A stretch of 64,000 bases of DNA, from the NCBI RefSeq assembly GCF_014196845.1, contig NZ_JACIEM010000004.1, forward strand, positions 248,001-312,000, given 5' to 3'. The notes beneath the pieces were generated by a model. That model did not search any database, was not told the DNA's origin, and was given only the letters and a program-made list of their open reading frames with translations. The position numbers were made by a program, and so were the translations under genes. Shown piece by piece: positions 1-64,000 of the stretch. Source of the stretch: Aurantimonas endophytica (GTDB taxonomy: Bacteria > Pseudomonadota > Alphaproteobacteria > Rhizobiales > Rhizobiaceae). The first letter of the stretch is position 1. Every line of letters begins with the position of its first letter.

Positions 1-267
1 GCGGAAGAGGTCGACATCCGCATCGTCGTCTACGGTCCGGGCCTGACCATGCTCCGCCCGGACAGGACGCCGGTGATGGAGCGGCTGACCTCGTTCGAGC
101 AGAGCATGCCGAACGTCGCCTTCGTCGCCTGCGGCAACACGCTCGACACGCTCGAGCGCGAGGAGGGCAGCCGGCCGGAGATCGTCCCCTTCGCCGAAGT
201 GGTCGAGGCCGGCGTCGCCGAGCTGATCCGCCTCGACGAGGAAGGCTTCACCATCGTCAAGCCCTGA
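1..267 (+). CDS. DsrE family protein, C-terminal part
   Basis: The reading frame is open from the first base and ends at a TGA at 265-267, so only the last 88 residues are visible. The pattern ([10 protein letters not shown] near the front, then a strand with FVACGNTLD and an acidic helical end) matches the single-domain DsrE/DsrF-like fold, whose members are small cytoplasmic proteins often linked to sulfur relay. The internal ATG at 49 would cut the fold and is not the start. The next gene is a sulfur-compound transporter, which agrees with a sulfur role, but there is no direct evidence for a substrate. The Cys in FVACGN is the only candidate sulfur-carrying residue in view. Confidence 0.7.
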
Positions 268-415
268 CGGGCTAGGGCCAACGCCCACAAAGGTGCTCCC
301 TGGCGACCGGGCCCCGACCGCAGCTCCGTCCCGGCCCTGGAACCAGAATCCAACATTGTGATAAGCGGCAGGAAACTGGTTCGCTCGACCGGCAGCCTCG
401 GCACATCTGTAACCT

Positions 416-443
416 GAACATATTCGCTTATCCGCATATCTTC
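416..443. promoter_or_regulatory. Imperfect inverted repeat upstream of the YeeE/YedE gene
   Basis: Two 14-base arms beginning GAACATATTCGC and ending CCGCATATCTTC face each other and match at about 10 of 14 positions. The site sits 32 bases before the transporter start. AT-rich palindromes of this kind are typical of ArsR-type sulfur-responsive repressors (BigR/YgaV group). No such regulator is in the window, so this is a weak operator guess. Confidence 0.3.
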
Positions 444-474
444 GCCGGAGCGGCAACCGGCAGGACTTCTCGCC

Positions 475-1563
475 ATGGACTTCATCCCCCTGATCGACTC
501 CATCGGCGAGAACGCCACGGCGCTCGTCGGCGGCATCGTCATTGGCGGCCTTTTCGGCTTCTTCGCGCAGCGCAGCGCCTTCTGCACCCGCTCGGCGGTG
601 CTGGATCTGACGCGCCGGCGCGATTACGCCGCGCTTGCCACCTGGGCGGCGGGCTTTGCCGCCGCGGTGCTCGGCGTCCAGCTGCTTTTGAACTACGGCT
701 ATCTGGACGTGCGGGACACGCGGTTCTTCTCCACGGCGCAGAGCCTCTCCGGCGCGCTGATCGGCGGCACGCTGTTCGGCGTCGGCATGGTGCTGGCGCG
801 CGGCTGCGTCTCGCGCATGCTGATCCTCGCCGCCTCCGGCAATCTGCGGGCGCTGTATGTAACGCTGGTCATCGCGATCGTCGGCTATGCCACCTATGCC
901 GGCGTGCTGGTTCCGCTGCGCGACGCGGCGGGCGGGCTCTGGAGCACCGCGGCGATCGGCGGCAATGACCTCCTGGCGCATGCCGGGCTCGGCCCGTCGG
1001 CGGGCCTCGTCGTCGGTGCCGTCCTCGCCCTCGCCGCGTTGGCCGTCGCCTTCGCCGTCCGCGCCTCGGCATGGCGCGTCCTCGGCGGCATCGGCGTCGG
1101 CGCCAGCGTCGTCGCCGGATGGTACTTCACCTACACGCTGTCGCTGCAGGTCTTCGAGCCGATCCAGGCCGAGAGCCTCTCCTACATAAGGCCGCTGGCG
1201 ACGACGAGTGCGCTCGCCATCAGCCCCGACGCCTTTGCCGGCCTCGACCAGGGCGTTCTGATCGGCACGCTGGTCGCCGCCTTTCTCGCCGCGGTCGCCT
1301 TCCGGGAATTCCGGGTGGTGACCTTCTCCGAGCCGGGCACACCGTCGATCCTGCGCTATACGGCGGGCGCCGCCCTGATGGGCTTCGGCGGCATCCTGGC
1401 CGTCGGCTGCACCATCGGCGCCGGCCTGACCGGCGGCTCCGTGCTCGCGGTCTCGTCGCTGGTCGGGCTGGGCTCGATGATCGCCGGCGCGGCGGTGGCG
1501 GATCGCTTCGTCGATCGCCAGGCCGTTGCGGTGCCTGCGCATGACGCCGTCGCCGTATCGTGA
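475..1563 (+). CDS. YeeE/YedE family membrane transporter (thiosulfate/sulfur type)
   Basis: The 362-residue product is a polytopic inner-membrane protein with many hydrophobic segments. It carries the family's two signature cysteine stretches, RGCVSRM about a third of the way in and VGCTIGAGLTGGS near the end, plus an early SAFCTRS motif. In characterised relatives (TsuA) such cysteines pass thiosulfate across the membrane. The ATG at 475 is preceded by AGGA at a suitable distance. The upstream partial DsrE-like gene suggests sulfur-compound handling. The substrate is inferred from family only; selenium or sulfite-related uptake is also possible. Confidence 0.85.
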   Translation: MDFIPLIDSIGENATALVGGIVIGGLFGFFAQRSAFCTRSAVLDLTRRRDYAALATWAAGFAAAVLGVQLLLNYGYLDVRDTRFFSTAQSLSGALIGGTLFGVGMVLARGCVSRMLILAASGNLRALYVTLVIAIVGYATYAGVLVPLRDAAGGLWSTAAIGGNDLLAHAGLGPSAGLVVGAVLALAALAVAFAVRASAWRVLGGIGVGASVVAGWYFTYTLSLQVFEPIQAESLSYIRPLATTSALAISPDAFAGLDQGVLIGTLVAAFLAAVAFREFRVVTFSEPGTPSILRYTAGAALMGFGGILAVGCTIGAGLTGGSVLAVSSLVGLGSMIAGAAVADRFVDRQAVAVPAHDAVAVS

Positions 1564-1651
1564 CGTCCGGCTCAAGCCGGTCTGATATGGGGAAGCGGGG
1601 AATAATGCGGAACGGCGCGGCGGCCGGATGACGGCAGGTCGTCCGTCCAGT

Positions 1652-2272
1652 TTAGCCCGCGCGGCGAGGTGACGCCATCAGGATCGCGACCAGCCGCTCG
1701 CATCCCTCGCGGGCCGCGCCATCGTTCATGATGCGGTGGAAGGCCTCGGCACGGGCCGGAACCTCCAGCTCCACCTGACGGGCGATCCGCGCGGCCACCT
1801 CGTCCGGCGTCTCGCGTCCGCGCGCCGCGACGCGGGCGACGAGCACCGCCTTCGGCGCGGTGATCTCGACGATGGCAAGGCGGGCAAACCGCGCGGCAGC
1901 ATCCGCGAGCGTTCGCCGCGAGATGTTGGCGACGACTGTCTTGCCGCACGATAGCGCGTCGTCGAGGCCGGCGGGCAGGCCGTAGGCGAGGCCGTGCGCG
2001 TGCCAGGAGAGGCAGAAGGCGCCGGAGTTCTCGGCCTCGGCGAAGTCCGCCCGGCTCATCACGGCGTGGTCCTCGAGCTCGGCCATGGCGTCGCGGGTGA
2101 CGATCCGGCGGGCGAAGATGACGTTCGGCTCGTTCGCGAGCGCCTCGGCGGCCATGGCGAGCAACGTGTCCTTGCCGGCGCCGCTGGGCCCGACCACGGC
2201 GACGAAGGTGCCGGGCCGCTCAGCCGTCAGCGCGGCGTCGGCCGGGGGCCGTGTATCGGTGTCAGGAGACAC
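1652..2272 (-). CDS. phnN: Ribose 1,5-bisphosphate phosphokinase PhnN
   Basis: The 206-residue cytoplasmic kinase phosphorylates ribose 1,5-bisphosphate to PRPP, recycling the ribose product of C-P lyase breakdown. A Walker A loop GPSGAGKD lies at residues 28-35, followed by the guanylate-kinase-like fold (FARRIVTRDA, then SWHAHGLAYG). The length is close to E. coli PhnN. Its start overlaps the end of phnM by 11 bases, so the two are probably translated together as the last genes of the phnCDEMN unit. It converges with the YeeE gene across about 90 bases. Confidence 0.93.
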   Translation of the reverse strand: MSPDTDTRPPADAALTAERPGTFVAVVGPSGAGKDTLLAMAAEALANEPNVIFARRIVTRDAMAELEDHAVMSRADFAEAENSGAFCLSWHAHGLAYGLPAGLDDALSCGKTVVANISRRTLADAAARFARLAIVEITAPKAVLVARVAARGRETPDEVAARIARQVELEVPARAEAFHRIMNDGAAREGCERLVAILMASPRRAG

Positions 2273-3401
2273 GGTTGCCCTCGCGCCAGACGGACCGGAC
2301 CACCGGCGGCTCGCCTTCGTGCGTACGCACGCGTACGAGGTCGGCGCGGCGGCCGACCTCGAGGGCGCCGCGGTCGGTGAGGCCGACGGCGTCCGCCGGG
2401 TTCAGCGTCACCAGCCGGATCGCGGCCGGCAGGCTCGCTTCGCCGCTGTCGACGAGGTGGAACACTGCCTGCAGCATCGAGAACGGCACGTAGTCCGACG
2501 ACAATATGTCGAGGATACCGAGCCGCAGCAGCTCGATCGCCGAGACGTTGCCGGAATGCGAGCCGCCGCGCACGATGTTGGGCGCGCCCATCAGCACGTG
2601 GAGGCCGGCTTCGCGCGAGGCGGCGGCCGCTTCCACCGTTGTCGGGAACTCCGCCACGCTGGTGCCCAGCGCCAGCGCTTCGTCGACATGGGCAAGCGTC
2701 GCGTCGTCGTGCGAGGCGAGCGCGATGCCGCGCTCACGGCAGGCATCGGCGATATCGCGCCGGTGGCTCTCGGCGAATTCGGCGGACTCGCCCATCCGCT
2801 TCGTGCTGAAGGTCTCGAACGCCTCGTCCGAGAGGCCGAGCTTCTTCTGGTAATAGGTGCGGTACGCGCCGAGATCGGCGAACTGCCGCTGGCCGGGCGC
2901 ATGGTCCATCAGCGAGACCAGCCGGAGCCGCGGATTGACCGCCAGCTTGTGAAAGCCCGCCAGCACGTCTTCGGCGGAGACCTCGCAGCGCAGATGGATG
3001 TAGTGGTCGGCCCGCACCCGGTCCTCGTCGACGGCCCTGCCGATCATCTCGCCCATCTCGGCCATGTCGTCGGCGGTCAGCGTGGCGTTCTCGTCGGTGC
3101 CGACCCGCAGCGCGTCGAACACCGTGGTGATGCCGGAGCCGGCGATCTGGTTGTCGTGCGCCTGGATCGCCGCCAGCTTGTTCCACAGCACCTTCGGCCG
3201 CGGCATGAAATGGCCTTCGATGTGGTCGGTGTGCAGCTCGATCAGGCCGGGGATCAGCGTGTCGCCGCCGATGTCCTCGCCGGCCGCCGACGGACCTTCG
3301 CCGATCTCGGCGATCAGCCCGTCGCGCATCACCAGATGCCCGTCGATCACCGCATCGGCGGTGACGATGCGGGCATTGGTCAGGATCATTTCGTCAGGCA
3401 T
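2262..3401 (-). CDS. phnM: Alpha-D-ribose 1-methylphosphonate 5-triphosphate diphosphatase PhnM
   Basis: The 379-residue amidohydrolase-fold enzyme removes pyrophosphate from the triphosphate made by PhnGHI, giving the substrate of PhnJ. Metal-ligand and family motifs are all present in order: ELHTDHIEGHFMPRP, LHLRCE, SLMDHAPGQRQF, ASHDDAT and GAPNIVRGGSHSGN. This matches the E. coli enzyme closely, unlike the second copy in this window (16927-18111). It follows phnE after 78 bases and overlaps phnN. Confidence 0.96.
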   Translation of the reverse strand: MPDEMILTNARIVTADAVIDGHLVMRDGLIAEIGEGPSAAGEDIGGDTLIPGLIELHTDHIEGHFMPRPKVLWNKLAAIQAHDNQIAGSGITTVFDALRVGTDENATLTADDMAEMGEMIGRAVDEDRVRADHYIHLRCEVSAEDVLAGFHKLAVNPRLRLVSLMDHAPGQRQFADLGAYRTYYQKKLGLSDEAFETFSTKRMGESAEFAESHRRDIADACRERGIALASHDDATLAHVDEALALGTSVAEFPTTVEAAAASREAGLHVLMGAPNIVRGGSHSGNVSAIELLRLGILDILSSDYVPFSMLQAVFHLVDSGEASLPAAIRLVTLNPADAVGLTDRGALEVGRRADLVRVRTHEGEPPVVRSVWREGNRVS

Positions 3402-3479
3402 GTCGGGTGGCTTCTGGGCTGGGGAATCGAAAGGCGAGGGGCGGCGACCGCTTCGTTGCGAGGCGGGCAGCGCCCACCG

Positions 3480-4301
3480 TCATGTAACGAAGCGCCGCAG
3501 CCGCTGCGAGAGGAGATCGGTCAGCACCACCGTCGCGACGATGATGATCAGGATGGCCGCCGATTGCGGATAATAGAAGCCGCGCACCGATTCGAACAGC
3601 ACCTGGCCGATCCCGCCGGCGCCGATCACCCCTAGGACCGTCGCGGCGCGGACGTTGGATTCGAACCGGTAGAGCGAATAGGAGATCCACAGCGGCAGCA
3701 CCTGCGGGATGACGCCGAACACCACTTCCTGCAGCTTCGAAGCGCCGGTGGCGCGGATGCCTTCCACCGGCCGCGGGTCGATCGCCTCGACGGCTTCGGA
3801 GAACAGCTTGGCGAGGATGCCGGTCGTGTGGATGAACAGCGCCATCACGCCGGCGAAGGGTCCGAGGCCGACGGCGACGACGAACAGCACCGCCCAGACG
3901 ATCTCGTGGATGGCGCGGAAGAAATCCATCAGCCGGCGGGCCGGCTGCAGGATGTACCAGGGCACCATGTTGTGCGCCGACAGGATGCCGAACGGGATCG
4001 CCAGCAGCACCGACAGGACGGTGCCCCACAGCGCGATCTGAACCGTCACCACCATCTCGGTGGCGTAATAGCGCCAGTCGGTGAAGTCCGGATGGGCGAA
4101 GCCGCTGGCATATTGCGCCATGTTGTCGGCGTCGGTGAAGAGATAGGTCCAGCGGCCCATTTCCGCCGGCGCCCAGCTCCAGATCAGGCCGAGGGCGAGG
4201 CCGCCCCAGATCACCGCGTTCCAGACGCTGCGGGACCAGTCGCGGCCGGCATTGAGGTCGGGCACGGCGGGGCGGGAAACGGAAAGCGCGTCGTCGGTCA
4301 T
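3480..4301 (-). CDS. phnE: Phosphonate ABC transporter permease PhnE
   Basis: The 273-residue inner-membrane permease of the PhnCDE importer has about six hydrophobic segments. The cytoplasmic coupling loop reads [14 protein letters not shown], followed by [12 protein letters not shown], both typical of PhnE. A single phnE is present in this unit, where many rhizobial relatives carry two. It lies 109 bases after phnD, and that gap holds a GC-rich hairpin that may lower its output relative to the binding protein. Confidence 0.95.
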
Positions 4302-4327
4302 GGCAGCATCCTGCGGGTCGAAATGAA

Positions 4328-4357
4328 CCGGCCGGCCCCTGTCAGGGCGCCGGCCGG
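4328..4357. promoter_or_regulatory. Intercistronic hairpin between phnD and phnE
   Basis: CCGGCCGGC at 4328-4336 pairs with GCCGGCCGG at 4349-4357, and the enclosed bases can pair further (CCCT with AGGG). It begins 54 bases past the phnD stop and has no U-run. Such hairpins commonly protect the upstream binding-protein mRNA or partly attenuate the permease message. The role here is inferred. Confidence 0.5.
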
Positions 4358-4410
4358 ATGGACGAGAACCAGTCGGCGGCAGGCAGGGTGCCCGCCGCCT
4401 GTCGTCGGTG

Positions 4411-5418
4411 TCAGCTCTGCTCGGCGCTCTTGATCTTCGCCTCGTAGCCGGCCTTCTCGGCCTCGAGCTTCTCGATCTCGGCCTTCTTCTCTTCGTCGCT
4501 CTTGCTGGTGTCGGCTTCGATCTGCGCGATCGACTTCGACAGTTCCATCACCCGGATCGGCAGCAGCTGGTCGTTGGTGCTCTCGCGGAACGGAGCCCAT
4601 TCGAGGCCGGCGAGGACCGCCTTCTCGGCCGCCACGTCACCGTCCGACTGGTCGGTGCCGTAGGTCAGGAAGAAGGTCTTGATCTTGTCCTTGGTCTCCT
4701 GCGGCAGCTTGGTCGACCAGACCATCGGATCCGACGGGATCAGCGGCGACTTCCAGATCACCTTGATCTTGGCGAAGGCTTCCGGGTTGTTCTTCTCGAT
4801 CAGCGCGAGGTTCTCGGTGTTGTTCGCCGCCGCGTCGACCTGGCCGTTGGCGACGGCCATGGCGTTGGTCTCGTGGTTGGCGTTGGTCACGTTCTTGAAG
4901 CATTCCTTCGGGTCGACGCCGTTGGCGGCGAAGACGAAGGTCATCGGCACGAGATAGCCCGAGGTCGAGTTCGGATCACCGAGACCGAAATCCAGCGACT
5001 GGTCGCAGGTGAGCAGGTCCTCGACGCTGGTGAGCTTGGAGTCGGCCGGCGCGAGGATCAGCGACCAGTAGCCGGGGCTGCCGTCGAGGGCGACGGTCTG
5101 GGCGAAGATCTCGCCGTTCGCCCGGTCGACCGCTTCCATGGCCGACTTGTTGCCGTACCAGGCGAGCTGCACCTTGTCGAAGCGCATGCCTTCGATGACG
5201 CCGGCATAATCGGAGGCGAAGAACGGCTTCACGGTGAGGCCGGTCTTCTCTTCCATGTCGGCCAGGAAGGGCTCCCATTTCGGGCGCAGGTTCTGCTGGC
5301 TCTCGGTGGAGATGATGCCGAACGCGATTTCGCTCGGCGCCGCGTCCTGGGCGAGGGCGGCGGACGACAGGCCGGCCACCAGCGTGGCAGCCGCAAGGCT
5401 CTTGAGGATCGTCTTCAT
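4411..5418 (-). CDS. phnD: Phosphonate-binding periplasmic protein PhnD
   Basis: The 335-residue solute-binding protein delivers phosphonates to PhnE. It has a clear Sec signal ([19 protein letters not shown], cleavage after ALA), then [12 protein letters not shown] and a [11 protein letters not shown] segment typical of the family. The last 50 residues are a charged helix rich in Lys and Glu, as in many PhnD proteins. It stands between phnC (38 bases upstream) and phnE. ATG at 5418 places the signal peptide correctly. Confidence 0.95.
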
Positions 5419-5456
5419 GATGATGGTTCCCTGTTGATGGTGGCGAAGGGCTTCGG

Positions 5457-6311
5457 TCAGGCGATGGCGAGTTCAGGCGACCTGACGGATGGTTTTCTGG
5501 CTGCCGGGACGCGCTGGTCGTCGCTTGGCAGCGCGTCGGGCAGCACGAGCTCGTCGGAATCCGCGCCGTAGAGCTCGGTGAGGAAGGCGTTGGTGAGGGC
5601 CCCGGAGGGGCCGTCATAGACGACCTCGCCGCCCCTCAGCGCGATGGTCCGCGGGCAGTAGCGACGGGCGTATTCGACCTGGTGCAGCGAGACGACGGCG
5701 GTGATCTTCTCCGTCCGGTTGATGTCGGCGAGCGCGTCCATCACCCGCCGTGCCGAGGCAGGATCGAGCGAGGCGATCGGCTCGTCGGCGAGCAGCACGC
5801 GGGACTTCTGGACGAGGCAGCGGGCGATCGCGGCACGCTGCTGCTGCCCGCCCGACAAGGTCGAGGCGCGCTGCCAGGCGACCTCCGGAATGCCGACCCG
5901 GGCGAGCGCGGCGCGGGCGGCCAGGCGCTCTTCGCGGGTGAACAGGCCGAGCGTGCCGCGCCAGCGCGGGATGCGGCCGAGATTGCCGAGTAGCACGTTG
6001 GTGATCACCGGCAGGCGGGCGACGAGGTTGAACTGCTGGAAGATGACGCCGATTTCGCGCCGCATGACGCGGGCGCCGTTACCGATCCGGCCACCGGTCT
6101 GGATCGTCGCGCCGAACAGGTCGATGCAGGAATGGCTGTCCTGGTCGGCGCGCTCGAGCCCGGCGATGTGCCGGATGAGCGTCGACTTGCCGGAGCCGGA
6201 GGCCCCGATCAGCGCGACCATCTCGCCCTCTTCGATCGTCAGGCTGACCTTGTTCAGGGCCTGCTTGCGGCCGAAGCGTTTGGAGAGGTCCCGGATCACG
6301 ATGGCAGTCAT
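5457..6311 (-). CDS. phnC: Phosphonate ABC transporter ATPase PhnC
   Basis: The 284-residue cytoplasmic ATPase powers the PhnDE importer. Walker A is GASGSGKST, the signature is [15 protein letters not shown], and Walker B is [13 protein letters not shown], all standard. A C-terminal extension of about 30 residues follows the ATPase core. It is the first gene of the phnCDEMN unit, and three 11-base-spaced PhoB-type repeats lie 57-85 bases before its start. Confidence 0.95.
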
Positions 6312-6367
6312 TCTATATCCCGTCGGCTCGTTGACGGGGTCTTCCTAGGCCTTGCGCATGTGAGTCG

Positions 6368-6396
6368 GATGACGTGCCGGTGACGGTTCGGTGACA
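6368..6396 (-). promoter_or_regulatory. Triple PhoB-box-like repeat before phnC
   Basis: Read on the minus strand, three heptamers TGTCACC, CGTCACC and CGTCATC follow one another with exact 11-base periodicity (7 bases plus a 4-base spacer). That is the layout of alphaproteobacterial Pho boxes. It implies phosphate-starvation activation of phnCDEMN by PhoB. The assignment rests on periodicity and core match. Confidence 0.65.
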
Positions 6397-6428
6397 CCCG
6401 GACCGCTTGTCTGCCCGGCCCTCCGGGC

Positions 6429-7046
6429 CTAGCCGCCGTGCCTGTCCAGGAAGGCTTCGGCGTCGAGTTGGCGGAAGTCGTCGAGCGCCGTCCGCAGCGT
6501 CTCGTGCGGCCAGTCCCACCACGCGAGCGCGTCCATGCGCTGGCCTATCCCCCCGGCGAACCGCGGCCGGATCGGGCGGGCCGGCACACCCCCGACGATC
6601 GTGTAGGGATCGACGTCCTTGGAGACCACCGCCCCGGCGCCGATGACCGCGCCGTTGCCGATCGTCACGCCCGGCAGGACGGTCACACCGTGGCCGATCC
6701 AGACGTCGTGGCCGATGGTCACGGCGCGGGCCCGGCGGGCGGCGAAGAACGGCGCCTCGTCCTCGGCGTCGTCGAAATAATCCCCGGCGCGGTAGGTGAA
6801 GTGGTGCAGCGTCGCGCGCTCGACCGGATGGTTGGTGGCGTTCAGCCGGACGCTGGCGGCGATGTTGACGAACTTGCCGATCACCGTTCCCCAGACGCCG
6901 CAATCGCGCATCATGTAGGAATAGTCGCCGATCACCGTCTCGGCGACGCGGCACCGCTCGTCGATCTCGACATAGCGGCCGATCGTCGTCGTCTCGACGA
7001 TGGCGGTCTCGTGGATCAGCGGCGTGTGTTCGGAAAGGCGCGGCAT
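6429..7046 (-). CDS. Phosphonate-locus hexapeptide-repeat acetyltransferase
   Basis: The 205-residue product has left-handed beta-helix hexapeptide repeats (for example [31 protein letters not shown]) ending in [16 protein letters not shown], as in CatB/NodL-type acyltransferases. A subfamily of these is found specifically in C-P lyase loci; the acceptor is not established. The start at 7046 forms an ATGA overlap with the phnL stop, so it is the last gene of the phnKL unit. Although the frame stays open far upstream, [10 protein letters not shown] is the natural family start. Confidence 0.85.
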
Positions 7047-7768
7047 CAGGCGGCAGCCCGGGCGGAGAAGCTCGAGACGTCGACGATGCGCGTCGCGATC
7101 CGGTCGCGCACCTCGCCGTCGTGGAAGATGCCGAGAATGGCGGTGCCGGCCGCCTTCTTGGCCTCGATCATCGCGCAGACGACGTCGCGGTTTTCCGCGT
7201 CGAGCGAGGCCGTCGGCTCGTCGAGCAGCAGCAGCGGATGGTCGGTGATGAAGCCGCGGGCGATGTTGACCCGCTGCTTCTCGCCGCCGGAGAAGGTCGC
7301 CGGCGGCAGCTCGAACAGCGCCTCCGGCAGGTTGAGGCGGGCGAGCAGTTCCTTCGCCCTTGCCCGCGCCGCCTCGACCGGGGTGCCGCGCGAGACCAGC
7401 GGCTCGGCGACCACGTCGATCGCCGGCACGCGCGGGATCGCCCGCAGGAACTGGCTGACATAGGCGATGGCATCGCGGCGCAGCGCAATGATCTCGCGCG
7501 GATCGCCGTCGGCCAGGTCCGCCTCGCGGCCGCTCTTGGGATCGCGGATCAGGATCTGGCCGCCATCGACGGCGTAGTTGCCATAGACCATGCGCAGGAT
7601 CGACGACTTGCCGACCCCCGACGGCCCGCCGAGGACGACGCATTCGCCGGCCCCGACCGTGAAGGCGGCGCCGGAAACCACCGGCAGGCGCAGCCCGCCG
7701 CGCAGATGCATGGTGAAGGTCTTGGCGACGTCGCGCACCGAAAGGATCGGCTGGATTTGGTCGGACAT
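7046..7768 (-). CDS. phnL: C-P lyase core complex ABC protein PhnL
   Basis: The 240-residue ABC-type ATPase without membrane partner associates with the C-P lyase core complex. Walker A is [10 protein letters not shown], the signature is [15 protein letters not shown], and Walker B is [12 protein letters not shown]. It follows phnK after a 3-base gap and overlaps the acetyltransferase start. Confidence 0.94.
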
Positions 7769-7771
7769 GGC

Positions 7772-8545
7772 TCAGCTTTCCGGGATCGAGGCGACGAGGA
7801 GCTGCGTATAGGCGTGGTGCGGGTCGTCGAGGACCCGGTCGGTCAGGCCGTGCTCGATGATCCGCCCTGCCTTCATCACGATCATGCGCTGCGACAGGAG
7901 CCGCGCGACCGCGAGGTCGTGGGTGACGATCACCACCGACAGGCCCATTTCCGACACCAGCGTGCGGATCAGGTCGAGCAGCCGCGCCTGCACCGAGACG
8001 TCGAGTCCGCCGGTCGGCTCGTCCATGAAGACGAGGCGCGGGCGGGTGACGAGGTTGCGGGCGATCTGCAGGCGCTGGCGCATGCCGCCGGAAAACGCCA
8101 CGGGCTGGTCGTCGATCCGGTCGGCGGCGATCTCGACGCGGCCGAGCCAGTCGGTCGCCGTCGCGCGGATCTCGCCGTAGTGCCGGTCCCCCACCGCCAT
8201 CAGCCGTTCGCCGACATTCGCCCCGGCCGAGACCCGCATCCGCAGGCCGTCGCTCGCATGCTGGTGGACGAAGCCCCAGTCGGTGCGCATCAACAGCCGC
8301 CGCTCTGCCTCGCCGAGGCTGGCGAGATCGCGCATCGTGCCGTCGCGCATGGCGTAGGAGATCGTGCCCGACGTCGGCGCGAGGCGCGTCGAGATGCAGT
8401 TCAGCAAGGTCGTCTTGCCCGAGCCGGACTCGCCGACGATGGCGACGACTTCGCCGGGCCACACGTCGAACGACACGTCCTCGCATCCGACGCGTGCGCC
8501 GTAGCTCTTGGTGATGTCCCGGACGGAAAGGAGGGGGGAAGTCAT
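7772..8545 (-). CDS. phnK: C-P lyase core complex ABC protein PhnK
   Basis: The 257-residue ATPase resembles dipeptide-transporter ATPases, as PhnK does. Walker A is [10 protein letters not shown], the signature is [15 protein letters not shown], and Walker B is [12 protein letters not shown]. The ATG at 8545 is chosen because translation then begins [16 protein letters not shown], the family start. An upstream extension of the frame would run into repeat DNA. In most genomes phnK follows phnJ directly, but here about 900 bases carrying two palindromic repeat doublets and a gene on the other strand separate them. Confidence 0.94.
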
Positions 8546-8613
8546 CGGGCCTGTCTCCTCGGATATGCGGACGGAGGTTGGTCGCTGTCCCGGGCGTAGG
8601 TCTTCAGCGCGGA

Positions 8614-8776
8614 CACCCCCCTCTGGGCTGCCGCCCATCTCCCCCACAAGGGGGGAGATCGATGCGGCGAGGGGGGCACTTCCTGGAGAAGCGCCGTTAG
8701 GCCGAACGTCGAGAGCGGGGCTTTGCAGTCTCGATCTCCCCCCTTGTGGGGGAGATGCCGGCAGGCAGAGGGGGGT
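8614..8776. repeat. Palindromic repeat doublet, phn copy A
   Basis: Two opposed units form a 163-base inverted pair. The left unit (8614-8660) runs from CACCCCCCTCTG to AAGGGGGGAGATC. The right unit (8733-8776) runs from GATCTCCCCCCTTGTG to CAGAGGGGGGT. Each unit also holds its own hairpin, CTCCCCC facing GGGGGAG. The 72-base spacer resembles that of copy B (shared CTGGAGAAG and CGTCGAG). The same unit recurs five times inside cobN. The overall shape resembles a non-autonomous REPIN or MITE. Confidence 0.9.
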
Positions 8777-8829
8777 ACAAAGCAGCCGCCGCCACTGGCA
8801 GAATGATCTCCGCCGCAGGAGGCCGATCC

Positions 8830-9240
8830 GTGTCGCATGCCGATATTTCGCGCAGGCACCGCGCCATTGCCCGGACGATGCGCAAGGCGATGACCGAGGC
8901 CGAGTTGAAGTTCTGGAACGCGGTGCGGGCGCACCGGCTGATGGGCCTCGGCTTCCGCCGGCAGGTGCCGATCGCGGGCAGCATCGTCGACTTCGCCTGC
9001 CCGACGCACCGGCTGATCGTCGAGATCGACGGGACGCGGCACGGCGACTACGCAACGCTGGCGCGGGATACTGCCCGGACGGCGCGACTGGAAGCGGACG
9101 GTTGGACCGTCGTGCGGTTCTGGAACCACGAGGTCATGACCGACATCGATGGCGTCTGCGCGCATATCCTCGCGGTGATCGAGGCGCGGGAGCCGGGCTG
9201 TTTCAGCGATGGCGGTCGCGAAGTCGGCGATGTCGGATAG
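8830..9240 (+). CDS. DUF559 (VSR-like) endonuclease-domain protein
   Basis: The 136-residue product has the DUF559 pattern of the PD-(D/E)XK nuclease superfamily: AELKFWNAVRAHRLMG, FRRQVPIAGSIVDFAC, LIVEIDGTRH, then a D-R pair and VVRFWNHEVM. The likely catalytic residues are the Asp in VDF and the Glu in VEIDG. GTG at 8830 is chosen because AGGAGG lies 8 bases before it. An ATG at 8746 would begin inside the repeat palindrome. The gene faces against the phn operon, and repeat doublets lie 53 bases before and 7 bases after it. No cognate methylase is nearby. It may be a passenger or partner of the repeats. Confidence 0.88.
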   Translation: MSHADISRRHRAIARTMRKAMTEAELKFWNAVRAHRLMGLGFRRQVPIAGSIVDFACPTHRLIVEIDGTRHGDYATLARDTARTARLEADGWTVVRFWNHEVMTDIDGVCAHILAVIEAREPGCFSDGGREVGDVG

Positions 9241-9247
9241 GACAGCG

Positions 9248-9412
9248 ACCCCCCTCTGTCCTGCCGGACATCTCCCCCACAAGGGGGGAGATCGGAGCGG
9301 CGACGGTCTCGCCTTCTGGAGAAGAGTCGTGCGGCCGATCGTCGAGCGCCTTGCCGGGCAATTCCGTCGATCTCCCCCCTTGTGGGGGAGATGCCGGCAG
9401 GCAGAGGGGGGT
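9248..9412. repeat. Palindromic repeat doublet, phn copy B
   Basis: This is the second inverted pair of the same family, with its left unit at 9248-9293 and its right unit at 9369-9412. It starts 7 bases after the DUF559 stop and ends 49 bases before the phnJ stop. The terminal arms ACCCCCCTCTGTCCTGCCGG and CCGGCAGGCAGAGGGGGGT are near-complements, so the whole 165 bases could fold as one long stem with two side hairpins. No clear target-site duplication is visible. Confidence 0.9.
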
Positions 9413-9461
9413 AGGATCCGGGCCCCTGGGCCAAACGATGAGTGCAACAAAGGAACCGTCC

Positions 9462-10337
9462 TCATCGCACCGCCTCCGGCCCGCCATCCCCGACATGTCC
9501 CGCCTCGCGGCGCGTCTCGCACCAGTCGGTGTCGGAGCAGACGAACATCCGGCCGCCTCTGTCGTCGGTGACGACCTCGTCGAGATAGACGTTTTCCGCC
9601 CCGCACAGCGCGCATGGTTTTTCGAAGCGCTGCACCGCGAAGGGATGATCCTCGAAGTCGAGGCTGACGACGTCGGTAAACGGCGGCAGCGCGTAGATAC
9701 GCTTCTCGCGGCCGGCGCCGAAGAGCTGCAGGGCCGGCGAGCGGTGCAGTTTCGGGTTGTCGAATTTCGGGATCGGCGAGGGGTCCATAACGTAGCGCCC
9801 CTCGACCTTCACCGGATAGGCGTAGGTCGTGGCGATGTGGCCGTGCCGGGCGATGTCCTCGTAGAGCTTGACGTGCATCAGCCCGTATTCCTCCAGCGCG
9901 TGCATCACCCGCGTCTCGGTCTCGCGCGGCTCGAGGAAGCGCAGCGGCTCGGGGATCGGCACCTGGAAGACCAGCGTCTGGCCGGCGGTCAGCGGCGTCT
10001 CCGGCATGCGATGCCGGGTCTGGATGATCGTCGCCAGGTGAGTCTTCGTGGTCGTCGCGACCTTGGCAGTCTTCTCGAAGAAGGCGCGGATCGACACGGC
10101 ATTGGTGGTGTCGTCGGCGCCCTGGTCGATGACCTTGAGAACGTCGTTGGGCCCGATGATCGCCGCGGTCACCTGCACGCCGCCGGTACCCCAGCCATAG
10201 GGCATCGGCATCTCGCGCGAGGCGAACGGCACCTGGTAGCCGGGGATCGCGATCGCCTTCAGGATGGCGCGGCGGATCATCCGCTTGGTCTGCTCGTCGA
10301 GATAGGCGAAGTTGTAGGTCGGAAGCGCCGCCGTCAT
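9462..10337 (-). CDS. phnJ: Carbon-phosphorus lyase PhnJ
   Basis: The 291-residue radical-SAM-type enzyme cleaves the C-P bond of 5-phosphoribosyl 1-phosphonate. The cluster motif CX2CX21C is intact (Cys 242, 245 and 267) and a fourth Cys (273) stands where E. coli has Cys272. The glycine motif IPGYQVPFASREMPMPYGWG is at 31-50. ATG at 10337 gives the family start MTAALPTYNFAYLDEQ. It is cut off from phnI by about 900 bases containing hicAB, and from phnK by the repeat/DUF559 block. Transcription must run through both or start locally. Confidence 0.96.
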   Translation of the reverse strand: MTAALPTYNFAYLDEQTKRMIRRAILKAIAIPGYQVPFASREMPMPYGWGTGGVQVTAAIIGPNDVLKVIDQGADDTTNAVSIRAFFEKTAKVATTTKTHLATIIQTRHRMPETPLTAGQTLVFQVPIPEPLRFLEPRETETRVMHALEEYGLMHVKLYEDIARHGHIATTYAYPVKVEGRYVMDPSPIPKFDNPKLHRSPALQLFGAGREKRIYALPPFTDVVSLDFEDHPFAVQRFEKPCALCGAENVYLDEVVTDDRGGRMFVCSDTDWCETRREAGHVGDGGPEAVR

Positions 10338-10393
10338 CGTGCCGGGCCTTCTGCTGGAATGAAACGCGCGGGAACCCGCGAAGGAGAAAGGCG

Positions 10394-10486
10394 ATGGGAG
10401 CCGGCTGGCTGGCACTCGGCGAACTGGTGGCCATCCTCGGCGGCCTCGCGGTGGGCTGGTATCTGCTGGAACGTGGAGGCCGTTAA
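10394..10486 (+). CDS. 30-residue single-span membrane peptide
   Basis: ATG at 10394 follows AAGGAGAAAG, a strong ribosome binding site, and opens a 30-codon frame ending at TAA 10484-10486. The peptide MGAGWLALGELVAILGGLAV continues into a Trp-Tyr interface and a basic LERGGR tail, so one transmembrane helix fills nearly all of it. It begins 56 bases from the divergent phnJ start and is followed after 90 bases by hicA. I do not recognise a family. The strong start and clean helix suggest it is real. Confidence 0.5.
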   Translation: MGAGWLALGELVAILGGLAVGWYLLERGGR

Positions 10487-10576
10487 CCTTGCGCGTCGCC
10501 ACTCCAGCAGGAGTTGCCAATCGCTCGTATCCGGACAATAATGTCCGAGATTTGAAGCCTTCCCGGAAAGGCGGGG

Positions 10577-10771
10577 ATGACGCGCGAAGCCTTGCTGCGG
10601 GAACTGCGTGCCTACGCTCGGGCGCAAAAGCTGAAGCTCGAAATCGACACGAAGCTCGGCAAGGGCAGCCACTACCGCGTGACGCTCGGCGACAGGCGTA
10701 CGATCATCCAGTCCGGCGAACTCGGTCCCCTGCACGTTCGGACGATCAAGCGCCAGCTCGGGGTCAAGTGA
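10577..10771 (+). CDS. hicA: HicA-type mRNA interferase toxin
   Basis: The 64-residue product has the double-stranded-RNA-binding-like fold of HicA. The catalytic histidine is in GKGSHYRVTL and the strand-turn TIIQSGELGPLHVRTIKRQLG follows. Such toxins cut mRNA independently of the ribosome when released from the antitoxin. The toxin gene precedes the antitoxin, as is usual for hicAB, with a 12-base gap. The pair lies on the strand opposite to phnI and phnJ and separates them. Confidence 0.85.
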   Translation: MTREALLRELRAYARAQKLKLEIDTKLGKGSHYRVTLGDRRTIIQSGELGPLHVRTIKRQLGVK

Positions 10772-10783
10772 GAAGGAAACGCC

Positions 10784-11209
10784 ATGCGCCTGATCTATCC
10801 CGCTCGCCTGGAAGCCGATCCGGATGGCGGCTTCGTCGTGACCTTTCCGGACGTGCCGGAAGCGATCAGCGGCGGAGCGACGCGGGAGTCGGCGATCGGC
10901 GCGGCGAGCGAAGTGCTGGGCATCGCTCTTCGATGGGCCCTGAGGGACGGCAGGGACCTGCCGGCCGCTTCCGAGACGATCGGCGACCTCGCCATTCCCG
11001 TGGGGGCAAGCGATGCGATGAAGCTCGCTGTCTGCGAGGCCTTCCAGCAGAGCGGCATCAGCCAGGCAGAGCTGGCGCGTCGGCTCGGCAAGGACGAGAA
11101 GCTGGTGCGCCGGATCCTCGACCCGGACCATGCGACCAAGCTCGCCATGCTGGAAGCGACGCTCGCCGTGCTCGGCCGCCGTGTTGTCATCGAGACGATC
11201 GCCGCCTGA
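10784..11209 (+). CDS. hicB: HicB-type antitoxin with C-terminal HTH
   Basis: The 141-residue product has an N-terminal HicB strand region (YPARLEADPDGGFVVTFPDVPEAISGG) and a C-terminal helix-turn-helix (GISQAELARRLGKDEKLVRRILD) that would bind the hicAB promoter. This two-domain form is the common repressor-antitoxin type. It ends 32 bases from the end of phnI, with which it converges. The GAAGGAAAC sequence just before the start serves as ribosome binding site. Confidence 0.87.
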   Translation: MRLIYPARLEADPDGGFVVTFPDVPEAISGGATRESAIGAASEVLGIALRWALRDGRDLPAASETIGDLAIPVGASDAMKLAVCEAFQQSGISQAELARRLGKDEKLVRRILDPDHATKLAMLEATLAVLGRRVVIETIAA

Positions 11210-11241
11210 ACCAGACGGCCGTTGCAGTTGCGGCTGGGCGC

Positions 11242-12354
11242 TCATTCGGCTGCGTCCTGCAGCTCGTCGTCGGCTTCGGACGAGGCTGAAGACGCCGCGT
11301 GCTCGCGGCGCATGCGGCGGACGAGGTCGAGTTCGGCCTGGAAGTCGACGTAGTGCGGCAGCTTCAAATGCTCGACGAAACCCGTCGCCTGGACGTTGTC
11401 GGAATGGGCGATGACGAATTCCTCGTCCTGCGCCGGGGCGTTGCGCTCCTCGCCGAACTCGTCTGCCCTGAGCGCCCGGTCGACGAGGCTCATCGCCATC
11501 GCCTTGCGCTCCGACTGGCCGAAGACCAGGCCATAGCCGCGGGTGAACTGCGGCGGCTCTTCGGCGGAACCCTTGAACTGGTTGACCATCTGGCACTCGG
11601 TCAGCCGCACCCGGCCGATGGTGACGGGAAAACCCACTTCCGGCATCTCGATCTCGACATCGACCAGGCCGATGCGGATCTCGCCGACGAAGGGGTGCGA
11701 GCGGCCGAAGCCGCGCTGGGTGGAGTAGGCGAGGGACAGGAGGAACCCTTCGTCGCCGCGCGACAGCGCCTGCAGCCGAAGATCGCGGCCGGCCGGAAAC
11801 TCCAGCGGCTCGCGGGTGAGGTCGCCCGGCTCGCCGGCCTCGGCCGCAGCGTCGGGCTCGATCAAGCCGTCCTCGCCGAGGATGTCGGTGACCCGCGCGC
11901 AGCGCTCGCCCGGCCAGTCGCGCCGGGCCCCCGGCTCGACCGTCTCGTCGCCGGCCATCGACGGGTCGATCAGCCGGTGCGTGTAGTCGAAGGTCGGCCC
12001 GAGCAGCTGGCCGCCCGGCAGGTCCTTGTAGGTCGCCGAGACGCGGCGCTCGATGCGCATCGCGCCGGTGTCGACCGGCACCGAATAGCCGAAGCGCGGC
12101 AGCGTCGTGCGATAGGCGCGGATCAGGAAGATCGCCTCGATCAGGTCGCCGCGCGCCTGGCGCACCGCCATCGCCGCGAGTTCGGGATCGTAGAGCGAGC
12201 CCTCGGCCATCGCCCGGTCGACGGCGAGCGCCAGCTGGCCCGCGATCTGCGCTAGCGTCAGCGCCGGGACATTGCGGTCGCCGCGGCGGCGATCGGCGAG
12301 CAGGCGGTGGGCGGCGCCGATGGCGGCCTCGCCTCCCTTGACGGCGACATACAT
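11242..12354 (-). CDS. phnI: C-P lyase core subunit PhnI
   Basis: The 370-residue subunit of the PhnGHI nucleosidase/transferase replaces adenine of ATP with the phosphonate. It begins MYVAVKGGEAAIGAAHRLL, the family start, at ATG 12354, one base after the phnH stop. Conserved stretches include GSLYDPELAAMAVRQARGD, LQRGFGRSHPFVGEIRIG and the EFVIAHSDNVQATGFVEHLKLPHYVDFQ region near the end. Length is near that of E. coli (354). A Glu/Asp-rich tail ends the protein. hicB converges on it. Confidence 0.95.
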   Translation of the reverse strand: MYVAVKGGEAAIGAAHRLLADRRRGDRNVPALTLAQIAGQLALAVDRAMAEGSLYDPELAAMAVRQARGDLIEAIFLIRAYRTTLPRFGYSVPVDTGAMRIERRVSATYKDLPGGQLLGPTFDYTHRLIDPSMAGDETVEPGARRDWPGERCARVTDILGEDGLIEPDAAAEAGEPGDLTREPLEFPAGRDLRLQALSRGDEGFLLSLAYSTQRGFGRSHPFVGEIRIGLVDVEIEMPEVGFPVTIGRVRLTECQMVNQFKGSAEEPPQFTRGYGLVFGQSERKAMAMSLVDRALRADEFGEERNAPAQDEEFVIAHSDNVQATGFVEHLKLPHYVDFQAELDLVRRMRREHAASSASSEADDELQDAAE

Positions 12355-12355
12355 C

Positions 12356-12964
12356 TCAGCGCTCCGCGATCTGTGTGGTGCGCGGCAGGCCGAGTGCCTC
12401 GCCGCCGGCAACGAGCAGCACGTCGATGCCGCAGGGATAGAGGCCGCGATTGCCGGCCCAGTCCGAAAGGAAGCACTCCGGCAGGCCCTGCGGACTGGCG
12501 GAAGCCTCCGTCTCGATGCCGGGCCCGGTGAGCCGCAGCGTCGCGCCGCCGCGCAGCTCCGGCAGGCAGAGGATCAGCGTCGCCGAGCGGTCGGGGAAGT
12601 CGGCCGTGCCGACGGCGAAGCGCGACAGCGACGGCAGCGCGGATGGCTCGCAGATCAGCGCGAAGGACGCCGCCACGGGATCGGCAAGGATCGCCGCGCC
12701 GGTATGGAAGATCAGCCAGTCGGCGATGCCGGTGGCCTTCGCCGCTTCGTCGAGCCAGACCGGCGTGTCGTAGTCGGCCAGCGCGGCCAGAAAGGCGCCG
12801 GCCGCCGGCGGGACGGGAGCGGGAGGCTGTGCAAGGCCTTCGAGTTCGACGATCGTGCCGGGGCGGGCAAAGGCGCCCATGATCGCGGAAAACGCCGCCT
12901 GGGCGTCGAAGACCGGGTCGGCGAAGCCGCCTTCCAGCGGGGCGGAAGCCATCGTGTCGGCCAT
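12356..12964 (-). CDS. phnH: C-P lyase core subunit PhnH
   Basis: The 202-residue subunit of the C-P lyase core has the usual start (LEGGFADPVFDAQAAFSAIMGAFARPG) and the middle motif LIFHTGAAILADP. It ends DVLLVAGGEALGLPRTT, as in most PhnH proteins. Its start overlaps the phnG stop (ATGA) and it ends one base before phnI, so phnGHI form a tightly coupled unit. Confidence 0.95.
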   Translation of the reverse strand: MADTMASAPLEGGFADPVFDAQAAFSAIMGAFARPGTIVELEGLAQPPAPVPPAAGAFLAALADYDTPVWLDEAAKATGIADWLIFHTGAAILADPVAASFALICEPSALPSLSRFAVGTADFPDRSATLILCLPELRGGATLRLTGPGIETEASASPQGLPECFLSDWAGNRGLYPCGIDVLLVAGGEALGLPRTTQIAER

Positions 12965-13431
12965 CAGTCGTCTCCCCGGACCATGGTGAAGAAGTCGACC
13001 CGCGTCGCTTCCGTTTCCTCGGCGGAGTGCCGGTCTGCCTCCGCCTGCCTCTGCAGCGCCGGCTCGACGACCTCCGCCTCGATTGCGGCGCGCCAGTCGT
13101 CACGCTGCCAGCCGGCATCGAGCTGGGCGGCAAGCCGTGCATGGTCGGTGTCGCGGCCGAGCACCATCGCGTGGCCGACTTCGCCCGAGGCGAGGCGGAC
13201 GCTGGCTCTCGTGACGCTGGCTTCGCCGAGATTGAACGGCGCGCCACCGCCGCCGATCCGGCCGCGCAGCATCACCAGTCCGGCTTCGGGACCACGCAGG
13301 CTGGTGGCCGTCGTCTCGCCGGCGATGGCGTCCCAGGCGGCGGCGAGCGTCGGGGCGTCGCTGGCGGCGAAGGCGCCCATGGCGCGGCGGCGGGCGGTCT
13401 GGTCGGACGGATGGCCGGGAGCGGCTGACAT
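12964..13431 (-). CDS. phnG: C-P lyase core subunit PhnG
   Basis: The 155-residue first subunit of the C-P lyase core carries the family blocks PEAGLVMLRGRIGGGGAPFNLGE and GEVGHAMVLGRD, then the EATRVDFFTMVRGDD tail. It heads the operon facing away from phnF. Between the two starts lie an inverted repeat likely bound by PhnF (13451-13466) and a PhoB-type repeat pair (13502-13519). Confidence 0.95.
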   Translation of the reverse strand: MSAAPGHPSDQTARRRAMGAFAASDAPTLAAAWDAIAGETTATSLRGPEAGLVMLRGRIGGGGAPFNLGEASVTRASVRLASGEVGHAMVLGRDTDHARLAAQLDAGWQRDDWRAAIEAEVVEPALQRQAEADRHSAEETEATRVDFFTMVRGDD

Positions 13432-13450
13432 GAAGGCTTCGTTCCTATTA

Positions 13451-13466
13451 GTCTATTGGAGTAGAC
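13451..13466. promoter_or_regulatory. Inverted repeat before phnG, probable PhnF operator
   Basis: GTCTA and TAGAC face each other around TTGGAG. The half-sites resemble the GTATAGAC core of known PhnF boxes, but the spacing is wider. It ends 20 bases from the phnG start, so it probably overlaps or follows the transcription start, where a repressor would block. Confidence 0.45.
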
Positions 13467-13501
13467 AACTAGATCTGTTAGATGATGGATACACCCGCCA
13501 C

Positions 13502-13519
13502 GATGACGTGACAATGACG
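13502..13519 (-). promoter_or_regulatory. PhoB-box-like repeat before phnG
   Basis: On the minus strand CGTCATT and CGTCATC are spaced by 4 bases, the 11-base period of Pho boxes. It is 71-88 bases before the phnG start, upstream of the putative PhnF site, so PhoB activation and PhnF repression could act together. Confidence 0.6.
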
Positions 13520-13548
13520 ATCGTGCGGCGGACCGCAGGAGCATGACC

Positions 13549-14274
13549 ATGGACGACACAGCCGACGGGATCGCGCGCTGGCGGAAGGTCGCCGACGAAA
13601 TCCGCGCGATGATCGGTGCCGCCGGGGCGGGCGGACCTGACAAGCTGCCGGTCGAGACCGAGCTGGCCGCCCGCTTCGGCGTCAACCGCCACACGGTGCG
13701 CCGCGCGATCGCGGCGCTGGCGGCCGAAGGGCTGCTGCGGCCGGAGCGCGGCCGGGGCACCTTCGTCGAGCGCCGGCCCGAGCGGATCGTGTATCCGGTC
13801 GGTGCCCGCACGCGATTCACCGAGAACGTCTCGCAGAACGCCCGCCAGGCGGCGGGTCGGCTCATCGGCTCCAGCCGGGAGGGCGCCGACCGGCATGTCG
13901 CCGGCCGGTTGCAGCTTGCTCCAGGCGCGGCGCTCGTCCGGCTCGAAAGCCTCAACGTCGCCGACGGCGTCCCGCTGTCGGTGGCCACCAGCTGGTTTCC
14001 GGCCGAGCGCTTCCCGCGCATCGTCGCCGCCTATGCCGAGACCGGCTCGATCACCAAGGCGCTCGCCGCCCACGGCGTCGAGGACTATCGCCGCCGCAGC
14101 ACACGAATCACCGCCGAGCGCGTCTCGCACGACGACGCCGAGCATCTCGGATGCGCGGCGGACGCGATCGTCATCGTGTCGGAATCGGCGAACTACGATG
14201 CCGATGGCGTGCCGATCCAGTTCTCCCGCAGCCGCTTCCTGGCCGACCGGGTGGAGCTCGTCTTCGACAGCTGA
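13549..14274 (+). CDS. phnF: GntR/HutC-family phosphonate regulator PhnF
   Basis: The 241-residue regulator has an N-terminal winged helix (LPVETELAARFGVNRHTVRRAIAALAAEGLLRPERGRGTFV) and a C-terminal UTRA ligand domain ending FSRSRFLADRVELVFDS, the typical PhnF end. It probably represses the divergent phnG operon. ATG at 13549 is preferred because AGGAG lies 7 bases before it, whereas the ATG at 13543 has only one base of spacing. This removes two residues from the longer frame. Confidence 0.92.
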   Translation: MDDTADGIARWRKVADEIRAMIGAAGAGGPDKLPVETELAARFGVNRHTVRRAIAALAAEGLLRPERGRGTFVERRPERIVYPVGARTRFTENVSQNARQAAGRLIGSSREGADRHVAGRLQLAPGAALVRLESLNVADGVPLSVATSWFPAERFPRIVAAYAETGSITKALAAHGVEDYRRRSTRITAERVSHDDAEHLGCAADAIVIVSESANYDADGVPIQFSRSRFLADRVELVFDS

Positions 14275-14339
14275 GCGCGGGGTCATGAGGCCACCGGCCC
14301 ATCGTGCCGCAGTCGGTCCATCACCATCCGGCCGCCGCC

Positions 14340-15146
14340 CTACTGGAACCGGGCGCGCAGCCGGTCGGTGAAATACTCCATCACCAAGACGATCACGAAG
14401 ATGGCGAGGATGATCGCCGAGGCGTTGCGGTACTGGAACAGGTCGAAGGCGACCTTCAGCTCCTGGCCGATGCCGCCGGCACCGACGAGGCCCAGCACCA
14501 CCGAGGAGCGGACGCCCTTCTCGAAGGCGAACAGCGAGCTGTTGATCAGCGTCGGCATGATGCTCGGCAGCGTCGCGCCGAACAGCACGCTCACCTGCGA
14601 CGCACCGATCGCCCTGAGCGCCTCCTGCGGCTTCTTGTCGGCCTCCTCCATCGCTTCGGCGAAGAACCGGCCGCAGAAGCCGACCGTATCGACGACGATG
14701 GTCATCGTGCCGGCGACGGCGCCGAGCCCGACCGTCGAGACGAAGATCAGCGCCCAGACCAGGTCCGGCACGGTGCGGAACAGCGAGATCAGCGCACGCG
14801 GCAGCTGCCGGAACGCGCCGAGCGGCGAGATGCCGCGCGCCGCGAGCCAGCCCATCGGCAGGCTGATGACGACGCCGATGACCGTGCCGACCAGCGCGAT
14901 CTGCAGGGTCTCGAGGATGCGCCAGCCCATGCGCTGCAGGAACGCCGGCTCGACGTTCGGCGGCAGCATCCGGCCGACCAGGTCCATCATCCGCGGCGCG
15001 CCGGCGGCGAGCCGCTCGGGCGACGGCCCGACCTCGCCGAGCGAGACGAGGAACACCGCGGCGAAGGCGACGAGCAGGGTGAAGGTGACCGGCGAGATCG
15101 ACGGCAGGCGCGAGGGTGCGCGCGGCGGGACGGAGGCCTCAGCCAT
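14340..15146 (-). CDS. phnE: Second phosphonate-type ABC permease (PhnE-like)
   Basis: The 268-residue permease has about six hydrophobic segments. The coupling loop is QEALRAIGASQVSVLFGATLPS, followed by LGLVGAGGIGQELKVAF, as in PhnE proteins, yet it differs clearly from the copy at 3480-4301. Its start overlaps the end of the ATPase gene by 8 bases. It is the last gene of a three-gene transporter unit that faces away from a phnM paralogue. Confidence 0.9.
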   Translation of the reverse strand: MAEASVPPRAPSRLPSISPVTFTLLVAFAAVFLVSLGEVGPSPERLAAGAPRMMDLVGRMLPPNVEPAFLQRMGWRILETLQIALVGTVIGVVISLPMGWLAARGISPLGAFRQLPRALISLFRTVPDLVWALIFVSTVGLGAVAGTMTIVVDTVGFCGRFFAEAMEEADKKPQEALRAIGASQVSVLFGATLPSIMPTLINSSLFAFEKGVRSSVVLGLVGAGGIGQELKVAFDLFQYRNASAIILAIFVIVLVMEYFTDRLRARFQ

Positions 15147-15972
15147 GGAAGACGTCTTCCATCTGCTGCCGGCAGACCATCGCGGTCGGAAGGTCGAAAT
15201 GCACCCGGCCGGCCTTCAGCGCGATGATCCGGTCCGAGTAGTTCAGCGCGTGCTCCATGTCGTGCGTCGTGTAGACCAGCGTGATGCCGTGCTCGGAAGC
15301 GAGGTCGGAGAAGATCGTCATGATCTCCCGCCCGACGGCCGGGTCGAGGCTTGCGGCGGGTTCGTCGGCGATCAAGAGCTTCGGCTTGCGGATCAGCGCC
15401 CGCGCGATGGCGATGCGCTGCGCCTGGCCGCCGGAGAGCTGGTCGGCGCGGGAAGATGCCTTGTCGGCGAGCCGGACTTCGGCGAGCACGGCCATCGCCT
15501 CCTCGCGCCAGTCCTCGCGCGCCAGCGAATGGTGCCAGGCCCGCCAGCCGCCGGGCAGGCCGAGCTTGCCCTGGATGACGTTGGTCAGCACCGTCTGCCG
15601 ACCGACCAGCCCATGGTTCTGGAAGACGAAGCCGATCTGCCGCCGCAGGCGCTGCAGCTGCGTCGCGCTCGGCGCCGATTGGAAGGTCTCGCCGAGCGTC
15701 ATGATCTCGCCGTTGCTCAGCGGCAGCAGGCCGACGAGGCATTTCAGCAGCGTCGACTTGCCGGCGCCGTTCGACCCGATCAGCGCAACGCGCTGATCGG
15801 ATTTGATGTCGATCTTCAGCCCGGCGAAGACAGGCTTCCCGTTCGCATAGGACTTGCCGAGATCGCGGGTGCTGATGATGGTCGAGGCCGGGACACCGTC
15901 CATCGCCTGCAGCACCTCGACGGGCGGCCGATAGCGGCTGCCCGTCGCGTTTTCGTCCAAGGCGGCGCTCAT
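15139..15972 (-). CDS. phnC: Second phosphonate-type ABC ATPase (PhnC-like)
   Basis: The 277-residue ATPase has Walker A GSNGAGKST, signature LSGGQAQRIAIARAL and Walker B LLIADEPAASLDP. The N-terminus has an extra 35 residues before the first strand. A Gln-loop segment FQNHGLVGRQTVLTNV matches PhnC. The start at 15972 overlaps the stop of the binding-protein gene (ATGA), fixing it. Confidence 0.9.
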   Translation of the reverse strand: MSAALDENATGSRYRPPVEVLQAMDGVPASTIISTRDLGKSYANGKPVFAGLKIDIKSDQRVALIGSNGAGKSTLLKCLVGLLPLSNGEIMTLGETFQSAPSATQLQRLRRQIGFVFQNHGLVGRQTVLTNVIQGKLGLPGGWRAWHHSLAREDWREEAMAVLAEVRLADKASSRADQLSGGQAQRIAIARALIRKPKLLIADEPAASLDPAVGREIMTIFSDLASEHGITLVYTTHDMEHALNYSDRIIALKAGRVHFDLPTAMVCRQQMEDVFHG

Positions 15973-16826
15973 TCGACGAAGGCGGTGAAGGTGTCGACGC
16001 CGATCGTGCGGTACATCGAGCGCACGTAATCGTATTCGCTGTCGTCGATGTCGGTGAGGAACGTGCCGCCCTTGAACTTCTGGTTGTCTTCGCCTTTCAG
16101 CACGGCGCCCATCAGCGCGTTGCCGTTCTCCAGGAAGGCCTCGCGGATCTTCTCGAAGATTTCCTCCGGAATGTCCTTGCGGGCGACGAGGATGTCGTTC
16201 GGCAGGTCGCGGCCGCGGGCGACGACGGCGAAGGCTTGGTCGGGGAAGGCCTCGCGGATCGAGTTGAGGTGCCCGAAATTCAGCCCCATCGCGGCGATGT
16301 CGCCGCGGATCAGCGCTTCGGCCGCGACGTTGCGCGAGATGATCACCGGCTCGTAGTCCTCGCCATAGACGACGCCCTGGTCGGCGAGCGCTTGTGCGGG
16401 TCCGAGATGCTGCGAGGTCGAGCCGACCGAGCCGAAAGCGACCTTCTTGCCCTTCACGTCCTCGATGCTGCGGATCGGGCCGTTCGCCATGACGGCGATC
16501 TGGGCGAAATAGTCGGGGCGCTGCCAGGCGACGACGATCCGCGGATCGCTGAGTTCCTTCATCACCACGTATTCGGCCGGGCCGGTCAGCACCAGCTCGA
16601 CCTGGCCGGCGTTCAGCGCCTCGACGGCCGCGGTGCGCGAGCTGACGGCGATGAGCTCGATGTCCAGCCCGGTCTCGGCTTCGAGCGCTTCCTGGAAGCC
16701 GCCGAATTCCTGCTGCAGGGCTTCCAGCCCCTCGATGTCGGTGACGGCGAAGCGTACCGGGTCGGCGTGGGCCGAAACCGTTGCCGCCACCGTGGCGGCG
16801 AGGGCGAAAACCAGGGAACGAAGCAT
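15969..16826 (-). CDS. phnD: Second phosphonate-type binding protein (PhnD-like)
   Basis: The 285-residue protein has a Sec signal (MLRSLVFALAATVAATVSAHA) and the PhnD/PtxB fold: SSRTAAVEALNAGQVELVLTGPAEYVVM, KGKKVAFGSVGSTSQHLGP, then NRDIAAMG-type ligand loops. It is 50 residues shorter than the first PhnD and lacks the charged C-terminal helix. It is the first gene of the second transporter unit, 100 bases from the divergent phnM-like gene. The ligand could be a phosphonate, phosphonate ester or phosphite. Confidence 0.88.
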   Translation of the reverse strand: MLRSLVFALAATVAATVSAHADPVRFAVTDIEGLEALQQEFGGFQEALEAETGLDIELIAVSSRTAAVEALNAGQVELVLTGPAEYVVMKELSDPRIVVAWQRPDYFAQIAVMANGPIRSIEDVKGKKVAFGSVGSTSQHLGPAQALADQGVVYGEDYEPVIISRNVAAEALIRGDIAAMGLNFGHLNSIREAFPDQAFAVVARGRDLPNDILVARKDIPEEIFEKIREAFLENGNALMGAVLKGEDNQKFKGGTFLTDIDDSEYDYVRSMYRTIGVDTFTAFVE

Positions 16827-16840
16827 TTTTGACGGTCCTT

Positions 16841-16852
16841 CTGTATAGACAG
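16841..16852. promoter_or_regulatory. PhnF-type operator 1 (CTGTATAGACAG)
   Basis: The 12-base box CTGTATAGACAG occurs here and again 32 bases on, identical in both places. The core GTATAGAC equals the core of the PhnF box described in mycobacteria (TGGTATAGACCA). It is 15 bases before the PhnD-like start, a repressor position. Confidence 0.75.
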
Positions 16853-16872
16853 GAGAGTGGGTTCGGGGTTAC

Positions 16873-16884
16873 CTGTATAGACAG
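16873..16884. promoter_or_regulatory. PhnF-type operator 2 (CTGTATAGACAG)
   Basis: This is the second identical copy of the box at 16841. The 32-base centre-to-centre distance is three helical turns, which lets two dimers sit on the same face. It lies between both divergent starts, so the GntR protein at 18116-18886 could control both directions. Confidence 0.75.
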
Positions 16885-16886
16885 CA

Positions 16887-16904
16887 GATGACGCGTCGAT
16901 GACA
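16887..16904 (-). promoter_or_regulatory. PhoB-box-like repeat before the second phn transporter
   Basis: On the minus strand TGTCATC and CGTCATC are separated by 4 bases, the same 11-base period as before phnC and phnG. The order (Pho box farther out, operators nearer the gene) repeats that of the phnG promoter. Confidence 0.6.
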
Positions 16905-16926
16905 CGCGAGGACGAGGCGGCGGACA

Positions 16927-18111
16927 ATGAACTGGGTGATCGAGAACGGGCTGGCGCTGGTCGGCAACGACTGGAGCGAGCACGGCCTGTGGATCGACGG
17001 CGGGCATGTCACCGACCGGAGGGCGGAGCGCCCCCGCCGGCTGGACGCGGCGGGCCTGCTAGTGCTGCCCGGCATCATCGACATTCACGGTGACGCCTTC
17101 GAGCGGCAGATCATGCCGCGGCCGGGCGTGCGCTTCGACGTCGGCCTGGCGCTGCGCGACACCGACCGCCAGCTGGTGGCGAACGGCATCACCACGACGT
17201 TTCATGGCGTGACGATTTCATGGGAGCCGGGCCTGCGCTCGCTCGAGGCGGCGCGCAGCTTCATCGCGTCGCTCTACGCGCTGCGCCCGCGTCTCAGCTG
17301 CGACACGCGGCTGCATCTGCGCTGGGAGACCTTCGCGCTGGACGCGGTGGCGGAAGTCACCGAGTGGCTGTCGCTCCAGCCGTCGCCGATCCTCGCCTTC
17401 AACGATCACACGACCGGCTCCGTGCTGAAGGGCACGATCGCTCGCAAGATCGGCCAGATGGCCGAGCGCTCCGGCCTTTCCCGCGAGGACTACATGGCGC
17501 TGCTCGACGCGGTCTGGGCGCGGCGGGACGACGTGCCCGGCGCCATCGCGGAACTGGCGGCGGCCGCAAGGGCAGGGGGCAACGTGCTGCTCGCCCACGA
17601 CGAATCGTCGCCGGAGGAGCGCGCGCGCTTTCGGGCGCTGGGTGCGCGCTCCTGCGAGTTTCCGCTGAACGTCGAAACGGCGGCGGCGGCCCGCGCGGCG
17701 GGCGAGGACGTCATCCTCGGCGCGCCCAACGTCGTGCGCGGCGGCAGCCACAACGGCGCCATGGATGCGCGCACCGCGATCGAAGCCGGCAATTGCTCGG
17801 TCCTGACCAGCGACTATCACTACCCGTCGCCGCTGCATGCGGCCTTCGCCCTGGCGGATGGTGACCTTGCCGCCTTGGCGCGCTATTGGCCTCTCGTTTC
17901 GACGAACGCGGCGCGGGCCGCCGGCCTGCCGGATCGCGGCAGCCTGACCAATGGCAAGCGGGCGGATCTCATCCTGGTGGACATGGCCGACAAGCACCAC
18001 CCGGAAATCGTCGCGACCATGGTCGCCGGGCGCATCGTCCACGCCCGGCGGGCACTCGGGGAATCGCCCGTCGCGGCGCCTGCGAGGGCCGTCGCGGAAC
18101 TGGCGGGATAG
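16927..18111 (+). CDS. phnM: Divergent PhnM-like amidohydrolase
   Basis: The 394-residue amidohydrolase shares PhnM landmarks: DIHGDAFERQIMPRPGV, LHLRWE, LLAHDESS, GAPNVVRGGSHNGA and LTSDYHYPSPLHAAF. It lacks the classical SLMDHAPGQRQF block, having FNDHTTGSVLKGTIARKIGQ instead, and uses HGD for HTD at the metal site. It is therefore a separate branch, perhaps acting on a related ribosyl phosphonate. It forms a unit with the GntR gene 4 bases downstream and faces away from the second transporter. Confidence 0.85.
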   Translation: MNWVIENGLALVGNDWSEHGLWIDGGHVTDRRAERPRRLDAAGLLVLPGIIDIHGDAFERQIMPRPGVRFDVGLALRDTDRQLVANGITTTFHGVTISWEPGLRSLEAARSFIASLYALRPRLSCDTRLHLRWETFALDAVAEVTEWLSLQPSPILAFNDHTTGSVLKGTIARKIGQMAERSGLSREDYMALLDAVWARRDDVPGAIAELAAAARAGGNVLLAHDESSPEERARFRALGARSCEFPLNVETAAAARAAGEDVILGAPNVVRGGSHNGAMDARTAIEAGNCSVLTSDYHYPSPLHAAFALADGDLAALARYWPLVSTNAARAAGLPDRGSLTNGKRADLILVDMADKHHPEIVATMVAGRIVHARRALGESPVAAPARAVAELAG

Positions 18112-18115
18112 GCCG

Positions 18116-18886
18116 ATGAGCAGCAACGTCTCCCGCAGGATTGCTGCCGACGCGCCGGACTTCGGCGAACTGGTGTTCCGGCCGCGCAGCGACGCGCCGA
18201 TCTGGCAGCAAATCCATGACCACGTGCTGGCGCTGATCGAGGACGGAAGGCTGCGCCCCGGCAGCCAACTGCCGGGCGAGGTGCACCTGGCGGAGATGTT
18301 CGGGGTCACGCGGATCACGCTGCGCCAAGCGCTGCTGCAACTGCAGCAGGAGGGGCACCTGACCTCGCGCAAGGGCGTCGGGGTCTTCGTGCGCAGCCCG
18401 CCATCGGCGCTGTCGGTGCGCGACGGCAGCCGCTTCTTCGACAGCCTGCGCGCCGACGGCAAGCTGGTCGAGACGCGGACGCTGCATCTGGAGGAGGAAA
18501 AGGCGGACGCGGCGGCGGCTGCCCAGCTGCATCTGCCGGTGGGCGCCCCGGTGATCCGTCTGCGCCGGGTGCGCGCCGCCGACGGGCAGCCGATCCACGC
18601 CAGCACCAAGATCCTGCCGGCGAAACTCCTGCCGGATTTCGCCGCCGTCTATGCGCGGCGGCAATCGGTAACCGACGTCTTCGTCGCGCACGGCATCGGC
18701 AAGTATCGCCGCATCGAGACCCGGATCAGCGGCGGCTTCGCGACCCCCGAGGAGGCGAGCCAGCTGGAGCTGACCCCCAGCACCCCGGTCTTCCGCACCA
18801 GCGCGGTCAACGGCGATGCGGCGGGCAACCGGATCGAATGGGGAACCGGCTGCTGGTTGCTCACCTCGGTCGACTTCGTCTTCTGA
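18116..18886 (+). CDS. GntR/HutC-family regulator of the second phn locus
   Basis: The 256-residue regulator has a winged helix (LPGEVHLAEMFGVTRITLRQALLQLQQEGHLTSRKGVGVFV) and a UTRA domain. Translation begins MSSNVSRRIAADAPDFGEL at ATG 18116, 4 bases after the phnM-like stop. Two identical CTGTATAGACAG boxes at the head of this unit are its likely targets, giving autoregulation as well as transporter control. Confidence 0.88.
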   Translation: MSSNVSRRIAADAPDFGELVFRPRSDAPIWQQIHDHVLALIEDGRLRPGSQLPGEVHLAEMFGVTRITLRQALLQLQQEGHLTSRKGVGVFVRSPPSALSVRDGSRFFDSLRADGKLVETRTLHLEEEKADAAAAAQLHLPVGAPVIRLRRVRAADGQPIHASTKILPAKLLPDFAAVYARRQSVTDVFVAHGIGKYRRIETRISGGFATPEEASQLELTPSTPVFRTSAVNGDAAGNRIEWGTGCWLLTSVDFVF

Positions 18887-18971
18887 CCTGCCTCGCTTGC
18901 GGCGACGGCAGTTCACGGAGTACGCAGCGGCCGGCACGGCGTCGCGGCCTGAGCCGCGACGAGAAGTCGGG

Positions 18972-19145
18972 TCAGAAGCGGTCGAAGCTCGCCGGGTCGA
19001 TGCCGAGCGCCTTCAGCGAACGCGGATCGGGACGGCGACCGGCCTCGACGGCGGCGGCGCAACGATTGGAATGCACCACGATGCTGGCGAAGCCGCGGAT
19101 ATGACCGGCGACCTTGCGGGTGAAGCTGCTTGCGGAACGAGACAT
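18972..19145 (-). CDS. Small basic protein, 57 residues
   Basis: ATG at 19145 is preceded by GAGGAGAG at 5-6 bases, a very strong ribosome binding site, and gives a 57-residue product starting MSRSASSFTRKVAGHIRG and ending LKALGIDPASFDRF. It is basic at the front and hydrophilic, with no membrane segment. An upstream ATG at 19172 has no such signal. I believe short proteins with this ending occur in other rhizobial genomes, but I cannot name a function. Confidence 0.65.
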   Translation of the reverse strand: MSRSASSFTRKVAGHIRGFASIVVHSNRCAAAVEAGRRPDPRSLKALGIDPASFDRF

Positions 19146-19382
19146 GGAACTCTCCTCGAGTGATGACCTCAATATCGCGATGCAGCATGGCTATCGGTAG
19201 AGACGAAAACAGGCAGCTTCCATGCGGTCGCGGAATAGCTCGCGCCCGTTCTTGACCCCCGTGCCCGCAAGGGCCTACCGCTAGGCATGAGCCGTGCGGG
19301 GGGATGACCAGCAGCGGCCGTGCCTGGCACGGCTCGATGCAGGGTTGCCGCCGCGCCGCTGGAACGGGACCCGGAGACCTTC

Positions 19383-20747
19383 ATGACCGTGCAGCCGAAT
19401 TCGATCGAGGCCCGCGATATCGCGTACCACCTCCACTCCTACACCAATGCCCGCCAGCACGAGGCGATCGGGCCGATCGTCATGGAGAAGGGCGAGGGGG
19501 TGTTCGTCACGGACACCGACGGTAACCGCTATATTGAGGCGATGGCCGGGCTCTGGTCGGTGGCGGTCGGCTTTGGCGAGAAGCGCCTCGTCGAGGCGGC
19601 GAGCCGGCAGATGGCGCAGCTCAACTACTACCACACCTTCACCCACAAATCGCACGGGCCGGCGATCGAGCTCGCCGAGCGGCTTGTCGCCATGGCGCCG
19701 GTGCCGATGTCGAAGGCCTATTTCACCAATTCCGGCTCCGAAGCCAACGACACGATGATCAAGCTGGTGCGCTATCGCTCCAACGCGCTTGGTCAGCCGC
19801 AGAAGAAGAAGATCATCAGCCGCATCCGGGGCTATCACGGCGTGACGCTGGCCTCCGCCAGCCTCACGGGCCTGCCCAACAACCACCGCGCCTTCGACCT
19901 GCCGATGGAAGGCATCTTCCACACGACCTGCCCGCATTACTGGCGCGAGGGCCGTGACGGCGAGAGCGAGGAGGCCTTCGCCACCCGCTGCGCCGAGGAT
20001 CTGGAAGCGCTGATCCAGGCCGAGGGCCCGGACACGATCGCCGCCTTCATCGGCGAACCGGTGATGGGCGCGGGCGGCGTCGTGGTGCCGCCGGCGACCT
20101 ACTGGGAGAAGATCCAGGCGGTGCTGAAGCGCCACGACATCCTGCTGGTCGCCGACGAGGTGATCTGCGGCTTCGGGCGCACCGGCGAGATGTTCGGCTG
20201 CCAGACCTACAATATCGAGCCCGACATCATGACGCTGTCGAAGGCGCTGTCCTCGTCATACCTGCCGATCTCGGCGCTGCTGATCAACGACCGCGTCTAC
20301 CAGCCGGTGGCCGACCAGTCGTCGGAGATCGGCACGTTCGGCCACGGCTACACCGCGTCCGGCCATCCGGTGGCAGCCGCCGTGGCGCTCGAAAATCTCG
20401 ACATCATCGAGGAGCGCGGCCTCGTCGGCCGGGCCCGCGAGATGGGCGAGCTGTTGCAGGCGGGGCTGAGGACCCTCGAAGACCATCCGCTGGTGGGCGA
20501 AGTGCGCGGCGTCGGCCTCATCGCGGCGGTCGAGCTGGTCACCGATAAGGCGGCCAAGACCGCGCTGGAGAAGCCCGGTGCGCTCGGCGCCCAGGCCTTC
20601 GCCATCCTGCAGAAGAACGGCGTCATCTCCCGGCCGATCGGCGACTCGCTCGCCTACTGCCCGCCGTTGATCATCGAGAAGGCGCATATCGACCTGATCG
20701 TCGAGACCACCCGCAAGAGCCTCGACGAATTGCACGCAACGCTCTGA
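19383..20747 (+). CDS. Class III (omega) aminotransferase
   Basis: The 454-residue PLP enzyme matches omega-amino acid:pyruvate transaminases. It has YIEAMAGLWSVAVGFGEKRLV, FTNSGSEANDT, RGYHGVTLASASLTG, VADEVICGFGRTG and the PLP lysine in TLSKALSSS. ATG at 19383 follows GGAGA and gives the family length. Possible donors include beta-alanine, taurine, polyamines or (S)-amines. It is not the class V enzyme PhnW, so closeness to phn genes does not prove a phosphonate role. It converges with tctA across 22 bases. Confidence 0.88.
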   Translation: MTVQPNSIEARDIAYHLHSYTNARQHEAIGPIVMEKGEGVFVTDTDGNRYIEAMAGLWSVAVGFGEKRLVEAASRQMAQLNYYHTFTHKSHGPAIELAERLVAMAPVPMSKAYFTNSGSEANDTMIKLVRYRSNALGQPQKKKIISRIRGYHGVTLASASLTGLPNNHRAFDLPMEGIFHTTCPHYWREGRDGESEEAFATRCAEDLEALIQAEGPDTIAAFIGEPVMGAGGVVVPPATYWEKIQAVLKRHDILLVADEVICGFGRTGEMFGCQTYNIEPDIMTLSKALSSSYLPISALLINDRVYQPVADQSSEIGTFGHGYTASGHPVAAAVALENLDIIEERGLVGRAREMGELLQAGLRTLEDHPLVGEVRGVGLIAAVELVTDKAAKTALEKPGALGAQAFAILQKNGVISRPIGDSLAYCPPLIIEKAHIDLIVETTRKSLDELHATL

Positions 20748-20769
20748 GACGAGAGCGCCGGCGGGGACC

Positions 20770-22287
20770 TCAGTCCTCGTCGGCGGCCATCTGGCTGAGC
20801 ACCTGGCCGCGGCCGCGGGCGCGCATGATCAGCGGCACGACCAGGGCGATCAGCGCCAGCGACAACAGGATGATGGTCAGCGGCGAACTGACCAGCACGG
20901 TCGGGTCGCCCTGACTGATCGCCAGCGCCCGACGCAGCTGCTGCTCGGCGAGCGGCCCGAGGATCAGCCCCACCACCACTGGCGCGATCGGATAGCCGAA
21001 GCGCCGCAGCATGTAGCCGAGCAGGCCGAAGCCGAGCAGCATGCCGAGCTCCACGGGCGAGGGATTGGCGCCGATCGTCCCCAGCGTCGCGAAGACCAGG
21101 ATACCGGCATAGAGCCACGGCCGCGGGATCGTCAGCAGCCGCACCCAGAGGCCGACCAGCGGCAGGTTCAGCACCAGCAGCATCAGATTGGCGACGAGCA
21201 GGCTGGCGATCAGGCCCCAGACCAGTTCCGGCCGCGTCGCGAAGAGCAGCGGCCCCGGCTGCAGGCCGAACTGCTGGAAGCCGGCGAGCATGATCGCCGC
21301 CGTCGCCGTGGTCGGCAGGCCGAGCGTCAGGAGCGGCACCAGCGTGCCGGCGGCCGAGGCGTTGTTGGCGGCTTCCGGTCCCGCGACGCCCTCGATGGCG
21401 CCGTGGCCGAACTCTTCCGGGTGCTTCGACAGCTGCTTTTCGGTGGCATAGGAGAGGAACGTGCCGATCTCGGCGCCGCCCGCCGGCATGGCGCCGATCG
21501 GAAAGCCGATCGCCGTGCCGCGCAGCCAGGGCTTCCACGAGCGCTGCCAGTCGGCCTTCGTCATCCACACCGAGCCGCGGATCGCCTCGACCTTCTCCTG
21601 CAGGCGCTGCGAGGAGGCGGCGACCGTCAGCGTCTCGCCGATGGCGAACAGCGCGACGGCCAGCGTCGTCACCTCGATGCCGTCATAGAGGTCGGGGACG
21701 CCGAAGCTCAGGCGCGCCTGGCCGGTCTGCAAATCGATGCCGACGAGGCCGAGCGCCAGGCCGATGCCGAGCGCGGTGAGGCCGCGCAGGGTGGAATCGC
21801 CGAAGGCGGCCGAGACCGTCACGAAGGCCAGCACCATCAGCGCGAAATATTCGGCCGGGCCGAATGACAGCGCGAAGCGCACGATCACCGGCGCGATGAG
21901 CGCAAGGCCCATCGTCGCGATCAGCCCGGCGACGAAGGAGCCGATGGCCGCCGTCGCCAGCGCCGGGCCACCCCTGCCGGCGCGGGCCATCTTGTTGCCC
22001 TCCAGCGCGGTGACGATCGAGGCGCTCTCGCCGGGCGTGTTGAGGAGGATCGAGGTGGTCGAGCCGCCATACATGCCGCCGTAATAGATGCCGGCGAACA
22101 TGATCAGCGAGCCGGCCGGATCGAGCTGGTAGGTCACCGGCAGGAGCAGCGCGACGGTCAGCGCCGGCCCGATCCCGGGCAGGACGCCCACCGCGGTGCC
22201 GAGCGTCACGCCGATCAGCGCGTACATCAGATTGGTGGGCTCGAGGGCGGTGAAGATGCCCTGGCCGAGAAGCACGAACGTGTCCAT
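20770..22287 (-). CDS. tctA: Tripartite tricarboxylate transporter large permease TctA
   Basis: The 505-residue membrane protein has about a dozen hydrophobic segments. Family marks include [52 protein letters not shown], and [27 protein letters not shown]. It transports di- or tricarboxylates by ion coupling with TctB and the binding protein TctC. It is the last of three genes, 18 bases after tctB. No TctDE sensor pair is adjacent. Confidence 0.94.
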
Positions 22288-22305
22288 GGCGATTCCTGCC
22301 GGCCC

Positions 22306-22794
22306 TCAGCCGAAAAGTCGCTCCAGCACGCCTGCCGGCAGCGAGAGCTTGAGAAGCTTGGTGAACAGCAGCCAGAGCGAGAGCGACAGGAGGATGCCGA
22401 TCGGGATGGTCTTCCAGAGCGGGCCCCGCCCGAAGGCCTTGGCGGTGGCGGCGAACAGCAGGCCTGTCGCGATCGAAAAACCCGCGACGTTCAGCAGCAG
22501 CAATTGCGCGGTCAGTCCGCCGACGATCCAGACGATCGGCCCGATCGCGTCATGCTCGCGCTCGGGAAAACCGCCCTTGAGCGCGCTGGCGATCGTCCAG
22601 ATCGACAGGACGCCGAGAAAGGCCGCGATGGCATAGGGAAACGCCTTCGGGCCGATCTGCGTATAGGCGCCGCCGGTGACCAGCAGCGTGTTCCAGAAGA
22701 TCACCCCGGCGAGCGCCAGCAGCGCGACGCCGATGGCGACCGCCGCCCAGTCGGGGCGGCGGCTGGTCCCGGAGGACGGGACGTTCTCGCTCAT
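22306..22794 (-). CDS. tctB: Tripartite tricarboxylate transporter small permease TctB
   Basis: The 162-residue protein has four hydrophobic segments (for example WAAVAIGVALLALAGVIFWN and the Gly-Leu-rich final pair), the TctB layout. ATG at 22794 overlaps the tctC stop (ATGA), fixing the start. It forms the membrane complex with TctA. Confidence 0.9.
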   Translation of the reverse strand: MSENVPSSGTSRRPDWAAVAIGVALLALAGVIFWNTLLVTGGAYTQIGPKAFPYAIAAFLGVLSIWTIASALKGGFPEREHDAIGPIVWIVGGLTAQLLLLNVAGFSIATGLLFAATAKAFGRGPLWKTIPIGILLSLSLWLLFTKLLKLSLPAGVLERLFG

Positions 22795-23747
22795 TCCTGG
22801 ACGAGGCCGATGGTCTTGAGGATGGCGCGCGTCGTCTCGACGTCTTCGGCCAGCTGCGCGGTGAAGGCGTCGCCGGAGAGATACGTGTCCTCCCAGCCGT
22901 TGCGCTCCAGCGCTTCCTGCCACTGTTCCGACTTCACCATCTTCTCGATGTCGGCGGTGATCTGCGCCTTCTGCTCGTCGGTGATGCCCGGCGCGGCCGC
23001 GACCATGCGCCAGTTCTGGATCACCACGTCGAGGCCCGAGCTCTTCAGCGTCGGGGCGTCGATGCCCTCGATCGGCTCCTCGCTGGTCATCGCCAGGAGG
23101 CGCAGCGTGCCGGAAGCGATCTGCGACTCGAACTCGCCATAGCCGGAGATGCCGGCCGCGACCTGCTGGCCGAGAATCGCCGCCAGCGCCTCGCCGCCAC
23201 CGGAGAAGGCGATGTAGTTCACCTGCTTCGGGTCGACGCCGGCGGCTTCCGCCAGGAGGCCCGCGGCGATGTGGTCGGTGCCGCCGGCCGAACCGCCGGC
23301 GATCGCCACGGCACCGGGATCGGCCTTCATCGCAGCGACGAGATCGTCGATCGTCTGGAACGGCGAGGCCGCCGGCACGACGATCGCCTCGTACTCGCCG
23401 GTGAGCCGGGCGATCGGGGTGACGTCGTCGAGCGAATAGGGCGCGTTGTTGGTCAGGATCGCGCCGACCATGACATAGCCGCCGACGATCAGCGCGCTCG
23501 GATCGCCGCTGCTCTGCGAGATGAACTGCGCGAGGCCGATCGTGCCGCCGGCGCCGGGAACGTTGACGACCTGCACGTTGCCGGCGACGCCGGCCTCCTG
23601 CATCGCGGTCTGCATGGTGCGGGCGGTCTGGTCCCAGCCGCCGCCGGGGGCGGCCGGCGCGATGATCGTGTAGCTTTCGGTCTGGGCGAGAGCGCCCGTC
23701 GCGGTGATGCCGGCAATCAGCGCGGCACCGAGCAAGCGTTTCAGCAT
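22791..23747 (-). CDS. tctC: Tripartite tricarboxylate transporter binding protein TctC
   Basis: The 318-residue periplasmic protein has a signal sequence ([21 protein letters not shown]) and the Bug/TctC fold ([47 protein letters not shown]). ATG at 23747 is chosen because GGGAGG precedes it at the right distance; the frame stays open upstream by chance. It leads the tctCBA operon. Confidence 0.93.
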
Positions 23748-24190
23748 GGTCTTTCCTCCCAAGGTGGTCCGCCCGGCTCGGCCTGCCGGGTCGCCCCGCG
23801 CCCGCGTCCCAACGCGTTCGGCGAGGCAGCTCCTGACGACAGGCACCGACGGATCCTGCACAGGATGCCTAGCGCCAGATTTGGGAAACTTGCAAGCGCC
23901 TGGATGGGCGAGGCGCGCTTGCCCCGGCGTTTTGCCTCGCAAGGTCGTGGGCAGGGGCAGGCGTGAAGGCGACGCTGTGAGGTTAGCCAGGGCAGGCGAG
24001 ATGAAGGCGTGCGCTTGTCTCCCGCGTCGGACGGGTTGAAACGGAACTGCTCATTCTTTTTCAGATTGGTGGCCTAGACAGCAACGGCGGCGTTCGACCC
24101 TTCCAGGTCATCCTGAACGAAGGATTCCAACGAAGGCGGTCATCAACGGTATGAAACTGTCACATATTGTTGCCATTCCCGATCCGCCAA
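23748..24190. other. Intergenic stretch before tctC and after the HxlR gene
   Basis: These 443 bases lie upstream of tctC and past the end of the HxlR regulator. The part next to tctC should hold its promoter. The rest is less GC-rich than its surroundings near 24040-24190. I see no convincing gene, RNA or strong hairpin. Confidence 0.4.
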
Positions 24191-24610
24191 TTACCGGCAC
24201 TCCTGCCCTTTGTCGTAAACGCGGCGGTTCCGCTCGACGACCGGCATGTTGCTCCGGACCCAGCGATTCACGCCTTGCAGCGCCTGGAGGATCCCCACAC
24301 CTAGCCCGGTTAACTCGTATTCGACCCTCGGCGGAACTTCTGGATAATAGTGGCGTGCCACCAATCCGTCTCGCTCGAGGTTGCGGAGAGTGAGCGTCAG
24401 CATGCGCTGCGTGATGCCCTCGGTCTCCCTTTGAAGGGCCGAGAAGCGGAGACGTCGCTCATCGGCCAGCGACAGGCGCCACAAGACCTGTACGGTCCAC
24501 TTATCCCCGAGGCGTTCGCATATGCCGTTTGACGGAAGGGGGCGGAAGGACTCGTCGAGGTTCGTCTCGTCGGTCCCGCGATCCCCGGAAACGTCTGCCG
24601 AAGGTATCAT
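24191..24610 (-). CDS. HxlR-family transcriptional regulator
   Basis: The 139-residue winged-helix protein has the HxlR signature NGICERLGDKWTVQVLWRLSLADERRLRFSALQRETEGITQRMLTLTLRNLERDGL in segments, including the N-terminal Cys often used for redox or electrophile sensing. ATG at 24610 follows GAGG; a start at 24658 is possible but would leave little room for a promoter. It faces away from the NmrA-type gene, the common arrangement for such regulator/oxidoreductase pairs. Confidence 0.88.
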   Translation of the reverse strand: MIPSADVSGDRGTDETNLDESFRPLPSNGICERLGDKWTVQVLWRLSLADERRLRFSALQRETEGITQRMLTLTLRNLERDGLVARHYYPEVPPRVEYELTGLGVGILQALQGVNRWVRSNMPVVERNRRVYDKGQECR

Positions 24611-24698
24611 CCGTGTGCCTCGCGCTGACAAAAGTGCCGTCTTCCCTCGGTTTTCCATCTCTATACAAGGATGACCTTTGCCAACAAGGGTTCTGGCC

Positions 24699-25571
24699 AT
24701 GCGATGCAAGACCGTATTGGTATTGGGCGCAACCGGGCGCCAGGGTGGATCTGTCGCGCGGACTCTGCTGAATCGGGGATGGGGTGTCCGCGCCTTCGTG
24801 AGGGACCCGTCGACGCCAGCCGCCGCCGAACTTGGCGCGGCCGGTGCTCGCCTCGCATCCGGCACGTTCGATGACACGGCGTCCTTGCGTGCCGCCATGG
24901 ATGAAGTCCATGGCGTCTTCAGCGCGCTGCCGGCCACATTGTCCGCAGAGGACGAGGTTCGTCACGGAACCGCCATCGTAGACCTGGCGGCAGACGAAGG
25001 TATCGCGCATTTCGTCTACTCGTCCGGTGCCAGCGCCGGGACGGTGCCCACGGGCATTGCGCGGTTCGACGCCAAGCCGAGGATCGAGGCCCATGTTCAC
25101 CGCCTCCTGCCCGAGGCGACGATCCTCCGTCCGTCGATTTTCATGGACATGCTCTTGCGGCCGGGTACGGGCCTCGACAAAGGGCGCTACACATCGCTCG
25201 TCGAACTCGACGGTGCCATGCAGGTCGTCTCCGTGGCAGATATCGGCCGATTCGTCGCCGCCGTCTTCGACGACAGGGACCGTTTTGCCGGACAGGTTGT
25301 GCCGCTGGCCAGCGATCGGCTGACGGGCCTCGATCTCGCCGCAGCGCTCACGCAGGCGAGCGGACGACCCATCCGCTATGCGCGCCTGCCCGACGCCGTT
25401 CTGTCCGCCAATCCCGATCTGGCCCACATGGCGGAAAGCCTGAAATGCGGCCCGCTCTCGCAGCCCATCGACCTGGATCTGATGCGGGCCATCAACCCGG
25501 ACCTCACGAGCTTTCGCGCCTGGCTGGCGACGCAGGGACGGCCTCTCCTCGACGAAGCGTTGAAAGGGTAA
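24699..25571 (+). CDS. NmrA-family NAD(P)-binding protein
   Basis: The 290-residue product is an atypical short-chain dehydrogenase of the NmrA/HSCARG group. The dinucleotide motif GATGRQGGSVARTLL starts at residue 10, followed by the Arg/Asp segments FVRDPST and TFDDTASLRAAM. The active-site Tyr region is HFVYSSGAS without the usual YxxxK. ATG 24699 has AAGGG 9 bases before it; a TTG at 24678 would add seven residues. It is probably controlled by the divergent HxlR protein. Confidence 0.88.
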   Translation: MRCKTVLVLGATGRQGGSVARTLLNRGWGVRAFVRDPSTPAAAELGAAGARLASGTFDDTASLRAAMDEVHGVFSALPATLSAEDEVRHGTAIVDLAADEGIAHFVYSSGASAGTVPTGIARFDAKPRIEAHVHRLLPEATILRPSIFMDMLLRPGTGLDKGRYTSLVELDGAMQVVSVADIGRFVAAVFDDRDRFAGQVVPLASDRLTGLDLAAALTQASGRPIRYARLPDAVLSANPDLAHMAESLKCGPLSQPIDLDLMRAINPDLTSFRAWLATQGRPLLDEALKG

Positions 25572-25948
25572 CTGCGGTCAGGAGGACCAGACCCAATCGA
25601 TCAGACTTCGCAAGAAGCGATCACGACGTGAGGGAAGCCGCTCGCCACTGTGCGAACCACAGCTGAGGCGTTCGGCGCGATTGTCGTTCCAGTTGCCATC
25701 AGCAGCGATGAACGGCAGCTATCCAGCCGCCAAATCGAAAAAGCTGCCGGACCGCTTCCCACCCAATCGAGATGTCGGGAGGCAGGGAAGTGGACATCTG
25801 AAAGCGGTCCGGCAGGTTTTGCCACCAAACACACCATTAAAGCCGGGTAGAGTTCTCGAAAGCGGACGTTGCAACATTCGGGACTGGTCCAATCCATGCG
25901 CGATGTGGGTCAGGCCACGCGTCGGTTTGCCGTGCTTAGCCTGCCGCA
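25572..25948. other. Intergenic stretch between the NmrA and Uma2 genes
   Basis: The 377 bases separate two convergent genes. Base composition is lower in GC than the neighbours. A minus-strand frame (25601-25897) encodes Cys- and Trp-containing sequence with no ribosome binding site and looks like decayed DNA. I see no intact gene or clear RNA. Confidence 0.35.
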
Positions 25949-26566
25949 TCACCCCACGAACCGCTCGAACGCCGCCAGCCGTACCATAAAGCCCGGCACC
26001 TCCAGCGGCTCCAGCGCCTCCCCCGCCTCGACATCGCTGACGACGCGATACCCCTCCGCACCCGGCTCCCGAAACACCCGGGTCTCCAGTCGCCGCCCAT
26101 CGATCACCCACAACTCCCGAATACCGAACGCAGCGTAGATTTCGGCCTTGCGGCCACGATCGTAGGAAAGGCTCGACAGGCCGATTTCGATCGCCAGCAG
26201 GCACGTGGCGCCGTCGAGGCGCTCCAGCCCCGCGGCGCGTTCGAAGACCACGAAGTCGGGTTCGAGAAACGTGTCGTCGGCCAGCCGGAAGGTCGTCTCG
26301 GGGTTGGTGGCGAATTGAGCCGGGAGGTTGCGGACCAGCTGTTCGTTCAGCCACATCTTGATCCGCTCGTGCGTCATGCCTTTCGGTGACATCGGGACGA
26401 TCTCCCCGCCGATCAGTTCGAACCGTTCTTCCTCGGGAATGACGCCGGTCTCGACGAAGGCCTCGATCTCGGCGACGGTGAACCGGCGGCGCGGCAGGCC
26501 CTCCGCGGCGCGCGTCGTGTTGAGCGGCACGGCGGTGTCGTCGTCGAGCGGGACGAGTTTGGACAT
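25949..26566 (-). CDS. Uma2-family endonuclease-fold protein (DUF820)
   Basis: The 205-residue product has the PD-(D/E)XK-like Uma2 core: RFELIGGEIVPMSP, TFLEPDFVVFE, then AIEIGLSSLSYDRGRKAEIYAAFGIRELWVID. The Asp of EPD, the Glu of AIE and the Lys of GRK are the likely catalytic set. Its biological role is unknown; the family is common in cyanobacteria and scattered elsewhere. ATG at 26566 is used; the frame continues open opposite metH only by base-composition bias. It faces away from metH. Confidence 0.85.
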   Translation of the reverse strand: MSKLVPLDDDTAVPLNTTRAAEGLPRRRFTVAEIEAFVETGVIPEEERFELIGGEIVPMSPKGMTHERIKMWLNEQLVRNLPAQFATNPETTFRLADDTFLEPDFVVFERAAGLERLDGATCLLAIEIGLSSLSYDRGRKAEIYAAFGIRELWVIDGRRLETRVFREPGAEGYRVVSDVEAGEALEPLEVPGFMVRLAAFERFVG

Positions 26567-26671
26567 TGCGCGACCCTTCGCGGTGGCGATGGCGTAGTAA
26601 TCCGTGGAACCGAGGCCCAATTCAAGCCGGAACGTCGGCGCGGTCGGGCAGTGCTCGAGCTGCGTTTGTTG

Positions 26672-26691
26672 ACATAAGCATATCTTTATGT
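26672..26691. promoter_or_regulatory. Palindrome before metH, probable methionine-cycle operator
   Basis: ACATAAGCATATCTTTATGT is a 20-base inverted repeat with 8 of 10 arm matches, in an AT-rich island in otherwise GC-rich DNA, 35 bases before the metH start. Similar sites before metH/ahcY in proteobacteria are bound by the ArsR-type regulator SahR. That match is from memory, so the regulator is inferred. Confidence 0.5.
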
Positions 26692-26725
26692 GATTTCCTG
26701 CCGTGAACAAGGAAGGCACGTCCCC

Positions 26726-30523
<3,798 letters not shown>

Positions 30524-30591
30524 GCGAGGGGCTCACGCCCCGGCGTCCGGCTCCCTATATGCGGCCGGACGCCAACAGATCCCGAGCATCG

Positions 30592-30882
30592 ATGGATATC
30601 ACCGAGACCATGACCGCCGACGAGGTCTGGGCCAGCGCCCCGTCGCCCTGCGTCGACATCTGCAAGTACAAGCGCCAGGGCCGCTGCGTCGGCTGCTCGA
30701 TGACGCAGATGGAGAAGCAGGCCTTTCCCCACTCCGGCAGCGCCGACGCCAAGAAGGCGTTTCTCGAGACGCTGATCGCGCGCCTCGCCGAGACCGGCCG
30801 CAACCCGGCCTTCTGGGTGATGTCCTACCGCCGCAAATGCGAGCGCGAGGGCGTGCCCTGTCCGCTCGATCTCGAAAGCTGA
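30592..30882 (+). CDS. DUF1289 domain protein (first copy)
   Basis: The 96-residue product has the DUF1289 Cys pattern SPCVDICKYKRQGRCVGCSM and a later YRRKCEREGVPCP. The cysteines suggest a metal or Fe-S site. ATG at 30592 lies 68 bases after metH. A terminator follows. A second copy is at 32183-32455, and the pair flanks dps and an unknown gene. Function of the family is not established. Confidence 0.85.
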   Translation: MDITETMTADEVWASAPSPCVDICKYKRQGRCVGCSMTQMEKQAFPHSGSADAKKAFLETLIARLAETGRNPAFWVMSYRRKCEREGVPCPLDLES

Positions 30883-30897
30883 GACCCACGAACGAAA

Positions 30898-30932
30898 AGA
30901 GCGGGGCGCCCTTCGGCAGCCCCGCTCTGTTT
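30898..30932. terminator. Bidirectional terminator between DUF1289 and dps
   Basis: AGAGCGGGGC pairs with GCCCCGCTCT around an 11-base loop. A GTTTC tail follows on the plus strand, and TTTTCGTT on the minus strand. It can end both the metH/DUF1289 message and the converging dps message. Confidence 0.85.
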
Positions 30933-30968
30933 CATGGCGACGGCGCGGCTAGCGCCGATCTCGGCTGA

Positions 30969-31451
30969 TCAGGCCGCAGTGGTCTTCAGGTGGGCGCGCA
31001 GCATCCAGGCGAACTTGTCATGCGCCTCGATGCGGGCGGTGGCGAGATCGTTGGTGGCATAGTCGCCATGCTGGTCGGCAACTTCCGCCAGCGCCGAGAG
31101 CGTCGCCGACAGCGTCTCCTGGTCCTTCAGCATCACCTCGATCATCGTCTTGGCGTCGGTGCGGCCGTCATGCTCCTCGACGGCGCTGCGCTCCAGGAAC
31201 ACCGAATAGCGGCCCTCGGCGTGGACGTCGAACTGCTTGATGCGCTCGGCGAGCGTGTCCTGGCCCTCGAAATGATCCTCGTAGATCTTCTGGAACAGCT
31301 CGTGCAGCGGGCCGAAAGCCATGCCGGTGACGTTCCAGTGGAAGTTCTGCGCCTTCATCGTCGTGACGGAGGTTTCCGCCAGCGCCTGGGTCAGGCCTCC
31401 GACGATCTCTTCCCGGGCGGTCGGCTCGATCTTCGCGGCGATCAGTCCCAT
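30969..31451 (-). CDS. dps: Dps-type ferritin-like DNA-protection protein
   Basis: The 160-residue product is a Dps/starvation ferritin. The ferroxidase ligands are in KAQNFHWNVTG and HELFQKIYEDHFEGQDTLAERIKQFD, followed by the four-helix pattern. It oxidises and stores iron with peroxide in the cytoplasm. Two iron-control-element-like boxes (31478-31494 and 31537-31553) lie upstream, which suggests Irr control. The frame start MGLIAAKIEPT at 31451 follows a GGAAT-type weak ribosome binding site. Confidence 0.94.
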   Translation of the reverse strand: MGLIAAKIEPTAREEIVGGLTQALAETSVTTMKAQNFHWNVTGMAFGPLHELFQKIYEDHFEGQDTLAERIKQFDVHAEGRYSVFLERSAVEEHDGRTDAKTMIEVMLKDQETLSATLSALAEVADQHGDYATNDLATARIEAHDKFAWMLRAHLKTTAA

Positions 31452-31477
31452 GCGATATTCCTTTCGTAGAGCGACAT

Positions 31478-31494
31478 CTTAGAATGACTCCAAA
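31478..31494. promoter_or_regulatory. Degenerate Irr-type box near dps
   Basis: CTTAGAATGACTCCAAA matches the iron control element TTTAGAA-N3-TTCTAAA at 11 of 14 defined positions. It ends 27 bases before the dps start, a place where binding would block transcription. Confidence 0.4.
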
Positions 31495-31536
31495 CTATGC
31501 CGCCGCGCATCGCGGATCAAGTCGTCGTGACGCCTT

Positions 31537-31553
31537 TTTAGAACTTTTCTAAA
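31537..31553. promoter_or_regulatory. Irr-type iron control element, perfect palindrome
   Basis: TTTAGAACTTTTCTAAA fits the rhizobial iron control element TTTAGAA-N3-TTCTAAA at every defined base. It lies 86-102 bases before dps and overlaps the stop codon of the 31549-32028 gene. Confidence 0.8.
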
Positions 31554-32028
31554 GAGCGTCCGCCAGGGATCCGGCGAGGAAGCGCATCCAGCGGCGCGCC
31601 TCGGGGCGGACCCGCCAGGCGATGAGCGCGGCGGCCGCCGAATCCTGGCCAGATGCGGAGGCGTCGAGCAGCCGGATGAGCCAGATTTCGTCGTCGGAAA
31701 CGCTGGCGGTGCCGGGACGGTACAGCGCGATCTCGCGGCTCGCCTTGTCGGCCAGGCCGCGGAAGAAGGCGGTGGCGAAGCGCTCTAGTGAAACATTGGC
31801 CTCGCCGGCAAGCAGGAAGCACGCACGTTCCAGATCCGGCTTCGGCGCCAGCCGGCTCTTCAGCGCGAACCAGCGCAGCCGGTCCAGAAGCGCGCGCTCG
31901 GTCGCGTTGAGCGAAGGCGCGGCGGCCGAGCCGGCGGGCAGGGCGGCGCCGGGAAAGGCGAGGATGCGGGCGGTTCCCTGAACAGGAGCGTCGGCAAGAA
32001 GATCGACAGCAAGCGCGGTCATGGTCAT
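31549..32028 (-). CDS. Unknown protein between two Irr-type boxes
   Basis: The 159-residue product starts MTMTALAVDLLADAPV and is mostly helical after an Ala/Gly-rich front. The middle reads NATERALLDRLRWFALKSRLAP and DLERACFLLAGEANVSLERFATAFFRGL, and it ends SLADAL. It has one Cys and no membrane segment. I do not recognise a family. Its start is 32 bases from an iron control element (32060-32076) and its end overlaps another, so iron-dependent control is likely. It reads toward dps. Confidence 0.7.
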   Translation of the reverse strand: MTMTALAVDLLADAPVQGTARILAFPGAALPAGSAAAPSLNATERALLDRLRWFALKSRLAPKPDLERACFLLAGEANVSLERFATAFFRGLADKASREIALYRPGTASVSDDEIWLIRLLDASASGQDSAAAALIAWRVRPEARRWMRFLAGSLADAL

Positions 32029-32059
32029 CCGGATGAACAGTTGCGGCCGCGTCAGTTAT

Positions 32060-32076
32060 TTTTGAACGGTTCTAAA
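32060..32076. promoter_or_regulatory. Irr-type iron control element between divergent genes
   Basis: TTTTGAACGGTTCTAAA matches TTTAGAA-N3-TTCTAAA except for one base. It sits between the start of the unknown gene (32028, minus) and the second DUF1289 gene (32183, plus), so one regulator dimer pair could affect both. Confidence 0.75.
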
Positions 32077-32182
32077 CTTGACAGCGGCTGTCATGTATCT
32101 TCATAGCAGCGGGACAGGCGATTGCAAAGCGCGACAATCCGCGCGGCACGCCCATCCCCGGCATCATCGAGGAGCATCGCTC

Positions 32183-32455
32183 TTGGCCAAGCGTTGGCGC
32201 GACGCGCCGTCCCCCTGCATCGACATCTGCAAGTACCGCGACGCCGGCCGCTGCATCGGCTGCGGCATGACCAAGCCGGAGAAGAAGTCCTTCAAGCGGC
32301 TCGGCGGCAAGGCCGAGAAGAAGGCGTTCTTCCGCGAGCTGATCGCCCGTCTCGGTTCCCGCTATGACCGCTGGGCACATGTCTACCGGCGCAAATGCGG
32401 CAAGAAGGACGTGCCCTGTCCGCTCGACCGGCTGGAGACCCGCGCCGACGCCTGA
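32183..32455 (+). CDS. DUF1289 domain protein (second copy)
   Basis: The 90-residue product carries SPCIDICKYRDAGRCIGCGM and YRRKCGKKDVPCPLDR, the same Cys framework as the copy at 30592. TTG at 32183 is taken as start because GAGGAG lies 9 bases before it and MAKRWRDAP fits the family. An ATG at 32078 would add 35 residues of unlike sequence. The iron control element at 32060-32076 lies upstream. Many Lys residues give a basic protein. Confidence 0.8.
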   Translation: MAKRWRDAPSPCIDICKYRDAGRCIGCGMTKPEKKSFKRLGGKAEKKAFFRELIARLGSRYDRWAHVYRRKCGKKDVPCPLDRLETRADA

Positions 32456-32474
32456 GCATCGGCGCGGCGCGTAT

Positions 32475-34487
32475 TCAGTTGCCGTAACGGTCGTACCAGT
32501 CCGCAGCATGTGATCCGTCGACGACCACCCGCGAGGTGTCACCGTTGGAGGAGATGGTGATCGGCTCGCCGTCGAAAGTCGTGAAACTCATCGAGACCGG
32601 CTCGTCATAAAGCGACAGCTGCTCCTCGATGATCGACACCGCGACGCGCTCCCCGAGGCGCAACGACTCGTAATAGTCCGTATAATAATGGACGCCGGCC
32701 ATGTTCCGGGCATTGGCGATATTCATCGCCAGCTTGTCGAGTTCGCCCTGCACCGTGTAGCCGCCGGCATCGGCAACCGGGACCAGTTCGCCACCCTCGT
32801 TCTGGTTGCCGCTCGAGAACGCAGGCCTGAAGATGGGCCAGGGCCAGGCCTTCTCGGTCACGCCGTCGGCCTCGAACATCTCGAAGAAGGCCTTCAGCAT
32901 CGTGACGCAGGCGCCGGCCACCGTGGCATGGCCAGCCCCGTAGGCGGGATGGGTTGGCGAGCCCTCCGGAAAGGCCATCGGCAGGAGATAATTCGTATTG
33001 TCAGGAATGGTCGGAAAGCCCTCTGGAGGCGAGGCTTTCGGCTTGATGCGGCTTGCGGCGTTCTGATCCACATTGTGAGCGGCGATCGCCGTCAGGATGG
33101 AGGCTGGAATGGCCCCGCTCAGCATGCCGACACGATCCGCCAGATCCCCGTGGCCGAGGAGGTTCGGATCGGCAGCATGAAGCGTGATCAAGGCCGCGGC
33201 GACTTCCGGACGCATGCGCCGGTGATGCATCCATTTCTGCCGCCATACGGCCTTCAGCGCACGGGTCGCCACCTCGGTCACCAGGCTGAGGATGTGCGGC
33301 CCTCCGAAGGAGGCGAAGGCGCTGCGCGTGCTGCTGCGCGTTTCGGGCATGCCGCGATCCTTGGGGAAGCTGCGGCCGTCGTTTGCCATCATCAGGCAGG
33401 CGACGAGGTAGGCCTGGTAGAGCGCGTCATAGTGGACATAGGTTGCGATGTCCCGCCCTGTCGTCAGATAGCGTCGGCGGCCGAGGAAGATGTCGAAATT
33501 GTTGCCGTCCACGCCGTTCTGACAGTCCAGCCACGCTGCCCAGTTGGTCAGGTAATCCACCCCCGGTTGCGCGACGATCGAGCGCTGGTCGATGATCTGG
33601 GTACCGAAGAACAGGAAGCCGTCATTATGGCCGACTTCGGCGAATATGCCGCGGAAGGCCGGGCCGGCGGCGTTGTTGGGCGCGTTCGCTCCGTTGAGGT
33701 TGACGAATTTCCCGGCGGGGGAGTCGTTCGAATTTCCGCTCAGCATGAATTGCGAGACCCAGTGGCCGTGCTTCGAGCCTGGCGTCGAACCGCGGAAGAG
33801 GGAGTTCCCGTCGGTGATCGTTCCGCGGCTCTCGTAGCGGCGTCGGGCAGCGCGGGACAGCTTGCCGGTAACGCTGCCGTTGAGAAACGGAACGCTTCCC
33901 AGGGCGTCGATGATGGTCTGGACGGCGATGCCGCCGGCGGCGGTGCCGGTACCCGTGGCGATGTCGGTGAAAGCAGTGTCGCGCAGCAGCGCCATTGCGT
34001 AGAGCTCGGCCATCTCGGCGGCGAATTCGGGGCTGGCGATCTCGGGCGCTGCACTGATGGCGAGCGCGCCGGCATCGGCTCCCTGCGTGTCGTAGACCAG
34101 CCCGGTCAGCGGGCTTGTCAGCTTGCGGTAACCCGGTGCGCCGCCCGGATACTCGGCATATTGCGGGGGATTGGTGTCCGTGAACGGTTCGGCATTGGAT
34201 CGATTGGCACCCACGGGAAGCGTCTCGAGCGATCCGGCATCGCCGCTGGTCAGCGCGGCCACCATTGCCTGGTAGGTCGGGGCATGGACGCGGCCCAGCA
34301 CGTCGTGAGGCAATGATTTGTGGTAATTGCCGAGCCGGCCTGCGCCGAAGCTTGTCTCTTCGCCATTGGGCGACGTCACGCCGGCACCGCGTCTACCGGC
34401 GAGTTCCGCTAGCGAAGTTCGTCGTTCTGTGGACCGTGTGCGGCGGGAATGACAATCGGGCCGGGGAATACCGAGCGTGTTGGTCAT
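32475..34487 (-). CDS. Vanadium-dependent haloperoxidase
   Basis: The 670-residue product belongs to the vanadium bromoperoxidase-like branch, which oxidises halides with peroxide to hypohalous acid. The vanadate site is recognisable: KWMHHRRMRPE (Lys and Arg spaced as in algal bromoperoxidase), PTHPAYGAGHATVAG (His pair), and NARNMAGVHYYTDYYES (Arg then His at +6). The Ser usually found in SGH is Ala here. No Sec signal is seen. It follows AGGA at ATG 34487. It reads toward the DUF1289 gene and is separated by only 19 bases from its end. Confidence 0.88.
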   Translation of the reverse strand: MTNTLGIPRPDCHSRRTRSTERRTSLAELAGRRGAGVTSPNGEETSFGAGRLGNYHKSLPHDVLGRVHAPTYQAMVAALTSGDAGSLETLPVGANRSNAEPFTDTNPPQYAEYPGGAPGYRKLTSPLTGLVYDTQGADAGALAISAAPEIASPEFAAEMAELYAMALLRDTAFTDIATGTGTAAGGIAVQTIIDALGSVPFLNGSVTGKLSRAARRRYESRGTITDGNSLFRGSTPGSKHGHWVSQFMLSGNSNDSPAGKFVNLNGANAPNNAAGPAFRGIFAEVGHNDGFLFFGTQIIDQRSIVAQPGVDYLTNWAAWLDCQNGVDGNNFDIFLGRRRYLTTGRDIATYVHYDALYQAYLVACLMMANDGRSFPKDRGMPETRSSTRSAFASFGGPHILSLVTEVATRALKAVWRQKWMHHRRMRPEVAAALITLHAADPNLLGHGDLADRVGMLSGAIPASILTAIAAHNVDQNAASRIKPKASPPEGFPTIPDNTNYLLPMAFPEGSPTHPAYGAGHATVAGACVTMLKAFFEMFEADGVTEKAWPWPIFRPAFSSGNQNEGGELVPVADAGGYTVQGELDKLAMNIANARNMAGVHYYTDYYESLRLGERVAVSIIEEQLSLYDEPVSMSFTTFDGEPITISSNGDTSRVVVDGSHAADWYDRYGN

Positions 34488-34865
34488 GGCGCAAATCCTG
34501 TCAGAGTGAATGGACGATGCAGGTGCTCGCCTTGTCAGCCAGTGCGAACCAGGATCACGTACGCACGCCGATTATACTCGGAACAGCACTTGCGTCACAC
34601 CAAAAATATACGATTTACTTATTATATATTGTAATGACGAAGTCTAATAAGTGGGCTTCTGTGTCAAGATCACCTGAAGGACAGGATGGCGCTCGATCTT
34701 CGGTCCGGCGGATCGCCTGCGCGCCGGCGACCCGACCGACGGTCCGCGGGCTTCCGTTCCGCCCGCCATGGCTGTGCCTGGGGAGGTGGCTTGGCGCTCG
34801 TCGCCAAACCTCGATAGAGGACGTCATGGAAACGCCTTCGACGGCACCAACCAGACGGAGCCACC
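34488..34865. other. AT-rich promoter region of the haloperoxidase gene
   Basis: The 378 bases between the haloperoxidase start and a small plus-strand gene contain an AT-rich core at about 34600-34650, including TATATAAT on the minus strand, unlike the GC-rich surroundings. It may be the haloperoxidase promoter or a sign that this gene arrived by transfer. No further gene is supported. Confidence 0.4.
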
Positions 34866-35018
34866 ATGGACCAGAATCCCCAGCGCCAGGACAAGCCGTG
34901 GCCGGCTTTCCTCGACTTCATCTTCAGCGCCAACATGACCGCCGGGACCATCCGCATGGTCGCCACCATCGCGGTGTTCGTGGCGGTGTTCGGGACGCTG
35001 TTCTGGCTGTTGGACTGA
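34866..35018 (+). CDS. 50-residue single-span membrane protein
   Basis: ATG at 34866 follows GGAG at 6 bases and opens 50 codons ending at TGA 35016-35018. The N-terminal half is polar (MDQNPQRQDKPWPAFLDFIF), followed by GTIRMVATIAVFVAVFGTLF as a transmembrane helix and WLLD at the end. No family is recognised. It stands alone between the haloperoxidase and autotransporter genes, on the opposite strand to both. Confidence 0.6.
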   Translation: MDQNPQRQDKPWPAFLDFIFSANMTAGTIRMVATIAVFVAVFGTLFWLLD

Positions 35019-35213
35019 ACGCTCGCCGCGCGGCGTCCCGGAGCCGCCGATGGCAGCATGCTGTCGCCGCAGCTGCCCGTTCCGCGCTAACGCGCCCGGC
35101 AAGGTCGCAGATCATAAAGGTCGCAAGGCAGGTCGGCCGGCAGTCTACACGCCGGCCGGCCGAAACAAGGCAACCCCGGGACAGGATTCCCGGAGTCGCC
35201 GCTGCTTGCTGCA

Positions 35214-38200
35214 TCAGAAGCGGAAGGTGAAGTCCGCCCGAGCCTTGTTTTCCGACGCATCGCCGGAGAACTCGCCGTGATAGGACACGCCGAAATCCGC
35301 GCTGTCGCTGAGTTTCATGCCGACGCCGACGGAGAGCTTCGCCGCATCGCGGCCGATCGGCGCGCCCTCGACGGCGAAGTTGCCCCCGTCGGAAAACGCC
35401 ACAAGGGTCTCCGGCGCCAGATCGCCGAAGGCATGGCGCCAGCCGGCCATGGCGTCGACGGTCATCGCGGTGCCTGCGAGATCGAAATCCCCCGAAGCCC
35501 TCAGACCCACCGTGGTGAAGGTGGCGTGAGCGTCGCTGTCGGTTGCCGAGAGCGCCGCGGCGCCGCCGGTTTCGGAGAAGTCGTCCGTCGACAGGATCGC
35601 ATGCGACAGATTGGCGAAGGGCGACAGTTCCGCGGTTTCGCTCAATGCGAGGCCGTAGCTGGCCTCGCCGAAGAACTGCGTCACCCCGGCATCGTAGTCG
35701 GCCTCCAGCCTGTCGGAGAAGCCGCCGAAGCTGAGCGAGCGTTCCGTGTCGACCTGGCTGAAGCTGTAGGCGGCGCCCGCCTTGAACGACAGCTGGCCGA
35801 CACCGGTGCTGCTGTAGATGCCGACGTGATAGCTGTCGATGTCGGCCGAGCCGGCGTTGCCGTCGCTGTCGAGGGACGAGCGTCCCCAGCCGGTCATCAG
35901 GCCGAGAAGCAGGTTGTCCGCGACATAGCCGTCGCCGCCGAAGAAGACGCCGCCGCCGTCCAGGTCATAGGAGGCGGTGTTGTCGTTGCCGTCGAACTGG
36001 CCGAGGGCGCCGTAGCCCGAGGTCCAGATGCCGGTATTGCCCGCGCTCATGCGGTCGAGAACCGTGTCGCTGACGATCCGGGAATTGGACAGCAGCGCCG
36101 ACTGGACGCTGGCGTGCAACTCGCCCGAGACCTGGTCGAAGGCGTCGCGGGCTTCGGCTTCGTTCATGAACAGAACGGCGTTGTAGAGGGCGAGGCTGTC
36201 GGATCCCGCCGTCTGGTCGAGCGCGTCGAGCCCTGAGGCCGCGGCGCGCTGGTTGGCGGTCTGCGCCGCCGTGGCGAAGGCGTTGCCGCTCCATGTGGAC
36301 AGGCGCAGCGTCACATCGGTCGGCGTGTAGAAGAGCTTCGAATCGATGAAGGCCGAGTCGATCAGCAGGCTGGCGAATTGCCCGGTCACGTTGCCCGCGG
36401 TGAGGAAGCTGTAGCTCTGTCCCGCCGCATAGCTGACCGTGCGATCGAGCACGATGGCGTTGAGCGTCGCGCCGTCGATCGCGGCGGTGCCGCTGACGAT
36501 GGTGCGGTCGGAACTGCCGTCGCTGCCGAGTTCGAGGTCGTAGGTGGACCCGGAGGCGAGCGACAGGTCACCATTGACGGTGATCGTGCCGATCGAGTTG
36601 CCTGGCGACAGACGGCTGCCCCTGTCGAGCGTCACGCTGCCGACCGTGCCGGTGCCGCCGAGGATACCGTCGCTTCCGACATTGAATGCCCCGCCCCAGG
36701 AGCCGTCGACGGAGAAGCGTCCACCGCTGACGAGCGTCGTGCCGGTGAACTGCGAGCCGTCGCCGGTATAGACGAGATTGCCCGTGCCGCGCTTGTCGAA
36801 GCTGCCGGTGCCGGCGACGTCGTTGGCCATCGTGCTGTCGACGAGGGTGTTGACCACCAGCTGACCCGTCGCATCGACCTCGATGTCGCCGGTGCCGAAG
36901 GCCTGGCCGTTGGTGCCGACGAGCATGCCGCCGCTGACGCGAGTGCCGCCGGTGTAGGTGTTGAGGCCGGTCAGCATCAGCGTGCCGGTGCCATCCTTGG
37001 TCAGCTTGCCGCCGCCGCCGATGTCGTTGCGCCAGGCGTCGAAGGCGTTGAAGCCGTCGAGGCTCTTGTCCATGGTGACGGTGACGTCTTCCGGGAAGGC
37101 GCCGTAGCCGTCGGCCGCGGCGAACAGGTTGAGACGGCCGTAGCCCTCCGGATCGTCCATCACCGGCAGCCCGGATGGCAGGCCCGTCGTCGCCAGGACC
37201 GCACGGCGCTGGTCGGCCGTCAGATAGGGCATGCGGGTTTCCAGCAGCACTTCGGCGCCCTTGGGAACGTGCATCGGCTGGTCGGTAGCGCCGATCGGCG
37301 CGAAGCCATAGGTGAGGCGCCCGGCGACATAGGCGGCATTGGCATCGCGGTCGGCGAAGCGGTCGACCGACAGGTCCCCGCTATGGGCGGCGACATAGAG
37401 ATCGGCCGCCGTCGCGGAACCGGTCTCCTTCATCAGCCAGGCCTGCGCCTGCTCATAGGCGTCGTGCTTGACGTCCTGCCAGTTGAAGCCCTCGTCGCCG
37501 TTCGCGCGGTTGAGGTTGTAGACGACGGAGGCGGTACCCAGCATGCGGCCGCCGATGACGTCGAGCGGCGAGTGCATGCCGGCGAGGATGCGGCTGTCGC
37601 CCATCGACACGGCGCGCGTCACGAGCTCCTGGAAGCGCTGCGGCACCATGTAGGCAAGGGCGAGCGTGTCGCGCCAGGCTTCGGCGGTATGACCGCTCGG
37701 GAAGCCGCCGTCGTTGATGGCCGTCGGACTCTTGGCCGGCTCCAGCGTCGGCGCGACGGAAACCTCGTCCGACCAGCGCCAGGGGCGGGCATATTTGAAG
37801 TAGCGCTTCGAAGGCTCGGTGGAGGCATGATAGCCCATCCGGCCGACGAGTTCGACGGCGATGCCGAGATCCTCGTTGCCATCCCACCAGCCGACGCCGT
37901 TGTTGTTGCCCTTGTCGTCATATTTGACCGTGGTGGCATCGTCGGCGACGCCGAGGATCGTCGTGTACTGCTTGCTGCCCCTGACCCAGGCTTCCTGGAG
38001 GGGCCCAAGTCCCGTCAGGACGCTGTAACCCTTGGCCCGGCGGTCATCGAGATAGGCGTCGGTCGCTTCCTGTTCGGTGCGATTGCGCGTCACGTCGATG
38101 ACGTACTGGATGTTGTGGTCGTGTACGGCCTGGTTCAGGATCCTGCCATCCGTCGCGCTGCCGGGAATGCCGTCCCAGTCCGACTTCGGCACGGCCGGGA

Positions 38201-38468
38201 AGCCATAGCCACCGTTGATCGCGTTGTCGGCATCGACATAGGGCGTCCGCGGTTCCCAGATATCGAGAAAGCCGTCCAGCAGCCTGACCGCTGCGTTGGT
38301 TTCCTTCGTCGCATAGCGAGGGTCGTTGCGTTCGTTCGAATACCCGGTGTCCATGAACGCCGGGACATCCCTGTTCAGATACGCTTCCTGCGCCAGGGCG
38401 ATGGAAGGGCAGACGGTGAGCAAGACGGCAAGTGCCGTCGAGACTTTGAGCTTCTTGATATCAGACAA
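35214..38468 (-). CDS. Autotransporter with PAP2 acid-phosphatase passenger
   Basis: The 1084-residue product has a Sec signal (cleavage near residue 26), a passenger with the complete PAP2 motif set, and an autotransporter end. KX6RP is at 221-229, PSGH at 257-260 and SRX5HX3D at 292-303, with family spacing. Then come autotransporter beta repeats (GTLMLTGLNTYTGGTRVSGG near 500) and a roughly 280-residue barrel ending ARADFTFRF. The passenger should be exposed on the cell surface or released as a phosphatase or, as the fold is shared, a haloperoxidase-like enzyme. It lies next to a vanadium haloperoxidase of the same superfamily. Confidence 0.92.
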   Translation of the reverse strand: MSDIKKLKVSTALAVLLTVCPSIALAQEAYLNRDVPAFMDTGYSNERNDPRYATKETNAAVRLLDGFLDIWEPRTPYVDADNAINGGYGFPAVPKSDWDGIPGSATDGRILNQAVHDHNIQYVIDVTRNRTEQEATDAYLDDRRAKGYSVLTGLGPLQEAWVRGSKQYTTILGVADDATTVKYDDKGNNNGVGWWDGNEDLGIAVELVGRMGYHASTEPSKRYFKYARPWRWSDEVSVAPTLEPAKSPTAINDGGFPSGHTAEAWRDTLALAYMVPQRFQELVTRAVSMGDSRILAGMHSPLDVIGGRMLGTASVVYNLNRANGDEGFNWQDVKHDAYEQAQAWLMKETGSATAADLYVAAHSGDLSVDRFADRDANAAYVAGRLTYGFAPIGATDQPMHVPKGAEVLLETRMPYLTADQRRAVLATTGLPSGLPVMDDPEGYGRLNLFAAADGYGAFPEDVTVTMDKSLDGFNAFDAWRNDIGGGGKLTKDGTGTLMLTGLNTYTGGTRVSGGMLVGTNGQAFGTGDIEVDATGQLVVNTLVDSTMANDVAGTGSFDKRGTGNLVYTGDGSQFTGTTLVSGGRFSVDGSWGGAFNVGSDGILGGTGTVGSVTLDRGSRLSPGNSIGTITVNGDLSLASGSTYDLELGSDGSSDRTIVSGTAAIDGATLNAIVLDRTVSYAAGQSYSFLTAGNVTGQFASLLIDSAFIDSKLFYTPTDVTLRLSTWSGNAFATAAQTANQRAAASGLDALDQTAGSDSLALYNAVLFMNEAEARDAFDQVSGELHASVQSALLSNSRIVSDTVLDRMSAGNTGIWTSGYGALGQFDGNDNTASYDLDGGGVFFGGDGYVADNLLLGLMTGWGRSSLDSDGNAGSADIDSYHVGIYSSTGVGQLSFKAGAAYSFSQVDTERSLSFGGFSDRLEADYDAGVTQFFGEASYGLALSETAELSPFANLSHAILSTDDFSETGGAAALSATDSDAHATFTTVGLRASGDFDLAGTAMTVDAMAGWRHAFGDLAPETLVAFSDGGNFAVEGAPIGRDAAKLSVGVGMKLSDSADFGVSYHGEFSGDASENKARADFTFRF

Positions 38469-38808
38469 TGGTGGTGCCCCCTGAAAAGACTGCGTTAGGA
38501 CAGTCAGGGAGGCTGCCTATACGGGCTCGGTAACATCGCCGTGACGTGACCAAGATGCTGATGGTGCTGAGGTTTTCCGGTACGCCGAAGCCGTCATGGT
38601 TGCGATGGCTTCAGTTGCGATTCTCAATCGCCGTCGAAAATCGACCGTCGGGCGATGCCGGGGGCGCCCTTGCGTTGCCGCCCCCGGAGTTCATCTCCGG
38701 CCCGAGCTCGGAGAGCGGCCGTCCCGGACACGCCCTGGCGGCGCCTGCCGGACGGAGCGACCACAAGAAAAGGGATGGCAGGCGTGCCCCGCCATCCCGT
38801 GTGGCTTG
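38469..38808. other. Intergenic stretch between the autotransporter and DUF4394 genes
   Basis: The 340 bases hold the autotransporter promoter side, a 9-base GC hairpin (CCGGGGGCG at 38658-38666 with CGCCCCCGG at 38679-38687, no T-run) and the terminator listed separately. No gene is supported. Confidence 0.4.
38762..38798 (-). terminator. Terminator of the DUF4394 gene
   Basis: On the minus strand GGGATGGC pairs with GCCATCCC around an 11-base loop and is followed by TTTTCTTGTG. It starts 11 bases past the DUF4394 stop codon, a standard intrinsic terminator. Confidence 0.85.
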
Positions 38809-39597
38809 TTACTCGCCCGGCATCGCCGCGATGTCGCGGACAACGCCGTCGACGCCGGTGATGGCGCCGGCTTCGGTCGCCGCGCCCGTCTCCAGATCGA
38901 CCGTATAGAGCGTGGTGCCGTTGACCAGCCAGGCGGTGTTGGTGCCGTCCTCGCTCGTCTGCACGTCGAAGGCGTAGGTGTCGGCCGGCTCGGCGATGCC
39001 GAACTTGCCGACGGCCGCCAGCGTGCCGTCATTCGGCGACGTCTGCTGGATCAGCGCGCCGATGGTGGCGTCGACGTCGTACATGGCGGTCGATTCCGGT
39101 TTGCCGAACGAGTTGATATAGGCGGCCGCCACGATCGCCGGCGCTTCGCCCGAATGCATGTCGGCGGCGTCGAAGGCGAGTTCGCCATCGACGGTGACCT
39201 CGCCGGTATCGACATTGACCCGGTGGTTGGTGGTGCCGGTCATGTAGCGCAGGCGGTCCGCCATCGGGTTGAAATCGACGACGACCGGCGCGTCGCCGAT
39301 CTCGAGCGGCGTGTCCATGGTGGAGAGTTCGGTGGCCGCGCCCGTCTCCGGGTCGATGGTGACGATCGTGTTGTCTGCGGTGACGCCGATCAGCGTGTCG
39401 TTGGCCGGACGCCAGTCGATGCCGACCAGCCGGTCGACGCCCATGACCTCGACGGTCGCGCTCGCTGCCAGGTTGTCGGTGTCGAGCATCACCAGGGTCT
39501 TGTCCCCGGTCAGCCCGACGAGCGGTGCGGCGAGGCCTGCCGTGGTCGCGGCGAACAGGGCGGTGGAGGCGATCATCGCTGTTTTGACGGTCTGCAT
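38809..39597 (-). CDS. Exported DUF4394 protein
   Basis: The 262-residue product has a Sec signal (MQTVKTAMIASTALFAATTAGLA) and a beta-propeller-like repeat series rich in Asp and Thr: LVGLTGDKTLVMLDTDN, GIDWRPANDTLIGVT, FNPMADRLRYMTGT, AWLVNGTTLYTVDLETG. This is the DUF4394 family, with no established role. It is divergent from an ECF sigma/anti-sigma pair, which may control it. GGGAG precedes the ATG at 39597. Confidence 0.85.
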   Translation of the reverse strand: MQTVKTAMIASTALFAATTAGLAAPLVGLTGDKTLVMLDTDNLAASATVEVMGVDRLVGIDWRPANDTLIGVTADNTIVTIDPETGAATELSTMDTPLEIGDAPVVVDFNPMADRLRYMTGTTNHRVNVDTGEVTVDGELAFDAADMHSGEAPAIVAAAYINSFGKPESTAMYDVDATIGALIQQTSPNDGTLAAVGKFGIAEPADTYAFDVQTSEDGTNTAWLVNGTTLYTVDLETGAATEAGAITGVDGVVRDIAAMPGE

Positions 39598-39954
39598 TTT
39601 CGTATCTCCCGGAAGATCGTTGAGGACAGCGGTCGACGGACGAGTTCCACCGACGCTTCCTGATGGGGAGACACGGCGCCACGCCGATCGGGTGCAGCAT
39701 CAGCAGAATTTTTTCGACGTTTCGTGAGAGGGCGCCGCATGGCCGGGGTATTTTCGCGCGTCGCCGCTGCACCCGTTCCGCCCCGGCGCGTGTAACCACC
39801 ACGGATGAAACGAGAACCGGACACCGCAAGGGAGATGATCGGTCGGCCGGCGCCGGTCGTCCCGGCCGCGACTTTTCTAAAGGGATCGCGTATTCCGGCA
39901 GTCTCGCCGGCTGCGACCGGTGGCCGTCCGCCTGAGAATTCGTGCAGGGCTGAA
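39598..39954. other. Shared regulatory region of DUF4394 and the sigma factor gene
   Basis: These 357 bases separate two divergent starts and should hold both promoters. A minus-strand GGAAC lies about 50 bases before the DUF4394 start, reminiscent of an ECF -35 element, but I find no convincing matching -10. No gene is supported. Confidence 0.35.
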
Positions 39955-40491
39955 ATGGGATTTGATCACGCGGCCGCCATCCTTGCCTGCGCTAGGGGAC
40001 GCCATGAAGCGCTGAAGGCGCTCTACGACGAGGACGCCGCGCGCCTTCTCGGCATCGCGATGCGGATCCTGCGGCGGCGGGACGTCGCCGAGGACGTCGT
40101 GCAGGAGGTCTTCATCAGCGTCTGGCGCAAGGCCGACAGTTTCGACGCCGGGCGCGGCAACGGCCGGGCCTGGCTGTCGCGCATCACCCGCAACGCCGCG
40201 CTGAACAGGCTGCGGGCGATGCGCCCGACGGCCGAGCTGGACGAGGCCCGCCTGGACGAGGTGCCCGACGACGCCGACGATCCCCACGCGGCGCTGTCGC
40301 GATTAGAGGACGCCAGCCTGCTGAAGGCGTGCCTTGAGCGACTGGACGAGGCGAAGCGCAGGGCCATCCTCCTCGCTTATGTCGACGGCTGTTCCCAGAC
40401 CGAGATCGCCGAGCGAATGGCCATGCCGCACAACACCGTCAAGTCGTGGATCCGGCGCGGCCTCCTCCTGCTTCGGGAGTGCCTGCAATGA
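39955..40491 (+). CDS. ECF-type RNA polymerase sigma factor
   Basis: The 178-residue sigma factor has region 2 (LYDEDAARLLGIAMRILRRRDVAEDVVQEVFISVWRKA) and region 4 (GCSQTEIAERMAMPHNTVKSWIRRGLLLLRECLQ). ATG at 39955 follows AGGG and gives the usual length; an upstream ATG at 39805 would add 50 residues unlike sigma factors. Its stop overlaps the start of the anti-sigma gene, so the two are translationally coupled. Confidence 0.92.
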   Translation: MGFDHAAAILACARGRHEALKALYDEDAARLLGIAMRILRRRDVAEDVVQEVFISVWRKADSFDAGRGNGRAWLSRITRNAALNRLRAMRPTAELDEARLDEVPDDADDPHAALSRLEDASLLKACLERLDEAKRRAILLAYVDGCSQTEIAERMAMPHNTVKSWIRRGLLLLRECLQ

Positions 40492-41213
40492 CCCGCCGGA
40501 AGGACGCGCGCACCGATCTTCGCGCCATGCTGGCCGTGCTCGGCCACGAGGGTCCCGTCGGGTCCGCCCGCCAGGCTGTCGACCCGGAAGCGCTGGCGCA
40601 CTGGCAGGAGACGTTCGAGCCCCTGACCGCGCTCGCGCCCCCCGTCGAGCCTTCGCCGGAACTCTGGACCCGTATCGCGGCCGCGACCGCGCCGGAAGCC
40701 GCCGCGTCGGCAAGCGCTGCCGCGCAAGCCCGTCCCCGGCAGGTCGCCGCCACGCCGCTGTGGGAGCGCCTCTGGTCGAGCCTCGGCCTGTGGCGCTTCG
40801 CGACGGCGGCGCTCGCCGGCGTCGCCGCAGCCTTCCTGTTCTTCGCATCGCCGGAGACGGGCCCGACCGACCCCGCCGCCTATGTCGCGGTGCTGCAGGC
40901 GCCGGAAGGCGAGCGCCAGGCCGGCTGGATCGTCGAAGTGGCGGCGGACCGGAGCATCCGCCTCGTCGCGCTCGGGGATACGCCCATCGGCGAGAACCAG
41001 GCGCTGGAGTTCTGGACCAAGGCCGTCGACGCGGCGGGGCCGACCTCGCTCGGGGTGGTGCCGGGCAGCGGCGTGACCGAGATCCCCCGCGACGCGGTGC
41101 CGCCGATCGGGCCCGACCAGCTGTTCGAGATCACCCTTGAGCCGGCCACCGGATCGCCCATCGGCCGCCCGACCGGCCCGATCCTCTTCATCGGCCGCGC
41201 CAGCGCCGTTTAG
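40488..41213 (+). CDS. Anti-sigma factor, RskA-like
   Basis: The 241-residue membrane protein has an N-terminal cytoplasmic part (sigma binding), one transmembrane helix (WRFATAALAGVAAAFLFFAS) and a periplasmic RskA-type domain (GERQAGWIVEVAADRSIRLVALGD, ending GPILFIGRASAV). ATG at 40488 overlaps the sigma stop (ATGA). It should hold the ECF factor until a cell-envelope signal arrives. Confidence 0.88.
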   Translation: MTRRKDARTDLRAMLAVLGHEGPVGSARQAVDPEALAHWQETFEPLTALAPPVEPSPELWTRIAAATAPEAAASASAAAQARPRQVAATPLWERLWSSLGLWRFATAALAGVAAAFLFFASPETGPTDPAAYVAVLQAPEGERQAGWIVEVAADRSIRLVALGDTPIGENQALEFWTKAVDAAGPTSLGVVPGSGVTEIPRDAVPPIGPDQLFEITLEPATGSPIGRPTGPILFIGRASAV

Positions 41214-41411
41214 CTGCCGCGCGGACCAGCTTCGCCGTGCCGCGGGCACGCGGACTGCGTGTCAGGAGCGGGAGACGGGTAGCATCGCCGGCTTGCCGCT
41301 GACGCCTCGATCGGGTGCCGGCTCAGCCCGGCGATCGCCGGCGATGCTTGTCAGCCGCGCTTTGGCTCCCGATAATTGCCGCAACTCGCTACCGATCCGA
41401 CGGACCACCCC

Positions 41412-41969
41412 TTGCCCCATCTCGCCCTCTACAACTTCAACAATTTCCGCGTGCCGTCGCAGGAGCCCGCTAATCAAGGTTTTCACGACCGCAACGACGT
41501 CAACTTCGCGGCGGCGGAGCTGAGCGAAGGCTTCGTTGCGCGGTCCGGCCATCCGGACGAGCCGGGGCCGCAGAGCTGGGGCGAGCAGGTGTATCCGCGG
41601 TTCCATGTCGAGAACGGCGATGGCTGGGCGCCGGCGACGCTGTCGCTGTGGCGCGACCTGCCGGCGCTGTTCGCGTTTTCCTATGCCGGCATCCATGCCG
41701 AGGCGCTGCGCCACGCCCGACAGTGGTTCGACCGGCAGGCCTCGCCGCCTTACGTCCTGTGGTGGGTGGAGGAGGGGCATGTTCCGGACTGGCGCGAGGG
41801 CGTGGAGCGGCTGGAGCATCTGCACGATCACGGCCCATCGCCGCACGCCTTCGACTTCAAGCGGCCCTTCGATCCGGCGGGCAGTCCGACCACGGTCGAT
41901 CAGGAGGCGGTAAGACGCTGCCGGGAAGCGAACGAACGGGCGCAGGTACTTCTGACCGATCCCGTGTAG
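41412..41969 (+). CDS. DUF3291 domain protein
   Basis: The 185-residue product has the DUF3291 pattern HLALYNFNNFRVPSQEPANQGFHDRND, then VARSGHPDEPGPQSWGEQVYPRF and LPALFAFSYAGIHAEALRHARQWF, ending with a WWVEEGHVPDWREGVERLEHL segment. The fold is related to dimeric ferredoxin-like monooxygenases. No ATG is available. TTG at 41412 puts the family start in place, while a TTG at 41376 would add 12 residues. Function unknown. Confidence 0.8.
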   Translation: MPHLALYNFNNFRVPSQEPANQGFHDRNDVNFAAAELSEGFVARSGHPDEPGPQSWGEQVYPRFHVENGDGWAPATLSLWRDLPALFAFSYAGIHAEALRHARQWFDRQASPPYVLWWVEEGHVPDWREGVERLEHLHDHGPSPHAFDFKRPFDPAGSPTTVDQEAVRRCREANERAQVLLTDPV

Positions 41970-42043
41970 CGATCGGGGTCATAGCTCCGAGAGAAGGCGG
42001 CGCGGCAACCGGCCGCCGCCTCCCTTGCCCGATCCGCGCGACC

Positions 42044-45000
42044 TTACTCCGCCGGCACTGCCTCGCCGGCCGGCTTGGCCGGCGGCGCGACCGTGCCGCG
42101 CGGCCGGTCGTTGCGCGCCAGCAGCTTGTAGAACAGCGGGATGAAGAAGATCGCGACGAAGGTCGCGGCCAGCATGCCGCCGATGACGCCGGTGCCGATC
42201 GAGTGGCGGCTGGCCGAGCCCGCGCCGGTGGAGATCGCAAGCGGCACGACACCGAGGATGAAGGCGAGCGACGTCATGATGATCGGCCGGAAGCGGAGCT
42301 TGGCGCCTTCCAGCGCGGCATCGAAGGCCGACAGGCCCTCGGCCCGCTTCAGCACGGCGAACTCGACGATCAGGATGGCGTTCTTGGCCGCCAGCCCGAC
42401 CAGCGTCACCAAGCCGATCTGGAAGTAGACGTCGTTGTCGAGGCCGCGAATGCTGATGGCAATGAGGGCGCCGAGCATGGCGAAGGGCACCGCCAGCAGC
42501 ACCGCGATCGGCAGCGACCAGCGCTCGTACTGCGCCGACAGGATGAAGAACACCATCAGGATGCCGAAGCCGATGGCGATCAGCCCCGTGCCGCCCGAGG
42601 CGATCTCCTGGTAGGCCGAGCCCGTCCAGGCGACCTGGTAGCCGGGCGGCAGGCTGGACGCCGCGATTTCCTGCATTGCCGCCAGCGCCTGGCCGGAGGA
42701 GTAGCCGGGGGCCGGACCGCCCGAGACCTTCGCCGCGTTGAAGGCGTTGAACCGCTCGATCAGGTCAGGGCCGACCACGCGTTCGACCGTCAGCAGCGTG
42801 TCCAGCGGGATCATCGAGCCGTTGGAGGCCTGCACATAGACGAAGCGCAGATCGTCCGGCTTCTCGCGGAAATCCGATTCCGACTGCAGCGACACGCGAT
42901 AATTGCGGCCGAGCAGGGTGAAGTCGTTGACGTAGAGCGAGCCGAAGGTCGACTGCATGGTCTCGAAGATCGACGAGATCGGCACGTTCAGCGCCTTGGC
43001 CTTCTGGCGGTCCACGTCGATCTGGTACTGCGGCACGTTGGCCGCGAAGGTGGTGCGTACGCCGGCAAGCTCCGGCCGCTCGGCGGCAGCTGCGACGAGC
43101 GCGTTGGTCGCCTCGATCAGCGCCTGCGCCCCGGAATTCTGGCGGTCCTGGACGAACAGGTCGAAGCCGCCGGTGGTCGACAGGCCCTGGATCGGCGGCG
43201 GGTTGAAGGCCAGCACCATGCCGTCCTCGATGCCGGCATTCATACCGATGAACGGGCCGACGAGACTGCGGGCATCGAGCGAGGGATCCTCGCGGTCCGC
43301 CCAGTCCTTGAGGCTGACGAAGGCAACGCCTGCGCTGGATTTCTGCGTGCCGGCGAGAAGGTCGAAGCCGGCAAAGGCGGTGACGTCCTGCACCGCCGGG
43401 TGCTGGCGGAGATTGGCGCTGACCTGTTCCATCACCTCGGTCGTGCGCGCCAGCGAGGCGGCCGGCGGCAGTATGGCGATGACGAAATTGACGCCCTGGT
43501 CCTCGTCGGGGACGAGCGAGCCGGGGATCGTCTGGAACAGATAATAGCTGCCGCCGAGGACGCCGGCGAACAGCACCAGCGCCAGCACCGCCCGGCGCAT
43601 GATGAAGGCGACGCCCGCCCCATAGGCGTTGGTCAGCTTGTCGAAGCCGCGGTTGAACCAGCGGAACGGCGCCCAGGGCTCGGAATGGGTGTTCTTGAGG
43701 AGGACGCCGCACAGGGCCGGCGTCAGCGTCAGCGCGACGATGCCGGAAATGGTGACGGACACGGCGATGGTCACCGCGAACTGGCGGTACATCGTGCCGG
43801 CGAGGCCGCCGAGGAAGGCGACTGGGATGAACACGGCGCACAGCACCAGCACGATGGCGATCACCGGCCCGGCGACCTCGGTCATCGCCTTGGCGGTGGC
43901 GTCCTTGGCGTTGAGCCGCTCCGTGCGCATGATCCGCTCGACATTCTCGAGCACCACGATGGCGTCGTCGACGACGATGCCGATCGCCAGCACCAGGCCG
44001 AACAGCGTCAGGAGGTTGATCGAGAATCCGAGCGCGAGCAGCACGCCGAACGTGCCGATGATCGATACCGGCACGGCGATCATCGGGATCAGCGTGGCGC
44101 GGAAGCTCTGCAGGAAGACGAAGACGACGATGAAGACCAGCACCATCGCCTCGATGAAGGTGATCACCACCTCCTCGATCGACGCCTCGATGAACTTGGT
44201 CGTGTCGTAGGGGATGGCATAGGCGATGCCGCTCGGGAAATTGCCCGAAAGCTCGTCCATCCGGGCCCTGACGCCGGCCAGCGTGTCCAGCGCGTTGGCG
44301 CCGGGCTGCAGGTAGATGCCGATCGGCACGGTCGGGATGCCGTTGTAGGTGGCGTTGAAGCCGTAGTCCTGCGCCCCGAGCTCGACCCGCGCGACGTCCT
44401 TGAGCAGCAGCGAGGCGGCGTTGGCGTCCGAGCGCAGGATGATGTTCTCGAAGGCCGCGGCGTCGGGCAGGCGCCCGGCCGTGGTCACCGAATAGGTGAA
44501 GGCGAGGTCGCTGTCGGAGGGCTCGGCACCGAACTGGCCGGCGGCGAACTGGGCGTTCTGGTCGCGGATCGCGGTGGCGACGTCGCCGGGCGTCAGGCCG
44601 TAGGAGGCGAGCGCGTCCGGGCGCAGCCAGATGCGCATCGAATAGTTGCGGGCGCCGAAGAGCTGCGCCTCGCCGATGCCCGGCAGCCGCTTCAGCTCGT
44701 CGAGGACGTTCAAGAGCGCGTAGTTCGACACGTAGGTCGCGTCGTAGCGCGGGTCCTGCGACGACATGGTGAGGACCGCGAGGATCGACGAATTCTGCTT
44801 GGCGACGGTGACGCCGAGGCGCTGGACCTCCTGCGGCAGCGACGCGTTGGCCTGCTGCACGCGGTTGTTGACGTTGATCGTCGCCTGGTCCGGGTCGGTG
44901 CCGCTGGCGAAGGTCACGGTGATGGTCGCCGAACCCGTCGAGGAGTTCGTCGACTGCATGTAGAGCATGTCCTCGACGCCGTTGATCTGCTGTTCGATCG

Positions 45001-45193
45001 GCGCGGAGACGGTCTGGGCGATGGTCTCGGCACTGGCGCCCGGATAGGAGGCGCGCACCTGCACCTGCGGCGGCACCAGCTCGGGATACTGCTCGATCGG
45101 CAGCGAGGTGATCGACATGATGCCGCCGAGCACGATCAGGATCGAGATGACCGCCGCGAAGATCGGCCGGTCGACGAAGAAGCGGGCGTTCAC
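42044..45193 (-). CDS. RND efflux pump inner-membrane permease (AcrB/MexB type)
   Basis: The 1049-residue proton-driven pump has the standard RND layout of two sets of six transmembrane segments with large periplasmic loops. Landmarks are [20 protein letters not shown] at the start, [16 protein letters not shown] with the proton-relay acidic pair, [34 protein letters not shown] and a C-terminal helix. Start is GTG at 45193, overlapping the adaptor stop (GTGA). Likely substrates are hydrophobic drugs or detergents; no outer-membrane channel gene is adjacent. Confidence 0.93.
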
Positions 45194-46584
45194 TGGCCGG
45201 TCTCCGCACCGTTCTGCTCGTCGCGGGCGGCCTGGCCGTCGGGGAGGGCGGTCAGCGGCACGGGCGGGCCCGCCGAGGCGTCTGCCGACGCGGTCTCGGC
45301 ATCGCTCTCCAGGGCGCTGCTGTCCCCGGTGGCCGGCGCTGCGTCCTCGGCTGCCTCCGGTGCCTCCGGCGTTCCTGCTGCCGGCGGCTCCGCCGCGCCC
45401 TCTTCGGGCCCGGCGCTCGCTTCTGGCGCGTTTGCGGGCTGGCCGCCGGCGGGCGCCTCCTCTGCCTCGTGCGGCGCAACGGGTGCGTTCGGACGGACCT
45501 TGACGACACCCTCGACGATCACCCGGTCGCCGTCCTGGAGGCCGTCGGCGAGCAGCAGCGAGCCGTTCAACTCGCGGTCGACCCGCACCGGCCGCACTTC
45601 CGCGACGTTCTCGGCATTGACCGTATAGACGAAGGTGCCCTGCGGGCCCTGCATCAGCGCCTCGGTCGGCACGGTGACGGCGTTCTCGACCGACAGCCCT
45701 TCGAGCTGCAGCCGCACGAACTGGCCGGGCAACAGCTTGTCGTCCGGGTTGGGCAGCACGGCGCGCGACAGGATCGTGCCGGTCTGGGAATCGATCGAGG
45801 TGGAGGTGAAGTCGATCGTGCCGCTCTGCTCGTAGGTCGCGCCGTCACCGAAGGCGATCGTCACCTTCAGGTCGGAGGGGTTGGTGCCGCCCTGCAGCCG
45901 GCCGCTGTCGATCAGGTCGCGGATCGAGGCCGCCTCGCGGTCGGCAGCGGAGAAATTGACGTAGATCGGGTCGAGCTGGCTGATCCGGGTGAGCAGATCG
46001 CCGGTGCTCAGCAGGCTGCCCTCGGGCACCTGCTCGAGGCTGGTGATGCCGCTGACCGGCGCCTCGACCGTCGCATAGCCGAGCGACAGCGTTGCCGTGC
46101 GCAGCTGCGCCTCGGCGGCGGCGACCTGCGCGGCCGCGAGTTCGCGCGCCGAGACCGCGTCGTCGAGCGCGGCGCGGCTGGAGGCGCCGCTCTGCGCCAG
46201 CGTGCGGGCGCGCTCCTCCGTCCGCTGGGCCTGCCCGAGCTGGGCCTCGGCCTGCATGACTTCCGCCTTCGCCAGCGCGACCTGCGCCTCGTAGGGCGCC
46301 GAATCGATGCGGAAGAGCAGGGTTCCCTGCGCGATGCGGGCGCCCTCTTCGAATTCGCGCTGCAGCAGGATGCCGCCGACGCGGGCGCGGACCTCGACCT
46401 CGCGCGACGCGGCGACCCGGCCGGCGTACTCGTAGGTCACCGGCAAGGTGCGGCTCTGGATCGTCATCACCGTGACGGCGGGCGGGGGCGTCTCGCCGCC
46501 GCCTTGTGCATGAGCCGGCACGCCGGCGGCCACGAGCAGGCCCGTCAGGGCCGCGATCCGAAGGAATGCTCTCGATCCGGACAT
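45190..46584 (-). CDS. RND efflux periplasmic adaptor (AcrA/MexA type)
   Basis: The 464-residue adaptor has a signal sequence ([16 protein letters not shown]), a lipoyl half-motif ([31 protein letters not shown]), a coiled hairpin and the beta-barrel end. A disordered tail of about 90 residues rich in Pro, Ala and Glu follows residue 370, longer than in AcrA. It precedes and overlaps the permease gene. It faces away from a TetR regulator whose operator lies in the 89-base gap. Confidence 0.92.
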
Positions 46585-46632
46585 TCTTAATCACTTTCCG
46601 GCCACAGCGGCCCCGTCCTCTTGCATTGCAGC

Positions 46633-46654
46633 ATACATACAGCCATAAATGTAT
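46633..46654. promoter_or_regulatory. AcrR-like operator between the pump and TetR genes
   Basis: ATACAT and ATGTAT face each other around 10 bases. The site starts 49 bases before the adaptor and ends 20 bases before the TetR start. Sequence and spacing resemble the E. coli AcrR operator (TACATACAT ... ATGTATGTA). It is the obvious target of the divergent TetR protein. Confidence 0.7.
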
Positions 46655-46673
46655 CTGAGCAAGGGAGGCACAT

Positions 46674-47369
46674 GTGCGACGCACCAAGGAAGATGCACTG
46701 CTGACCCGCGAGGCGATCCTCGATGCGGCCGAAGCGCGCTTCTACGATTTCGGCGTCGCTTCCACCACCCTGTCGCACATCGCCGCCGCAGCCGGCCTGA
46801 CGCGTGGCGCGATCTACTGGCACTTTCCCAACAAGCTGGAACTGTTCCGCGCCATGCACGAGCGGGCGAAGCTGCCGCAGGAAGCGTTCTTCAGCGACGG
46901 ATCGCCCGGCGCGCGGCGATCCCTGGAGGAACTATACACCAATTCAATCGAGGCGTTTCGTCATCTGGAGCGCGACGAACGGGCGCGCCGGGTTCTGACC
47001 ATCCTGCTGCTGCGGTGCGAATACGTCGGCGAGATGCAGGACGCGATGATGCGGCGCACCGACGCGGACAACGCCATGCACCGCACCATCACGGCGATCT
47101 TCGCCGCCGTCCAGTATCGCGGCGAGCTGAAGCCGGAATGGAAGCCGGAGATCGCGGCGACGGCCTATGTCTGCGCCGTCGGCGGTGTCATCCTGGAGTG
47201 GCTGCGGTCGGAGCGGGGTTTCGACCTCGTCACGGTGGGCGGCAACGTGGTGCGCAGCGTGATCGTCGGCTTTGCCTGTCCCGGGGCACCGGTTGCTTGC
47301 CTGGAGGAGAATTCGTTCGCGGCCGAAGCGGCGCGCGGCGGCGAGGATCAGGCGGTCGCCCGAAGCTGA
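46674..47369 (+). CDS. TetR-family repressor (AcrR type)
   Basis: The 231-residue regulator has the TetR helix-turn-helix (LTREAILDAAEARFYDFGVASTTLSHIAAAAGLTRGAIYWHFPNKLELF in parts) and an AcrR-type ligand domain (TAYVCAVGGVILEWL). Start is GTG at 46674 after AGGGAGG. It ends in an unusual Cys-containing tail (ACPGAPVACLEE). It likely represses the divergent RND pump. Confidence 0.9.
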   Translation: MRRTKEDALLTREAILDAAEARFYDFGVASTTLSHIAAAAGLTRGAIYWHFPNKLELFRAMHERAKLPQEAFFSDGSPGARRSLEELYTNSIEAFRHLERDERARRVLTILLLRCEYVGEMQDAMMRRTDADNAMHRTITAIFAAVQYRGELKPEWKPEIAATAYVCAVGGVILEWLRSERGFDLVTVGGNVVRSVIVGFACPGAPVACLEENSFAAEAARGGEDQAVARS

Positions 47370-47535
47370 TCGGGCCGGCGGGGGAGCCGGCGCGGGTGAT
47401 TTCTTTTCCGCATCGGCAGATTATTGGAATGCCTGCCGCTGACCTTGAGCCGATGAGGTTCTATGTAGCGGCGGCCTGCCTGGCTTGTCGTGCCCCGCGA
47501 GGCGTCGCCTGCCGCGGAATGAAAGGACGTGTTCG

Positions 47536-48360
47536 ATGAATTCTCTCGCCGCTCAGTCGGAACCGACGCAGGAGCCCGCCTTCCCGATTCCGGCAGGTGT
47601 CTTTGCCGAGCGCGTCACCGCCGTCCGGCACTACACCGACACGCTGTTCTCGTTCCGGATCACCCGGCCGCAGAGCTTTCGCTTCCGCACCGGCGAGTTC
47701 GTCATGATCGGCCTGCCGAACGCCGAGAAGCCGGTGTTCCGCGCCTATTCGATCGCCAGCCCGTCCTGGGACGAGGAGCTGGAGTTCTTCTCGATCAAGG
47801 TGCCGAACGGCCCGCTGACCGAGCATCTGCAGAAGATCGCCGTCGGCGACACGGTGCTGATGCGCAAGAAGTCGACCGGCACGCTGGTCCTCGACGCGTT
47901 GATCCCCGGCAAGCGGCTGTTCCTGTTCTCCACCGGCACCGGTATCGCGCCCTTTGCCGGAGTCGTCCGCGATCCTGAAACCTACGAGAAGTTCGACCAG
48001 GTGATCCTCACCCAGACCTGCCGCAGCCAGGCGGAACTCCGCTACGGCCGTGACCTGGTGGAGAACGCGCGGTCCGACGAGCTGATGAGCGAGTTCATCG
48101 GCGACAGACTGCTGTTCCACACCAGCGCCACCCGCGAGGGCGAGACCCGCGGCCACCGCATCACCACGCTGATCGAGAACGGCCAGCTGTTCGAGGCGCT
48201 GCAGATCCCGCCGCTCGATCCCGCCACCGACCGCGCGATGATCTGCGGTTCGATGGCGATGCTGAAGGACACCGAGAAGCTGCTCGACGGCCTCGGCTTC
48301 GAGGAGGGCGCCAACAACAAGCCCGGCACCTACGTGGTTGAGCGGGCGTTCGTGGACTAG
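47536..48360 (+). CDS. fpr: Ferredoxin-NADP reductase
   Basis: The 274-residue FAD enzyme moves electrons between NADPH and ferredoxin or flavodoxin. Motifs are FRAYSIASP (FAD), LFSTGTGIAPF (NADP) and MICGSMAMLKD, ending VVERAFVD, as in bacterial subclass I/plant-type-like Fpr from alphaproteobacteria. ATG at 47536 follows GAAAGGA. It stands as a single gene after the TetR regulator. Confidence 0.92.
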   Translation: MNSLAAQSEPTQEPAFPIPAGVFAERVTAVRHYTDTLFSFRITRPQSFRFRTGEFVMIGLPNAEKPVFRAYSIASPSWDEELEFFSIKVPNGPLTEHLQKIAVGDTVLMRKKSTGTLVLDALIPGKRLFLFSTGTGIAPFAGVVRDPETYEKFDQVILTQTCRSQAELRYGRDLVENARSDELMSEFIGDRLLFHTSATREGETRGHRITTLIENGQLFEALQIPPLDPATDRAMICGSMAMLKDTEKLLDGLGFEEGANNKPGTYVVERAFVD

Positions 48361-48460
48361 ACGAGCCACGACAAGCCATTATGCTGCACGCGAGAGCATC
48401 CTGGGCTATGTTGAGGTGCTGGTCGTAGTGGGTGTCTCGGGTCCCAGTGAAGGGTCTGAA

Positions 48461-48685
48461 ATGACGTCTGATACCAAAGCAGGCGGAACTGCAAGGCCGG
48501 GGAGGCTTGCCGCGGGTTCCGGCAAGGACCGGCAGACGGCCGGTGCAATGGCGACGCGAGACAGCCGCAACGGCAAATTCGTCGAGCGGCAAGTTCTCGG
48601 CCCGGATGGGACTGTCCGCACGAGGATATCTCGCGACGTCATCTACGAGGCTTTGGCCGACTCCGCGTCCCGTAAAAAACGTTAG
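48461..48685 (+). CDS. Unknown small protein, first gene of a pair
   Basis: ATG at 48461 follows GAAGGG and gives 74 residues. The first 30 are low-complexity (Gly, Ala, Thr, Lys), followed by SRNGKFVERQVLGPDGTVRTRISRDVIYEALADSASRKKR in two halves, which suggests a short strand-hairpin and a basic tail that could bind nucleic acid. It ends 4 bases before the next gene. I do not recognise it. Confidence 0.5.
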   Translation: MTSDTKAGGTARPGRLAAGSGKDRQTAGAMATRDSRNGKFVERQVLGPDGTVRTRISRDVIYEALADSASRKKR

Positions 48686-48689
48686 TGAA

Positions 48690-49136
48690 GTGCCGGGGGA
48701 GCATTCCACCGCATTCGAACAGATCGTGAAGCTCGACGATCTCGATGAAGATGTTGTTGGCCATTTGGCCTATGCCTACTACAAGCGAGACAAACGGGAC
48801 CTCGCACTGAAGGGCGACCTGACCGAGGAAGCGCTGGCTCGCCACCACCTCACTCTGACGCCGCGATTGATCCACCAGTACCGAGAAAGTGCCTTGCTTC
48901 GGCTCGAGAGCTACGCGGAAGCGGTTCTCGACAGGTCGCGCCCGGAAATCCAGGAAGCGACCCGCATCGATGCGATCCGCGGCGTCGAGGAGCGATTGAG
49001 CGAACGCATCCGTTCGGCAACCGCATGGTGGCAGACGATCATCTGGAACGTCATCGCCTGGCTCATCTCCCTGGCCATCACCTTTCTCGTACTCACATCG
49101 ACCGGCGCGATCACGATCAACGTCGGCAGCGCTTGA
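48690..49136 (+). CDS. Unknown C-terminally anchored membrane protein, second gene of a pair
   Basis: The 148-residue product starts at GTG 48690 (no ATG is available). About 110 cytoplasmic, helical and highly charged residues (GHLAYAYYKRDKRDLALKGDLTEEALARHH in parts, LTPRLIHQYRESALLRLESYAEAVLD) are followed by one strongly hydrophobic span (WQTIIWNVIAWLISLAITFLVL) and a short periplasmic tail. It reads immediately after the 74-residue gene. I cannot name a family. Such tail-anchored proteins occur in effector and stress systems, but nothing here proves that. Confidence 0.6.
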   Translation: MPGEHSTAFEQIVKLDDLDEDVVGHLAYAYYKRDKRDLALKGDLTEEALARHHLTLTPRLIHQYRESALLRLESYAEAVLDRSRPEIQEATRIDAIRGVEERLSERIRSATAWWQTIIWNVIAWLISLAITFLVLTSTGAITINVGSA

Positions 49137-49167
49137 CACGCCGGCCGCGTCTCGGCACGCCGCGAGG

Positions 49168-50322
49168 ATGACCCACGCTCCCCATTCCGGCCTGAAAGTC
49201 CTCGAACTCGCCCGCATCCTTGCCGGTCCCTGGATCGGCCAGACGCTTGCTGATCTCGGTGCCGACGTGATCAAGGTCGAAAGCCCCGCCGGTGACGACA
49301 CGCGCGGCTGGGGCCCGCCTTTCGTCGAGCGGGGCGGCGAGCGGACGGCGGCCTATTTCCACGCCTGCAACCGCGGAAAGCGATCGGTGGTGGCCGATTT
49401 CGCTACGCCGGAAGGGCAGGCGCTGGTGCGAGGCCTCGCGGCCGAGGCCGACGTGCTGATCGAGAACTTCAAGGTCGGCGGGCTCGCCCGCTTCGGCCTC
49501 GACTACGACAGCCTCAGGGCGATCAACCCGCGGCTGGTCTACTGCTCGGTCACCGGCTTCGGCCAGGACGGGCCCTATGCCGGCCGCGCCGGCTACGACT
49601 TCATGATCCAGGGCATGGGCGGGGTGATGAGCCTCACCGGCGAGCCGGGGGGCGAGCCGCAGAAGATCGGCGTCGCCTTCGCCGACATCTTCACCGGCCT
49701 CTACGGCACGATCGCCATCCAGGCGGCGCTTGCCGACCGGGCGCGGACCGGGCAGGGGCAGTATGTCGACATGGCGCTGTTCGACTGCATGGCCGGCGTC
49801 CTCGCCAACCAGGCGCTGAACTATCTCGCCTCCGGCATCGTGCCAAGCCGGCTCGGCAACGCCCATCCCAACATCGTGCCCTACCAGGTGTTCCCGGTCG
49901 CCGACGGCCATCTGATCATCGCCTGCGGCAACGACCGGCAGTTCGGCCGGCTCTGCGCCGTGCTCGGCCGCGATGACCTCGCGCTCGACGAACGCTACCG
50001 GACCAACGAATCCCGTGTCGCCAACCGCGAGAGGCTGGTCGCCGCGCTGACGACGGCGACGGGCGCGTTCCAGCGCGATGCGCTGCTCGCGGCGCTGGAG
50101 GCGGTCGGGGTGCCGGCCGGGCCGATCAACGACGTCGCGGAGGTCTTCGCCGACCCGCAGATCGTCCATCGCGGCATGCAGATCGCGCCGGCAGGGCTGC
50201 CCGGGGTGCGCACGCCGATCCGCTTCGGCGAGGCGGGGCTGACGCTGGACCGGCCCGCGCCCAGCCTCGGCGAGCATCAGGGCGCGCGTTTCGGCGACGG
50301 CGGCGGCAAGGGGGACCGCTAG
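49168..50322 (+). CDS. CaiB/BaiF (class III) CoA-transferase
   Basis: The 384-residue transferase carries the family motifs LKVLELARILAGPWIGQTLADLGADVIKVE at the front, NRGKRSVVADFATPEG, and the catalytic Asp at about 144 in GYDFMIQGMGG. It moves CoA between acyl groups such as succinyl, formyl or carnitinyl. The acceptor cannot be told. It stands alone, 31 bases after the unknown pair, and converges with the phospholipase gene. Confidence 0.9.
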   Translation: MTHAPHSGLKVLELARILAGPWIGQTLADLGADVIKVESPAGDDTRGWGPPFVERGGERTAAYFHACNRGKRSVVADFATPEGQALVRGLAAEADVLIENFKVGGLARFGLDYDSLRAINPRLVYCSVTGFGQDGPYAGRAGYDFMIQGMGGVMSLTGEPGGEPQKIGVAFADIFTGLYGTIAIQAALADRARTGQGQYVDMALFDCMAGVLANQALNYLASGIVPSRLGNAHPNIVPYQVFPVADGHLIIACGNDRQFGRLCAVLGRDDLALDERYRTNESRVANRERLVAALTTATGAFQRDALLAALEAVGVPAGPINDVAEVFADPQIVHRGMQIAPAGLPGVRTPIRFGEAGLTLDRPAPSLGEHQGARFGDGGGKGDR

Positions 50323-50348
50323 CCGCTCCGGCGGTTCCCGGTGAGGTC

Positions 50349-51908
50349 CTACAGCTGCGACTCGATCGGCAGGAAGCCGATGATCGCGACCGCCATGCGC
50401 CGCCAGATCGTGGTCTCCGGGTCGCGGCGTTGATCCCGCCCCTCCGGCCCGTCGTGCCAGGCCAGCGAGCCGTTCTTCAAGGTCAGGCGATAGCTGCTCT
50501 GCGGCGCCATCTGCTCCATCATCACCGCCCGCACCTCGCGGGTCAGCGCAGCCTGCCGGAAGAGCACGCCCATCTCGGTGTTGAGCGAAACCGAGCGCGG
50601 ATCGAAGTTGAACGAGCCGATGAAGCCGAACTCGCCGTCGACGGTGAAGGCCTTGGTGTGGAGGCTCGCCGTGCTCGAGCCGAACAGCGAGATGTCGTCC
50701 CGCCGACGCCGGGGCCGCAGCTCGAAAAGCGCGATGCCGCCCTGCAGCAGCGCCGCCCGGTAGTTGGCATAGGCGCCGTGCACCGCCGCGACGTCGGTCG
50801 CCGCCAGCGAGTTGGTCAGGACGGTGATAGCGACGCCCTTGGCCGCCAGATCGGACAGCCGCCGCACGCCCTCGTAGCCCGGAATGAAATAGGGCGAGAC
50901 GATCTCCAGATGCGAGCGGGCAGACAGCACCACCGGGTTGATCTCGTTCCACAGCCAGTTCTTGTGGCCGCGTTCGTGGGCCTTTTCCGGCGGATCGGAG
51001 ATCACCCGCGCCTCGGGCGTCCAGTGGAAGGCCGGGGCGTCGCGGAGCATCGTCTGTGCGTCGCCTTCTTCGACGACCCGCTTCATGTAGGGCGCCGCGC
51101 GCTCGGTCGTGATCAGATCGCCCCACCGCTCCTTGAGGGTCGGCAGGTCCTGCCTGCCGTAGCGCGCCAGCTTGCGGATCGGCAGGACGGCATTGCTGTT
51201 CCAGAAATCGTCGAAGACGGCAGCCGCTTGTTCGACCACCGGACCGACCGCCAGAAGGTCCAGGTCGCGGAAATTCGCCGTCTCGGAAGCGTCGAAATAC
51301 GCGTCGCCGACATTGCGTCCGCCGACGATCGCCAGCCTTCCGTCGGCGATCCACGCCTTGTTGTGCATGCGCCGCGTGGCACTGAACGGGCGCAGCAGCG
51401 TGTCGACGCCGCGATGCAGCGCGTTCGACCGGCTCTTGGCCGGGTTGAACAGCCGCACCTCGACATTGGGATGGCGGTCGAGCGCCAGGTAGCTGCGATC
51501 CTTGCCGCGCGTGTTGATGTCGTCGAGGAGCAGCCGCACCCGCACGCCGCGATCGGCGGCACCGATCAGTTCCTTGGCAAGCAGTCCGCCGGTCAGGTCG
51601 TCCAGCCAGTAGTAGTATTGCAGGTCGAGACTGCGCCCCGCGCTGCGGGCGGCGAGCACCCTGGCGGCAAAGGCTCTCGTGCCGCCGGAGACCAGCATCA
51701 GCCCGCTCTCGCCCGGATGTTGGCGCAGCATCGCCGCAACGTCCCGGTCGAGCGTCGTCGCATCGTCCTCGGGCGGCAGCGCGAAGGACGGCGCGCCGAA
51801 ATCGACATGCGCAACCCGGCCGAAGGCATAGAAGAACAACAGGACCGCGAGGCCCAGAACGACGACGCATCCCGCGATGATGGCGACGATGCTCACCGGG
51901 TCACTCAT
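50349..51908 (-). CDS. Phospholipase D family protein (cardiolipin synthase-like)
   Basis: The 519-residue product has an N-terminal membrane helix (VAIIAGCVVVLGLAVLLFFYAF) and two HKD active sites, RMHNKAWIADGRLAIVGGRN and SLHTKAFTVDGEFGFIGSFN. This is the ClsC-like branch of bacterial cardiolipin synthases. It faces away from an endonuclease/exonuclease/phosphatase family gene, and such pairs (like clsB with ybhP in E. coli) recur, supporting a phospholipid role. Confidence 0.9.
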   Translation of the reverse strand: MSDPVSIVAIIAGCVVVLGLAVLLFFYAFGRVAHVDFGAPSFALPPEDDATTLDRDVAAMLRQHPGESGLMLVSGGTRAFAARVLAARSAGRSLDLQYYYWLDDLTGGLLAKELIGAADRGVRVRLLLDDINTRGKDRSYLALDRHPNVEVRLFNPAKSRSNALHRGVDTLLRPFSATRRMHNKAWIADGRLAIVGGRNVGDAYFDASETANFRDLDLLAVGPVVEQAAAVFDDFWNSNAVLPIRKLARYGRQDLPTLKERWGDLITTERAAPYMKRVVEEGDAQTMLRDAPAFHWTPEARVISDPPEKAHERGHKNWLWNEINPVVLSARSHLEIVSPYFIPGYEGVRRLSDLAAKGVAITVLTNSLAATDVAAVHGAYANYRAALLQGGIALFELRPRRRRDDISLFGSSTASLHTKAFTVDGEFGFIGSFNFDPRSVSLNTEMGVLFRQAALTREVRAVMMEQMAPQSSYRLTLKNGSLAWHDGPEGRDQRRDPETTIWRRMAVAIIGFLPIESQL

Positions 51909-52112
51909 TCCTGCGGTCCATTCCCGTTTTGCCGCGATGCACGCGGCTGTGAGGGAACATGGGACTCCCGCGCTCGTTGGGTGGCTTCAAAGGCACGTCG
52001 CCTTATAGGAGCAAAGCTCGAGCGTAACCATATCGGTTGCGTCCCGCCCGGTCGGCCCATATGCGTTGCCGCCTAAGATCAGCCTACAAGAACGTCGTCG
52101 GAGCCGTGCCGC

Positions 52113-52976
52113 ATGCGCCGAACCAAGCAGCCTCAACCGGACAAGAGCAGGAAACTCCGGCCTCTGCTCGTCTCCACGCTGCGCCAGGAGCGCCAGACCT
52201 TCGTTTCCGAAAGCTGCAAGGGTCTCGGCGAGGCGACGACGATCGCCTCCTACAACGTGCATAAATGCGTCGGCGTCGATGGCCGCTTCGACCCCGACCG
52301 CACCATCGCCGTCATCCGGGAACTGGATGCCGACCTGGTCGCCCTGCAGGAGGCAGACCAGCGCTTCGGCGAGCGCGCGGGGCTGCTCGACCTGCATTCA
52401 CTGGAGCGCCAGACGGGCCTCGTGCCGATCTCGCTGCCGATCTCGCAGGGCGGCCATGGCTGGCACGGCAATGTGCTGCTGATCCGCAGCGGCACGGTCA
52501 CCGCCGCCCACCAGCTGTCCCTGCCGGGGGCCGAGCCGCGCGGCGCGCTGGTCGTCGAGCTCGATCTGGATTGCGGCCCGCTGCGGATCATCGCGGCGCA
52601 TCTGGGACTCCTGCGCCGCTCGCGGGCGCTGCAGGCGCATACCCTGCTCCAGGCCATCGAGCCGGGCGACGACGTGCCGACGCTCCTGATGGGCGATCTC
52701 AACGAATGGCGGCTCGGCAAGCGCTCGTCGCTTTCCGGGCTAGAGCCGCATTTCGGGCCGCTGGAAGCCGCGATCCCGAGCTTTCCGTCGCGCTTTCCGA
52801 TCTGGGCGCTCGACCGGGTCCTCGCCAAGCCGCACGATCTGATCTCCAGCATCGCCGTTCACAACACGCCCAAGGCCCGGATGGCGTCCGACCATCTACC
52901 GCTCAAGGCAGTGGTCCGGCTCGGCAACAGGTCGGACAAGCAGGCCGGCAGCGACGCATTGGCAGCCGTGGCCTGA
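52113..52976 (+). CDS. Endonuclease/exonuclease/phosphatase family protein
   Basis: The 287-residue product has the EEP fold: IASYNVHKCVGVDGRFDPDRT, ADLVALQEAD, LLMGDLNEW and the final SDHLPLKAVV. These supply the metal and catalytic Asn, Glu, Asp and His. The N-terminal 40 residues are basic and unlike the core, so the true start could be later. It resembles YbhP-type proteins found beside cardiolipin synthases, so the substrate may be a phospholipid or phosphodiester rather than DNA. Confidence 0.86.
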   Translation: MRRTKQPQPDKSRKLRPLLVSTLRQERQTFVSESCKGLGEATTIASYNVHKCVGVDGRFDPDRTIAVIRELDADLVALQEADQRFGERAGLLDLHSLERQTGLVPISLPISQGGHGWHGNVLLIRSGTVTAAHQLSLPGAEPRGALVVELDLDCGPLRIIAAHLGLLRRSRALQAHTLLQAIEPGDDVPTLLMGDLNEWRLGKRSSLSGLEPHFGPLEAAIPSFPSRFPIWALDRVLAKPHDLISSIAVHNTPKARMASDHLPLKAVVRLGNRSDKQAGSDALAAVA

Positions 52977-52995
52977 AGACCGCCGGCTGCATACG

Positions 52996-53697
52996 TCAGA
53001 CAGCCAGATAGCGCGCGAGAATGGCGGGATCGGCTTCGATGGCGGCGAAATCGCCGTCGAAGCGCACGGTGCCGGTTTCGAGCAGCACCACCCGATCGGC
53101 GATCATCCGAGCAAAGCCCAGATTCTGCTCCGACAGGAGAACCGCGAGACCGGCGCGCTTCAGGGTCAGCAGTGCCTCCGCCATCGCCTCGACGATCACC
53201 GGCGCGATGCCCTCCGAGGGCTCGTCCAGCAGCAGCATCGACGGGTTGCCCATCAGCGTGCGCGCAAGGGTCAGCATCTGCTGCTCGCCGCCCGATAGCC
53301 TGCCGCCCTTCTGGCCGCGCCGTTCGGCAAGGTTTGGAAACAGCGCGTAGAGCCGCTCCGCCGACCAGCCTTCCGCGCCGCCGGGACCCGCCTTTCGCCC
53401 CACTTCGAGATTTTCGGCGACGGTCAGGTCCTTGAAGATCCGCCGCTCCTCCGGCACGTAGCCGAGGCCGAGCCGCGCGCCGCGCCACGGCGCCATGCCG
53501 GTGATGTCCTGCCCGGCGAAGGTGACGCGCCCGCTCCGCGGCCGCACGAGCCCCATCGCCGATTTCAGCGTCGTGGTCTTGCCGGCACCGTTGCGCCCGA
53601 CCAGCGCCACGACCTCGCCCTTCGCTACCTTGAGCGACACGCCGTGCAGGATGTGCGCCTCGCCGTAGAAGCTGTCGATCCCGTCGAGCTCAAGCAT
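52996..53697 (-). CDS. livF: Branched-chain amino acid-type ABC ATPase LivF
   Basis: The 233-residue ATPase has Walker A GRNGAGKTT, signature LSGGEQQMLTLARTL and Walker B LLLDEPSEGIAP. This is the LivF pattern. The start at 53697 overlaps the end of livG by 8 bases. It is the last gene of the five-function Liv operon and ends 19 bases from the converging EEP gene. Confidence 0.93.
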   Translation of the reverse strand: MLELDGIDSFYGEAHILHGVSLKVAKGEVVALVGRNGAGKTTTLKSAMGLVRPRSGRVTFAGQDITGMAPWRGARLGLGYVPEERRIFKDLTVAENLEVGRKAGPGGAEGWSAERLYALFPNLAERRGQKGGRLSGGEQQMLTLARTLMGNPSMLLLDEPSEGIAPVIVEAMAEALLTLKRAGLAVLLSEQNLGFARMIADRVVLLETGTVRFDGDFAAIEADPAILARYLAV

Positions 53698-54466
53698 CGG
53701 TGCCCTGCTCCGTTGCCGGCACGGCCCCGCCGCCGAGATAGACCTCGCGCACCCTTGGATCGTTGCGGATATCCTCGGCCCCGCCCTCGGCGATCAGCGC
53801 GCCGCGGTTCATGACGAGGATCCGGTCGGCATGGGCGAAGACGACGTCCATGTCGTGCTCGGTGAAGAGGACGCTCGGGCCCTCGGCCGCGCTGGCGATC
53901 TTCCGCACCAGCGCCATCAGCGCCTGGCGTTCGCCGGGCGCCATGCCGGCGGTCGGCTCGTCCATCAGCAAAAGGCGCGGCTTGCCGGACAGCGCGACCG
54001 CCAGTTCCAGCCGCTTGAGGTCGCCGTAAGCGAGCTGCGCGGCGGGACGATCCGCCGCCTCCGACAGGCCGACGGTCGCCAGCAGCGCATCGGCTGCCGC
54101 CGGGTCGAAGGCGACGGCGCGCGAGAACAGGTCGAAGCCGCGGCGGCGATGGGCGATGAGCGCGGTCTGGACGTTCTCGCGCACCGTCATCGAGCCGAAG
54201 GTCTGGGTGATCTGGAAGGTGCGCCCGACCCCCTCGCGGGCGATGCGGCGGGCCGGCCAGCCGGTGATGTCCCTGCCGAACAGCCGGATGCTGCCGCGAT
54301 CGGGCGTCAGCTGGCCATTGAGCATGTTGAAGCTGGTGGACTTGCCGGCGCCGTTCGGCCCGATCAGCGCCACCATCTCCCCCGACTCGACGGCAAAGGA
54401 CAGATCGTCGACGGCGACGACGCCCTGGAACGCCTTGGCGAGGTTGTCGACGGAAAGCACGCTCAT
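53690..54466 (-). CDS. livG: Branched-chain amino acid-type ABC ATPase LivG
   Basis: The 258-residue ATPase has Walker A GPNGAGKST followed by SFNMLNGQLTPDRG, the LivG mark GVGRTFQITQTFGSMTVRENV, and Walker B LLLMDEPTAGMAPGE. The usual signature reads LAYGDLKRLELAVAL, as in LivG. ATG at 54466 overlaps the stop of the fused permease (ATGA). Confidence 0.93.
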   Translation of the reverse strand: MSVLSVDNLAKAFQGVVAVDDLSFAVESGEMVALIGPNGAGKSTSFNMLNGQLTPDRGSIRLFGRDITGWPARRIAREGVGRTFQITQTFGSMTVRENVQTALIAHRRRGFDLFSRAVAFDPAAADALLATVGLSEAADRPAAQLAYGDLKRLELAVALSGKPRLLLMDEPTAGMAPGERQALMALVRKIASAAEGPSVLFTEHDMDVVFAHADRILVMNRGALIAEGGAEDIRNDPRVREVYLGGGAVPATEQGTDA

Positions 54467-56334
54467 GCCGGCGCCGTCTTCTGGCCGGGGCGGCGTCGAA
54501 GCCGGTCGGCGATCTGGCGGCCGAAGCCGGCGAGGCCGCGCGGCGCGAACAGGCAGACCAGCAGGATCATCCCGCCGAAGATCGAGCGCCAGTGGTCGAG
54601 CCGGCTGATCCAGTCCTCGACGCCGGTGAACACCAGCGCCCCGACGATCGGCCCGGAGAGCGACTGCACGCCGCCGATCAGCACCATCAGGAGCGCGTCG
54701 ACGGAGCGGGAGACGGACATCTCGTTGGGAAAGATGCTGCCCTTGGAGAAGACGAAGATCGCGCCGGCCAGCGCCGCGAAGGTCCCGGCGAGGACGAAGG
54801 CGCCGAGCTGCCAGCGCCGCACGTGGATGCCGAGCGCCTCGGCCCGCAGCGGCGCGTCGCGGCCGGCCCGCAGCACGTAGCCGAAGGGCGAATGGGCGAT
54901 CCGCCGCATGAGCCAGAGCCCGATCGCCACCAGCGCCAGCGTCAGGAGGAAATAGGCCGGGCGCGAGGCGAAGGCGGCGTCCGGCCAGACGCCGAGAATG
55001 CCATCGTCGCCGCCGGTGACACCGCGCCACTGGATCGCCGTCGACCAGAGGATCTGCGCGCCGGCGAGCGTCAGCATGGCGAGATAGACGCCCGACAGCC
55101 GCACGCAGAACCAGCCGAGCACCAGCGCTCCGATCCCGCCGACCACGACGCCGAGCGCCATCGCCGGCAGCATCGGCAGGCCGAGCAGCTTGGCCGCCAG
55201 CGCCGCGCCATAGGCGCCGAGGCCGAAATAGGCGGCATGGCCGAAGGAGATCAGCCCGCCGACGCCCATCAGCAGCTGCAGGCTGGCCGCGAACAGCGCC
55301 GCGACGAGGATGTCGGTCGCCAGCACCAGCGCGAAGCCGGTGGTGACCAGTGGCAGCAGCGCCAGCGCGACGAAGCCGCCGGCGAGGAGCAGCGCTTGCA
55401 CGCGGCCGGGCAGTCGCAAGGTCGCGCCGCGCTCGGAGGCGGCCGGTGCCGCCAGCGCCTGGCTGCCGAACAGGCCGACGGGGCGGATCACCAGCACCGC
55501 CGCCATCACCAGGAACGGCAGCACCATCGCCAGCGTCGGGAAGAACAAGACGCCGAAGGCGTTGGCGACGCCGATCAGCACCGCCGCGGCATAGGCGCCG
55601 CCGATACTGCCGAGGCCGCCGACGACCACCACGACGAAGGCCTCGACGACGACGTCGAGATCCATGGCAAGGCTCACCGTCTCGCGCGGGATCTGAAGCC
55701 CGCCGGCGAGACCGGCCAGGAACGCCCCCAGCATGAACACGCCGGTGAACAGCTTCGCCTCGTCGACGCCGAGCGCCCCCGCCATCTCGCGGTCCTCGGT
55801 GGCGGCGCGCACCAGGATGCCCCAGCGCGTCCGGTTGAGGGCGAGCCAGACGAGGCCGAGGACGAGGGGCCCCGCGGCGATCAGCACCAGATCGTATTGC
55901 GGCACCGGCTCGCCGAGGATGCGCACGGCGCCGCCGAGGCCGGGCGCCCTCGGGGCAAGGAGGTCGGTCGGCCCCCAGATGGCGAGCGCCGCATCCTGGA
56001 TGATCAGCAGGACGCCGAAGGTCGCGACCAGCTGGTAGAGCTCGGTGGAGGCATAGAGCCGGCGCAGCACGACGATCTCGACCAGCCCGCCGATCAGCGC
56101 GACGGCAAGCGCGGCCAGCAGCACGCCGCCCCAGAAGCCGAGATGGCCGGTCGGGAAATACGTTACCGCCGAATAGGCGACATAGGCGCCCAGCATGAAG
56201 AACGAGCCATGCGCGAAATTGACGATCCGCGTCACGCCGAAGATCAGCGACAGGCCGACGGCAACGAGGAACAGCGCCGAGGCGTCGGCGAGGCCGGCCA
56301 GCAGCTGCGCGAGAAAGAAGCCGAGCGTCGTCAT
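54463..56334 (-). CDS. livHM: Fused LivH-LivM permease
   Basis: The 623-residue protein joins the two permeases that are usually separate. Residues 1 to about 295 are LivH-like (LSLIFGVTRIVNFAHGSFFMLGAYVAY, then VVVVVGGLGSIGGAYAAAVLIG). A linker near ALAAPAASERG leads to a LivM-like half (LQLLMGVGGLISFGHAAYFGLGAYGA, then FVLAGTFAALAGAIFVFSKG). No frameshift is needed; the frame is open throughout. It imports branched-chain amino acids or related amides with LivK and LivFG. Confidence 0.92.
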   Translation of the reverse strand: MTTLGFFLAQLLAGLADASALFLVAVGLSLIFGVTRIVNFAHGSFFMLGAYVAYSAVTYFPTGHLGFWGGVLLAALAVALIGGLVEIVVLRRLYASTELYQLVATFGVLLIIQDAALAIWGPTDLLAPRAPGLGGAVRILGEPVPQYDLVLIAAGPLVLGLVWLALNRTRWGILVRAATEDREMAGALGVDEAKLFTGVFMLGAFLAGLAGGLQIPRETVSLAMDLDVVVEAFVVVVVGGLGSIGGAYAAAVLIGVANAFGVLFFPTLAMVLPFLVMAAVLVIRPVGLFGSQALAAPAASERGATLRLPGRVQALLLAGGFVALALLPLVTTGFALVLATDILVAALFAASLQLLMGVGGLISFGHAAYFGLGAYGAALAAKLLGLPMLPAMALGVVVGGIGALVLGWFCVRLSGVYLAMLTLAGAQILWSTAIQWRGVTGGDDGILGVWPDAAFASRPAYFLLTLALVAIGLWLMRRIAHSPFGYVLRAGRDAPLRAEALGIHVRRWQLGAFVLAGTFAALAGAIFVFSKGSIFPNEMSVSRSVDALLMVLIGGVQSLSGPIVGALVFTGVEDWISRLDHWRSIFGGMILLVCLFAPRGLAGFGRQIADRLRRRPGQKTAPA

Positions 56335-56370
56335 GCCGTCATCGCCGGCAGGCGAGGCGGGGCCAACGGA

Positions 56371-57579
56371 TCATTCGGCCGGCCGCAGCGCCCTTGCCGC
56401 CTCGTCCGACGGCAGATAGTCCGCGCCGTCGGCATAGCGCCAGTCGACCATGATGCCCTTGCCGTCCTCGACCGCGGTCCTGCCGACCCAGGCGCCCATC
56501 GTCGACTGGTGGTCGGAGGCGCGGTAGCGGAACGTGCCGGAGGGGGCGCCCGCCACTTCGAGGTCCTCGAAGGCGTCGACCAGCGCCTCGGCGTCTTCCG
56601 AGCCCGCCTTGCGCAGCGCCGCGGCGAGCGACAGCATCGAGTTGTAGCCGACCAGCGAGCCCGCATAGGGGTGCTCGTCATAGGCCGCCTCGTAGGCTTC
56701 CGCGAAAGCCTTATGCTCGGGCGTGTCGATCGCGTACCAGGGATAGCCGGTGACGATCCAGCCTTCCGGCGCCTCGGCGCCCAGCGGCTCGAGATATTCC
56801 GGCTCGCCCGACAGGAGGCTGACCACGTCGCGGTCCTCGAACAGGCCGCGGATCTCGCCCTCGCGCACGAACTTGGCGAGGTCCGGCCCGAAGGTGACGT
56901 TGAAGATCGCGTCGGGCTTCATCGCCTCCAGCGCCCGCACGGTCGGGCCGGCGTCGATCTTGCCCTGCGGCGGCCACTGCTCGCCGACGAACTCGACATC
57001 CGGCTTGCGCTTGGAAAGCTCGGCCTTGAAGGCGGCGACGGCGTCGGTGCCGTAGGCGTAGTTCGGCGCGACGATCGCCCAGCGCGTGGCGTCGAGCTTG
57101 GCGGCTTCCTCGGCCAGCATCGCCGCCTGCATCGCCGTCGAGGGCCGCAGGCGGAAGGTGTAGCGGTTGCCGGCCGACCAGACGATGGCGTCCGCCAGCG
57201 GCTCGGTGGCGAGATACGGCACCTTGCGCTGCTTGGCGAAGTCCGTGAGGGCGAGGCCGACATTGGAGAAGAAGCCGCCCCAGATCACCGCGACGCGGTC
57301 GGAGGAGACGAACTCCTCGGCGATGCGGATGGCGTCGCCCGGCTGGGCGTTGTCGTCGCGGCTGATCACCTCGATCGGCCGCCCGTCGATCCCGCCGGCG
57401 GCATTGATCTGGTCGAGCGCCAGCTGCCAGCCTTTGCGGTAGGGCAGGGTGAAGGACGGCAGCGCGGTGTAGCTGTTCATCTCGCCGAGCCGGATCGGCT
57501 CCTGCGCCACCGCCGCTCCCGGCAGCCACGCCAGCATCGCCGCCGCGCCTGCCATAATGATGCTGCGTCTGGTGATCAT
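56371..57579 (-). CDS. ABC substrate-binding protein, LivK type
   Basis: The 402-residue periplasmic protein has a Tat-like signal (MITRRSIIMAGAAAMLAWLPGAAVA, twin Arg) and the type I periplasmic fold (IRLGEMNSYTALPSFTLPYRKGWQLALDQINAAGGIDGRPIEVISRDD in parts). ATG at 57579 follows GGGAGAG. It is the first gene of the operon. The SYTALPSF ligand region differs from leucine-binding proteins, so amides, urea or aromatic acids are possible ligands. Confidence 0.9.
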   Translation of the reverse strand: MITRRSIIMAGAAAMLAWLPGAAVAQEPIRLGEMNSYTALPSFTLPYRKGWQLALDQINAAGGIDGRPIEVISRDDNAQPGDAIRIAEEFVSSDRVAVIWGGFFSNVGLALTDFAKQRKVPYLATEPLADAIVWSAGNRYTFRLRPSTAMQAAMLAEEAAKLDATRWAIVAPNYAYGTDAVAAFKAELSKRKPDVEFVGEQWPPQGKIDAGPTVRALEAMKPDAIFNVTFGPDLAKFVREGEIRGLFEDRDVVSLLSGEPEYLEPLGAEAPEGWIVTGYPWYAIDTPEHKAFAEAYEAAYDEHPYAGSLVGYNSMLSLAAALRKAGSEDAEALVDAFEDLEVAGAPSGTFRYRASDHQSTMGAWVGRTAVEDGKGIMVDWRYADGADYLPSDEAARALRPAE

Positions 57580-57708
57580 GGCTCTCTCCCCGGTGGCGGA
57601 ACGCTGCCTTGCGTCATGGCGCAGTTGCGAGTGTCTCACAAGCCGATCGGTTACCGCGGCGGCGAAGCGTCGCCGGTTAAAGCGTCAGCCCGGCGCATGG
57701 TCCGGCCG

Positions 57709-57723
57709 TTAACCATCGCTTAA
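57709..57723. promoter_or_regulatory. CtrA box 1 before minC
   Basis: TTAACCATCGCTTAA is a perfect TTAA-N7-TTAA site, the binding pattern of the alphaproteobacterial cell-cycle regulator CtrA. It lies 43-58 bases before the minC start. CtrA control of min genes has been reported in Sinorhizobium, to my knowledge. Confidence 0.75.
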
Positions 57724-57746
57724 CCGATCGCCGTTTACATGAAGTT

Positions 57747-57761
57747 CTAACCGAAAATTAA
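57747..57761. promoter_or_regulatory. CtrA box 2 (degenerate) before minC
   Basis: CTAACCGAAAATTAA matches TTAA-N7-TTAA except for the first base. It ends 5 bases before the minC start codon, so occupancy would block transcription or the start. Confidence 0.5.
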
Positions 57762-57766
57762 CCGAG

Positions 57767-58528
57767 ATGACCAAGAGCTTAACCGACACCCGCCCGATAC
57801 GCCTCAAGGGTCGCTCGTTCCTGGCCCTCGTCCTGTCGCCCGAGCTGCCCTTCGATGGCTGGCTGGCGCGGCTCGACGATCTGGCGTCGCGTTCCACCGG
57901 CTTCTTCCTCGGCCGTCCGATCGTCCTCGACGTCGAGGGCCTCGAGATCAGCCAGGAGCAGCTGAAGGAGCTGATCGGCGAACTCGGCGAGCGCAGCGTC
58001 CGCATCATGGGGATCGAGGGCGCCCGTTCGTCGCTGCTCGGCATCGGCATGCCGCCGGCCATGAAGGGCGGCCGGCCGGCCGCCGATTTCGAGGCCCCGG
58101 CAGCGGAAGCCGCGCCGGCCGCGAAGAACGGCGGCAAGGCCGGCACGGCGCCCGTGGCCAAGGCAGCGGCCGCACCGGAGCCGCAGGCACCGCGCCCGGT
58201 CGCCTCGATCATCGTCAACCAGCCGGTGCGTTCCGGCCAGTCGATCATCTTCCCGGAAGGTGACGTTACGATCATCGGCTCGGTCGCGTCCGGCGCGGAA
58301 GTCGTCGCCGGCGGCTCGATCCATATTTACGGCGCGCTCCGCGGGCGGGCGATGGCCGGCTCGGTCGGCAATGCCGACGCCCGCATTTTCTGCCGCAAGC
58401 TCGAAGCCGAGCTTCTGGCGATCGACGGCCTCTACAAGATGGTCGACGACATGGACGCCAAGCTCAGGGGGCAGGCCGTCCAGATCTGGCTCGAAGGCGA
58501 CACGATCAAGGCCGAGACCGTCGCCTGA
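57767..58528 (+). CDS. minC: Septum-site inhibitor MinC
   Basis: The 253-residue division inhibitor binds FtsZ and MinD. The N-terminal domain (FLALVLSPELPFDGWLARLDDL) is joined by an Ala/Pro/Lys-rich linker of about 45 residues to the C-terminal beta-helix (RSGQSIIFPEGDVTIIGSVASGAEVVAGGSIHIYGALRGRAMAG). ATG at 57767 is the first gene of minCDE. Two CtrA-type boxes lie upstream. Confidence 0.95.
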   Translation: MTKSLTDTRPIRLKGRSFLALVLSPELPFDGWLARLDDLASRSTGFFLGRPIVLDVEGLEISQEQLKELIGELGERSVRIMGIEGARSSLLGIGMPPAMKGGRPAADFEAPAAEAAPAAKNGGKAGTAPVAKAAAAPEPQAPRPVASIIVNQPVRSGQSIIFPEGDVTIIGSVASGAEVVAGGSIHIYGALRGRAMAGSVGNADARIFCRKLEAELLAIDGLYKMVDDMDAKLRGQAVQIWLEGDTIKAETVA

Positions 58529-58555
58529 TGGCGCGGTCGGTATGAGGAGAACAAG

Positions 58556-59371
58556 ATGGCAAAAGTAATCGTCGTGACATCGGGCAAGGGAGGCGTCGGC
58601 AAGACGACGTCGACCGCCGCGCTCGGGGCGGCACTGGCGCAGCGCGGCGAAAAGACCGTGGTGGTCGATTTCGACGTCGGCCTGCGCAATCTCGACCTGG
58701 TGATGGGCGCCGAGCGCCGCGTCGTCTACGACCTGATCAACGTGGTGCAGGGCGACGCCAAGCTGCCCCAGGCGCTGATCCGCGACAAGCGGCTGGAAAC
58801 GCTGTTCCTGCTGCCGGCCTCGCAGACGCGCGACAAGGACAACCTCACCTCCGAGGGCGTCGAGCGGGTGATGAACGAGCTGAAGAACAGCTTCGACTGG
58901 ATCATCTGCGACAGCCCCGCCGGCATCGAGCGCGGCGCGACGCTGGCGATGCGCCACGCCGACGTCGCGGTCGTGGTCACCAACCCGGAAGTCTCCTCGG
59001 TGCGCGATTCCGATCGCATCATCGGCCTGCTCGATTCCAAGACGGCCAAGGCCGAGCGCGGCGAGCGGATGGAGAAGCACCTCCTGCTCACCCGCTACGA
59101 TCCCGCCCGCGCCGAGCGCGGCGACATGCTGAAGGTCGACGACGTCCTCGAGATCCTGTCGATCCCGCTGCTCGGCATCATCCCCGAGAGCATGGACGTC
59201 CTGCGCGCCTCCAATCTCGGCACGCCGGTGACGCTCAGCGACGGCAACAGCGCCCCGGCGCTGGCCTACAAGGATGCCGCACGGCGCCTCGCCGGCGAGC
59301 AGGTTCCGATGACCATCCCCGGCGAGAAGCGGGGGATCTTCGGCAAGATCTTCGGTCGGAGGGCCGCATGA
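58556..59371 (+). CDS. minD: Septum-site ATPase MinD
   Basis: The 271-residue membrane-binding ATPase positions MinC. The deviant Walker [11 protein letters not shown] begins at residue 10, with [18 protein letters not shown] and [11 protein letters not shown] following. The C-terminal amphipathic helix [12 protein letters not shown] is the membrane anchor. It overlaps minE by four bases (ATGA). Confidence 0.97.
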
Positions 59372-59631
59372 ACCTCTTCAGCTTCTTCAGCAAGCAGACA
59401 TCCGCTCCGATGGCGCGCGAGCGCCTGCAGGTCCTGCTGGCCCACGAGCGCGCGACGGTCGGCCATTCCGACCTCGTCGGGCTCCTGCGCGAGGAGATCC
59501 TCGCCGTCATCGCCAAGCACGTCCAGGTCGACCGCGAGAAGGTGATCGTCAAGATGGATCGCGGGGAACAGGTCTCGACCCTCGAGGTCGATATCGAGAT
59601 CCCGGTGACCGCGAGTGTGCGGGCGGCCTGA
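59368..59631 (+). CDS. minE: Min oscillation specificity factor MinE
   Basis: The 87-residue protein stimulates the MinD ATPase and restricts division to mid-cell. It begins [28 protein letters not shown], the membrane-binding and anti-MinCD region, and ends with the dimer domain ([28 protein letters not shown]). Length and start fit the family. Confidence 0.96.
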
Positions 59632-59704
59632 CGGCGTCCGTTCAACGCGCCTTCGTGCCACGTCCGACGCGGCATGAAGGCGCCGATAGACAAGGAGATC
59701 GATC

Positions 59705-59854
59705 ATGAGCCGAGCCACGCTCCTCGAAAGGCTGCAGGAGCTGCAGCGACTGCCGAAGTTCCAGAACCGCGACATCAAGTCGATCAGCGCCATCCTCTCC
59801 AACGAGGCGCTCGCCAAGCATATCGAGGCCTGCGAGCAGACCGCGGCGCGCTGA
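59705..59854 (+). CDS. Small protein downstream of minE, 49 residues
   Basis: ATG at 59705 follows AAGGAGA at 7-8 bases, a strong ribosome binding site. The 49-residue product (MSRATLLERLQELQRLPKFQ start, then ISAILSNEALAKHIEACEQTAAR) is helical and soluble, with one Cys. It is 73 bases past minE and before the operon terminator, so it is probably co-transcribed with minCDE. I do not know a function. Confidence 0.65.
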   Translation: MSRATLLERLQELQRLPKFQNRDIKSISAILSNEALAKHIEACEQTAAR

Positions 59855-59876
59855 GGCGCGATTGCCACGACTGACA

Positions 59877-59917
59877 GACAAGCGGCCCGGGCGTTCCTCG
59901 CCCGGGCCGCTTGTCTT
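59877..59917 (+). terminator. Strong terminator of the min operon
   Basis: A 17-pair stem, GACAAGCGGCCCGGGCG with its complement, encloses the loop TTCCT and is followed by TTTCG. It lies 22 bases after the small gene's stop. This is the strongest hairpin terminator in the window. Confidence 0.9.
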
Positions 59918-60014
59918 TCGGCCCCCGACCCTGCGGCGAAATGACTTGCGCGCCGAAGGCCGATCGTTACTGTCGCCGACTGACCGGGGTACGGGGAATC
60001 GTGCCCCGGTCGAA

Positions 60015-60240
60015 GGACGGTTCCCCGGCTGCAAAACGGCTGGGGCGAAGAGGGAATGCGACGGGCCGACCCAATCAGGGGGTCCATATCGCAGCCGACC
60101 CCGCGACTGTAGAGCGGCGAGGTCGTCACCGCCGGACGAGCCAATTCATTGGCCCGCCCGGGAAAGCCACTGGAGCCCCTAAGCTCCGGGAAGGCGAGGC
60201 GACGACCGACGACCCGCGAGCCAGGAGACCTGCCGTCCAA
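60015..60240 (+). ncRNA. Cobalamin riboswitch (aptamer)
   Basis: The conserved B12 box GAGCCAGGAGACCTGCC is at about 60218-60234, ahead of the expected GTCC. Further family marks precede it in order: GAGGGAATGCG near 60049, CCGCGACTGTAGAGCGGC near 60101, and GCCACTGGAGCCC near 60166. It lies 140 bases before hupE, whose 5' leader holds a possible expression platform (hairpin near 60245-60315). It should lower expression of the cobalt and cobalamin genes when B12 is plentiful. Confidence 0.92.
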
Positions 60241-60380
60241 CGCCAGAGCCTACAGGACGGGCGTTCCTGTCGGACCCGTGTTTCGATCTGCCGGACCCCT
60301 TGTCCGGTGGAGCTATGGGGGAAACGCGCCGGTTCGACGGAATGCCTGCGTCCAAATCAACTGGACACGGGAGTTGTCTG

Positions 60381-61022
60381 ATGCCGAACCTCAATCGCCT
60401 CGCCTTCGCGGGGTTTCTCACCTTTCTGCCCTCCGCCGCCTTCGCCCATCACCCGACCGGTGGCATGGCGCCGCAAAGCGCCATTGACGGGTTTTTGTCA
60501 GGCCTCGCCCATCCGGTGATCGGCCTCGACCATCTCGCCTTCATCGTCGGCGTCGGCCTGCTTGCGGCGTTGACTGCACACCGCTTCCTCACGCCGCTGC
60601 TGTTCGTCGGGGCGACCGTCGCCGGCACGCTCCTGCATTTGATGGCCTTCGACCTGCCGGCCGCCGAATTCGTCATCGCGCTGTCCGTCGCCGCCATCGG
60701 CGTCCTGGCGCTTTCCGGCCGCAGCTACGGCATGCTCGTGACCGGCGGGCTCTTCGCCGTCGCCGGCCTGTTCCATGGCTATGCCTATGGCGAGGCCGTG
60801 GTCGGGTCGGAATCCGGCGCGGTCATCGCCTATCTCGTCGGCTTTGCCGCCATCCAGTACGCCGTCGCCATCGCCGCCGGCCATGTCGCGGTAAAGCTCC
60901 TCGGCGAAGGCCGCTCGGCGCGCGAGAATTTCGGCCTGCGCGTTACCGGCGGCGTCGTCGCCGGCGCCGGGGCGATCATCCTCGGCGAGCAGATGCTGGC
61001 GATCGTCGGCCTTGCCGGCTGA
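60381..61022 (+). CDS. HupE/UreJ-type metal (cobalt or nickel) permease
   Basis: The 213-residue membrane protein has a signal-like start ([24 protein letters not shown]) and about six hydrophobic spans. The metal motif [11 protein letters not shown] sits near the first span. It is the HupE/UreJ family, which imports nickel or cobalt; position under a B12 riboswitch and before cobU, cobW and cobN supports cobalt. ATG at 60381 follows GGGAG. It overlaps cobU by 11 bases. Confidence 0.88.
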
Positions 61023-61548
61023 GCCAGGCGCGGCAAGCCACTCGGTCTTCGTCCTCGGCGGCGCGCGCTCCGGCAAGAGCGCGTTTGCCGAGCGGCGGGT
61101 CGTCGAGAGCGGCCTTGCGCCGGTGTATCTCGCCACGGGCCAGGCCTTCGACGCCGAGATGACGGAGAGGATCGGTGCGCACCAGGCGCGCCGGTCGGCT
61201 TCCTGGCGCACCGTCGAGACACCGCTCGACCTGATTGCTGCCATCGAGCGGGAGGCGGCGCCGGAGACGGCGCTGCTTGTCGACTGCCTGACCCTGTGGG
61301 TCACCAATCTGATGCTCGCCGAGCGCGACGTCGACGCCGAAGCCGAGCGCCTGGGCGAATGCCTGCAGGCCCGGCCGAAGGGGCTCATCGTCCTCGTCTC
61401 GAACGAGGTCGGGCTGTCGATCGTGCCGGAAAATGCCATGGCGCGGCGCTTTCGCGACCACGCCGGGCGCCTCCACCAGATCGTCGCGGCCGCCTGTGAC
61501 GAAGCGATCTTCATCGCCGCCGGGCTGCCGCTCCAATTGAAGGGTTGA
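61012..61548 (+). CDS. cobU: Adenosylcobinamide kinase/GTP transferase CobU (CobP)
   Basis: The 178-residue bifunctional enzyme phosphorylates adenosylcobinamide and attaches GMP on the way to cobalamin. It has the GTP loop [25 protein letters not shown] and [21 protein letters not shown]. Start is TTG at 61012 inside the end of hupE, leaving translation coupled. Length matches the family. Confidence 0.93.
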
Positions 61549-61552
61549 ACCC

Positions 61553-62638
61553 ATGCAGAAAATCCCCGCCACGGTCATCACCGGCTTCCTCGGTGCCGGC
61601 AAGACCACGCTGATCCGCAACCTCCTGCAGAATGCCGGCGGCCGGAAGATCGCTCTGATCATCAACGAGTTCGGCGATCTCGGCGTCGACGGCGACATCC
61701 TCACCGGCTGCGGCATCGAGACCTGCACCGAGGACGACGTCATCGAGCTGACCAATGGCTGCATCTGCTGCACCGTCGCCGACGACTTCATCCCGACCAT
61801 GACCAAGCTGCTCGCCCGCGACCGGCTGCCCGACCACATCGTCATCGAGACCTCGGGCCTCGCTTTGCCGCAGCCGCTGGTCGCCGCCTTCAACTGGCCG
61901 GAGGTCAAGACCCGCGTGACCGTCGACGGCGTCGTGACGGTGATCGACACCGCCGCCGTCGCCGAAGGCCGCTTCGCCGACGACGAGGACAAGGTCGCCG
62001 CCGCCCGCGCCGCCGATACGAGCCTCGACCACGACAACCCGCTGGAGGAACTCTTCGAGGACCAGATCCGCGCCGCCGACCTGATCGTCCTCAACAAGGC
62101 CGATCTCGTCGACGCCGAAACGCTGGAGCGGGTCCGCGCCGAAATCGCTGGGCAAGCCGCTGCCGGCGTCAAGATCGTCAGCGCCGAAGCCGGCAGCCTG
62201 CCGGCCGACGTGCTGCTCGGCATCGCCGCCGGCACCGAGGATCTGATCGCCGGCCGCAAGTCGCATCACGAGATCGAGCACGAGGCGGACGGCGCCGAGC
62301 ATGACCACGACGAGTTCGAGAGCTTCGTCGTCGACGCCGGCAGCGTCGCCGACCCAAAGGCCTTCGCGGACGGGCTCGCCGGCCTGATCGCCGCGCACGA
62401 CATATTGCGCGTCAAGGGTTTCGCCGAGGTGCCGGGCAAGGCCATGCGCCTCGTCGTCCAGGCCGTCGGCCAGCGGATCGAGACCTATTTCGACCGGCCA
62501 TGGAAGTTCGGCGAGACCCGCGCCACGCGCCTCGTCGTCATCGGCCTGCATGACGGGCTGGACGCGGCGACCTGCGCCACGATCACCGCGGCGATCCGCG
62601 GCCTGACCGACGACGCGGCGCGGGACGCCGCCGAGTAG
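61553..62638 (+). CDS. cobW: CobW-type GTPase (cobalt chaperone)
   Basis: The 361-residue G3E GTPase has Walker A GFLGAGKTTL, the metal motif GCICC (NGCICCTVADDFIP), ETSGLALPQPL and NKADL. A His-rich stretch (HHEIEHEADGAEHDHDE) lies before the C-terminal domain, as in other CobW/COG0523 metallochaperones. It is thought to deliver Co(II) to cobaltochelatase (CobNST), and cobN follows after 9 bases. Confidence 0.94.
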   Translation: MQKIPATVITGFLGAGKTTLIRNLLQNAGGRKIALIINEFGDLGVDGDILTGCGIETCTEDDVIELTNGCICCTVADDFIPTMTKLLARDRLPDHIVIETSGLALPQPLVAAFNWPEVKTRVTVDGVVTVIDTAAVAEGRFADDEDKVAAARAADTSLDHDNPLEELFEDQIRAADLIVLNKADLVDAETLERVRAEIAGQAAAGVKIVSAEAGSLPADVLLGIAAGTEDLIAGRKSHHEIEHEADGAEHDHDEFESFVVDAGSVADPKAFADGLAGLIAAHDILRVKGFAEVPGKAMRLVVQAVGQRIETYFDRPWKFGETRATRLVVIGLHDGLDAATCATITAAIRGLTDDAARDAAE

Positions 62639-62647
62639 GAGCAGCTT

Positions 62648-64000
62648 TTGCATCTTCTCCTCGCCCAGCAGGGCACGATCGACGACGGCGGCGAGGCCAT
62701 CGATCTCGGCCAGTCGCCGGCGGACATCGTCGTCCTGTCGGCGGCCGACACCGAGATCGCCGGCCTCGCCTTCGCCGCAAGGCGCCTCGGCGCGGCGGCA
62801 CCGTCGCTGCGCCTCGCCAATCTCCTGCGGCTGAAGCACCCGATGTCGGTCGACGTCTATGTCGAGCGCACGCTCCGCCACGCCAAGCTGGTGGTCGTGC
62901 GCCTGCTCGGCGGCGCCGCCTACTGGCCCTACGGCCTCGACGCGCTGCTCGCCAACGCGCAAGCCTCGGGCGGCCAGCTCGTCGTGCTGCCCGGCGACGA
63001 CAAGCCCGATCCGGGCCTCGACCGCTATTCGACTGTGTCGCCCGAAATCCGCGACCGGCTCTGGGCCTATCTGGTCGAAGGCGGCGCCGCCAACGCCGAC
63101 AATTTCCTCCTGTCGCTGCGCTGGCTGCTGGACGGCGGCGACGCGCCGGCCGAAGCGCAGCCGCTGCTAAAGGCGGGCGTGCTGGAACTGGGGGGCGCTT
63201 CCGGCGTCGGCGATTGGCCGATCTCCCCCCTTGTGGGGGAGGTGTCCGGCAGGACAGAGGGGGGCAGGTCGCCCGCCGACCTCAGTTCAACGAAGGAAGT
63301 GATCGAGCGCACCGAGGGTGACACGCCAGCCAAACCGGCCAGCGAAGCCCACCCCCCTCTGCCTGCCGGCTTTGGGGACGAGCCACGCGTCTCGTCCCGT
63401 CCTGCGGACCCCGCCACAAGGGGGGAGATCGAAGGTGGCGAGGGCAGCGGGCTTGCCTCGACCGCCGAGCCTGAAGTCGAAGACGCCGAGGCCAGCGATG
63501 AGCCGATCTCCCCCCTTGTGGGGGAGATGTCCGGCAGGACAGAGGGGGGTACGCCTCCCGCCAGCCTACATCCGTCCGAGCAAGCGCTCGAAAGCGCCGG
63601 CTCTGGCAACCTGACCGCCCCAACCAAAGTGGCATCCGAAGCCCACCCCCCTCTGCCTGCCGGCATCTCCCCCACAAGGGGGGAGATCAATGGTGGCCCA
63701 GGCGGCGCGCTTGCCTCAACTGCCGAGCTTGAAGTCGAAGTCGCGGAGGCCAGCGACAAGCTGATCTCCCCCCTTGTGGGGGAGATGTCCGGCAGGACAG
63801 AGGGGGGTGAGTCCCCCAAAACCGCAGATAAACCCGAAAAACCCCTCGCCGCCATCGTCTGCTACCGGGCGCTGGCGCAGAGCGGGCAGACGGAGCCGGT
63901 GGAAGCGCTGGCGCGGGCGCTGGCGGAGCGCGGGCTGGGCGTGCTGCCGGTGTTCATCTCCAGCCTCAAGGACCCGGTTTCCGTCGAGACGGTGCGGGCG
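62648..64000 (+). CDS. cobN: Cobaltochelatase large subunit CobN, N-terminal part with repeat insertion
   Basis: TTG at 62648 gives the family start MHLLLAQQGTIDDGGEAIDLGQ and the frame is open to the window end (451 codons seen). Residues 1-178 match CobN (LRLANLLRLKHPMSVDVYVERTL, LGGAAYWPYGLDALL). From about residue 179 to 398 the normal short linker is replaced by about 200 residues coded by repeat DNA (ISPLVGEMSGRTEGG and PPLPAGISPTRGEI units). The true sequence resumes at AAIVCYRALAQSGQTEPVEAL and VFISSLKDPVSVETV. CobN inserts cobalt into hydrogenobyrinic acid diamide with CobST. Confidence 0.93.
   Translation, partial: MHLLLAQQGTIDDGGEAIDLGQSPADIVVLSAADTEIAGLAFAARRLGAAAPSLRLANLLRLKHPMSVDVYVERTLRHAKLVVVRLLGGAAYWPYGLDALLANAQASGGQLVVLPGDDKPDPGLDRYSTVSPEIRDRLWAYLVEGGAANADNFLLSLRWLLDGGDAPAEAQPLLKAGVLELGGASGVGDWPISPLVGEVSGRTEGGRSPADLSSTKEVIERTEGDTPAKPASEAHPPLPAGFGDEPRVSSRPADPATRGEIEGGEGSGLASTAEPEVEDAEASDEPISPLVGEMSGRTEGGTPPASLHPSEQALESAGSGNLTAPTKVASEAHPPLPAGISPTRGEINGGPGGALASTAELEVEVAEASDKLISPLVGEMSGRTEGGESPKTADKPEKPLAAIVCYRALAQSGQTEPVEALARALAERGLGVLPVFISSLKDPVSVETVRA
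63220..63264 (+). repeat. Palindromic repeat unit in cobN (forward, unpaired)
   Basis: GATCTCCCCCCTTGTGGGGG begins the unit and AGAGGGGGGC ends it. It is read in frame as ISPLVGEVSGRTEGG. No opposed partner precedes it, unlike the other four units. Confidence 0.9.
63350..63550. repeat. Palindromic repeat doublet in cobN, with nested insertion
   Basis: A reverse unit (63350-63430) and a forward unit (63505-63550) form an inverted pair. In the reverse unit, about 40 bases containing a second inverted repeat (GGACGAG facing CTCGTCC) replace the hairpin arm ATCTCCC. It stays in frame, reading GFGDEPRVSSRPADPATRGE. Confidence 0.88.
63644..63808. repeat. Palindromic repeat doublet in cobN, intact
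   Basis: A reverse unit (63644-63688) and a forward unit (63763-63808) form a 165-base pair of the same size as those in the phn locus. The 74-base spacer is a close copy of the 63431-63504 spacer, so the doublet was probably duplicated in tandem. It is read as PPLPAGISPTRGEI ... ISPLVGEMSGRTEGG. Confidence 0.92.

Follow-up and report, generated by a model that had tools for sequence, protein, structure and literature searches.

Rickettsia palindromic elements (RPEs) have analogues in Wolbachia, and NCBIfam includes an RPE model. The available portions of two earlier papers describe RPEs as small palindromic repeats that lie between genes and also in frame inside conserved protein genes (PMC2229807, PMC3733652). 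According to the accessible text of the second paper, GTAG/CGTC-tagged REPs are short palindromes, often arranged as inverted dimers, some of which sit inside genes and even twice in a single gene, as in uvrA genes of O. terrae (PMC3733652). The RIME, Sm and A/B/C palindromes of Sinorhizobium and other rhizobia are repeats of unknown function, described as intergenic in the available part of a further paper (PMC2573895).

Here, we analyzed a 64,000-nucleotide stretch of the Aurantimonas endophytica genome (the window), which ends within cobN (62648–64000, forward strand, TTG start), the gene for the cobaltochelatase subunit CobN. The N-terminal part of CobN encoded in the window matches PF02514 (31.1 bits, cut-off 24.5), PRK12321 (2.3e-64) and TIGR02257 (3.1e-58); the last two matches fall under their whole-protein cut-offs because the window contains a quarter of cobN. 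When the rest of the contig is read, cobN is a single open frame from 62648 to window-equivalent position 67516, with 1622 residues and no internal stop, and the whole frame can be aligned with other CobN proteins. Two arrays of one palindrome of ~44 nt lie inside it: five cores at a first linker (site 1) and four more past the window end (site 2; residues 939–1117, L009 5515–5884), so the repeated region is larger than an earlier, sequence-only reading of the window had described. That cobN is a pseudogene, a possibility which that reading had raised, was considered and ruled out for A. endophytica: all 1622 codons are open, and in comparison with sister species the core of the gene changes mainly at third codon positions. 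We infer that this extended CobN is produced and works with its insert in place.

The site 1 insert, as delimited by the family alignment, comprises 211 residues (186–396; 63203–63835, forward strand) between the conserved flanks ...LKAGVLELGGAS and EKPLAAIVCYRAL, and is predicted to be disordered. Its repeated core, CTCCCCCCTTGTGGGGGAG, occurs in the order +,-,+,-,+ at 63223, 63409, 63508, 63667 and 63766, the last copy reaching 63784; in frame, it reads ISPLVGEMSGRTEGG forward and PPLPAGISPTRGEI in reverse, and PPSVLPDISPTRGEI instead in many rhizobia. Repeat and core matches place the forward arms at 63221–63264 (reading ISPLVGEVSGRTEGG), 63506–63549 and 63764–63807 (ISPLVGEMSGRTEGG), and the second reverse arm at 63646–63688 (PPLPAGISPTRGEI). 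The first reverse arm (63352–63431, by core match), which starts PPLPAG, is split by a stretch of ~42 nt that is itself palindromic (63371–63412, no strand assigned, FGDEPRVSSRPADP in frame) and whose 22-nt centre is also present in L012 of the same genome and in the CobN of relative G002 (L053). The sequence-only reading was accurate in its five alternating copies at 63220–63808, in an in-frame insertion free of stops, which it put at about 200 residues, and in an ISPLVGEM-type peptide one way and another peptide the other way. We also noted that the smaller palindrome, GGACGAGCCACGCGTCTCGTCC, is nested within the larger element at multiple loci (window 63371–63412, L012 7348–7369, L053 3507–3528).

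The array is not a chance pattern, since the 5.04-Mb genome contains 60 matches (30 per strand) to the core at up to 3 mismatches but none to a reversed-pattern control, and the RNA of 63220–63808 has a fold z of -10.7 that was equalled by 0 of 100 shuffles. No known RNA family was recognised: an Rfam search at E up to 1 returned seven matches, six of them to miRNA families and all below the gathering score, which probably reflect hairpin composition.

Compared with RPEs as the available text describes them, the element is alike in lying in frame in unrelated conserved genes (cobN, glyS, pbpC, ribD, bchB and a di-haem oxidoreductase), and the likeness to RPEs in another bacterial group, first proposed from the window, is supported as an analogy. 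Unlike RPEs, it has another, GC-rich sequence and reuses two sites of one gene across an order; no RPE model was among the NCBIfam matches of the window at E up to 1. The element resembles intragenic REPs, as far as the accessible text covers them, in being a short palindrome that forms inverted pairs and has in-gene copies, even two in one gene, but GTAG and CGTC, the tags that define REPs in that text (PMC3733652), are both absent from the 44-nt consensus arm. The A. endophytica genome has no match to the RAYT-type Y1 transposase (PF01797), and of 14 further genomes that carry the element 2 have matches, which leaves a RAYT-driven REP unsupported and supplies no mobiliser for the element. 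RIME is found in the chvI-chvG two-component locus; in six genomes other than the original RIME strains, where we reached this locus by way of hprK, which lies next to chvG, it had no core at up to 5 mismatches. The cobN element could belong to the rhizobial RIME or A/B/C palindromes, which the available text describes as intergenic. The peptide strings ISPLVGEM, SPTRGE, PLVGEMSG and PSVLPDISP had no match in the literature searched, which mostly excluded subscription papers, and its titles and abstract starts contained no report of in-frame palindromes in rhizobia. The cobN case is a two-site hotspot within one enzyme across Rhizobiales.

Copies of the palindrome are dispersed beyond cobN. 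Our census of core positions in the A. endophytica genome covers 13 stretches, with some of the 60 cores falling outside them. Within these stretches, glyS (L018 4210–6582) has an in-frame palindrome pair between its two Pfam domains, uvrB has a degenerate core near its C-terminal end, and the remaining copies appear to be intergenic or upstream of starts. Two more inverted pairs in the window (8639–9390), next to an ABC-transporter gene, likewise appear intergenic. In several relatives, the glyS match breaks near query residues 312 and 560 and the frames are longer. Among the matches listed for 12 element-bearing genomes, in-frame copies were present in pbpC, ribD and bchB as well as in a di-haem oxidoreductase, where the copy occupies the N-terminal region; these hosts are a lower bound and, the query being a peptide in one frame, carry no information on frame use, and a supporting Pfam scan strengthened the case for them. 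Across the named cobN loci, core density was 0.449 per kb in cobN (130 in 289 kb) versus 0.075 per kb in the flanks (46 in 617 kb). As a control for spacing, flank pairs had a spacing of 1 mod 3 in 17 of 20 cases, these pairs being few and related.

We then surveyed CobN in relatives. A scan of named genomes supplied the best 80 of 573 confirmed CobN loci, ranging from Jiella/Aurantimonas to Rhizobium, Ensifer and Brucella. Of 101 loci in all, 97 were aligned, leaving aside L070 (distant), L091 and L141 (contig ends) and L107 (944 codons, 2 cores). At least one core was present in 55 of the 97 and none in 42; because 20 loci had been hand-picked, partly for long frames, the 77 named loci, unselected for inserts, are the better base for frequencies, and 46 of them carried cores. 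The two linkers held 173 of the 175 cores, the other two lying near the C terminus of one sequence; this exception apart, core-bearing CobN proteins of Aurantimonadaceae, Phyllobacteriaceae, Ahrensiaceae and Rhizobiaceae always used the same two linkers. The controls gave 4 matches in codon-shuffled genes and 8 raw matches for the reversed pattern, versus 176 for the real one. Four same-genus genomes (G001, G004, G005 and G007) have a CobN of 1257–1293 residues that lacks the core, with 18–54 residues at site 1 and 4–7 at site 2. G002 and G003 share the arrays in a shorter form (1494 and 1396 residues), and in G006, where the contig truncates the start of CobN (L057), there is one weak core, with linkers of 18 (site 1) and 55 (site 2) residues. 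The expectation from the window that close relatives would lack the insert was thus borne out for four of them, but the insertion is not strain-specific.

Linker lengths spanned 2–211 residues for site 1 and 0–179 for site 2; in the examples inspected, SLQRAIAAD.. and FDPLDC are 0–8 residues apart when site 2 is empty. Judged by sequence, the CobN in PDB entry 9uk9 has no insert at site 2. Both insertion sites are predicted to be disordered linkers. In the AlphaFold2 model of A. endophytica CobN, pLDDT is below 50 for nearly all of residues 184–379, in keeping with the permissive loop postulated earlier, and the AlphaFold model of R. laguerreae CobN, which matches solved CobN and ChlH, has pLDDT below 50 at residues 208–275 and 819–882. 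Site 1 of L052, L060 and L074 (Aurantimonas/Jiella relatives) contains a different in-frame repeat-like peptide, GLE.GS or similar followed by WI.AQGRDD.

To place these insertions on a phylogeny, we used a CobN tree of 93 distinct sequences, built with both sites excluded from the alignment and four identical rows dropped. A minimum of 25 changes in presence was needed for site 1 and of 18 for site 2. Both sites were filled in 31 of the 93, neither in 41, site 2 only in 15 and site 1 only in 6. The sites tend to fill together: among 19 independent pairs, 8.7 changed in the same direction versus 0.8 in the opposite direction (median p 0.02, range 0.001–0.18), and this joint filling could reflect more than tolerance. 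By eye, the site 1 and site 2 spacers of one protein are often alike (e.g. L079 and L119), a likeness that suggests copying between the two sites of one cobN.

A single ancient insertion at each site, inherited vertically with many losses and no later insertions, would account for the same positions being occupied across families. It would also fit the comparison of L009 with L053, whose site 1 inserts differ at 22, 19 and 21 first, second and third codon positions, against 26, 10 and 101 in the CobN core protein; divergence of the inserts is thus similar in extent to that of third positions in the core, which makes the inserts older than the split of these two lineages. We nevertheless regard a single origin per site as very unlikely: sister clades have different repeat families, frames and orders at the same sites, and the change counts, in which gain and loss are indistinguishable, do not speak for losses alone. 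Site 2 in the R. leguminosarum group, for instance, is either empty, filled by a PSVLPD-type pair or filled by another palindrome of the PTPPHKGEG type. Filled L127 shares its outer flanks with the empty L126 and L137. A MITE would combine terminal inverted repeats with a target-site duplication; the element has inverted arms, and in this one comparison no clear duplication was seen.

Eight of the 97 aligned genes (L123, L100, L137, L126, L096, L092, L088 and L120) carry at site 1 an in-frame stretch of 27–32 nt that matches the 3' end of tRNA-Met(cat) in reverse complement. In seven of the eight, the fragment lies at or within 1 base of the CCA end, and no match to this 3' end was found elsewhere in those cobN genes. 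The stretch looks like an attachment-site or tRNA-fragment footprint.

Next, we asked whether the frame is kept. Three parts of an insert-free CobN were placed by tblastn in all 101 loci: 96 were unbroken across the three parts, two were broken (L107 and L128) and three were without a part (L091, L141 and L147). The frame was unbroken in 53 of 55 filled and in 43 of 43 unfilled testable loci. The two frame changes, between the middle and C-terminal parts in L107 and between the N-terminal and middle parts in L128, are both in filled genes and may be sequencing errors or genes truly broken at the linker; L128 is included in the core counts, the tree and one species pair of the divergence comparison below. 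The arrays nearly always leave cobN open. In 83 inserts, stops numbered 0 in 6490 codons of the coding frame, a zero partly built in by extracting frames from stop to stop (the three-part tblastn placement is the independent test), and 67 and 179 in the other two sense frames, of 6407 codons each. By chance, then, the inserts would not be expected to stay open in every frame. With the arms removed, the counts were 0 of 4068 versus 50 of 3869 and 147 of 4000. The 44-nt consensus arm itself has no stop in any of its six frames, so it is mainly the spacers that must stay open.

Frame use was uneven. Of 87 forward cores, 84 were in the ISPLVGEM frame, 3 in the LPPCGG frame and 0 in the PPLWGRC frame; reverse cores were spread over the three frames (58, 19 and 11). 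With four duplicate rows removed, a single frame accounted for 80 of the 82 forward cores; for reverse cores the figure was 58 of 84. Selection for an open phase, as proposed from the window, holds in part: the need to stay open falls mainly on the spacers, the arm being stop-free in all six frames, yet a frame preference exists. The bias counts against a wholly neutral peptide, unless it stems from shared ancestry or from harm done by frames with Cys or Trp. Part of it is accounted for by shared descent, and the rest may reflect harm from Cys- or Trp-bearing peptides. It also favors a functional insert, namely a long flexible linker whose ISPLVGEM-type motifs tune CobN assembly or regulation, as does the recurrence of the motif across genera. 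This would be hard to reconcile with the use of all three frames by reverse arms, with the wide range of linker lengths at both sites and with the pattern of divergence described below, and we consider a functional peptide highly improbable.

Divergence was compared in 13 species pairs, hand-chosen among related filled rows and partly non-independent. Arms differed at 76 of 2125 positions where both rows are arm and at 114 of 2348 where either row is, and spacers at 884 of 3460, i.e. 0.036–0.049 versus 0.255, a five- to seven-fold lower divergence in the arms; masking arms by likeness to the consensus favors conserved arms, and the looser mask still gives 0.049. Comparisons of related species had insert changes spread about evenly over the three codon positions and changes in the CobN core mostly at third positions. 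Spacers had no codon-position bias (249/1001, 227/1001 and 278/1052 differences), and the peptide from the rest of the insert looks free to drift. Arms changed least at third positions (35/713, 25/711 and 14/670), the opposite of what selection on the peptide would produce, which indicates conservation of the nucleic acid and not of the peptide. Similar contrasts exist outside coding sequence: two close non-coding pairs upstream of cobN had 1/88 and 3/88 differences in arms versus 30/331 and 38/248 in the rest, and four wider pairs a weaker, about two-fold contrast (7–13 in 88–103 versus 51–62 in 271–298), with the non-arm part of this stretch taking in the end of the preceding gene. Likeness among the arms thus appears to be maintained at the DNA or RNA level, whether through selection or through homogenisation.

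Such conservation could mean that the arms work in the cobN message, where hairpins at two domain boundaries would slow ribosomes or signal processing or stability and would be positively selected. The strong RNA fold, the nucleotide-level conservation of arms inside the frame, the joint filling of the two sites and the higher core density in cobN than in its flanks are all consistent with this. Against it, 42 of the 97 CobN lack cores, close non-coding pairs also have low arm divergence, and other repeats and a tRNA fragment occupy the same linkers, which tolerance fits better; we regard a role in the message as unlikely. That the paired palindromes are kept at the two boundaries for an RNA or DNA role, for example in timing translation between CobN domains with the peptide as a by-product, likewise seems doubtful to us. 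If true, it would make the element a regulatory repeat within a coding region, one that appears and disappears among Rhizobiales.

We consider it probable that a dispersed, mobile palindromic pair persists in cobN at two tolerant linkers, with the arms kept as DNA or RNA and the peptide hardly held. A Rhizobiales element, in its usual form two ~44-nt arms in inverted orientation that flank a variable spacer, would enter many places in the genome, through a putative mobility of the pair. In cobN, viability would filter its insertions, and those at two interdomain linkers, after about residues 185 and 735 of insert-free CobN, might persist because the linkers are disordered and tolerate extra length. 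Since the arms are stop-free in every frame, we propose that an insertion survives if its spacer is open and its overall length is divisible by three, and that arrays may later grow by duplication. Purifying selection would keep cobN open and CobN active while hardly holding the inserted peptide, and a DNA or RNA process, either constraint or homogenisation with other copies, would keep the arms alike in genes and in intergenic DNA.

One reading frame contains three modes of evolution, with a core that changes as protein-coding sequence does, spacers that look neutral and arms conserved at the nucleic-acid level. In-frame insertion of palindromes, for which Rickettsia is the best-known case, is extended to an order in which one enzyme can be traced through dozens of filled and empty sister genes. 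This makes it testable how such elements get into genes, whether the peptide they add is of any consequence and how likeness among the arms is maintained.
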